From: a virus
DNA length: 32,440 nucleotides
Strand: one strand, 5' to 3'
IMG/VR virus record: IMGVR_UViG_3300021438_000051
Coordinates: 1-32,440 of that record
In this document: piece after piece, positions 1 through 32,440 of the stretch
How the letters are laid out: each line of letters opens with the position of its first letter
Position numbering within the stretch: the stretch's first letter is position 1
The notes under the pieces: model-generated
Databases searched by the model: none
Told to the model about the DNA's origin: nothing
The model's input: only the letters and a program-made list of their open reading frames with translations
Position numbers and translations under genes: made by a program

Positions 1-126
1 AATTTGAAGTTCTATGAGGTTGATGATACTGGTGTCTTATTTCTTCAAAAGGAAGTTAAGGCATATTTATCAGCAATAACTGAGACATCAAGTTTTGACA
101 ATATCAATACTTTTACAGCTGAATTT
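1..126. repeat. Terminal direct repeat, left copy (circular overlap)
   Basis: Bases 1-126 are identical to 32298-32423. The reading frame of the 32010 gene continues correctly across the join, so the repeat marks circular closure of a 32,297-bp molecule rather than two gene copies. This is the usual sign of a circularly permuted or circular phage assembly. Confidence 0.92.
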
Positions 127-168
127 ATAATAGACGGTCCAATAACTGTCACTTATGGAGAAATATAA
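1..168 (+). CDS. C-terminal end of tail-tube-like protein (gene split by the linear ends)
   Basis: This is the 3' part of the gene that begins at 32010. Position 1 falls on a codon boundary of that gene because 1 corresponds to 32298 in the repeated end. The reading frame runs 55 codons to a TAA at 166-168, with the ending FIIDGPITVTYGEI. Joined across the circle, the protein is 151 aa. The last codons overlap nothing, and the next start (ATG at 170) follows one base after the stop, so the fibre gene is likely translationally coupled. The function is discussed under the 5' part. Confidence 0.85.
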   Translation, partial: NLKFYEVDDTGVLFLQKEVKAYLSAITETSSFDNINTFTAEFIIDGPITVTYGEI

Positions 169-169
169 T

Positions 170-3100
170 ATGAAAAAAATAATTATTCTTTTAATGCTAA
201 CCTTTTGCGTTAGCATTTCGTTTGCTCAGTACACGCCAATGACTGCGGCAGGATATCAGTTTAAGCGGATCCTATGCGATTCTACGCTACATATTCCATC
301 TTTCTGTGGTATACCAACGCTGAGAAATTCAACGGCTAAAAACGGCGCAATAGCGATGGATACTTGTAATTTTAAGATTTATATGTGGACTAATGCTGCT
401 GGATGGGGAGAGATTATAGGTGCCGGTACTGACACTACGAGTCTAAGCAACAGGATTGACCAGCGTGTTAAATATACTGACACCGCACAAATGTTACTTG
501 CTTACTTGAGGAAGCAGGACACAGCCAATAAATGGGTAGCAAATGTGACAAAAGTAAATGATAGTACAATCAGAGTTTTTAAAGGCAATACTATTACAGA
601 TTTAAAAATACTTGGAAAGCAAATTGATACTACAAGCCTTAGCAATCGTATTGATCAAAAGTTAGGCAAAGCAGACTCATCAATATATTATACAAAATAC
701 CGTTCAGATACATCAAGAACAAATATTTACAATGCTATAAATAATAAACTTAGCAAATCAGATTCTACAATATATTATACAAAATATCGTTCAGATACAT
801 CAAGAACAAATATCTATAATGCCATTAATCAAAAGTTAAACATTACAGATACAACAAACAAATGGGTCAATAATGTTACAAAAGTTAATGACTCAACGAT
901 ACGAGTATGGAAGGGAACAACATCAACTACAATAGAGCTTCCTCGTGGATCAGGAGGAGGAGGTGGTACTGGAACCGTTTACAATGTATCAACAGGTTAT
1001 GCTTTAAGTGGCGGACCAATCAATACTACAGGCACAATTATAGTTGACTCAGCAGTATTATCTACAAAGTATTTAAGGCGTGCAGATACTTCTAATCTTG
1101 TTGCAACAAAAAGCAATTTAGCTTTAAAATTAAATATCTCAGACAGTGCATTGATGCTTAGTAAATACCTACGCAAGGTCGACACTTTTAGCCTAAGTAA
1201 CCGTATCAATCTTAAGCTTAATATTTCAGACACAACAAATAAATGGGTGGCAAATGTTACAAAAAAGAATGACTCAACAATAACAGTTTACAAAGGAACG
1301 ACAGCAACAGATATAACTTTGCCTCGTGGTGCTGGAGGTGGTGGTTCAGGAACAGTAACAAATGTTGCTACCGGTTATGGCTTGAGTGGTGGACCTATAA
1401 CATCTACTGGAACTGTGATAGTTGACTCAGCAACATTGTCAACTAAATATTTAAGGCGTGCTGATACATCAAATTTAGTAGCAACAAAAAGTAATGTTGC
1501 ATTGAAGCTTAATATTAGTGATACTACTAATAAATTTGTCAATTCAGTCACTAAGATAAACGACACCGCCATTCGCGTTTGGAAGGGGACAACATCATCA
1601 GTAATTTCATTTGCAAAAGATGTGGTCTATACTCAGTCTCCGATAATGAGTAAAATCAGTAATGATAGCAACATAATTTATTTCAATGCTGATACTGCCA
1701 ATGCTTGGCGTGGGGGAGGTAGTGGAACAACGCCTTCACTTCAGGATGTATTAACAGTTGGTAATACTGCATCAAATAAAAATATAGTATTGCAAGAAAG
1801 CACAAATGCTTATAGTTTAAATCTTTCAAGTTCAGATTCATGGTATCCATTTTTATCAATAACAGATCCTGTAACTAATGATGGATATACTGAACTTGTA
1901 GGTGGACAACTATATGTTCAAAGTATTGGTTTAAATAAATCATTACAAATGAATCCTACAGGTGGTTATATGTTTTATGATATTAATACTGCAAAATATG
2001 CTTCAATAGTTGATAGCGGAAGAATTGACAATCAAAAAATAGCTATACCAAAATCATCAGGAACAATAGCATTATCAGTTAATAATATTTTTGCAGATAG
2101 TACTGGAAATATAACAATTACTACTGGCGGCGGTGGTTCAACAGGTCGATTTGGTAATGATACTGCAACGGTGGTGATGGCTAAAGTGCATAACAATTCA
2201 GGAGTGACGCTAACAAATGGTAAGATAGTGGCTTTGTCATCATCAGGTACATCATCAAATGAACCAGCGGTAAGACTTGCGAATAACAAGCATGACTCTA
2301 CATCAGCAAACACACTTGGATTTGTAAGCGGAAGCATTGCAGTTAATGACACAGGATGGGTGATTCTTAGCGGAAAGATTGAGAAGTTGAACACATCAGC
2401 TTTTGCAAATGGTGATATAATTTATCTTGATTCAATATCAGGTGAATGGACAAAATCAAAGCCAGTAGCTCCTTATCATCTTGTCTATCTTGGCGTAGTG
2501 ACAAAAGCAAATGCCGGCAATGGCTCTATATTTGTTAAGCCGCAGAACGGTTATGAGTTAAATGAAATTCATGACGCGAAAATAACTTCTCCATTAAATA
2601 ACCAGGTGCTTGCTTATTCAGATACACAATCACTTTGGAAAAACAGAAATATCTATTCAATAGTTGATACAGTTAATACAATTACTACAAAATATAGAAC
2701 AGATACTTCCCGAACAAATATTTATAATGCAATAAATGGTAAACAAGCAGCTGGTACTTATGTTACATCTGTAAGTGGAACATCACCTATTTCTTCAAGT
2801 GGGGGAACTACTCCAGCAATCAGTATTTCCCAAGCAACAACATCTACTAATGGATATTTAAGTTCTACTGATTGGAATACATTTAATAACAAACAATCTG
2901 TTGACACAACAACTTATTATTTGATATCAGATTTCAATACTACATCCACAACAGGTGCAAATTCAAATCTTACATTCAATTTAGGCGCAAATGAAGTAAG
3001 AAGAATAATGATAGCTGGTACTTGTTCAAAGGCAACTTCATCTACTGGACTTAAAGTTGGTATTGCTGCTCCTACTGGTGCGACTATTAAGGCTTCGGTA

Positions 3101-3337
3101 TATGGTCAGCTTAATACTATTAATGCTACATCAAACAGCATTCTAACTGCCATTAACACTTTAAGTGGTACAATGAATACCGCAATTGCAACGGAAATGC
3201 CATTCAGAATAGAAGGAGTTATCACCAATGGTTCAACGGCAGGAGCAGTCACACTACAACTTGCAACTGTGACTTCAAATACTGCTACAATCTATGCAGG
3301 AACGGTGATGAGTGTTACAAAAGTCAAAGGTCTATAA
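170..3337 (+). CDS. Repeat-rich tail-fibre-like protein with Sec signal peptide
   Basis: This 1055-aa protein is probably a receptor-binding fibre. Residues 1-19 form a clear signal peptide (KK, then a long hydrophobic run, then SFA before Gln), as in exported Bacteroidota proteins. The body is low-complexity Thr/Ser/Asn/Asp. The unit DTxNKWVxxVTKxNDSTIRV starts near residues 117, 227, 354 and 451. KYRSDTSRTNIYNAI occurs near 176, 205 and 841. Two copies of a Gly-rich GTVxNVxTGYxLSGGPI block are present. Around residue 894 is the fibre-type motif NGYLSSTDWNTFNNK. The C-terminal 120 residues look beta-rich. I start it at ATG 170, with GGAG 10 bases upstream; ATG 155 would overlap the previous gene and lengthen the signal peptide. 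The TAATG overlap at 3335-3339 couples it to the next secreted gene. Fibre role is inferred from repeats and position after the hub; export is unusual for a virion part. Confidence 0.75.
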   Translation: MKKIIILLMLTFCVSISFAQYTPMTAAGYQFKRILCDSTLHIPSFCGIPTLRNSTAKNGAIAMDTCNFKIYMWTNAAGWGEIIGAGTDTTSLSNRIDQRVKYTDTAQMLLAYLRKQDTANKWVANVTKVNDSTIRVFKGNTITDLKILGKQIDTTSLSNRIDQKLGKADSSIYYTKYRSDTSRTNIYNAINNKLSKSDSTIYYTKYRSDTSRTNIYNAINQKLNITDTTNKWVNNVTKVNDSTIRVWKGTTSTTIELPRGSGGGGGTGTVYNVSTGYALSGGPINTTGTIIVDSAVLSTKYLRRADTSNLVATKSNLALKLNISDSALMLSKYLRKVDTFSLSNRINLKLNISDTTNKWVANVTKKNDSTITVYKGTTATDITLPRGAGGGGSGTVTNVATGYGLSGGPITSTGTVIVDSATLSTKYLRRADTSNLVATKSNVALKLNISDTTNKFVNSVTKINDTAIRVWKGTTSSVISFAKDVVYTQSPIMSKISNDSNIIYFNADTANAWRGGGSGTTPSLQDVLTVGNTASNKNIVLQESTNAYSLNLSSSDSWYPFLSITDPVTNDGYTELVGGQLYVQSIGLNKSLQMNPTGGYMFYDINTAKYASIVDSGRIDNQKIAIPKSSGTIALSVNNIFADSTGNITITTGGGGSTGRFGNDTATVVMAKVHNNSGVTLTNGKIVALSSSGTSSNEPAVRLANNKHDSTSANTLGFVSGSIAVNDTGWVILSGKIEKLNTSAFANGDIIYLDSISGEWTKSKPVAPYHLVYLGVVTKANAGNGSIFVKPQNGYELNEIHDAKITSPLNNQVLAYSDTQSLWKNRNIYSIVDTVNTITTKYRTDTSRTNIYNAINGKQAAGTYVTSVSGTSPISSSGGTTPAISISQATTSTNGYLSSTDWNTFNNKQSVDTTTYYLISDFNTTSTTGANSNLTFNLGANEVRRIMIAGTCSKATSSTGLKVGIAAPTGATIKASVYGQLNTINATSNSILTAINTLSGTMNTAIATEMPFRIEGVITNGSTAGAVTLQLATVTSNTATIYAGTVMSVTKVKGL

Positions 3338-4938
3338 TGAAAAGAATCTTATTGCTTATATTATTTCTTCCACTGTTATCATTTGGCAGGAAGTTTTATA
3401 TCTCATCAAGTACAGGAAATGATGCCTATACATATCTTCAGGCGCAAAATCCATCTACGCCTTGGAAAACATTATCACATTTAGAAGATATGGCTAATAC
3501 TACACCAAATTCAACTTTTGCAGCTGGCGATACAATAGCTTTTAAAAGAGGTGATGTTTTTGCAAATGGAAGAAATAGAGCTTTTGGCTCTTTTATTTGG
3601 TCCGGGCCTGGAACACCAGGTTGGGGTGGTAATTGTCCAAGTGGTACATTAACAAATCCTATTGTTTTCACTTCTTATGGAATTGGACCTGAAGCTAACA
3701 TATTGTTTCCTTATCCTTCTTCAGTAACGGCTAATGTAAGAAAAGCTATGTTATTTGACAATGTTGGATATATTGTATTTGATAGCCTACAATTTAATGA
3801 TACTCGTTTTTCATACACAGATAAAGTTACATCAGCATATACTTGCAGCGGTCTTGAATTGGGGGAGGGATTTACAGGTGATAATCCATTAAGTGTTCAT
3901 CACATGACAGTTAAAAATTGCATTTTTAGTAATATCAGTTATGGTATTGTTTCAATAGGTAGATACATTACAATTCAAAACAATAGTTTTACGAATTTCA
4001 AAGCTAGTGGTGACACTATTGGAATTAATGATGTTGGTGCAGATGCTATAATGCCAACAGGTTCTCACTATTTAATTAAAAATAATCTTATTCAAGGTAG
4101 TTGGGCTTATGCAAATCCTAATTCATCTTCTGAAGGTAAACTTGGGGGAGGTCTTGAATCTATAAATGATTTTGATAGTAGCTTAATTATTTATAATACT
4201 TTTTTTGATAATTCAGGTGCAATGGAATTTGGACAAAATGCAGGTACACAATATGGTCCAAATGATGATACTTTTGCTTTCAATAAATTCATTAATAATT
4301 TTAATGCTTGTTGGGTAAATGTAGTAGGTCCTTTTGCTTGCACAGCAGCAAGACTTCATTTTTGGAATAATGTCATAATAGAAAATCAAAACAGTCGTCA
4401 TAGTGGACCTAATTTTGGTCAAGATGTTTTAGGTGATGGGCAATCTTTTACTAATTGGAGTTTTTGGCCTTCGTATCCATTAAATGCAAGTAATAATGCA
4501 GCAGGCAGATATTTTGGATATTCAGGAGATCAATATGTGACAGCTGATACTTTATATGATGTCAGAAATAATATAATTTGGAATAATAATAATCAAGCAA
4601 TTAATTATTCTGGTAGGACAAAAATAAAATACAATAATAATCTTTACAGATTAACAAGTGGTTCAACAATTGGTGCTGCTTTAGGTCCTGGAGAAATATC
4701 TACTTTATCAAAGATATTTGTTGATACTACATCCATAAATCCTATGAATTGGGATTTTAATTTAATGGCTGGAAGTCCAGCTATCAGCAATGGGACTTAT
4801 GTAGGAGTTTCACCTGATTATGGAGGAAATACTGTAACTAATCCGCCAAGTATGGGAATCTATAATTATAATATTACGCCTCCAACACCGACAGTTAATA
4901 CATTGAGAGTCAGAAAGAGATTTGTAAATAAGAATTAA
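3337..4938 (+). CDS. Secreted right-handed beta-helix (pectate-lyase-like fold) protein, possible tailspike or depolymerase
   Basis: This is a 533-aa protein. It starts with a signal peptide, MKRILLLILFLPLLSFG, followed by KFYISSSTGNDAYTY. That opening and the later PSTPWKTL are typical of Bacteroidota parallel beta-helix proteins. The middle has the pattern of beta-helix rungs: short Asn- and Ile-rich strands such as LIKNNLIQGSW, IVSIGRYITIQNNSF and VRNNIIWNNN. The C-terminus is basic (RVRKRFVNKN). Its start overlaps the fibre stop (TAATG). Known members of this fold include polysaccharide lyases, hydrolases and phage tailspikes, so capsule or polysaccharide binding or degradation is the likely role. 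No catalytic residues could be assigned by eye. A plain cell-surface or secreted enzyme remains possible. Confidence 0.7.
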   Translation: MKRILLLILFLPLLSFGRKFYISSSTGNDAYTYLQAQNPSTPWKTLSHLEDMANTTPNSTFAAGDTIAFKRGDVFANGRNRAFGSFIWSGPGTPGWGGNCPSGTLTNPIVFTSYGIGPEANILFPYPSSVTANVRKAMLFDNVGYIVFDSLQFNDTRFSYTDKVTSAYTCSGLELGEGFTGDNPLSVHHMTVKNCIFSNISYGIVSIGRYITIQNNSFTNFKASGDTIGINDVGADAIMPTGSHYLIKNNLIQGSWAYANPNSSSEGKLGGGLESINDFDSSLIIYNTFFDNSGAMEFGQNAGTQYGPNDDTFAFNKFINNFNACWVNVVGPFACTAARLHFWNNVIIENQNSRHSGPNFGQDVLGDGQSFTNWSFWPSYPLNASNNAAGRYFGYSGDQYVTADTLYDVRNNIIWNNNNQAINYSGRTKIKYNNNLYRLTSGSTIGAALGPGEISTLSKIFVDTTSINPMNWDFNLMAGSPAISNGTYVGVSPDYGGNTVTNPPSMGIYNYNITPPTPTVNTLRVRKRFVNKN

Positions 4939-4959
4939 TGGCATGGATATTGATTTATC

Positions 4960-4990
4960 TTGGTTATTATGCAAAATATAGTTAACTTTA
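4960..4990 (+). promoter_or_regulatory. Bacteroidota-type promoter (TTG / TAACTTTA)
   Basis: TTG at 4960-4962 lies 20 bases before TAACTTTA at 4983-4990, close to the known Bacteroidota -33 TTTG and -7 TAnnTTTG pattern. The box ends five bases before ATG 4996, so a transcript would have almost no leader. It would serve the membrane-protein and lysis genes. Confidence 0.5.
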
Positions 4991-4995
4991 ATAAC

Positions 4996-5187
4996 ATGGA
5001 AAATCATCACGATAGCAATCCTTATCTTGGATTTAGCAGCACTATCATTAGTATTTTCTCGGCTACATTTTGCATGGTTGCGCAAGACTTACAGCCATTT
5101 GCAACTTTAGTCGGCTCTATCGTGGCTATATGCTCAGGTATCTTCGCCATCAGATACTACTATTACGCAACAAAAAAAATAAAGTAA
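4996..5187 (+). CDS. Small two-span membrane protein (holin candidate)
   Basis: This 63-aa protein has a polar N-terminus (MENHHDSNPYLG), a first hydrophobic segment at about residues 12-30, a short DLQP turn, a second segment at about 35-52, and a basic tail (YYYYATKKIK). Two spans and a basic end fit a class II holin, but many Bacteroidota phage membrane peptides look like this. I chose ATG 4996 because the promoter box TAACTTTA ends five bases upstream; ATG 4969 and TTG 4960 are in frame but would start upstream of the box. It is followed after one base by another small membrane protein and lies upstream of the spanin and endolysin genes. Confidence 0.6.
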   Translation: MENHHDSNPYLGFSSTIISIFSATFCMVAQDLQPFATLVGSIVAICSGIFAIRYYYYATKKIK

Positions 5188-5188
5188 C

Positions 5189-5416
5189 ATGAAATCATCA
5201 TTGTTTACATTAAACAAAGCAGACTTTGTAAAGGGACTTGTTATTGCAGTTCTAACGGCAGTAATTACTGTTGTTTACACAACTGTTCAAACCGGTTCAT
5301 TCACTTTTGACTGGAAAGAAATATCAGTTGCTGCATTATCTGCCGCACTTGCATATATCACAAAAAATCTGTTGACTAATTCAAATGACCAATTCCTTAC
5401 TAAGGATCCTGTCTAA
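5189..5416 (+). CDS. Small two-span membrane protein (holin candidate)
   Basis: This 75-aa protein has the opening LNKADFVKG and a hydrophobic segment at about residues 14-33 (VKGLVIAVLTAVITVVYTTV). A short loop, TGSFTFDWKEI, and a second segment at about 48-62 (VAALSAALAYITKNL) follow. The C-terminus is polar. It sits one base after the other two-span protein and four bases before the phosphoesterase, within the late operon that leads to lysis genes. Size and topology suit a holin or anti-holin. I recall similar short proteins in Bacteroidota phages without a proven role, so the holin call is inference from topology and context only. Confidence 0.6.
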   Translation: MKSSLFTLNKADFVKGLVIAVLTAVITVVYTTVQTGSFTFDWKEISVAALSAALAYITKNLLTNSNDQFLTKDPV

Positions 5417-5419
5417 ATA

Positions 5420-6412
5420 ATGTCACAAAAAACATCCGTTGTTCGGGAATACATAAAAAAGTATCCCGACTTTCCAAATTTGAAACTTGCCAGGATAATC
5501 TATTCTGAGAATAAACTATTGTTTAAAGACGTAGAGGATGCAAGAATTATAATAAGATATGCTACCGGCAAACAAGGTAAAAAAAATCGGAAGTTTATAA
5601 AAAAAGAATTTCTCCAGGAAGCTAAGTCATTAAATCCTTACAATTTACCTGAGTCTTACGAAGAAAAGCGTGAGGCTTTTGTTTTACCGAAAGCCTGCAA
5701 TAATATCTTACTCATATCAGACTTACATATCCCATATCATAATATTCAGGCAATCACAATCGCTCTTGATTATGGCAAGGCTCATGATGTCAACACAATA
5801 TTCATAAATGGTGACTTGATAGATAATCATATGGTCAGCCGCTTTGAGAATGATCCAAAGAAGCGAAGTGTTAAGCAGGAGTTTGATGCTACCAAGCAAT
5901 TTCTTACTTCACTTCGTGCAGCGTTCCCAAATGCGTCAATTTATTGGCTGAAGGGGAATCATTGCATAAGATGGGAAAAGTTTTTGCTAATGAAGGTCCG
6001 CGAAATATGGGATGATGACTATTTTCATCTTGAGGAACGTCTTCAGCTGAATCAGGTTAAAGTCACGCTGCTTGATGACAAAATATTGGTTAAAGCTGGC
6101 AAGTTATCCATCACGCATGGTCATCATATCTTCAAGGGTGTATTTACACCAGTCAATCCATCGCGTGGTGCGTTTTTAAGGGCAAAACAGAGCCTTATTG
6201 TTGGTCACCTACACAGAGCCTCGCATCACCCTGAAGTGGATTTAGATGGCAAAATAATAAGCTGCTGGAGTACAGGATGTCTATGTGAACTGAAGCCTAA
6301 TTATTCACCTATGATCAGCAACAGCCAGCATGGTTTTGCTCATATTGTTGTAGAGGATAGCGGAGAATATACCGTCAAGAATTACCAAATCATCAACGGC
6401 AAACTTCATTGA
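5420..6412 (+). CDS. Calcineurin-like metallophosphoesterase
   Basis: This 330-aa protein carries the full set of two-metal phosphoesterase motifs: SDLHIP (D101, H103), NGDLID (D132), KGNHCIRWE (N180, H181), THGHH (H233) and VGHLHRA (H263, H265). The first 90 residues are a basic, helical region that may bind nucleic acid. The family hydrolyses phosphomono- or diesters using Mn or Fe; phage members are often nucleases or phosphatases, and the substrate cannot be read from sequence. It lies between the membrane proteins and the spanin-endolysin pair, an arrangement that suggests a late role such as DNA processing during packaging, but this is inferred. Confidence 0.88.
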   Translation: MSQKTSVVREYIKKYPDFPNLKLARIIYSENKLLFKDVEDARIIIRYATGKQGKKNRKFIKKEFLQEAKSLNPYNLPESYEEKREAFVLPKACNNILLISDLHIPYHNIQAITIALDYGKAHDVNTIFINGDLIDNHMVSRFENDPKKRSVKQEFDATKQFLTSLRAAFPNASIYWLKGNHCIRWEKFLLMKVREIWDDDYFHLEERLQLNQVKVTLLDDKILVKAGKLSITHGHHIFKGVFTPVNPSRGAFLRAKQSLIVGHLHRASHHPEVDLDGKIISCWSTGCLCELKPNYSPMISNSQHGFAHIVVEDSGEYTVKNYQIINGKLH

Positions 6413-6422
6413 TAATTATTCG

Positions 6423-6430
6423 TAACTTTA
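6423..6430 (+). promoter_or_regulatory. TAACTTTA promoter-like box
   Basis: TAACTTTA lies four bases before ATG 6435, matching the box found upstream of other genes in this genome. No TTG is seen at the expected distance upstream (the nearest is 11 bases away at 6409-6411), so this is a weaker candidate. Confidence 0.35.
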
Positions 6431-6434
6431 TAAT

Positions 6435-6698
6435 ATGACGGAAAAAGTCATAATAGAGGAAAATAATCAGGATGAGGAAGTAGAAGGAGAAGTCATATTC
6501 TCATCCTCTCATGATTACATTGCATCTGCGGTGCAAGCACTTCAAGCCGTTGATGAGATGGATACGGCATTGTTCAACAAGACTGATGAGACAAGAGTGC
6601 GTAAAATTAAACGCCAGTCTCTACGAATATTATCATTTTACATCAATGAAATCTATGAGGAAACTTTTGACGATAGCACTAATAGCAATGATGAGTAG
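6435..6698 (+). CDS. Small acidic protein of unknown function
   Basis: This 87-aa protein starts with a very acidic stretch (IIEENNQDEEVEGEV). A helical middle follows (SAVQALQAVDEMDTALFNKTDE), then a basic patch (RVRKIKRQSLRIL), and the tail is again acidic. There is no signal peptide or membrane segment. The start is just after a TAACTTTA box. Its 3' end overlaps the first 53 bases of the lipoprotein gene, so the two are probably coupled. I know no function for it. The position just before the spanin and endolysin genes suggests a late gene. Confidence 0.6.
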   Translation: MTEKVIIEENNQDEEVEGEVIFSSSHDYIASAVQALQAVDEMDTALFNKTDETRVRKIKRQSLRILSFYINEIYEETFDDSTNSNDE

Positions 6699-7146
6699 TT
6701 GCTATACTTCCAACAAAGCTGAGAAAGACATCAATAAAGCCTATGAGAATTATCCTGAGACAGTCGCAGCCTTTGCGCGTGATAAGTTTCCATGTAAGGA
6801 AACTGGTATCGACACTATTGTCAAGACTGAATACGATTTTATAGAGGTAAGATGTCCTGATCAGCCTGAGCCTACTCAAGTAATTGACACACTTTACTTG
6901 ACAAAACCATCGAGACCTAAGACCTATATTTTATATAAAGACAAATTTGTCGGAATACCAACAACGACTAAAGTCATTACCAAAATTGTCAGAGACAGCA
7001 GTTGCGAGATTCTCCTTAAGAAAAGTGGCGGTCAGTTACAGAAATACATTGATAAAAGTGAGAAGCAATCAGACTGGATTAAATGGCTGTTGATTGCACT
7101 TGGCATATCCTTCATATGTAACATATTATTTGCAATAAAGCGATGA
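6646..7146 (+). CDS. u-spanin-like lipoprotein (lipobox plus C-terminal membrane segment)
   Basis: This 166-aa protein has a lipoprotein signal peptide: MKSMRKLLTIALIAMMSSC, with the lipobox Cys at residue 19. A periplasmic region follows, with FPCKETG, EVRCPDQPEP and TTTKVITKIVRD. A helical segment (ILLKKSGGQLQKYIDKSE) leads to a C-terminal membrane span, WIKWLLIALGISFICNILFAI, and a basic end. An outer-membrane lipid anchor plus an inner-membrane anchor in one chain is the layout of unimolecular spanins (such as phage T1 gp11), which fuse inner and outer membranes at lysis. It directly precedes the endolysin, with an ATGA overlap at 7143. ATG 6655 is an alternative start. Longer upstream extension in this frame lies inside the previous gene and lacks a signal peptide. 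Confidence 0.72.
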   Translation: MKSMRKLLTIALIAMMSSCYTSNKAEKDINKAYENYPETVAAFARDKFPCKETGIDTIVKTEYDFIEVRCPDQPEPTQVIDTLYLTKPSRPKTYILYKDKFVGIPTTTKVITKIVRDSSCEILLKKSGGQLQKYIDKSEKQSDWIKWLLIALGISFICNILFAIKR

Positions 7147-7709
7147 ATGAAATAGCATTTCAGAACAGATTAAAGTCTTATAATCTTTATAATAAGGTTA
7201 CGAGTCATCAACTGCGTGGAATGCTTGCCATTATTGATTATTGCGAGAGTAATAAATTTATTACCGATAAAAGATGGATAGCTTATATGCTCGCTACCGT
7301 CTATCACGAGACCGGCAGAACATTTGAACCAATAGAAGAAGTTGGACAAGGAATCAGAAAGCCATATGGTCGCAAAATAAAGCAGAATCTCAAGCCATAT
7401 CAAATGCCTGACAAATTATATTATGGGCGCGGATTGGTCCAGCTTACCTGGTATGATAATTATGAGCGGTTTGGTAAGTTATTAAAGATAGATTTGTTGA
7501 ATGATCCTGAGTTGGCTCTTAGAATGGATATATCAATACAAATACTTGTCAAAGGAATGACGCAAGGATTATTTACAGGCGTTAATTTGTCGCGGTATTT
7601 CAATGATCAGCGTGAGGATTGGATAAGTGCAAGAAAAATAATAAATGGTCTTGATAGGGCTGAATTAATTGGCTTATATGGCAAAAGATTCTTAGCTTGC
7701 ATATCATAA
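7143..7709 (+). CDS. Endolysin, GH19 (chitinase-like lysozyme) family
   Basis: This 188-aa protein resembles glycoside hydrolase family 19 phage lysozymes, which cut peptidoglycan glycan strands. The motif AYMLATVYHETG carries the likely catalytic Glu56, with further Glu at 65-66 (EPIEE). YYGRGLVQLTWYDNY at about residues 93-107 is the family signature. There is no signal peptide, so release would depend on a holin. The start overlaps the spanin stop (ATGA), which gives a lysis pair. The gene ends at a TAA that is itself the first part of a TAACTTTG box, and a strong terminator follows 42 bases later. The length suits a single catalytic domain without a wall-binding part. Confidence 0.88.
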   Translation: MNEIAFQNRLKSYNLYNKVTSHQLRGMLAIIDYCESNKFITDKRWIAYMLATVYHETGRTFEPIEEVGQGIRKPYGRKIKQNLKPYQMPDKLYYGRGLVQLTWYDNYERFGKLLKIDLLNDPELALRMDISIQILVKGMTQGLFTGVNLSRYFNDQREDWISARKIINGLDRAELIGLYGKRFLACIS

Positions 7710-7714
7710 CTTTG
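7707..7714 (+). promoter_or_regulatory. TAACTTTG box overlapping the endolysin stop codon
   Basis: A perfect TAnnTTTG box starts at the endolysin TAA. The downstream bases (TTT, then five variable-rich positions, then CGAATA) also match those after the terS promoter box at 17779. No -33 TTG lies at the usual distance. Transcription from here would run only to the terminator at 7751-7779. Confidence 0.35.
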
Positions 7715-7720
7715 TTTGGG

Positions 7721-7779
7721 TTCGAATAGAGACGAAATGTGTAGTTTTTAACCGGGTGTTTCCACACTCGGTTTTTTTT
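7721..7779 (+). ncRNA. Candidate small RNA between promoter box and terminator
   Basis: If the TAACTTTG box at 7707 is active, a transcript of about 60 nt would start near 7721 and end at the rho-independent terminator. It contains only a four-codon reading frame (ATG 7737 to TAA 7749). Bases 7738-7748 (TGTGTAGTTTT) are the exact complement of 7855-7865, which lies directly before the ATG of the first early gene. Both the transcript and the pairing are predictions. Confidence 0.25.
7751..7779 (+). terminator. Rho-independent terminator after the lysis genes
   Basis: ACCGGGTGT (7751-7759) pairs with ACACTCGGT (7764-7772) around a TTCC loop, giving nine pairs with one G-T. The run of T continues through 7779. 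It closes the late operon and separates it from the early region. Confidence 0.85.
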
Positions 7780-7866
7780 GTTAATAAATATTTTTAAAAT
7801 AATTATAAAAAAACTTGGAAAATAAAATAATAGGTGTAGATTCGTATAAACTTTAAAACTACACAC

Positions 7867-7950
7867 ATGAAACAAACAACCAAAGATTACATCATTGTAA
7901 CAATTCTTATTCTAATCTGCTTATTAGCACAAAACTTCATTAAATGGTAA
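7867..7950 (+). CDS. 27-aa single-span membrane peptide
   Basis: This short frame encodes MKQTTKDYIIVTILILICLL followed by AQNFIKW: a polar N-terminus and one hydrophobic span of about 15 residues. It is the first gene of the early region. Its stop overlaps the start of the next gene by seven bases, which supports real translation. The leader just upstream (7855-7865) is complementary to the candidate small RNA at 7738-7748. No function is known; short early membrane peptides in phages often act on the host envelope or on superinfecting phage, but nothing in this one shows that. Confidence 0.45.
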   Translation: MKQTTKDYIIVTILILICLLAQNFIKW

Positions 7951-8135
7951 AGAAAGATAATCGGGGACGAAAAAAGCTTGATCCCGAAATGAAAAAAATT
8001 GCCGTCCAGGTTTACATTACAAAAATAGACGTAGATAGGCTTGGCGGATTAAAACAAACAAAAAACAAAGTCCTTAACTTTTTAAAATTGAAACTACATG
8101 AAAAAACTTTTCGAAATTCTCAGCTGGAAGCGTGA
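7944..8135 (+). CDS. Small basic protein, possible ribbon-helix-helix regulator
   Basis: This 63-aa protein has a basic N-terminus (MVKKDNRGRKKLDPEMKK). A beta-strand-like VQVYITK is then followed by two short helical stretches (DVDRLGG and KNKVLNFLKLKL). A strand plus two helices in this size range fits Arc/MetJ-type DNA-binding proteins, and GRKKLDPE resembles openings seen in such phage regulators. It lies at the head of the early operon, a usual place for a regulator. It overlaps the 27-aa gene upstream by seven bases and the next gene by 38 bases. The DNA-binding call is moderate at best. Confidence 0.55.
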   Translation: MVKKDNRGRKKLDPEMKKIAVQVYITKIDVDRLGGLKQTKNKVLNFLKLKLHEKTFRNSQLEA

Positions 8136-8448
8136 TGAAGATTTCATCATTGTCCAAATTGATGAAAACAAGTACACCGAATCCAACACCATCATTGTTC
8201 CTGAACACAAGTTTGAAAGATTCCTTCGCCGCCATGACCGGCTTTACTACGAAACACATGACATCTCCACAGGTCAGTATCAATCTAAATCCTACGAACT
8301 ATCAATGGATGAATACTTCAGCGATATGCACTATACTGATGTGGCTGATGATTTGTATGACTACATATCTGTTCGTCACATTGATTTTGACAAAGCCTAC
8401 AAAATAACTGAAAACGCTATCCAATCACTAATGAAATATTTTCTATGA
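8098..8448 (+). CDS. Hypothetical early protein
   Basis: This 116-aa soluble protein has mixed charge. The N-terminal part has alternating strand-like segments (FIIVQIDENK, NTIIVPEHKFERFL). The middle is rich in Tyr, Asp and Ser (DRLYYETHDIST, DVADDLYDYISV), and the C-terminal part is helical (DKAYKITENAIQSLMKYFL). No membrane segment or known motif was seen. Its start lies inside the end of the possible regulator gene, and its stop overlaps the next start (ATGA at 8445), so it belongs to the early operon. I do not recognise it. Confidence 0.6.
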   Translation: MKKLFEILSWKRDEDFIIVQIDENKYTESNTIIVPEHKFERFLRRHDRLYYETHDISTGQYQSKSYELSMDEYFSDMHYTDVADDLYDYISVRHIDFDKAYKITENAIQSLMKYFL

Positions 8449-8627
8449 GTGTTTTTGCAATCCTATTTTTAATCATATTGACAGTCTGGTACTATTCAGA
8501 CAAGTCATATAAATTAGATGAAGATGAAGAACAAAAAGAGAGAGATCAAAAAAGAAAAGTTGAGTTCTATCGTGGCAATCATAATAGACATCAACAAAAC
8601 AAAAAATCAAAATCTACAACAAAATAA
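8445..8627 (+). CDS. 60-aa membrane-anchored charged protein
   Basis: The first 17 residues are a hydrophobic span (MSVFAILFLIILTVWYY). The rest is hydrophilic: first acidic (KLDEDEEQKERDQ), then basic and Asn/Gln rich, ending KKSKSTTK. This predicts an N-terminal membrane anchor with a cytoplasmic or periplasmic tail that may form a helix. The ATGA overlap with the previous stop supports translation within the operon. No function is known. Confidence 0.55.
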   Translation: MSVFAILFLIILTVWYYSDKSYKLDEDEEQKERDQKRKVEFYRGNHNRHQQNKKSKSTTK

Positions 8628-8639
8628 AATTAACCAAAT

Positions 8640-9395
8640 ATGTCAAATTTTTTCATCGACACAAACACGAAACAAATCACATTTACCGACAATCGGTTCT
8701 ATGCCACAGAGGATGGCATCAACGTACCATCAGTCACAACAATTCTTTCAGCCTATCCAAAAGACGCGCACTTCTATTCTTGGCTCAAGCAAGTGGGGAC
8801 AGAGGCTGATGAGATTCGTGATGAAGCTGGCAGAAGGGGATCAGTAGTCCACAGCCTGACTGAGCGTTATGACGCAGGAGAAGAAGTTAACTTATTAGAT
8901 AACGGCGGAAACATCGGCTACAAACTTGCTGAGTGGACCATGTTTGAGCGTTATGTTGACTTCAGAAATAATTTCCCACTTGATATCATTCATTCTGAGT
9001 ATAATATCATTAGTCCAAAGCTTGGCTTTGCCGGTACCATTGACCGCGTTATTCAAATGGATGGCGTGAATATATTGGTGGATATTAAAACCAGTAACAC
9101 CATTTATGACCATTATTGGTGCCAATTAGCAGCATACAAGAAGCTGATGCAGGAGCAATATCATTCTATTAATGTCATTGACAAGGTGGCTATATTATGG
9201 CTTAATGCCAAGACACGCACCGCTGGTAAAAAGGACCAAATACAAGGACCAGGATGGCAGCTGATTATCCGCGACACAGGACTCGTGGAGGAGAATGATT
9301 GGGAACTATTTAAATGCACTCATCAGCTATGGCTCGCGCAGAATGGAGATATGCAGCCGAAAATGAAATCATATTCGTTAACACATAAATTATAA
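8640..9395 (+). CDS. PD-(D/E)XK nuclease, RecB/Cas4-like exonuclease
   Basis: This 251-aa protein has the motif set of RecB-type nucleases: GSVVHSLTERY (H71, E75), GFAGTIDRVI (D135), LVDIKTS (D148, K150) and QLAAYKKLM (Q162, Y166). Phage members act in recombination or DNA-end processing, often next to an SSB or annealing protein. Here the SSB-like gene follows after 30 bases, which supports a role in replication-linked recombination. The catalytic residues all appear present. There is no Cys cluster in the C-terminal part as in Cas4 or AddB, so no iron-sulfur centre is expected. Confidence 0.85.
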   Translation: MSNFFIDTNTKQITFTDNRFYATEDGINVPSVTTILSAYPKDAHFYSWLKQVGTEADEIRDEAGRRGSVVHSLTERYDAGEEVNLLDNGGNIGYKLAEWTMFERYVDFRNNFPLDIIHSEYNIISPKLGFAGTIDRVIQMDGVNILVDIKTSNTIYDHYWCQLAAYKKLMQEQYHSINVIDKVAILWLNAKTRTAGKKDQIQGPGWQLIIRDTGLVEENDWELFKCTHQLWLAQNGDMQPKMKSYSLTHKL

Positions 9396-9425
9396 TGCTG
9401 ACATCATACTGTCGTAATTAATACA

Positions 9426-9989
9426 ATGGGAGCAATAAACAAATCTACTGCCATTTTTCTGACCATCAGCGATGGGAAGATCTGCAGACGCGTACAATCT
9501 CCAACAGAAACATCTAAGCAACGCACTACCAAAGATGGGCGTGTTGTTAATGAAGAACACTTCAGCGGATGGATGGGGAAAATAACCAACATTGTCACTC
9601 GTGAATCCGAGTATGGCAAAGAATGGAACGTCACCATCAACGATGGTGTTGAGACCGCAGTTTTAAGCTTTAAGTATTCATCAGGATACGCCGCATCATT
9701 TCTCAAGGCTCTGCCAAATGTAAAGTTGTCCGAGAATGTAACATTAACACCAAAAGCCACAGAAGTTGACGGTAAGAAACGCACAACGCTATTCTTAAAC
9801 CAAAATGGCACATCTGTTAAATGGGCGTACACCAAAGACAATCCAAATGGCTGTCCAGGACTGAAGCAAATTAAAGTCAAAGGTCAGTCAACATGGGATG
9901 ACTCCGATATGATGGAGTTCCTGGAGAACATGGTCAACAATGACATCCTTCCACAATTAAATGGTACCGCTGATGAAATGCCGTTTTAG
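9426..9989 (+). CDS. Single-stranded DNA-binding protein-like
   Basis: This 187-aa protein has strand-rich segments consistent with an OB-type fold (GWMGKITNIVTRESE, KEWNVTINDG, TAVLSFKYSSGYAASFLKAL). It ends in a short linker and the acidic tip DEMPF. That tail closely resembles the DDDIPF-type ends by which SSB proteins recruit repair and replication partners. It follows the RecB-like nuclease and precedes other replication genes. Binding to ssDNA is inferred from the tail and context; the core is not close to bacterial SSB. The lipoprotein gene starts inside its last codons (ATG 9973). Confidence 0.72.
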   Translation: MGAINKSTAIFLTISDGKICRRVQSPTETSKQRTTKDGRVVNEEHFSGWMGKITNIVTRESEYGKEWNVTINDGVETAVLSFKYSSGYAASFLKALPNVKLSENVTLTPKATEVDGKKRTTLFLNQNGTSVKWAYTKDNPNGCPGLKQIKVKGQSTWDDSDMMEFLENMVNNDILPQLNGTADEMPF

Positions 9990-10128
9990 AACCATTATCC
10001 TTTCAAGCTTGCTCTTGCTATCATGCAGGAGCAAGCCTAATGTCAAACTAAAGTTTGATTATGACACCATTCATTGGAAAGTTGTTCCGATGACCAAACA
10101 AGATTCAATCATGTTAAAACTACAATGA
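9973..10128 (+). CDS. 51-aa small lipoprotein overlapping the SSB gene
   Basis: This short frame starts 17 bases before the SSB stop. It encodes a lipoprotein signal, MKCRFRTIILSSLLLLSC, with Cys at residue 18. A 33-residue hydrophilic part follows (RSKPNVKLKFDYDTIHW and on). The stop overlaps the next start (ATGA at 10125). Overlaps on both sides and a good lipobox support a real gene. By analogy with phage T5 Llp, a small early lipoprotein that blocks the receptor, a superinfection-exclusion role is possible, but this is inference. A strong hairpin lies inside it at 10007-10036. Confidence 0.6.
   Translation: MKCRFRTIILSSLLLLSCRSKPNVKLKFDYDTIHWKVVPMTKQDSIMLKLQ
10007..10036 (+). other. Strong hairpin inside the lipoprotein gene
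   Basis: GCTTGCTCTTGC (10007-10018) pairs with GCAGGAGCAAGC (10025-10036) across a TATCAT loop. This gives 12 pairs with one T-G. No T-run follows, so it is not a terminator. It spans the codons for the hydrophobic core and the lipobox, so codon choice could explain part of it; a role in mRNA stability or in limiting translation is possible. Confidence 0.6.
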
Positions 10129-10286
10129 TGACTCCACTTGAAAAACATATGGAAGTAATGAAAAAAGAAATACACCATATGTATCAAAACGACATCCGAT
10201 TCGGACTACTACTCAAACTAATCAGAAACGCTCAAGAATTAATCAATGAAGAAAATAAAAGAAGAACAAAGACAAAAGTTTCTTGA
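10125..10286 (+). CDS. 53-aa hypothetical helical protein
   Basis: Starting at ATG 10125 (or 10128), this encodes MMTPLEKHMEVMKKEIHHMY and a basic helical remainder (DIRFGLLLKLIRNAQELINEENKRRTKTKVS). There is no membrane segment. The heptad-like spacing of Leu, Ile and Met suggests a coiled coil. An in-frame TTG start at 10074 would add 17 residues but would lie wholly inside the lipoprotein gene, so the ATG in the ATGATG overlap is preferred. The next small gene begins 41 bases before its end. No function is recognised. Confidence 0.5.
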   Translation: MMTPLEKHMEVMKKEIHHMYQNDIRFGLLLKLIRNAQELINEENKRRTKTKVS

Positions 10287-10353
10287 CATACTCAGCATAT
10301 TCTCACTAATATTGCTGATAATCGCAACAATTTTACTAATCATCAAAAAATGA
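10246..10353 (+). CDS. 35-aa single-span membrane peptide
   Basis: It encodes a basic N-terminal helix (MKKIKEEQRQKFLDIL) and one strongly hydrophobic segment (SIFSLILLIIATILLII) ending in KK. The gene overlaps the upstream gene by 41 bases in another frame. Its stop overlaps the next ATG (ATGA at 10350). Tail-anchored topology is predicted. No function is known. Confidence 0.45.
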   Translation: MKKIKEEQRQKFLDILSIFSLILLIIATILLIIKK

Positions 10354-10406
10354 AAACAATGGCCTGCACTCCGAAACCAAAGCCAAAGCCTAAAGGCAAG
10401 AAATAA
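10350..10406 (+). CDS. 18-aa Lys-Pro microprotein
   Basis: The frame from ATG 10350 encodes MKTMACTPKPKPKPKGKK. It is joined to the upstream gene by an ATGA overlap. The regular KP repeat and the overlap argue against pure chance, although a frame of this length is weak evidence by itself. A second ATG at 10359 would give MACTPKPKPKPKGKK. A Lys-Pro peptide would bind acidic surfaces or nucleic acid; no function is known. Confidence 0.35.
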   Translation: MKTMACTPKPKPKPKGKK

Positions 10407-10418
10407 GGCAAACCGGTC

Positions 10419-10508
10419 ATCCAGTTGGTGTAAGTGGGAATGAATACCACATTTGGAAACATGGCAGACTGGTTCTGCCGGATAAGGGTTCGAATCCCTT
10501 ACTGGATA
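10419..10508 (+). tRNA. tRNA-like element, isotype unclear
   Basis: ATCCAGT (10419-10425) pairs perfectly with ACTGGAT (10501-10507), followed by a discriminator A. The T arm is canonical: AAGGG (10484-10488), the loop TTCGAAT, and CCCTT (10496-10500). Before it lies a four-base variable region and a five-pair stem GGCAG/CTGCC (10463-10467, 10475-10479) with a seven-base loop, ACTGGTT. Read as the anticodon arm this gives UGG, but position 33 is C rather than U. The 5' side has 37 bases where a normal D arm needs about 19. Total length is 90, as in class II tRNAs, but no good class II fold was found. CCA is not encoded. Confidence 0.42.
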
Positions 10509-10524
10509 CAAAAAACAATTAATT

Positions 10525-12018
<1,494 letters not shown>

Positions 12019-12043
<25 letters not shown>

Positions 12044-13287
12044 ACATCTCAGATGCAGCCTGTAAATTGCTAAATGAATACAGAATTGCATATCTGAATA
12101 TGCAGGTTCGTACCGGCAAGACCATCACAGCCTTTGAGACTGTTAAGAAGTTAGGGGTAAAAGAGATTGTTTTTGTAACAAAGAAGCAGGCAATGGCATC
12201 TGTTGAGAAAGATTACCTGGAGTCTTACTCAAAATATTTCAGATGCTACCTCATCAATTTTGAGTCATTACATAAAATTAAAGACCTGCGTCCTGATTTG
12301 TTTATCATTGATGAGGCGCATTCATTAGGGCAGTATCCAACGCCATCACTCAGAACCATGCAGCTTAAGGACCTTTGTCGCAAACTTCCAATTATATTCC
12401 TATCAGGAACGCCATCACCTGAGTCTTATTCGCAGTTATTCCATCAGTTCTATGTCTCCAGCTTCACGCCACTCAAAGGATCACGCTTCTACGACTGGGC
12501 AAAAGAATATGTGACTGTTGCTGAAAAATATGTCTTTAATCGGAAAATAAACGATTATAGTAACGCAAATAAGCAGAAAATTGATGAAGCTACAAAACAT
12601 CTATTTATACCTTATACCCAAGAAGAAGCTGGTTTCACCGAACTTGTACAGGAATATGTACATCATGTGCAAATGTCTGATAAAATCTACGCTATTGCCA
12701 AAAGACTTAGAATTGATAGAGTTGTAACCGGTAAAGATGGGCAAGTAATTGAGGCTGATACAGAGGTCAAACTTCTTAATAAATTGCATCAGCTTTACTC
12801 AGGCACTATATTATTCGATTCGGGAACAGAGAACAACAATGGAATGATACTTGATGATACCAAAATTAAGTGGATACTGGAGAAATTTAAAGGGCGCAAA
12901 ATAGCTATTTACTATAAATTCAGAGCAGAGGCGGTAATGATTGAAATTGCGTGCAGATTGAATGATTTATCAGTCACTAATGATGCGAATGAGTTCAATA
13001 CGACTGATAAGTCAGTCATTTACATCTCTCAATTTGTATCAGGTAGGGAAGGCGTTAACTTATCTTCTGCTGATGCTCTTATCTGCTTAAATATTGACTT
13101 CTCAGCCATTACTTACTTCCAGGTGCGTGCAAGGCTTCAAAGCAAGGACCGGGACAGAACAGCGGAGGTTCATTGGGTATTCGCCAAAGATGGGATTGAG
13201 GATAGGATTTATAAAGCAGTCAACAACAAAAAGAATTATACATTAAGTTACTTTAAAAAAGAAGAAAAAAAACATGAAACCAATTAA
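12019..13287 (+). CDS. SF2 DNA helicase (SNF2/DEAD-like ATPase)
   Basis: This 422-aa protein has the ordered SF2 motifs. QYQID near the start is Q-motif-like, and RTGKT at 31-35 is motif I. DEAH at 98-101 is motif II, SGTP at 129-132 is motif III, GREGVNLSSAD is motif V, and QVRARLQSKDR is motif VI. Both RecA-like lobes are present, and the protein is short with no extra domain. Phage members of this type are linked to replication or recombination. The gene is flanked by an exonuclease and a PD-(D/E)XK nuclease, so unwinding coupled to DNA cleavage is likely. It overlaps the next gene by 14 bases. Confidence 0.88.
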
Positions 13288-13792
13288 CACATTTTACAAC
13301 GGAGATTATTTTAGGTCAAGATTAGAAGCTAAATGGGCAGCATTTTTTACTAAATTAAATGTGAAATACATTTATGAACCAGAAGGTTTCATAAATAAAA
13401 ATGGAGATGCTTATTTGCCTGATTTTTATTTACCAGATGTTTATTTAAGATGGGACAAAGGAGTATATATTGAGATTAAAAATATAGATTATCAATCTGA
13501 TTCGCTAAAATGCGCAGATTGGTTTGATAAAAATTTAGTTTTATTTAAAGGTAAACCTATTGATAATTTATGGGATAATGGAGGAAGTTATAATGGTTTT
13601 CAGATTACTCCACATTGGGATAATAATATGTTATTATGGATTTGTGATAATTGCAGTACTTTTAAAATAGATTATTATGAAGGTAATTATAATGATTGTC
13701 CTAATTGTAAAAAAGGTAAATGCAATGTTAAATTTTTGAATAAAATAGCTGAGCAAAGCTCAATGATTAGATTTGAGCATTTGGATAAATAA
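13274..13792 (+). CDS. PD-(D/E)XK nuclease with C-terminal zinc ribbon
   Basis: The N-terminal half of this 172-aa protein has RSRLEAKWAAFF (E18), YLPDFYLP (D50) and VYIEIKN (E67, K69), a complete PD-(D/E)XK active site. The pattern of an RSRLEAKWA helix, YEPEGF and LPDF is one I associate with phage replication-linked nucleases. The C-terminal part has CDNC (C124, C127) and CPNC (C142, C145), a likely zinc ribbon that could bind DNA. It overlaps the helicase gene by 14 bases. Codon use is clearly more AT-rich than in the helicase, which suggests separate acquisition. Confidence 0.78.
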   Translation: MKPINTFYNGDYFRSRLEAKWAAFFTKLNVKYIYEPEGFINKNGDAYLPDFYLPDVYLRWDKGVYIEIKNIDYQSDSLKCADWFDKNLVLFKGKPIDNLWDNGGSYNGFQITPHWDNNMLLWICDNCSTFKIDYYEGNYNDCPNCKKGKCNVKFLNKIAEQSSMIRFEHLDK

Positions 13793-13810
13793 TTTTTAAT
13801 TTGCGATTCT

Positions 13811-14122
13811 ATGCGTGAATCACAAATCCAATCCCAAATAATCCATTGGCTTGAAAAGGAAGGATGGCTCGTTGTCAAAATAATCCAAACTAATAAGAAT
13901 GGATGGCCTGATTTACAGATTCATAAGCTTGGAGTTACCATTTTTATAGAAGTGAAGTCAGAAAATGGAGTCGTCTCTGAATTGCAACGCTACCGACATA
14001 AACAACTTACCGAACAAGGATTCTTCGTATTTATAACCAAATCACTCAAAGAACTACAACATGAATTTACTACAATCAGCGAAAAGCTACGCCAGCAAAG
14101 GCTTGTCCGTAATCTCAACTGA
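13811..14122 (+). CDS. VRR-NUC domain nuclease
   Basis: This 103-aa protein is a stand-alone VRR-NUC domain, a PD-(D/E)XK subgroup related to Holliday-junction and flap nucleases. It shows an N-terminal helix with Q8 and E15, GWPDLQIHKLG (D34), IFIEVKSENG (E47, K49) and ELQRYRHKQLTEQG (Q59). The length is typical for phage VRR-NUC proteins. It overlaps the start of the primase-helicase gene by 62 bases, so the two are likely coupled. Resolution of branched DNA before packaging is the likely role. Confidence 0.88.
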   Translation: MRESQIQSQIIHWLEKEGWLVVKIIQTNKNGWPDLQIHKLGVTIFIEVKSENGVVSELQRYRHKQLTEQGFFVFITKSLKELQHEFTTISEKLRQQRLVRNLN

Positions 14123-16406
14123 CAATTCAAAAACGTCAATTTTCTCGTGGAAAAAGTATCAATCAAACATCGCAACTGATCAGGAACTGGAACATATGTT
14201 CAACACTCCCAAAGCCAAAGGCATTGCCGTCATATGCGGTGCCGTTAGTGGCAACCTTGAAGTGATAGATGTAGATTGCAAATATGGCATCAAATGGGAA
14301 GATTATGAGGCTAAGATATTAGACGCTCATCCTGAGCTTTATGGCCGTCTTAAAATTATTCGCACTAAATCAAATGGCTATCACATTTATTACAGATGCG
14401 AAGTCATTGAAGGTAATCAGAAGCTTGCTGAACGACCAGCAACAGATGATGAGAAATTTATCAATCCTAATGCTAAGCAGTTTGTACTTATTGAAACGCG
14501 AGGCGAAGCAGGATATGTTATTGCGCCTCCAACTGATGGTTATCAGCCACTTGATACAAATGACATACCCATTATAACGACAGATGAGCGTGATTTATTA
14601 CTCAGCATAGCGAGAAGTTTTACTCAGCTGATTGAGAATATTAAGCAACCGGTTCTGCCAACATCAGGCACCAATCTTACCGTATGGGATGACTACAATT
14701 TACGCGGAGACATCATTGCTCTTATGCAAAAGCATGGCTGGTCTATTGTCAAAGAAGATACTGACAAATATTATTTGTTGCGTCCCGGTCAAACATCAAG
14801 TGTAACATCTGCCGTTATATTTAAGGACAAGCGTATTTTTTATCCTCACACCACATCAACATCATTTCAAAATAAAGGCTACAATCCCTTTGCCGTTTAT
14901 ACTCATTTAGAATGCAATGGTGATTACAAGAAAGCCTGCAAGCAGCTATCTGATGTATATGGTCAAAAGAATCAAGATGGATGGTTTTGGGAAGTGACCA
15001 ACAAAGGACAAATTGTTATATCTCGCTTCAAACTTCAAGAATGGCTGCATGATAATTATGTCCAGCTATACTTCCATAATGAGAAAAGCGGCGCATATCG
15101 CCTCGTACATACTGATAACAAGAAAATATCTGAAGTATATGCTGAAGATATTAAGAAGTTTGTCAAAAAGCAACTTGTCAAATTTGGTCACATTGACGTA
15201 ATGGAACAGATCATGAAGCAGACCAACAGCCTATTTACAGATTCATTTTTTGAATATATTGATAAAGCTGAAGTGAAAATATTACATGACAAACAAGACA
15301 AATGCTACTTTCCATTTAAAAATAATATCATAACCATTACCAAAGATGGCATTGAGACTATCAATTATGGCACCGTTGATGAATACATATGGGAGTCACA
15401 AATTATTGACAGAGATGTCAAGATTAATCCTGACTTTGATGTCCAATCAGCTGTGTTCTTTAATTTCTTGCTTAAAATAAGTGGTGAAGATTTACTCAGA
15501 GTACAGTATGCCATGACACTTATAGGATACATTCTGCATTCTTATAAGGATCCATCAAAGCCATTCGCTCCCATACTTGCGGAAGAAACTGATGATGAAT
15601 CAAAAGGTGGTGGTACCGGAAAAGGATTATTCTTCCAAGCCATCGGAAAACTTATACCTGTTGTCAGAATAGATGGTAAAAACTTCAGACCTGACAAGAC
15701 ATTTGCCTTTCAACGGGTGACACTTGGAACAAAGCTTGTCATCATTGAGGACTGTCCTAAAAATGTTGATTTTGAGAAATATTACCCGACAATAACGGAA
15801 GGTATTACCATTGAGAAGAAGAACCAGGATGAATTATTTTTAAACTTTGCAGAATCTCCCAAAATAGCTTTTACAACTAATTATACCATTAGCAATAATT
15901 CAGAGCATAGCAGAAGAAGGCAACGTGTACTTGAATTTGCGCCATTTTTTAATAGTAAGAACACGCCACTTGACTATTTTGGACATAAATTCTTTGATGA
16001 CTGGGATCAGGATGAATGGTCCAAGTTTTATAATCTTATGTTTTTTTGCGTCAAGGAATATCTTGAGCATGGCATCCTATCCGTTGACAATTCAGCTAAA
16101 CTTAAACGCAAACAGATTAAGCAGCAGTTTGGAGAAGATTTCCTGGACTACTATGATGAGATTGAATCTGACAAATGGATGTCTATATCTGAGGAATGGA
16201 AAGGTTATCTTTTAAGGAATGAAATTGACAAAAAAGATTACTCATTAAAGAGATTTAAAAAAGGATTACAAATTGCTGGTGATGTATTTGGTGATGATTA
16301 CATGGACCAAAAGAACAGACAAAACAATAACTTGAAGGAGTTTAAGATTATTAAAAAGAGTAATACAAATGATGAAATTGGAATCGATGTAGTGCATCTT
16401 TTTTAA
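14061..16406 (+). CDS. Primase-polymerase / SF3 helicase fusion, replication initiator
   Basis: This is a 781-aa protein. The first 170 residues are a PrimPol (AEP) domain: LEVIDVDCK (D70, D72), SNGYHIYYRC (H108) and TRGEAGYVIAPP (146-157). The C-terminal half is an SF3-type AAA+ helicase with Walker A GGGTGKG (516-522), Walker B KLVIIEDCP (E563, D564) and a sensor region, KIAFTTNYTI. The two activities in one chain can lay primers and unwind DNA. No separate DNA polymerase was seen, so this is probably the central replication enzyme working with host polymerase. The AT-rich gap right after it may hold the origin. Confidence 0.9.
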   Translation: MNLLQSAKSYASKGLSVISTDNSKTSIFSWKKYQSNIATDQELEHMFNTPKAKGIAVICGAVSGNLEVIDVDCKYGIKWEDYEAKILDAHPELYGRLKIIRTKSNGYHIYYRCEVIEGNQKLAERPATDDEKFINPNAKQFVLIETRGEAGYVIAPPTDGYQPLDTNDIPIITTDERDLLLSIARSFTQLIENIKQPVLPTSGTNLTVWDDYNLRGDIIALMQKHGWSIVKEDTDKYYLLRPGQTSSVTSAVIFKDKRIFYPHTTSTSFQNKGYNPFAVYTHLECNGDYKKACKQLSDVYGQKNQDGWFWEVTNKGQIVISRFKLQEWLHDNYVQLYFHNEKSGAYRLVHTDNKKISEVYAEDIKKFVKKQLVKFGHIDVMEQIMKQTNSLFTDSFFEYIDKAEVKILHDKQDKCYFPFKNNIITITKDGIETINYGTVDEYIWESQIIDRDVKINPDFDVQSAVFFNFLLKISGEDLLRVQYAMTLIGYILHSYKDPSKPFAPILAEETDDESKGGGTGKGLFFQAIGKLIPVVRIDGKNFRPDKTFAFQRVTLGTKLVIIEDCPKNVDFEKYYPTITEGITIEKKNQDELFLNFAESPKIAFTTNYTISNNSEHSRRRQRVLEFAPFFNSKNTPLDYFGHKFFDDWDQDEWSKFYNLMFFCVKEYLEHGILSVDNSAKLKRKQIKQQFGEDFLDYYDEIESDKWMSISEEWKGYLLRNEIDKKDYSLKRFKKGLQIAGDVFGDDYMDQKNRQNNNLKEFKIIKKSNTNDEIGIDVVHLF

Positions 16407-16552
16407 GTTGTATTCGTTTTTAAAAAAATCGGTTACATAGTTAGCTTATGAAAATCAAATAGTTATGAAAAATGTAATCAATGTAACCTATTTTTATTAC
16501 TTTTTAATACTTTAAGTAAATATTTATATATATATAGAATAGAAGCAAAAAA
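16407..16552. other. AT-rich intergenic region with inverted repeat, possible origin or operator
   Basis: These 146 bases hold no convincing gene. GGTTACAT (16431-16438) and ATGTAACC (16481-16488) form an eight-base inverted repeat. Between them, ATAGTTA followed by TATGAAAA-like sequence occurs twice. The last part is almost pure A/T (16487-16535, with an ATATATATATA run). Next to a PrimPol-helicase gene, this is the best place in the genome for a replication origin. A regulator site or a weak long-loop terminator is also possible. Confidence 0.4.
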
Positions 16553-16786
16553 ATGGAAAAATCAATAAATGTGTTACAATGGTACGGAAAACCGAAATTT
16601 CACTATGAAGTTAAATGGCAATGTAAGGTGATTTATAGGTGTACTTCTACGGCTCAATACCAAGAGGATGTGCTTGACGCATTAATAGACCGATTTAGGC
16701 AAGAAAAAGGCGTGGTAAGTATATTCCGTAACGGAGATAAAGTTGCGGTCTTAAATCGCCTAAAAATAACGTTTAAATCAATTTAA
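16553..16786 (+). CDS. Small hypothetical protein
   Basis: This 77-aa protein appears to alternate strands and one helix: INVLQWYGK, HYEVKWQCKVIYRCT, then a helix (QEDVLDALIDRFRQEKG), then VVSIFRNGDKVAVLNRLKI. There is no signal peptide or membrane span. It follows the AT-rich gap after the primase-helicase, with an A-rich stretch before ATG 16553. Its end overlaps the convergent minus-strand gene by nine bases. I do not recognise it. Confidence 0.5.
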   Translation: MEKSINVLQWYGKPKFHYEVKWQCKVIYRCTSTAQYQEDVLDALIDRFRQEKGVVSIFRNGDKVAVLNRLKITFKSI

Positions 16787-17716
16787 AAGTCCTTGATAGT
16801 ATTCTCCAAATTTAATTCTTAATAATTTATCCAAAAGTATATCATCTGCCAGTAAAGTGCGTGCAAACGGAGCAACAGCATATTGAGTATATTCTTCATA
16901 GGTTAGTTTCTTGAATTTGTGTCCAATCATAAATCCAATAACACAGGCTGAGCCATATTCATTGTAGTAGTAAACAGGTAACTTATACGCAGAAGGATAT
17001 AAAAGAGGACTTTTCTGAACTATTACATCCTTTTGGATAAAATTTTGAACCGGTGATGGTATGGTGTCTCTTTTTACCATTGATCTTGTAGGATAAACCT
17101 TTGGTGCAGGAAGCTTTAAAACTTTATTTCTGAGCATCAATTCAGGACCTGTTAACAAAGCAAATGGTTTTACCACAACAGGAACATAAAGCGGTATCTG
17201 TACCAGGTCTCCAAAGTAAACAGATGAAGTATCTGTGTTTTGATAGGTATTTACAAGGATGGGAGCAATACGGTAGTCATAGATAGGAATCTGAGCATTC
17301 ACATTAATAATCTGATTCTCCAGTTCACGCTGATAGAATCGGTAATCATCAACAATTTCATAATATTGGCTGTATGTAATATCCTTATAACCTGGCTTAG
17401 GTTTCCCAACGGTAAACTTTTTCTCCGATTCGCTAAGATTGGCAACTTCACGTCTTATGATATTGAACATCCTGCGTGCAGTCTTTAACTGCTCAAACAC
17501 ATCTATCTTCTGCGAATTTGTCTCCAGTTCTACGCTATTGGTAAGCTGATAGGAGTGATTGCTGTCATAAAACTGAACTACTTTAAGAGCATTATTGTAC
17601 AATACAAGGCTATCTTCTTCAGTAGGACATTCTACCTTAGAACCATAGATATCAGTACATTGTGCATAAGTACATACGCTGAAAGCCAGCATTAATGCGG
17701 TAAAAAGTGTTTTCAT
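16778..17716 (-). CDS. Secreted protein of unknown function, only minus-strand gene
   Basis: This 312-aa protein starts at ATG 17716 (complement); the upstream TTG in frame is not needed. It opens with a Sec signal peptide, MKTLFTALMLAFSVCTYA followed by Gln, the same A-Q type as the fibre gene. The mature part has a helical region (KIDVFEQLKTARRMFNIIRR) and YSQYYEIVDDYRFYQRELEN. It also has IPIYDYRIAPILVN and a strand- and Pro-rich LVQIPLYVPVVVKPF. No catalytic motif or membrane anchor was seen. It lies convergent to the replication operon and divergent from terS, the typical setting of an independently expressed accessory gene. An envelope role such as superinfection exclusion is possible but not shown. 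Confidence 0.7.
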   Translation of the reverse strand: MKTLFTALMLAFSVCTYAQCTDIYGSKVECPTEEDSLVLYNNALKVVQFYDSNHSYQLTNSVELETNSQKIDVFEQLKTARRMFNIIRREVANLSESEKKFTVGKPKPGYKDITYSQYYEIVDDYRFYQRELENQIINVNAQIPIYDYRIAPILVNTYQNTDTSSVYFGDLVQIPLYVPVVVKPFALLTGPELMLRNKVLKLPAPKVYPTRSMVKRDTIPSPVQNFIQKDVIVQKSPLLYPSAYKLPVYYYNEYGSACVIGFMIGHKFKKLTYEEYTQYAVAPFARTLLADDILLDKLLRIKFGEYYQGLLN

Positions 17717-17725
17717 AGGCTGAAA

Positions 17726-17733
17726 CAAAGATA
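17726..17733 (-). promoter_or_regulatory. Minus-strand TATCTTTG promoter box
   Basis: Read on the minus strand, TATCTTTG is a perfect TAnnTTTG box nine bases before the ATG of the secreted protein gene. No clear TTG was found 19-21 bases upstream. It gives the minus-strand gene its own promoter with a very short leader. Confidence 0.45.
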
Positions 17734-17753
17734 CACAAAGTATTTGAGCGTTA

Positions 17754-17786
17754 TTTGTGGCTGTTATTAAAAATTGTATAACTTTG
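17754..17786 (+). promoter_or_regulatory. Late promoter for the packaging and head operon
   Basis: TTTG at 17754-17757 lies 21 bases before TAACTTTG at 17779-17786, the best full match to the Bacteroidota promoter pattern in the genome. A short leader follows with three tandem ATTCA units (17800-17814) before the terS ATG at 17815. It probably drives the head genes. Confidence 0.65.
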
Positions 17787-17814
17787 TTTTAGAACGAATA
17801 TTCAATTCAATTCA

Positions 17815-18123
17815 ATGGCAGGAAAAGGAGGCGCAAGATTAGGCGCAGGACGTAAATCAAGGGCTGAGGAGCTTGGTATTCAGTCAATAGCTATCCAAGC
17901 TATTACTGAGCATTATGGATCCCTTCTTGAGGGTTTTAAAGCGTTAATTTTAACTAACGAACCATCACTTGTAAAGTTTGTATGGGAACACGCAGCTGGT
18001 AAGCCTCGTGAAAAGTTTGACATAGAGATAGATGCAGACGTTCAGCACGTCCAAATAATAAGACTGCCAGACAATGGCAGAGATGACTTTGATATAGACA
18101 AGACATTACCTTATTCTAATTGA
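17815..18123 (+). CDS. terS: Terminase small subunit
   Basis: This 102-aa protein starts with MAGKGGARLGAGRKSRAEEL. The GGARLGAGRK basic opening is widely seen in phage small terminase subunits. A helical central part follows (LGIQSIAIQAITEHYGSLLEGFKAL), then VKFVWEHAAGKPREK, typical of the oligomerising region. The C-terminus is acidic. The small subunit binds the phage DNA start site and hands it to TerL. It is the first gene after the late promoter, and its stop overlaps the TTG start of terL (TTGA at 18120). Confidence 0.85.
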   Translation: MAGKGGARLGAGRKSRAEELGIQSIAIQAITEHYGSLLEGFKALILTNEPSLVKFVWEHAAGKPREKFDIEIDADVQHVQIIRLPDNGRDDFDIDKTLPYSN

Positions 18124-19631
18124 CTAAGCAAATAACATACATAGAGCCACAAGATGGCTATCAACAAATCGCGCTGAGTAGTAAGGCGGATATCGTGATC
18201 GGCGGAGCAGCGGCATTCGTTGGTAAAACATTTGCTCTGCTTCTCGATCCACTACGTCATGTAACTATACCGGGATTTGGTGGTGTGATATTCAGGAGGA
18301 CATCTGTGCAGATACGCAATGAAGGTGGCTTGTGGGACACATCGGTGAAGTTATATCCATTGCTTAACGCGGAGCCAAGAGAGTCAAGTTTAGACTGGAA
18401 GTTTCCATCAGGAGCCAAGATATCATTCAGACACTTGGAGTTTGAGAAGAATAAATATGATTGGCAGGGTGCGCAGATACCATTTCTTGGCTTTGATGAG
18501 TTAACGCACTTTACTGAGTCTATGTTCTTTTATCTTCTATCCCGTAATCGTTCAGGCTGTGGTGTCAAGCCTTATGTTAGGGCAACTTGCAATCCTGATC
18601 CTGAGTCATGGGTGTATAAGTTAATAAGTTGGTGGATAGATCCTGATGACGGTTTCCCAATACTGGAGCGCAGAGGCAAGCTGAGATACTTCATTAAGTA
18701 CGGCAATGATTACATATGGGGTGACAGTTATGATGAAGTATATAAAAAGGCTGAGCATATCATTAAGCCAATGATGGATTCATCGGGATTACAGGCGAAA
18801 GACTTTATAAAGTCAATTACGTTTGTATCGGGTTCAATCTATGATAATAAAAAGGGATTGCAGTATGATCCAAGTTATCCAGGTAATTTATTATCACAGG
18901 ATGAAGATACAAGGCGTCAGTTGTTGGAAGGAAGATGGAAGGTGAGCAATAGTCCGATGGATGTTTACGAGCATGAGGTGTTCATGGGATTGTTTGAGAA
19001 TCTTAAGGGCGTTGATAAGACTGGTAAATATATCACCGCAGATATTGCGATGAAGGGAAGCAATAAGCTTGTTGTTGGTTATTGGGAAGGGATGGAGTTG
19101 TGTGACATAGAGATCATGGACAAGAGTGATGGCAAGCAGGTTATTGAGTTGATTTCAAATATGGCAAAAAAATATTCAGTAGAAAATCGCTATATTTGTT
19201 ATGACAGCGATGGTGTAGGGAGTTACATAGATGGTTTCATTCGTGGTGCGGTTCCATTCAATGGTGGTGCTGCGCCTTTGGCGGTTAAGGATGAGGCATC
19301 GGGCAGACTAATAAAAGAGAATTACTTTAACCTTAAAACGCAATGTTATTATCGTTCAGGCTTTAGGGTTAGTAATGGGCAGATGAAGATAAACAAGAGA
19401 GTATCTGACAAGATGTATGATAACACGATGACCATTCGCCAGCGGTTCATGTATGAGAGGAAAGCCATAAGAAGGGATAAGGCAGACAATGATGGTAAGC
19501 TGAGAATAATCGGCAAAGATGAGATGAAGGTTAAATTGAATGGTGATTCTCCTGACTTGTTGGATATGTTTATGATGCGTGAAATATTTGAATTAAAACC
19601 AAAAATGGTGTTTGCATATGGGAATGATTGA
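18120..19631 (+). CDS. terL: Terminase large subunit
   Basis: This protein of about 503 aa is the DNA-packaging motor. The ATPase half has a Walker A-like GGAAAFVGKT (K36, T37), an RRTS segment, Walker B FLGFDE (D125, E126) and the coupling-type ATCNPDPES. The nuclease half has ITADIAMKG (D307), CYDSDGVG (D361, D363) and SPDLLDMF (D478, D481). The start is TTG at 18120, which gives a TTGA overlap with the terS stop; no better ATG exists in frame before the ATPase domain. Its 3' end overlaps the portal gene by eight or 14 bases. Confidence 0.93.
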   Translation: MTKQITYIEPQDGYQQIALSSKADIVIGGAAAFVGKTFALLLDPLRHVTIPGFGGVIFRRTSVQIRNEGGLWDTSVKLYPLLNAEPRESSLDWKFPSGAKISFRHLEFEKNKYDWQGAQIPFLGFDELTHFTESMFFYLLSRNRSGCGVKPYVRATCNPDPESWVYKLISWWIDPDDGFPILERRGKLRYFIKYGNDYIWGDSYDEVYKKAEHIIKPMMDSSGLQAKDFIKSITFVSGSIYDNKKGLQYDPSYPGNLLSQDEDTRRQLLEGRWKVSNSPMDVYEHEVFMGLFENLKGVDKTGKYITADIAMKGSNKLVVGYWEGMELCDIEIMDKSDGKQVIELISNMAKKYSVENRYICYDSDGVGSYIDGFIRGAVPFNGGAAPLAVKDEASGRLIKENYFNLKTQCYYRSGFRVSNGQMKINKRVSDKMYDNTMTIRQRFMYERKAIRRDKADNDGKLRIIGKDEMKVKLNGDSPDLLDMFMMREIFELKPKMVFAYGND

Positions 19632-20958
19632 TAGACTCTTCGGACAGACGAAGCTGGTTAATAATCTGCAACAACAAGTCAAGGCACTAAGACAACAGAA
19701 TCTCTCCAATGTTATAAGCGTTTCAACAAGTATCTATCCAAGTTGGCAGGATATTGAGAATATCCAAACATACATCACCGTAGATGATGTTTATGCTATT
19801 GTATCTTATTTGGCACAAACTGCTGCAAGGATTCCGATGTATGGCTATGAGATTGTTGATGATTCAGCAATGAAGTCAATGAAGAAGTATTCAAAGACAT
19901 CATTACTTGGCAAGCATTATCAGACTAAGGCAATGCAGGACCTACCGGAACAGGATAGGTTTAATGAGTTTTTGAAGAATATCAGCTATGAAGATTTGAT
20001 GATGTATTACACTATCCTTTATGTTCAGGGTGAATTGTTCTTGTATAAGGAGGTGATTGAGTTAGGTCCAAATGCAGGCAAGGTTATTCTGCATCCAATG
20101 AAGGGGCAGAATGTTGTTGTTGTTGTGAGTGAGTATTTTCCGCAGCATGTTGTGGGGTATGAATATTTTGATAGTGGCTTTAGTGGGTCATTGTCTGTTG
20201 ATGATGTGATTCATGTGAAGTATTACAATCCAACTATAACTAATGGTCAGCAATGGAGAGGATTAAGTCCATTGCAGGTGTTGACTAAGAGATTGAACAG
20301 ATGGAATGCGGCAATGGATGCGAGTGTTGCACAGATGCAGAACGGAGGTGTACCAGGTATTGTGTATGAGAAATCAGACTTTGCAGTTGAGACATTAGGT
20401 CAGCGCAAAAATGACTTTGCCAACTATCTGCGTAATTCTTCCAATAAGGGTGCGCCATATTTTGCAGCTGGTGAGATGGGATATTTGCAGCTTGGTTTAT
20501 CACTTGCTGACATGGATGTGAGTGATTTGGCAGGTATAGACTTCACTAAGCTTTGTAATGCTTATAAGTTCCCTGAGATATTATTAAACAATCAGGACAG
20601 TTCAACTTACAATAATGTAGCTACTGCGGAGAAATTACTTTACACAAATTCAATACTACCAAATATCTATCTTTTCAGGGATGCACTTATTAAAGGTGTT
20701 ATCCCAATGTATTCAACAGATGGCATTAAAAGAACTATTGAGATAGATTTGAGTGAGATTCCTGCGCTTCAGGAGGATATGAAGATGCAAGCTGATGCGT
20801 TAAATTCTATGTGGTGGACTACTCCAAATGAGAAGCGTGATATGATGGGTTTTGAGGAGTTGGATGAACCGATGATGAACCAGATCATCATTGACAGCGG
20901 TAAGCAGTTAATAACTGATTTGGGTGCGGTACCTGATGTGACAATGCCAGGAGAATGA
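19618..20958 (+). CDS. Portal protein, HK97 type
   Basis: This protein of about 446 aa forms the dodecameric channel at the capsid vertex. It shows portal features: an N-terminal MGMIDRLFGQ, DVYAIVSYLAQTAARIP, SYEDLMMYYTILYVQGELFLYK and the family stretch WRGLSPLQVLTKRL. These are followed by the helical DASVAQMQNGGVPGI and an LSLADMDVSDLAG-type segment. ATG 19618 and ATG 19624 are both possible starts; both overlap terL. The C-terminus ends in an ATGA overlap with the next gene. Confidence 0.9.
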   Translation: MGMIDRLFGQTKLVNNLQQQVKALRQQNLSNVISVSTSIYPSWQDIENIQTYITVDDVYAIVSYLAQTAARIPMYGYEIVDDSAMKSMKKYSKTSLLGKHYQTKAMQDLPEQDRFNEFLKNISYEDLMMYYTILYVQGELFLYKEVIELGPNAGKVILHPMKGQNVVVVVSEYFPQHVVGYEYFDSGFSGSLSVDDVIHVKYYNPTITNGQQWRGLSPLQVLTKRLNRWNAAMDASVAQMQNGGVPGIVYEKSDFAVETLGQRKNDFANYLRNSSNKGAPYFAAGEMGYLQLGLSLADMDVSDLAGIDFTKLCNAYKFPEILLNNQDSSTYNNVATAEKLLYTNSILPNIYLFRDALIKGVIPMYSTDGIKRTIEIDLSEIPALQEDMKMQADALNSMWWTTPNEKRDMMGFEELDEPMMNQIIIDSGKQLITDLGAVPDVTMPGE

Positions 20959-21149
20959 GTGAAGTAAAATCAATAGAGCAGATTGTGAGCATTATTGAGA
21001 AGAAGATAATGTTTGTTTTGTTGGAGGAATTACCGAATCCATCATGTCCGAGAAAGCGTGACCAAAACAACTGGAAAATAGAGCAAGTAAAAAAGACATT
21101 AGCTGCAAGACTCGGGCATCCGGGCATAACATCAATAAAAAATGACTAA
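20955..21149 (+). CDS. Small hypothetical protein between portal and head protein
   Basis: This 64-aa protein has a helical N-terminus (KSIEQIVSIIEKKIMFVLLEEL). PNPSCPRKRDQNNWK and a basic helical part (IEQVKKTLAARLGHPG) follow. Its start overlaps the portal stop (ATGA) and its end overlaps the next gene by eight bases, so it is part of the head operon. No family is recognised. It could be a small head accessory or scaffold-type protein, but there is no direct evidence. Confidence 0.55.
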   Translation: MSEVKSIEQIVSIIEKKIMFVLLEELPNPSCPRKRDQNNWKIEQVKKTLAARLGHPGITSIKND

Positions 21150-21930
21150 GAAGGAGCAGAACGAATATTTCATGATGTGGCATAAGTTTCAGCAGCGGTA
21201 TGAGAAATACTATGAGAAGAAACTTACCAAAGCATTAAAGATTCAGCTTGACATATTCATAAAGACTAAGGATGTTATTTCTATTCCAGCGTTTCCAATT
21301 TATACGGTGTTGGTAGATATGTATAAGACTGTTGGTCCGAGATGGGTGAGATTATCAAAGCCATCAATGACAAAGGCAACAGGGCAGATGGGATTCAATG
21401 AAAGGATAGTGGAGTTAATGCGCCAATATTACGGCATTGACCTGCTTAATGATGCTGAGGATATTACGGCATATACAAAAGAAGTAATACAAAAGATATT
21501 GTCTGATGCAGCCATAACTGGTGCTTCATTTGATGATATAGTTAGGCAATTAGTAACATCATCAGAACTTGGACCAATGAGGGCAAGGCGTATTGCAAGA
21601 ACTGAGACTGTGACGGCTGCCAATGGTGCGGCGATGATATATGCTCAGACATCAGGCAATCAGATGAACAAAATATGGATTAGTGTGAAGGATAAGAGGA
21701 CAAGGCATAACCAATGGGCGAACCATGTGACAATAGATGGCACAACTATTGATATTAATGAGCCATTTATTTTGAAGTCGCAAAAGCTTGGTGATATTCA
21801 GATGATGCAGCCTGGAGTAAGGAAACAACCGAGTGGTGCGGCGGTACCAGCGGCGGAGATAGTGAATTGCAGATGTGTTGTTGCATTTAACGCTAAAAGG
21901 GATTCAAGTGGAAGATTGATAAGAAGATGA
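21142..21930 (+). CDS. Minor head protein, Mu gpF-like (head morphogenesis)
   Basis: This 262-aa protein has a long helical N-terminal part. The family core is ARRIARTETVTAANGAA, followed by KIWISVKDKRTRHNQWAN and, at the end, PAAEIVNCRCVVAF. RTET, the Asp/Arg/His stretch and CRC are the usual marks of the Mu F-like (PF04233) head morphogenesis domain. These minor capsid proteins are injected or sit near the portal. Its position between portal and protease fits the standard order. A promoter and a GTG-started gene follow after 37 bases. Confidence 0.85.
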   Translation: MTKKEQNEYFMMWHKFQQRYEKYYEKKLTKALKIQLDIFIKTKDVISIPAFPIYTVLVDMYKTVGPRWVRLSKPSMTKATGQMGFNERIVELMRQYYGIDLLNDAEDITAYTKEVIQKILSDAAITGASFDDIVRQLVTSSELGPMRARRIARTETVTAANGAAMIYAQTSGNQMNKIWISVKDKRTRHNQWANHVTIDGTTIDINEPFILKSQKLGDIQMMQPGVRKQPSGAAVPAAEIVNCRCVVAFNAKRDSSGRLIRR

Positions 21931-21932
21931 TT

Positions 21933-21963
21933 TTTGTAATGAAATAAAAATATATTAACTTTA
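21933..21963 (+). promoter_or_regulatory. Promoter for prohead protease and major capsid genes
   Basis: TTTG at 21933-21936 lies 19 bases before TAACTTTA at 21956-21963. The protease GTG start is only four bases after the box, so the transcript would be leaderless or nearly so. An internal promoter here would raise capsid protein supply. Confidence 0.6.
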
Positions 21964-21967
21964 TATC

Positions 21968-22708
21968 GTGGCCAATATCTTTAACATCAAGACGGAAGTC
22001 CTCTCAGCAGAGATTATGGACTTAAATCCCAAGCAAGGGATTGTCACCGGTTACTTCTCTAAATTTAATAACGTTGATGGTGATGGTGATATAATCAGAC
22101 CAGGAGCATTTACAAAGACAATCAAGGAGCAAGGTCCTCAATCACCTTTACCGAGAATAAAGCATCTATTGAATCATGATCCATCATTGCCGTTAGGTGT
22201 GTTGAAGTCATTGACTGAAGATAGTTATGGCTTGGCATATGAGTCACAGATAGGAAGTCATGAGGGCGGTGAAGATTTTATTAAGATGGTTGAGAGTGGA
22301 TTGATAACAGAGCATTCTATTGGTTTCAAGATAATCAAGAGAAATCAAATCCAATCCTATGAAAACTATTTAAAGAATCCTCAGCTTGGTCAATATGAGA
22401 TAACAGAGATAAAGTTGTATGAGGGTTCATCACTAACTGCATGGGGGGCAAATCCATTAACGCCAATCACATCATTGAAGTCTATGAATGATGTTGATTT
22501 GTTGGTGGCTAAGCATGAGGCGATAGAGAAGTTTTGCAGAAACACTACTGCAACAGATGATACAATTCAGATGTTGCTATTACACAGTAAACAATTAGCA
22601 CAATTAATCTTAGATATGAAGGGTACTACTGATCCGGGTAAATCCAATCAGCCAGAAGAAAGTGTCGTGGATATAATTAGGCAGTTTAACAATAACCTTA
22701 AAAAATAA
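21968..22708 (+). CDS. Prohead protease, HK97 family
   Basis: This 246-aa protein resembles caudoviral prohead serine proteases. It has IKTEVLSAEIMD, GIVTGYFSKFNNVDGDGDIIRPGAFTKT, PRIKHLLNHDPSLPLGVL (with the His of the active site) and LITEHSIGFKII (with the Ser). The start is GTG 21968, since the conserved opening precedes the first internal ATG at 22016. It matures the prohead by cutting the delta domain of the capsid protein encoded just downstream. The C-terminal 90 residues are helical and may act in scaffolding. Confidence 0.85.
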   Translation: MANIFNIKTEVLSAEIMDLNPKQGIVTGYFSKFNNVDGDGDIIRPGAFTKTIKEQGPQSPLPRIKHLLNHDPSLPLGVLKSLTEDSYGLAYESQIGSHEGGEDFIKMVESGLITEHSIGFKIIKRNQIQSYENYLKNPQLGQYEITEIKLYEGSSLTAWGANPLTPITSLKSMNDVDLLVAKHEAIEKFCRNTTATDDTIQMLLLHSKQLAQLILDMKGTTDPGKSNQPEESVVDIIRQFNNNLKK

Positions 22709-22721
22709 AAATCTATCCAAT

Positions 22722-23915
22722 ATGGAAAAGAAAGAATTAATGGCCGAATTGGAGGGCCTCAAGTCAACGCTTGAAACTTCAATATCTGAGAAAACCAAGA
22801 GTGAGATTGCTGATCAACTGAAATCAGTTCTTGCTGAAGTAAATGCAAAGCTTGAAGCTTTTGCTAAGAATGACAACGCAGATGCGGTTAAGTCAATGAA
22901 TGAAGAAGTTGCTAAAGTTAAAGCTGACATGGCTGCAACTATTAAGGCTTTGGACATCGTTCAGACTCGTGTTAAATCTACTCCTAAATCTGACAAAAGA
23001 ATCATCACTTTTGATGAAGCTTTCGGTTCAGCTTTGGAGAAGAATTTTGATGCAATCCAAGCTGTTAAGCAAGGTCAGCCATTCAAAATGGAATTGAAAG
23101 GAGATATGTTGTTAAGTGGTTCATTGGATCCTAATGGTAACTTGAGTGGTGTTGCTTCATATTCTGCTCGTCAGGCTTTGTTGCCATCACAGAAAGTGAA
23201 CATGAGAGATTTGATTTCTACTGCTGTTTCTCCAACTGGTCTTTATGTTCAATATCGTGAGACTTCTGCTGTTCAGCCTTTGGGTGTTCAGACTGAAGGT
23301 TCACCTAAGACTCAGGTTCAGTATGACTTCACAGAAGTTAAAGTTGTTGAGAATTACATCGCTGGTTTTGCAAGATTCTCTAAGCAAATGGCTAAGCAAT
23401 TACCATATATGCAGACAACTTTACCAAGATTGTTGACTCGTGATTTCTACAAGACTGAGAATGCTTCTTTCTATACAACTGTATCAAGTGCTGCTACCGG
23501 TGTTACTACAACTTCAGGTACTAATCCAGTTGAGATCATCATGGACTTGATTGCTAACCAACAGTCAGCTAACTTCAATGCTTCTTATTGCGTTGTAAGT
23601 CCAGTTACTTTGGCAGCTATCAACAAGACTTTGTTGACTAACGGTTACTATCCTGGTGCTGCTGGTGTTAGTTCTGTTGCAAGTGGTGCGGTAGTTATCG
23701 CTGGTACTCCAGTTGTAGCTGCTTCATGGGCAACTGACAGCACTTACTTGATTTTTGATATGGATTATATCGAAAGAGTTGAGACTGAAGCTGTGAACAT
23801 TACGTTTGCAATGGAAGATGCTGACAACTTTACTAAGAACTTGATTACTGCTCGTATCGAGTGTCAAGAAGAAGTGAACTTGATGCTTCCTGCTTCTGCA
23901 ATCTTCAAAGATTAA
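22722..23915 (+). CDS. Major capsid protein, HK97 fold
   Basis: This is a 397-aa protein. The first 90-100 residues are a Lys/Glu-rich coiled coil (KKELMAELEGLKSTLETSI and on), the delta domain that works as an internal scaffold and is removed by the protease. The rest has the HK97 pattern: RQALLPSQKVNMRDLISTAV near the E-loop or N-arm, then FARFSKQMAKQLPYM. Later parts include NPVEIIMDLIANQQ, ASYCVVSPVTLAAIN and a final LITARIECQEEVNLMLP. Codon use (GCT, GTT, ACT, TTG) differs visibly from its neighbours, as expected for a highly expressed gene. A terminator follows 31 bases after the stop. Confidence 0.92.
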   Translation: MEKKELMAELEGLKSTLETSISEKTKSEIADQLKSVLAEVNAKLEAFAKNDNADAVKSMNEEVAKVKADMAATIKALDIVQTRVKSTPKSDKRIITFDEAFGSALEKNFDAIQAVKQGQPFKMELKGDMLLSGSLDPNGNLSGVASYSARQALLPSQKVNMRDLISTAVSPTGLYVQYRETSAVQPLGVQTEGSPKTQVQYDFTEVKVVENYIAGFARFSKQMAKQLPYMQTTLPRLLTRDFYKTENASFYTTVSSAATGVTTTSGTNPVEIIMDLIANQQSANFNASYCVVSPVTLAAINKTLLTNGYYPGAAGVSSVASGAVVIAGTPVVAASWATDSTYLIFDMDYIERVETEAVNITFAMEDADNFTKNLITARIECQEEVNLMLPASAIFKD

Positions 23916-23945
23916 TATCGTGTGTTTTGGTTAATGTAGATAACA

Positions 23946-23975
23946 AAGCCTCTCTCATTTGGGAGGGGCTTTTTT
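23946..23975 (+). terminator. Rho-independent terminator after the capsid gene
   Basis: AAGCCTCTCTC (23946-23956) pairs with GGGAGGGGCTT (23961-23971) around an ATTT loop, giving 11 pairs with two T-G. A run of T follows to 23975. Placed inside the structural operon, it probably lowers expression of the connector genes relative to the capsid gene. Confidence 0.85.
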
Positions 23976-23988
23976 AAAATATAAAACA

Positions 23989-24528
23989 ATGGATTTATAC
24001 AACTGGGAAGGAGTTAATTACAATTCGGTTCTTGATATAGAGTTCAATGATAAAGCCATCATTGAACCGGTTACATTAGTTGAGGCTAAGGACTTTTGTA
24101 AGATTGATATCGGTACTGATGATACTTTAGTAATATCATTAATCACAGCGGCTCGTCAGCAATGTGAGGCTTATACTGGAGTAGGGTTTATTGTTCATGA
24201 TGCCGTTGCTATCCTAAATAACGTCAATGGAGATATTTACATCCCTTATGGACCGCTTATCGCAATTAACCAGGTTACTGATGAGGATGGCAATATTCTT
24301 GTGCTTGATACTAATTACACTATTAGTGGCAACTTATTCAAGAGACTCACAACACCGCGTGCTAAGAATATTACTATTGATTACTATACTGGTTATTCTG
24401 TGCTTCCTAATGTACTGAAAACGGCTTTGCTGAATCAGATATATTATTTGTATGATAACAGAAGCATTGGTGTTGATGACATAAGTCCGATTGCTAAGAA
24501 TCTACTAAATCCTTATAGACGTGTATAA
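23989..24528 (+). CDS. Head-tail connector, gp6-like
   Basis: This 179-aa protein includes EPVTLVEAKDFCKIDIGTDD and LVISLITAARQQCEAYTG, the helical signature of gp6-like connector proteins (PF05135) that bind under the portal. A strand-rich middle (GDIYIPYGPLIAINQVTDED) and a helical end (VLKTALLNQIYYLYDNR) follow. I use ATG 23989; a TTG at 23959 lies in the terminator hairpin and is not credible. The gene overlaps the next by eight bases. Confidence 0.82.
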   Translation: MDLYNWEGVNYNSVLDIEFNDKAIIEPVTLVEAKDFCKIDIGTDDTLVISLITAARQQCEAYTGVGFIVHDAVAILNNVNGDIYIPYGPLIAINQVTDEDGNILVLDTNYTISGNLFKRLTTPRAKNITIDYYTGYSVLPNVLKTALLNQIYYLYDNRSIGVDDISPIAKNLLNPYRRV

Positions 24529-25102
24529 GTTAAACAGACGCATTACCATATATCGCTACACAACTGCAAAAAATGAGTTTGGCGGTTTGATTGCTATTGA
24601 GACAGGCAACTGGACTAAGTGGGCAGAGGCAAGAGATAGGCAAGGATTGCCAAGAAATGACTATCAGCAGAGAGAGTGGACTTATGATCAGGTGTTCATC
24701 ATGAGATATGAGACGGAAAGACCAACGAGGAGTAATGATGTGATTGCCTATGAGAATCAGTTTTATAAGATAAACAGCATACAGATAAGAAATGAGGGGA
24801 ATAAGGAATGGGAATATATCCAAGCAATAAAATTAGATGAATCAATTAATTCAGATGCTCCTATGGACTTGAATACTATACAAGTGTATAATTACACAGG
24901 AATTGGAGGCGAGAGCAATTTCACTTATGGTGGCTTTATAGGTCGCCATGTGTTCAATGCTTTCAAGGATGGTGTTCAGTATGTGATAAGAACGGGTGGT
25001 GTTCCAGTAGGCAAGGAGGTATTGTTGAATGACAATACAGGTGAGTTGACATGGGCAATACCATTTGAAGATGGAGAGGTTGCAACAATATTATTCTACT
25101 AA
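24521..25102 (+). CDS. Head-tail adaptor (head closure) protein with extra C-terminal domain
   Basis: In this 193-aa protein, residues 1-105 match the head-tail adaptor type (SPP1 gp16-like): KLNRRITIYRYTTAKNEFGG, WAEARDRQG, RPTRSNDVIAYENQFYKI. Residues about 110-193 form an additional strand-rich domain (IQVYNYTGIGGESNFTYGG, VGKEVLLNDNTGELTW) not normally part of the short adaptor. The start is GTG 24521, overlapping the connector by eight bases. The stop overlaps the next ATG (TAATG at 25102). It closes the portal channel and joins head to tail. Confidence 0.75.
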   Translation: MYKLNRRITIYRYTTAKNEFGGLIAIETGNWTKWAEARDRQGLPRNDYQQREWTYDQVFIMRYETERPTRSNDVIAYENQFYKINSIQIRNEGNKEWEYIQAIKLDESINSDAPMDLNTIQVYNYTGIGGESNFTYGGFIGRHVFNAFKDGVQYVIRTGGVPVGKEVLLNDNTGELTWAIPFEDGEVATILFY

Positions 25103-25623
25103 TGCTAAAGATAGAAGTAAAAGGATTTAATGCGATTTTAAAGAAGTTTGATACCTTATCAAATGAAAGTCAGCAATTAGTTCAGAGTGCTTTAAATGCC
25201 TGGGCAGATGATACTGCTAAAGATGCAAAGTTATTAGCTCCTTCTAATTTTTCAGGATTAAGATTAAGTATAAATCCTGAGTATTATGTAGGTTCGGCAG
25301 CAGTTGTTGCATCAGCTAAATATGCAGCTTATGTAGAGTTTGGGACAAGAAAGTTTGCTGCAAGTTATGTGTCATCTTTACCAGCTGATTGGCAAGCTTA
25401 CGCAAATACATTTAAAGGTCCTGCAACCAATGGAGGAAATTTAAAACAAATGTGGAAATCATTTAAGATATGGGGTGAAAAAAAAGGATTAACACCAACA
25501 CAAACATATTTTGCATATAAAAAAGTATTAAGAGATGGTATAAGACCACAACCATTTTTATACCCATCAGTAAATAAAAACCTTCCGCAATTAATTGAAG
25601 ATTTAAAAGACATATTCAAATGA
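25102..25623 (+). CDS. HK97 gp10-like neck or tail protein
   Basis: This 173-aa protein has an N-terminal KIEVKGFNAILKKFDTLS, a helical ALNAWADDTAKDAKLLAP, then AKYAAYVEFGTRK and the C-terminal GIRPQPFLYPSVN. YVEFGT and the PQPFL motif define the HK97-gp10 (PF04883) family, which acts at the head-tail interface. Its DNA is more AT-rich than the flanking genes (for example the runs of A at 25478-25487), so it may have been exchanged separately. It overlaps both neighbours by one to four bases. Confidence 0.82.
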   Translation: MLKIEVKGFNAILKKFDTLSNESQQLVQSALNAWADDTAKDAKLLAPSNFSGLRLSINPEYYVGSAAVVASAKYAAYVEFGTRKFAASYVSSLPADWQAYANTFKGPATNGGNLKQMWKSFKIWGEKKGLTPTQTYFAYKKVLRDGIRPQPFLYPSVNKNLPQLIEDLKDIFK

Positions 25624-26045
25624 GAGACGTAAACAGCGCATTATTGCAAGCATATTATCAGGTCATTGACGGCTTGAATATTCCTGTTTATGAAGGTGAG
25701 GAGCCTGATGATGTGAAGGATAAGATATATTGTGTTTTGTCCGATGCCATCTCTATTGAGCAATCAACTGATAATTCTTCAGATGTTCAGACTACATTAC
25801 AAGTGTCGGTTCATTCATGGGAGTATAAATACAATAACAGTAAGAATTTGAATCTTGCAGTTGATAGCATATTGCAGGCAATTAAGCCAACGAGCAATGC
25901 TGTACTTGATTTGAATTTGTCAGGACTTCAGATGATGAATTTGCAGGTTCAGACAGACAGAACTGAGAGATTTGGTGAGATTGGGGGTAAAGTATTTATT
26001 TCAAGGATATTGATATTTAAACAAGATATTTTCGTAATTTCATAA
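25620..26045 (+). CDS. Tail terminator / completion protein (gp17-like)
   Basis: This 141-aa protein starts RDVNSALLQAYYQVIDGLNI, then has a YEGEEPDDVKDKIYCVLSD stretch and TTLQVSVHSWE. A helical SKNLNLAVDSILQAIK precedes the strand-rich end. Size, order (right before the tube genes) and fold pattern fit tail terminator proteins of the gp17/DUF3168 group, which cap the tail tube and bind the head. Similarity is by pattern and not by a diagnostic motif, so confidence is moderate. It starts with an ATGA overlap. Confidence 0.65.
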   Translation: MRDVNSALLQAYYQVIDGLNIPVYEGEEPDDVKDKIYCVLSDAISIEQSTDNSSDVQTTLQVSVHSWEYKYNNSKNLNLAVDSILQAIKPTSNAVLDLNLSGLQMMNLQVQTDRTERFGEIGGKVFISRILIFKQDIFVIS

Positions 26046-26062
26046 CATAAAAATCAAATAAA

Positions 26063-26494
26063 ATGGCAGAACACAAAGTGGCAGGTGGGACAATGTTATT
26101 GTTCATTGATCCTACTGGAGGTACTAACTATGATACCGTTGTTTGTTTAACATCTGTATCAAAATCAGCATCAGTTTCGGTTGTAGATGCTTCATCAGCT
26201 TGCGGACCTGACAAAAGTCCTGGTACTATTGAATTGTCTTATAGTTTTGAAGGACAGCATTTGCAAGATCCTACAACAGGTAAGATTTCGGGTACGAGTC
26301 TCCGTCAGTTGTTGATGAGTAAAGCTACAATAGCTTGGAGCATTGAGCCTGAGAGTCCAGTAACCGGTGATGAGATTGAGTATGGTACAGGTTATATATC
26401 TGAGTTAAGCTCACAGTACAATTTTGACTCAGTCGGGACATTCACAGGAGTCATACAGCCCTATAACACCCCAACTATTGAAATAGAGCCATAA
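26063..26494 (+). CDS. Major tail (tube) protein, first copy
   Basis: This 143-aa protein begins MAEHKVAGGTMLLFIDPTGG and contains DASSACGPDKSPG, FEGQHLQDPTTGKISG and GYISELSSQYN. It is compact and strand-rich, and in the position of the tail tube gene (after the terminator, before the chaperones). By hand count about 96 of its first 137 residues are identical to the next gene product, so the pair arose by tandem duplication. Tube function is inferred from position, size and the ETGxISELS-type ending often seen in major tail proteins. It is the basic version, without extra domain. Confidence 0.7.
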   Translation: MAEHKVAGGTMLLFIDPTGGTNYDTVVCLTSVSKSASVSVVDASSACGPDKSPGTIELSYSFEGQHLQDPTTGKISGTSLRQLLMSKATIAWSIEPESPVTGDEIEYGTGYISELSSQYNFDSVGTFTGVIQPYNTPTIEIEP

Positions 26495-26495
26495 T

Positions 26496-27392
26496 ATGTC
26501 AGAACATAAAGTCCAAGGCGGCAATATGCTGCTTTTCATTGATCCTAATGGAGGCACGAACTATGATATGGTTGTATGTCTCACAAGTGTAGGCGTAAGC
26601 ATGAGCGTTCAGCCTGTTGATGCTTCATCCGCTTGTGGTCCTGATAAATCACCAGGAGCGTTGGATATTTCTTACAATTTTGAAGGTCAGCATTTGCAAG
26701 ATCCTAATAGTGGAAGGATTAGCGGAACAGATTTGAGAATCTTGTTAAATGCTGAGCAGACTATTGGTTGGAAGTTATCACCCGAAACGCCAGTAGATGG
26801 GGATGAGATTCAGGAAGGGACTGGCTTTATATCTGAATTGAGCAGCACATATAATTATTCAGAAGTTGGTACTTTTTCAGGATCTATAATGCCTTATGGC
26901 ACGCCTACGGTAAGTGTTTATGGTGGTGGCGGTGGAGGATTAGTTATAGGTCAAGCATATCAAGGGGGTACTATTGCATATTTAGATGGAACTAATACTC
27001 ATGGCATTATAATAGCATGGAATAGTTCAGCAATGATTTACAATATATGGGGAAGTACAGGAATTGTTGTAGGTGCTAATGCTGACACTTTATATAATGG
27101 TATTTATAATTCAGATTTAATTGCAGCTTTGTTTCCTGGATCTCCAGCATATGATTGCAGACAATTAACACAAGGAGGTTATACAGATTGGTGTTTACCT
27201 ACAGCAGCAGATTGGTATGCAATGCAGCCTAATTGTACAACAGTTGGTATAGATCCTTCTGGATCATATTGGACATCAATAGAAAATTTTGGAGATCCGG
27301 ACAATGCTTTAATTTTTAATCCGATAATAAATTCATCATTAATATCTGGGAAAAATGGAGCAGCTGCATTTGTTGCAGTAAGATATTTTTAA
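26496..27392 (+). CDS. Second tail tube paralogue fused to a DUF1566-like domain
   Basis: In this 298-aa protein, residues 1-140 repeat the tube protein encoded just upstream (about 70% identical by hand count). A GGGGGG linker at 143-148 leads to a domain of about 145 residues. Its features are GQAYQGGTIAYLDGTNTHGI, IWGSTGIVVGA, GGYTDWCLPTAADWYAM and SYWTSIEN. These match the DUF1566 (Lcl) family, a C-type-lectin-like fold found in surface and adhesin proteins. The domain would decorate the outside of the tail tube, much as the Ig-like domain of lambda gpV does. The DNA of the domain is more AT-rich than the tube part, which suggests separate acquisition. Confidence 0.72.
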   Translation: MSEHKVQGGNMLLFIDPNGGTNYDMVVCLTSVGVSMSVQPVDASSACGPDKSPGALDISYNFEGQHLQDPNSGRISGTDLRILLNAEQTIGWKLSPETPVDGDEIQEGTGFISELSSTYNYSEVGTFSGSIMPYGTPTVSVYGGGGGGLVIGQAYQGGTIAYLDGTNTHGIIIAWNSSAMIYNIWGSTGIVVGANADTLYNGIYNSDLIAALFPGSPAYDCRQLTQGGYTDWCLPTAADWYAMQPNCTTVGIDPSGSYWTSIENFGDPDNALIFNPIINSSLISGKNGAAAFVAVRYF

Positions 27393-27409
27393 ACCAAAAC
27401 ACAAATAAA

Positions 27410-27772
27410 ATGAGTTATCTACAAATTGAACTTGGCGGTAAGCTGAGGGGATTGAAATTTAATCAGCTTGCGATTGAGATTATCAGCACTCATAATGATA
27501 GTGCAACGCAATCAGGCTTTATGTATGCCATGATATATGGCGGATTGATGGGCAATACATATGTGAAAAGAGAGGAGGCGGATTATAGCTTTGAAGATGT
27601 TTGCGATTGGGTAGATGTGCTGGATAATAAGGCTGATGTAATTGCAAAAGTTACTGAGGTTTTAACATCAACGCAAGTGTGGAAGAGTCTTGTGAAAGCT
27701 GGAGAAGAAATCAATGAGGAGAAAAAAAAAGTAGTAGAGAGCAATGCTTTGACAACCTCAAATTCGCTTTAG
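27410..27772 (+). CDS. Tail assembly chaperone (gpG-like)
   Basis: This 120-aa product precedes the tape measure gene, the fixed place of tail assembly chaperones. It starts MSYLQIELGGKLRGLKFNQL and is helical and acidic towards the end (VLTSTQVWKSLVKAGEEINE), with a KKK run. The run is encoded by AAA AAA AAA G at 27722-27731, a slippery site. Ribosomes that stay in frame end at 27772. Those that slip back one base make the longer product described separately. It would coat the tape measure protein during tail assembly. Confidence 0.82.
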   Translation: MSYLQIELGGKLRGLKFNQLAIEIISTHNDSATQSGFMYAMIYGGLMGNTYVKREEADYSFEDVCDWVDVLDNKADVIAKVTEVLTSTQVWKSLVKAGEEINEEKKKVVESNALTTSNSL

Positions 27773-28056
27773 GCAAATTAGGATGGTCAGCATATCAGTA
27801 CTATACATCTCTTCCGATTGAGTTCTATGCAGCTGTTGAAGGATATTTAGAAAAGCAAACTGAACAGGCGAAAGTCCTTCGGTTTGCTTCATTTCGTATA
27901 GCAGAGAGCATGGCAGGAAGCAAAGCAGTTGGTTCAATAGAAAGGTTTTGGCCTATGGCTAATGATGAACCGGTTAAGAAGATTGAACCAATGACAAAGG
28001 ATAGATACGAGGCAATTTTGAAGCGTCACAATATAAAAATGAAAACGGATGGCTGA
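27410..28056 (+). CDS. Frameshifted tail assembly chaperone (gpGT-like fusion)
   Basis: A -1 shift at the nine-A run (27722-27730) lets translation continue from the codon at 27730 to TGA 28054-28056. This adds 108 codons for a total of about 215 aa. The added part reads SSREQCFDNLKFALGKLGWS, then YYTSLPIEFYAAVEGYLEKQ, and ends RHNIKMKTDG. The frame has no start of its own, fills the otherwise empty gap 27773-28048, and its stop overlaps the tape measure start by eight bases. This is the standard expression mode for siphovirus chaperones. GGAG at 27701-27704 may stimulate slipping. Confidence 0.82.
27722..27731 (+). promoter_or_regulatory. Slippery site for -1 ribosomal frameshift
   Basis: Nine A followed by G, read in frame as AAA AAA AAA GTA. 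Slipping back one base keeps Lys-tRNA pairing fully intact and opens the 108-codon downstream frame. Confidence 0.8.
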
Positions 28057-29707
28057 AGAAATAAAGATAGTAGCGTCAGCGGTCGGATTTGACCAGGTCA
28101 ATAAGGCATTAGATAATACAACTAAATCTTTAACTCAGACATCTCAAGCTGCTACTCAAGCAGGAAAGGCATTAGGAAATGAATTAAAAGTTGCAACTGG
28201 TTCTGCATCTTCTGCAGTTACAAATTTATCAAGAATTGTATCTGATTCAGCATATGGTTTTATAGGTATTGCAAATAATATACAGCCATTTATTGACTCA
28301 TTAGGTTATGCTAAAAAAGAAGCTCAGGCAACTGGTACTTCTATGAAGGATAATCTTGTTGCAGCTTTAACTGGTGCTGGTGGTTTATCACTTGCTTTTG
28401 CTGCAGTTACAACAGCCATTACATTTGCTCAGATTGGTTTTAGTGCTTGGACAAGAGGAAGTAAAGATACTAAGAGTTCTATTGATTCAATGGATGAATC
28501 AACGAGAAACTTATCAATAGATATAAAGAATTTAGGAGAAGATTTAAAGGCTGTCAAAATACAATTTGATTTAATTAAAGAATATAAGACTCTTGAATTT
28601 GATATAAAATTTGGTAAAGGATATACATCAGATTTAAAGATGGCAGAACTTGATGTAACTCAATTAGGTTACGCTCAAGATTTTGCAAGAAATGAATTTG
28701 CTAAATCAAGAAAGGCTTGGGATGATGCAAATGCTGCTTTATATAGTTTTACACAAACTCAGAAATCAAATATATCATTATGGGATGAGTCAACTAATAG
28801 TTTTGCAGATGCAGTTTCTAAATTAGGAGATTTAACAAATGTTACATCAGCTAATCTTAGCGGTTTTACTGATGAACAAAAGGTATATGTTCAGAATGTA
28901 ATTGATGCTGGTAAAAAATTAACTGAATTAAGAGATAAATATTATTCTTATAATGATCAAATATCACTTGCTAAATTAAGAGTTGAGGCTTTAAAAGATG
29001 CTGAAAAAAGAAGATTAGAAGAATTAAAAAAGGGATTACCAATATTTGAGCGTGATTTAAAGTTTAAACCGATTAAGGTTCAAAAAATTGAAGTAAATTA
29101 TGATTATAAGAAATTAAAACCAATAGAAATTCCTGTTCTTCCTGAATTACCTCCTATACCATTAAACTTTGAAATATCTCAAGACCAACTTGACAAATTA
29201 AATGCTGTATTCCAAAATGCAGCTGAGAATATTGCGGTAGGTTTTGGTGAAACTTTAGCAGCAGCATTATCAGGACAGGCTACTATTGGAGACTTTTTTA
29301 AAGGAATATTTCAAGAGGTTGGCTCTGCAATGATTGCTTTTGGTAAATTGATGATAAAGTTTGCTATTCAAGTTGAGGCTATAAAGAAATTTGTTCTTGC
29401 AAATCCATTTCTTGCCATTGCAGGTGCAGTTGCTTTGATAGCATTAGGTAATTTGATAAAAAATGCAACTAAAACGCCAGCCTTCGCAGTCGGTACACGT
29501 TATGCTCCTGGTGGTATGGCTTTAGTGGGTGAGAGAGGTCCAGAGATGATTAATCTGCCTCGTGGTTCTCAGGTGATACCTGCAGCACAGACATCGCAAA
29601 TGATGGGTGGAATAGGAGGAGCAATAGAGGTATTTGGAATGCTTAGAGGTCAAGATATTTATTTTAGTAATAAAAAGTACGGTCAAACTTATAAACGCAC
29701 AACTTAA
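28049..29707 (+). CDS. Tape measure protein (short)
   Basis: This 552-aa protein determines tail length and is probably ejected ahead of the DNA. It has an N-terminal helical region with Ala/Thr-rich heptads (VNKALDNTTKSLTQTSQAAT). A hydrophobic segment lies near residues 105-130 (GAGGLSLAFAAVTTAITFAQ), followed by coiled-coil regions and a Pro-rich stretch, IPVLPELPPIPL. A second hydrophobic region (NPFLAIAGAVALIALGNLI) leads to the common C-terminal module ALVGERGPEMINLPRGSQVI. At roughly 1.5 angstrom per residue it would give a tail of about 80 nm, shorter than many siphoviruses. It overlaps its neighbours at both ends. Confidence 0.85.
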   Translation: MAEEIKIVASAVGFDQVNKALDNTTKSLTQTSQAATQAGKALGNELKVATGSASSAVTNLSRIVSDSAYGFIGIANNIQPFIDSLGYAKKEAQATGTSMKDNLVAALTGAGGLSLAFAAVTTAITFAQIGFSAWTRGSKDTKSSIDSMDESTRNLSIDIKNLGEDLKAVKIQFDLIKEYKTLEFDIKFGKGYTSDLKMAELDVTQLGYAQDFARNEFAKSRKAWDDANAALYSFTQTQKSNISLWDESTNSFADAVSKLGDLTNVTSANLSGFTDEQKVYVQNVIDAGKKLTELRDKYYSYNDQISLAKLRVEALKDAEKRRLEELKKGLPIFERDLKFKPIKVQKIEVNYDYKKLKPIEIPVLPELPPIPLNFEISQDQLDKLNAVFQNAAENIAVGFGETLAAALSGQATIGDFFKGIFQEVGSAMIAFGKLMIKFAIQVEAIKKFVLANPFLAIAGAVALIALGNLIKNATKTPAFAVGTRYAPGGMALVGERGPEMINLPRGSQVIPAAQTSQMMGGIGGAIEVFGMLRGQDIYFSNKKYGQTYKRTT

Positions 29708-32004
29708 TGGATGTTTGGAATATAAAATATAGTGGTGAATTCAATTCTTCAAAATTAACTTGTAGTTATAAAATTGATTTGTATCAAAAGAATTATACTG
29801 GTACAACTATTACACCTATATTTTTCACTCCCGAGATTATTCAAGAATGGCAAGACGATGATCCTAAGACACCTATAAGAGGATGCACATTAAAATTCAG
29901 CATAATTGCAAATAATCCAATTTCCAATATAATTAATGTACCATTTGAGACATTTTATTCCAATGAAGATGATACGTGGAAAGCAGTATTGACAAGAAAA
30001 GAAACAGATGAAATATTATTTGTAGGATTTCTTTTGCAGGATGATTGTCAAGAATTATGTGTTGATTATACTCATACTTATAGTCTGACATTTACAGATA
30101 ATTTAGGGGTTTTAAAAGATGTATCATTATATCAAGCTTCAAAGGCATTACCTAATTTAGATACATTTTCAGGAATAACTGTTCAGTCAGTTTTTGGCAA
30201 TCCGCATAAAATTTATTCATTAGATTCAAGATGGGGTATATTAAATATAGGGGACAATTTTACGATTTATGCAACTGGATTAGCTGGCACATATACGGTC
30301 ATAAATAGAGGTTATGATTCAATATTTGGTTGGTGGGTATATACGGCAGAGGATGTACCTATTGCATATACCGTATTTGATGATATTGATTACAATTACT
30401 ACACATATGGATTGACTGGTTATCATCCCTTAAAAGACATATTTAAAATGCTTATTTATGCTACTGGCATAAAATTGACATTAAATATAATGAGTAAACT
30501 TGTTCCAGTTGGTGGTAGTAGGGACAGTCTTATTGAAGATATATATATTGATGTCAATACTTTTTTTAAGAATGGCGAGTGGATGAATTGTTATGATATT
30601 TTGGAGCAGATATGTTCAAGATTCAATGCTTGTTTTTTTCAGGCGCATGGTCAATGGTATTTTGTAAGATGGGATGAGTTATATCGATATACTACTGCAA
30701 CAGGAGCAACTTATCAAGGGAATGCTTTTGATAAAGATATGAATAGATCAATAATCACAAAAAATATAATTTCTTTTGATTTTTTAGGTGGTAAAGACAT
30801 GGAGACAAGTACAATGAAATCTATCGTTAGACCTGATTTATATGCTAAGGAAACAATGAATTATAATCAACAAATTAATTTAAAGAACCAAGATTTACAA
30901 GAATTAGGTGCTTTGTTAAATTCTTATACATCTGGTCTAACTTTAATTAATGAGTATGAATTACTTTACTGGATAGATTGGGATATTCATCCTACGCCAT
31001 CTTCTCAAAGATTTATAAGAGTTATTTTAGATAACGACATAACTTCAAAAACATATGGTCAAGAAATCGAAAGATATTTAGTAATAAAAGGTAATTCATA
31101 TGACTCTAGATTTGCTATAATGTATGAAGGTGTACAATTATCTGAAGGAGATACAATTCAATGGTCTTTCGATTATAAAACTCAAAATAGTGAACCTGGT
31201 CCAGTTACAAATGTATTTGAAATTGATATAAGAGATGGTATTAATTCAACTAAATATATAACTACTGATGGTAAATGGGTTGAAACGTTTTCAGGTATTC
31301 CATATGGTATTGTTTATAACATATTAAGTGGAGACAATGCAAATGAATGGCATTCTGTAACAATTACTTCAGATTTATTACCTTATGATACATTTGTTCA
31401 TCCATTTTTAACAGCTGCATCATCAAATAATGCATTATATGAAACTCATTATAAAAATTTAAGTTTTACTGTTTATAATAATATAAATGGTAGCACTAAA
31501 ATAAAAGGACATATACATAATTGTGAACAATATATCTCAGTAAAAAAGAATAATGATAAAGAAATTTTTATTGATGATACACCAAGAAGATCTATAAATG
31601 GTTCATTGTTTTTATATTCTCTTACAGGTTGGATGAGAAATAGAACAATACAATGGACCTACAATGATTTTGGAGATTTATTTGATAGATTAGGACAAGC
31701 AACAACAGAAGAAGCATTATTTACAAGTAGTATTCCAAGATATAAGTATGAAGGCAATTTAATCTATATTAATATTTTAGATGAAATGCTAACACCATTC
31801 TCAGTATTTAATTTAAAGACTGCAGATAATCAATTCAGATTTGTACCTGGTAAGATGACAATCAATTATCATGCAAATATGGCTGATGTTACGCTTCATG
31901 AATTTATAAGAAATAGTGCAGGCATTACAGACAATCAATTTGTTGAGTTCTTGCTGTATCTTACAAATAAAACCTACAATTTTAATTATCTTTACGAAAA
32001 GTAA
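29707..32004 (+). CDS. Large baseplate hub-like tail protein
   Basis: This 765-aa protein follows the tape measure gene with a TAATG overlap (29707), where distal tail and hub proteins lie. The opening (WNIKYSGEFNSSKLTCSYKI) and GCTLKFSI are followed by DTWKAVLTRKETDEILFVGF, DDCQELCVDYTHTYSLTFTD and LGVLKDV. These resemble conserved tail-tip proteins that I recall from Bacteroidota siphoviruses. It is strand-rich throughout and has a WYFVRWDELYRY segment near residue 320. No enzymatic motif was found. Hub function is inferred from order, size and fold pattern. Confidence 0.68.
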   Translation: MDVWNIKYSGEFNSSKLTCSYKIDLYQKNYTGTTITPIFFTPEIIQEWQDDDPKTPIRGCTLKFSIIANNPISNIINVPFETFYSNEDDTWKAVLTRKETDEILFVGFLLQDDCQELCVDYTHTYSLTFTDNLGVLKDVSLYQASKALPNLDTFSGITVQSVFGNPHKIYSLDSRWGILNIGDNFTIYATGLAGTYTVINRGYDSIFGWWVYTAEDVPIAYTVFDDIDYNYYTYGLTGYHPLKDIFKMLIYATGIKLTLNIMSKLVPVGGSRDSLIEDIYIDVNTFFKNGEWMNCYDILEQICSRFNACFFQAHGQWYFVRWDELYRYTTATGATYQGNAFDKDMNRSIITKNIISFDFLGGKDMETSTMKSIVRPDLYAKETMNYNQQINLKNQDLQELGALLNSYTSGLTLINEYELLYWIDWDIHPTPSSQRFIRVILDNDITSKTYGQEIERYLVIKGNSYDSRFAIMYEGVQLSEGDTIQWSFDYKTQNSEPGPVTNVFEIDIRDGINSTKYITTDGKWVETFSGIPYGIVYNILSGDNANEWHSVTITSDLLPYDTFVHPFLTAASSNNALYETHYKNLSFTVYNNINGSTKIKGHIHNCEQYISVKKNNDKEIFIDDTPRRSINGSLFLYSLTGWMRNRTIQWTYNDFGDLFDRLGQATTEEALFTSSIPRYKYEGNLIYINILDEMLTPFSVFNLKTADNQFRFVPGKMTINYHANMADVTLHEFIRNSAGITDNQFVEFLLYLTNKTYNFNYLYEK

Positions 32005-32009
32005 TAGTC

Positions 32010-32432
32010 ATGGCAAATAAGGTAAGAGGAATAGATGTAGTATTGACAATAAAGTCACCTGATGATCTTGATTATATTCCTATTGCCTGTGCCAGGTCAA
32101 TTACTTTTAATATTAATAGAGAATTTGTTGAGACTACAACTATTGGTGACGGATTTTTTAAAACTTATTTCCCATCTGTAATATCAATGACGGCAACGGT
32201 TGAAGGTTTGGTTCTGCTTGGTAAAGAATTAGATTTGACTTACAATATGGGTAGGATTTATGATTTGTTGATTAACTTACCTGGAGGCAATCACTTTAAT
32301 TTGAAGTTCTATGAGGTTGATGATACTGGTGTCTTATTTCTTCAAAAGGAAGTTAAGGCATATTTATCAGCAATAACTGAGACATCAAGTTTTGACAATA
32401 TCAATACTTTTACAGCTGAATTTCTATTATAA
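32010..32432 (+). CDS. Tail-tube-like protein, 5' part (continues at 1-168)
   Basis: The first 138 codons (to 32423) are true phage sequence. The linear reading ends TAEFLL at 32432 only because the final 17 bases are a foldback. On the circle the frame continues at base 127 and stops at 166-168, for 151 aa. The protein has strands with TIGDGFFKTYFPSVISMTATVEGLV, a pattern like that of TP901-1-type major tail proteins, and an N-terminal ANKVRGIDVVLTIKSPDD. Lying between the hub and the fibre, it may be a tail-tip or baseplate ring protein with the tube fold. It shares no clear residue-level similarity with the tandem tube pair. Confidence 0.7.
   Translation: MANKVRGIDVVLTIKSPDDLDYIPIACARSITFNINREFVETTTIGDGFFKTYFPSVISMTATVEGLVLLGKELDLTYNMGRIYDLLINLPGGNHFNLKFYEVDDTGVLFLQKEVKAYLSAITETSSFDNINTFTAEFLL
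32298..32423. repeat. Terminal direct repeat, right copy
   Basis: Identical to bases 1-126. See the left copy for the meaning. Confidence 0.92.
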
Positions 32433-32440
32433 ATTCAGCT
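32424..32440. other. Inverted foldback tail, likely assembly artefact
   Basis: The last 17 bases, CTATTATAAATTCAGCT, are the exact reverse complement of 117-133. After 32423 the true sequence should read on as at 127 (ATAATAGACGG). The switch to the other strand occurs within an AT-rich stretch and forms a false hairpin with 32414-32423. It truncates the gene at 32010 with a false stop. Confidence 0.85.

Follow-up and report, generated by a model that had tools for sequence, protein, structure and literature searches.

Gene content of the window

The stretch of DNA analysed in this study (the window; 32,440 nucleotides, IMG/VR record IMGVR_UViG_3300021438_000051) is a circular phage genome of approximately 32.3 kb, with a 126-bp overlap of its ends (bases 1-126 are the same as bases 32298-32423). 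The final 17 bases of the window are a fold-back artefact from the assembly. The G+C content was low (0.357), and the gene set was of the siphovirus type, comprising genes for a terminase, a portal, a MuF protein, a protease, adaptors, tail tube proteins and a tape measure protein. The two open reading frames reported in the initial annotation, one for a fibre-like protein and one for a beta-helix protein (the helix protein), were both found where they had been placed, coupled by a TAATG overlap (Table 1). The fibre start at position 170 lies two bases from the end of the tail-tube-like gene TT3, and the leader of the fibre is kept with either of the two candidate starts. On the 3' side of the helix gene are two holin-like genes, a metallophosphoesterase gene, and the genes for a spanin-like lipoprotein and for a GH19 endolysin, the latter without a leader.

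Table 1. Positions of the fibre and helix genes, their parts and the neighbouring tail and lysis genes in the window.
Feature	Position	Strand	Remarks
Fibre gene, 1055-aa preprotein	170..3337	+	Closes the tail module; alternative start at 155
Predicted fibre Sec/SPase I leader, MKKIIILLMLTFCVSISFA	170..226	+	Predicted cut before Gln20, mature QYTPM
Fibre mature N-terminal domain (N-domain), residues 20-86	227..427	+	Phage-only family
Invariant Cys46 codon	305..307	+	69/69; possible disulphide with Cys66
Invariant Cys66 codon	365..367	+	69/69
Fibre C-terminal module, residues 669-910	2174..2899	+	Common to leaderless fibres of other phages
TAATG stop/start overlap, fibre-helix coupling	3335..3339	+	TAA at 3335-3337, ATG from 3337
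Right-handed beta-helix protein, 533-aa preprotein	3337..4938	+	Open reading frame and structure model
Predicted helix Sec/SPase I leader, MKRILLLILFLPLLSFG	3337..3387	+	Predicted mature start RKFYI
Two small holin-like membrane proteins	4960..5416 (4960-5187, 5189-5416)	+	Lysis cassette begins here
Spanin-like lipoprotein, lipobox MRKLLTIALIAMMSSC	6655..7146	+	Leader caller
GH19-type endolysin	7143..7709	+	Domain match; no leader (holin needed)
Tape measure protein	28049..29707	+	No leader (leader caller)
Tail tip/hub-like protein, 765 aa	29707..32004	+	No leader; phage-only family
TT3, tail-tube-like gene 5' of the fibre gene	32010..32423 then 1..168	+	Spans the circular joint 32297/1; stop at 166-168

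Neither the fibre nor the helix protein had a match in Pfam, PHROGs or NCBIfam. Part of the C-terminal module of the fibre (residues 669-910) matched proteins annotated as tail fibres in various phages, among them phages of Synechococcus and Pseudomonas. For the helix protein, AlphaFold2 predicted a right-handed parallel beta-helix over the first ~350 residues (pTM 0.65), with low confidence for the last 180 residues. The best Foldseek matches to this model were GH136 lacto-N-biosidases and PL6 and PL9 lyases, followed lower down by the HK620 tailspike; among viral models, the matches were tailspikes and pectate-lyase proteins. Judging from the modelled fold, it is plausible that the helix protein binds or cleaves sugar. 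The earlier suggestion that it acts on surface polysaccharide is consistent with this likeness to sugar-acting enzymes.

Leaders, the fibre N-terminal domain and its genomic slot

Leaders were called with a rule-based caller, using both negative and positive controls. In the N-termini of the fibre and of the helix protein, a basic n-region is followed by a strongly hydrophobic h-region (mean Kyte-Doolittle value over ten residues of 3.1 and 3.3, respectively) and by a small residue ahead of the cleavage site. In the window, the caller was positive only for these two proteins and for the spanin-like lipoprotein, and no leader was called in the head, neck, tube, tape measure or tip genes. In related contigs, no leader was called in the genes for the MCP (0/9), adaptor (0/10), closure (0/21), tail tube (0/26 and 0/18), tape measure protein (TMP; 0/37) or tip protein (0/43), and a leader was called in one of 44 TT3 genes; the spanin-like lipoproteins of these contigs, used as the positive control, were called in 50 of 52 cases. 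No lipobox with a cysteine at +1 was present on the fibre or the helix protein, and both were called as SPase I type. A type IX C-terminal secretion domain (Por_Secre_tail type) was also sought in both proteins, and gave no Pfam match up to an E-value of 0.1. The signal peptides proposed for both proteins in the initial annotation were thus borne out by a caller with clean controls, and the mature end given there for the fibre, QYTPM, agrees with the predicted cleavage site. For the helix protein two mature ends had been offered, and RKFYI is preferred to KFYI because A/RKFY or G/RKFY (cut at the slash) is conserved in the clear relatives of this protein.

A scan with the whole fibre retrieved two kinds of relatives. 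Those with the N-terminal domain all carry a leader, and those with the C-terminal module alone start without one. When the N-domain was used for the scan, 140 relatives were found in IMG/VR, of which 80 were kept, and none was found in 84,980 bacterial and archaeal species genomes; this domain defines a phage-only family. The HMM used for counting leaders covered the mature domain alone, which kept the leader from biasing the search. A leader was present in all 62 distinct intact members, and in two further members, cut at the contig start, the end of the leader was still visible. Homologues lacking the hydrophobic leader, named at the outset as evidence that would speak against export, were absent inside the N-domain family and occurred only where the N-domain had also been replaced.

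Glutamine at +1 is a mark of Bacteroidetes SPase I substrates, at an average of 71% across species (PMC5837995). The fibre has the features of this Q-rule: its n-region is basic, its h-region is hydrophobic, a small residue stands at -1, and +1 is Gln. In the family, Gln occupies +1 in 62 of 62 leaders, and -1 is Ala or Gly in 55 of 62. The leaders are all strongly hydrophobic, with a mean mutual identity of ~25%, and as Gln+1 is nevertheless found throughout, it is the property and not the sequence that appears to be selected. These hydrophobic leaders with their constant Gln+1 indicate that a phage gene obeys the export rule of its host. Conversion of the glutamine to pyroglutamate is said to stabilise exported Bacteroidetes proteins (PMC10653852). 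As a prediction from sequence, the case for an export signal and for the conservation of the leaders is strong, and the export of both proteins envisaged in the initial annotation is well supported by the conserved property of the leader, the constant Gln+1 of the fibre family and the clean negative controls.

Fifteen residues of the N-domain are invariant (M24, Y29, R33, D37, S38, P43, C46, G47, P49, A60, A62, D64, C66, Y71 and W79). The two cysteines, Cys46 and Cys66, were present in 69 of 69 sequences, and in several proteins they are the sole cysteines of the mature chain. This suggests a disulphide, which would be possible only with export. The structure model of the N-domain was poor (pLDDT 65) and was not used.

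Relatives of the helix protein were few in IMG/VR. Five distinct, clear, full-length relatives were found, all with a leader followed by RKFY, and a sixth, weak match (L164) has a Q-rule leader of its own. The helix leader of the window departs from the Q-rule, as it has R at +1. The clear relatives end in a similar short basic C-terminus, including those with additional domains inserted before it.

In approximately 85 contigs, the leader-bearing fibre gene ended the tail module, with the lysis genes directly on its 3' side, and the gene order was fixed (TMP-tip-TT3-fibre-lysis). A second tail type has the fibre in the same slot, and its tape measure, tip and tube proteins are without detectable similarity to those of the window. 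In some contigs a second leader-bearing gene follows the fibre gene. This second gene encodes the helix protein in L002, L086 and L160; a 289-aa leader-bearing protein with an arabinofuranosidase-type domain is encoded in L139-L141, and a 144-aa leader-bearing protein in L145. As these contigs had been chosen by their fibre, the sampling was repeated with the tip protein, which itself has no relatives in the 84,980 bacterial and archaeal species genomes. A leader-bearing N-domain gene was found in 35 of the 37 tip-sampled loci that extend past TT3. The same slot in the other two loci (L188 and L193) holds a fibre beginning MKISELxLAGxIAGTEVFPIVQ, without a leader and without the N-domain, and the holin and phosphoesterase genes of these two loci closely resemble those of the window. 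In the virion fibre slot, the N-domain and its leader are acquired or lost as a unit.

Leader-bearing proteins of cultured phages

The N-domain, the helix protein and the tip protein were all absent from the isolated phages of INPHARED, and relatives of the helix protein were likewise absent from GenBank phages. A comparable arrangement was found in gene clusters of Cellulophaga baltica phages (phi10:1, phi19:1, phi39:1 and phi18:3; also phi46:3, phi19:3, Ingeline and Nekkels), which occupy the same slot between the distal tail genes and the lysis genes. As in the window, the fibre and lyase genes stand in tandem; almost all of them have Q-rule leaders, and virion MS/MS records exist for four of the phages. 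In contrast to the window, the clusters consist of two to five genes, the mature N-domain is without significant relation to their proteins, and the invariant cysteine pair was not seen. In phi10:1, the distal tail genes are followed by five consecutive genes whose leaders have Gln at +1, and the same block contains four leader genes in phi19:1, two in phi39:1 and three in phi18:3. A comparison of the N-domain with the Cellulophaga leader proteins by hhalign gave a probability of 65% with the leaders included, and of 7% (single sequence) and 23% (three sequences) without them, with shuffle controls of at most 2%. As the comparison was not significant once the leaders were removed, homology to the Cellulophaga proteins is not claimed.

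According to notes in the GenBank records, from which MS/MS status was taken and where such detection can include adsorbed periplasmic protein, 13 of the 59 virion proteins recorded in five phages have leaders, 12 of them with Gln at +1. All 13 belong to the fibre/pectate-lyase block, and none is a head, neck, tube or tape measure protein. The MS/MS records reportedly stem from Holmfeldt 2013 (PNAS). The lyase module of phi10:1 gp093 is found with a leader in siphoviruses and Pachyviridae, whereas in phi4:1 and the crAss-like phage phi14:2 the same module is leaderless, joined to another N-terminus, and recorded in virions. One adhesin module therefore appears to have two routes to the virion. 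Within a given phage, the export route or the leaderless route is chosen for the whole block.

The leaders on the lyase proteins of Ingeline and Nekkels have been mentioned previously, without comment on assembly (PMC8776804), and no mechanism for the Cellulophaga leader clusters has been proposed in the literature searched. Phages of Porphyromonas gingivalis (Nixviridae) also encode proteins with Q-rule SPase I leaders; these differ from the proteins of the window in coming from five genes without an assigned function, which were interpreted as possibly altering the host surface and were not described as fibres or virion proteins (PMC10367356). Beyond these two partial precedents, the literature searched contained no description of tail fibres exported by Sec, nor of adhesins that dock at lysis, in agreement with the earlier remark that no described mechanism covers this arrangement. 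Ordinary fibres and tailspikes, such as the HK620 tailspike, resemble the proteins of the window in gene position, repeat-rich architecture, C-terminal module and beta-helix fold. They differ in lacking leaders and in being both synthesised and put together in the cytoplasm, whereas the leader is obligate in the family of the window. The coat proteins of filamentous phages are a further likeness, as these are virion proteins that cross the inner membrane by means of a signal sequence, but filamentous phages are extruded as they assemble in the membrane, and the window encodes a tailed phage equipped with lysis genes. What is new is the unexpected route of delivery; tail adhesins themselves are already known.

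Proposed delivery of the adhesins to the virion

Tailed phages are taught to finish their assembly in the cytoplasm. For the phage of the window, it is considered fairly probable that the fibre and the helix protein are exported, cleaved, periplasm-held virion adhesins, which are docked on the tails at or after lysis. The fibre and its tailspike-like beta-helix companion would be the host-binding parts of a siphovirus-type Bacteroidota phage. Both would be made as Sec preproteins, from which SPase I cuts off the leader; the exposed Gln of the fibre would be converted to pyroglutamate by the host, and the fibre would fold in the periplasm, where Cys46 and Cys66 could form a disulphide. As no type IX tail and no lipobox were recognised, both proteins would wait in the periplasm. 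By analogy with the leader-bearing Cellulophaga proteins, the fibre and the helix protein are probably present in the virion, and a protein that is both exported and a virion part can join the particle only once the inner membrane has failed. The holin, the leaderless GH19 endolysin and the spanin, in breaking the envelope, would create a stage at which cytoplasm-built virions and periplasmic fibres are mixed inside the outer membrane. The N-domain may dock the fibre on the tail tip (perhaps on TT3 or the tip protein) in this mixing stage or just outside, during or just after lysis.

Since the leader is kept in all relatives with this fibre head, and fibres with a similar tag have been recorded from the purified particles of cultured phages, the host-binding parts are probably added only at bursting. 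Fibres and tailspikes of other phages attach last, and also attach in vitro. The proposal in the initial annotation that the proteins attach to virions late gained indirect support from the MS/MS-recorded Cellulophaga analogues and from the leaderless fibre that takes the slot in L188 and L193; the late docking step itself is an inference. Several points count against the proposed delivery. Presence in the virion is argued from analogues, and MS/MS may pick up adsorbed proteins. Unless docking takes place inside the dying cell, it would suffer in efficiency from the dilution that comes with lysis. In addition, no leader-bearing block was found in B40-8, 11b, phi12:1, phi46:1, P2559Y or 6H, and leaderless fibres suffice in the first five of these, as they do in phi4:1 and phi14:2. 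For the wider proposal, that a large set of Bacteroidota tailed phages builds its virions in two compartments, with the head and tail made in the cytoplasm, the adhesins completed in the periplasm (after Sec export, cleavage and oxidative folding) and the two joined only at lysis, and with N-terminal exchange switching an adhesin module between export and cytoplasmic mounting, the arguments appear evenly balanced.

A leader alone tells only of export, and the two proteins might instead be non-virion proteins located in the periplasm, at the surface or on debris, where they would block receptors, serve as decoys or, as polysaccharide enzymes, aid spread. The helix fold, which is akin to secreted lyases and glycosidases, and the arabinofuranosidase-type domain of the second-slot protein in L139 would suit such a role. 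This reading is nevertheless rather unlikely: in every locus the slot is that of the last tail gene, in L188 and L193 the fibre placed there has no leader, virion records exist for the analogous leader proteins of Cellulophaga phages, and phi4:1 and phi14:2 carry the same lyase module as a leaderless virion protein. Dual localisation with two roles, in which some of the fibre is not exported and undergoes the cytoplasmic assembly that is the norm for tailed phages, was judged improbable. It might arise from an inefficient leader or from an internal start at Met24, which is invariant (69/69) and lies just past the leader. An internal start would drop the Gln+1 that is kept in 62 of 62 members, and the upstream composition gave it no support, with an A-richness of 0.31 upstream of Met24, compared with 0.37 at true starts and 0.345 at other internal Met codons. 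The hydrophobic N-terminus could also stay uncleaved, serving the fibre as a helix for structure or docking, or acting as a membrane-active segment in the next infection, given that other N-terminal docking domains occupy this place in related phages. This is very improbable, because a docking helix needs no basic start, no small residues at -3 and -1 and no constant Gln+1, and because leaders of ~25% identity are too divergent for a docking surface. That these are host-derived surface-protein genes (morons), lying beside the tail module by chance, is scarcely credible in spite of their host-like Q-rule leaders and the occurrence of such genes in Porphyromonas phages (PMC10367356), since the N-domain and tip protein lack relatives in the 84,980 genomes, the slot within the late gene block is fixed in all loci, and the fibre module is common to the tail fibres of other phages.

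If docking of exported adhesins at lysis is correct, the last assembly step of many Bacteroidota phages falls at lysis, and disulphides and pyroglutamate become available to their adhesins. Infected cells may then display or leak free adhesin ahead of bursting, and infectivity would rely on the host SPase I, and perhaps on glutaminyl cyclase. Recombinant receptor-binding proteins of such phages should then be made without the leader, perhaps under oxidising conditions. The cultured Cellulophaga phages offer a direct test system for the export-first idea, and a Q-rule leader encoded between the tail tip and the holin would serve as a marker for host-binding genes in uncultured Bacteroidota phages.

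Contig ends and tail-tube-like genes

The window ends overlap by 126 bp (1-126 against the 32298-32440 region) and the contig is circular. As the final window bases fold back on themselves, the apparent end at 32432 of TT3, the tail-tube-like gene between the tip gene and the fibre gene, is false, and its real end is at 168. TT3, located after the tip gene, is the third tube-like gene of the window; the second member of the adjacent pair of paralogues has an additional C-terminal domain.

An additional stretch of ~75 residues was observed in TT3 of L188 and L193, relatives in which a leaderless fibre replaces the exported one. This stretch is possibly a docking site for the leaderless fibre type. 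However, longer TT3 forms were also found alongside exported fibres.

Coordinates of tail-tube-like and leader-bearing genes
Feature	Location	Position
Tail-tube paralogue, first of adjacent pair	window 26063-26494	
Tail-tube paralogue, second of adjacent pair	window 26496-27392	
TT3	L188:8088-8786	
TT3	L193:8064-8747	
289-aa leader-bearing protein	L139:11634-12500	directly after fibre
147-aa Q-rule protein, Flavobacterium phage FCL-2	L183:45363-45806	

The helix slot and helix relatives

In L139-L141, the place of the beta-helix protein was held by the 289-aa protein, which matched an arabinofuranosidase-B-like catalytic domain (Pfam PF09206, E 2e-8). The helix relative of L163 (and L027) contained repeated additional domains, fibronectin-III-like as judged by eye, between the beta-helix and the basic C-terminus with its conserved motif NSFRTRKKYVQKL. 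These domains are inserted upstream of the basic C-terminus, and the short motif therefore stays at the extreme end.

Further Q-rule leader genes

The FCL-2 protein, with Gln at +1 after the predicted SPase I cleavage site (leader MKTIVITLLLSISTYS, mature start QVGIATTTPTETLDVNG), was similar to host surface 'tail fibre domain' proteins. L076 and L164 carry additional leader genes that follow the Q-rule and lie in tandem; their sequence is fibre-like and lacks the N-domain.
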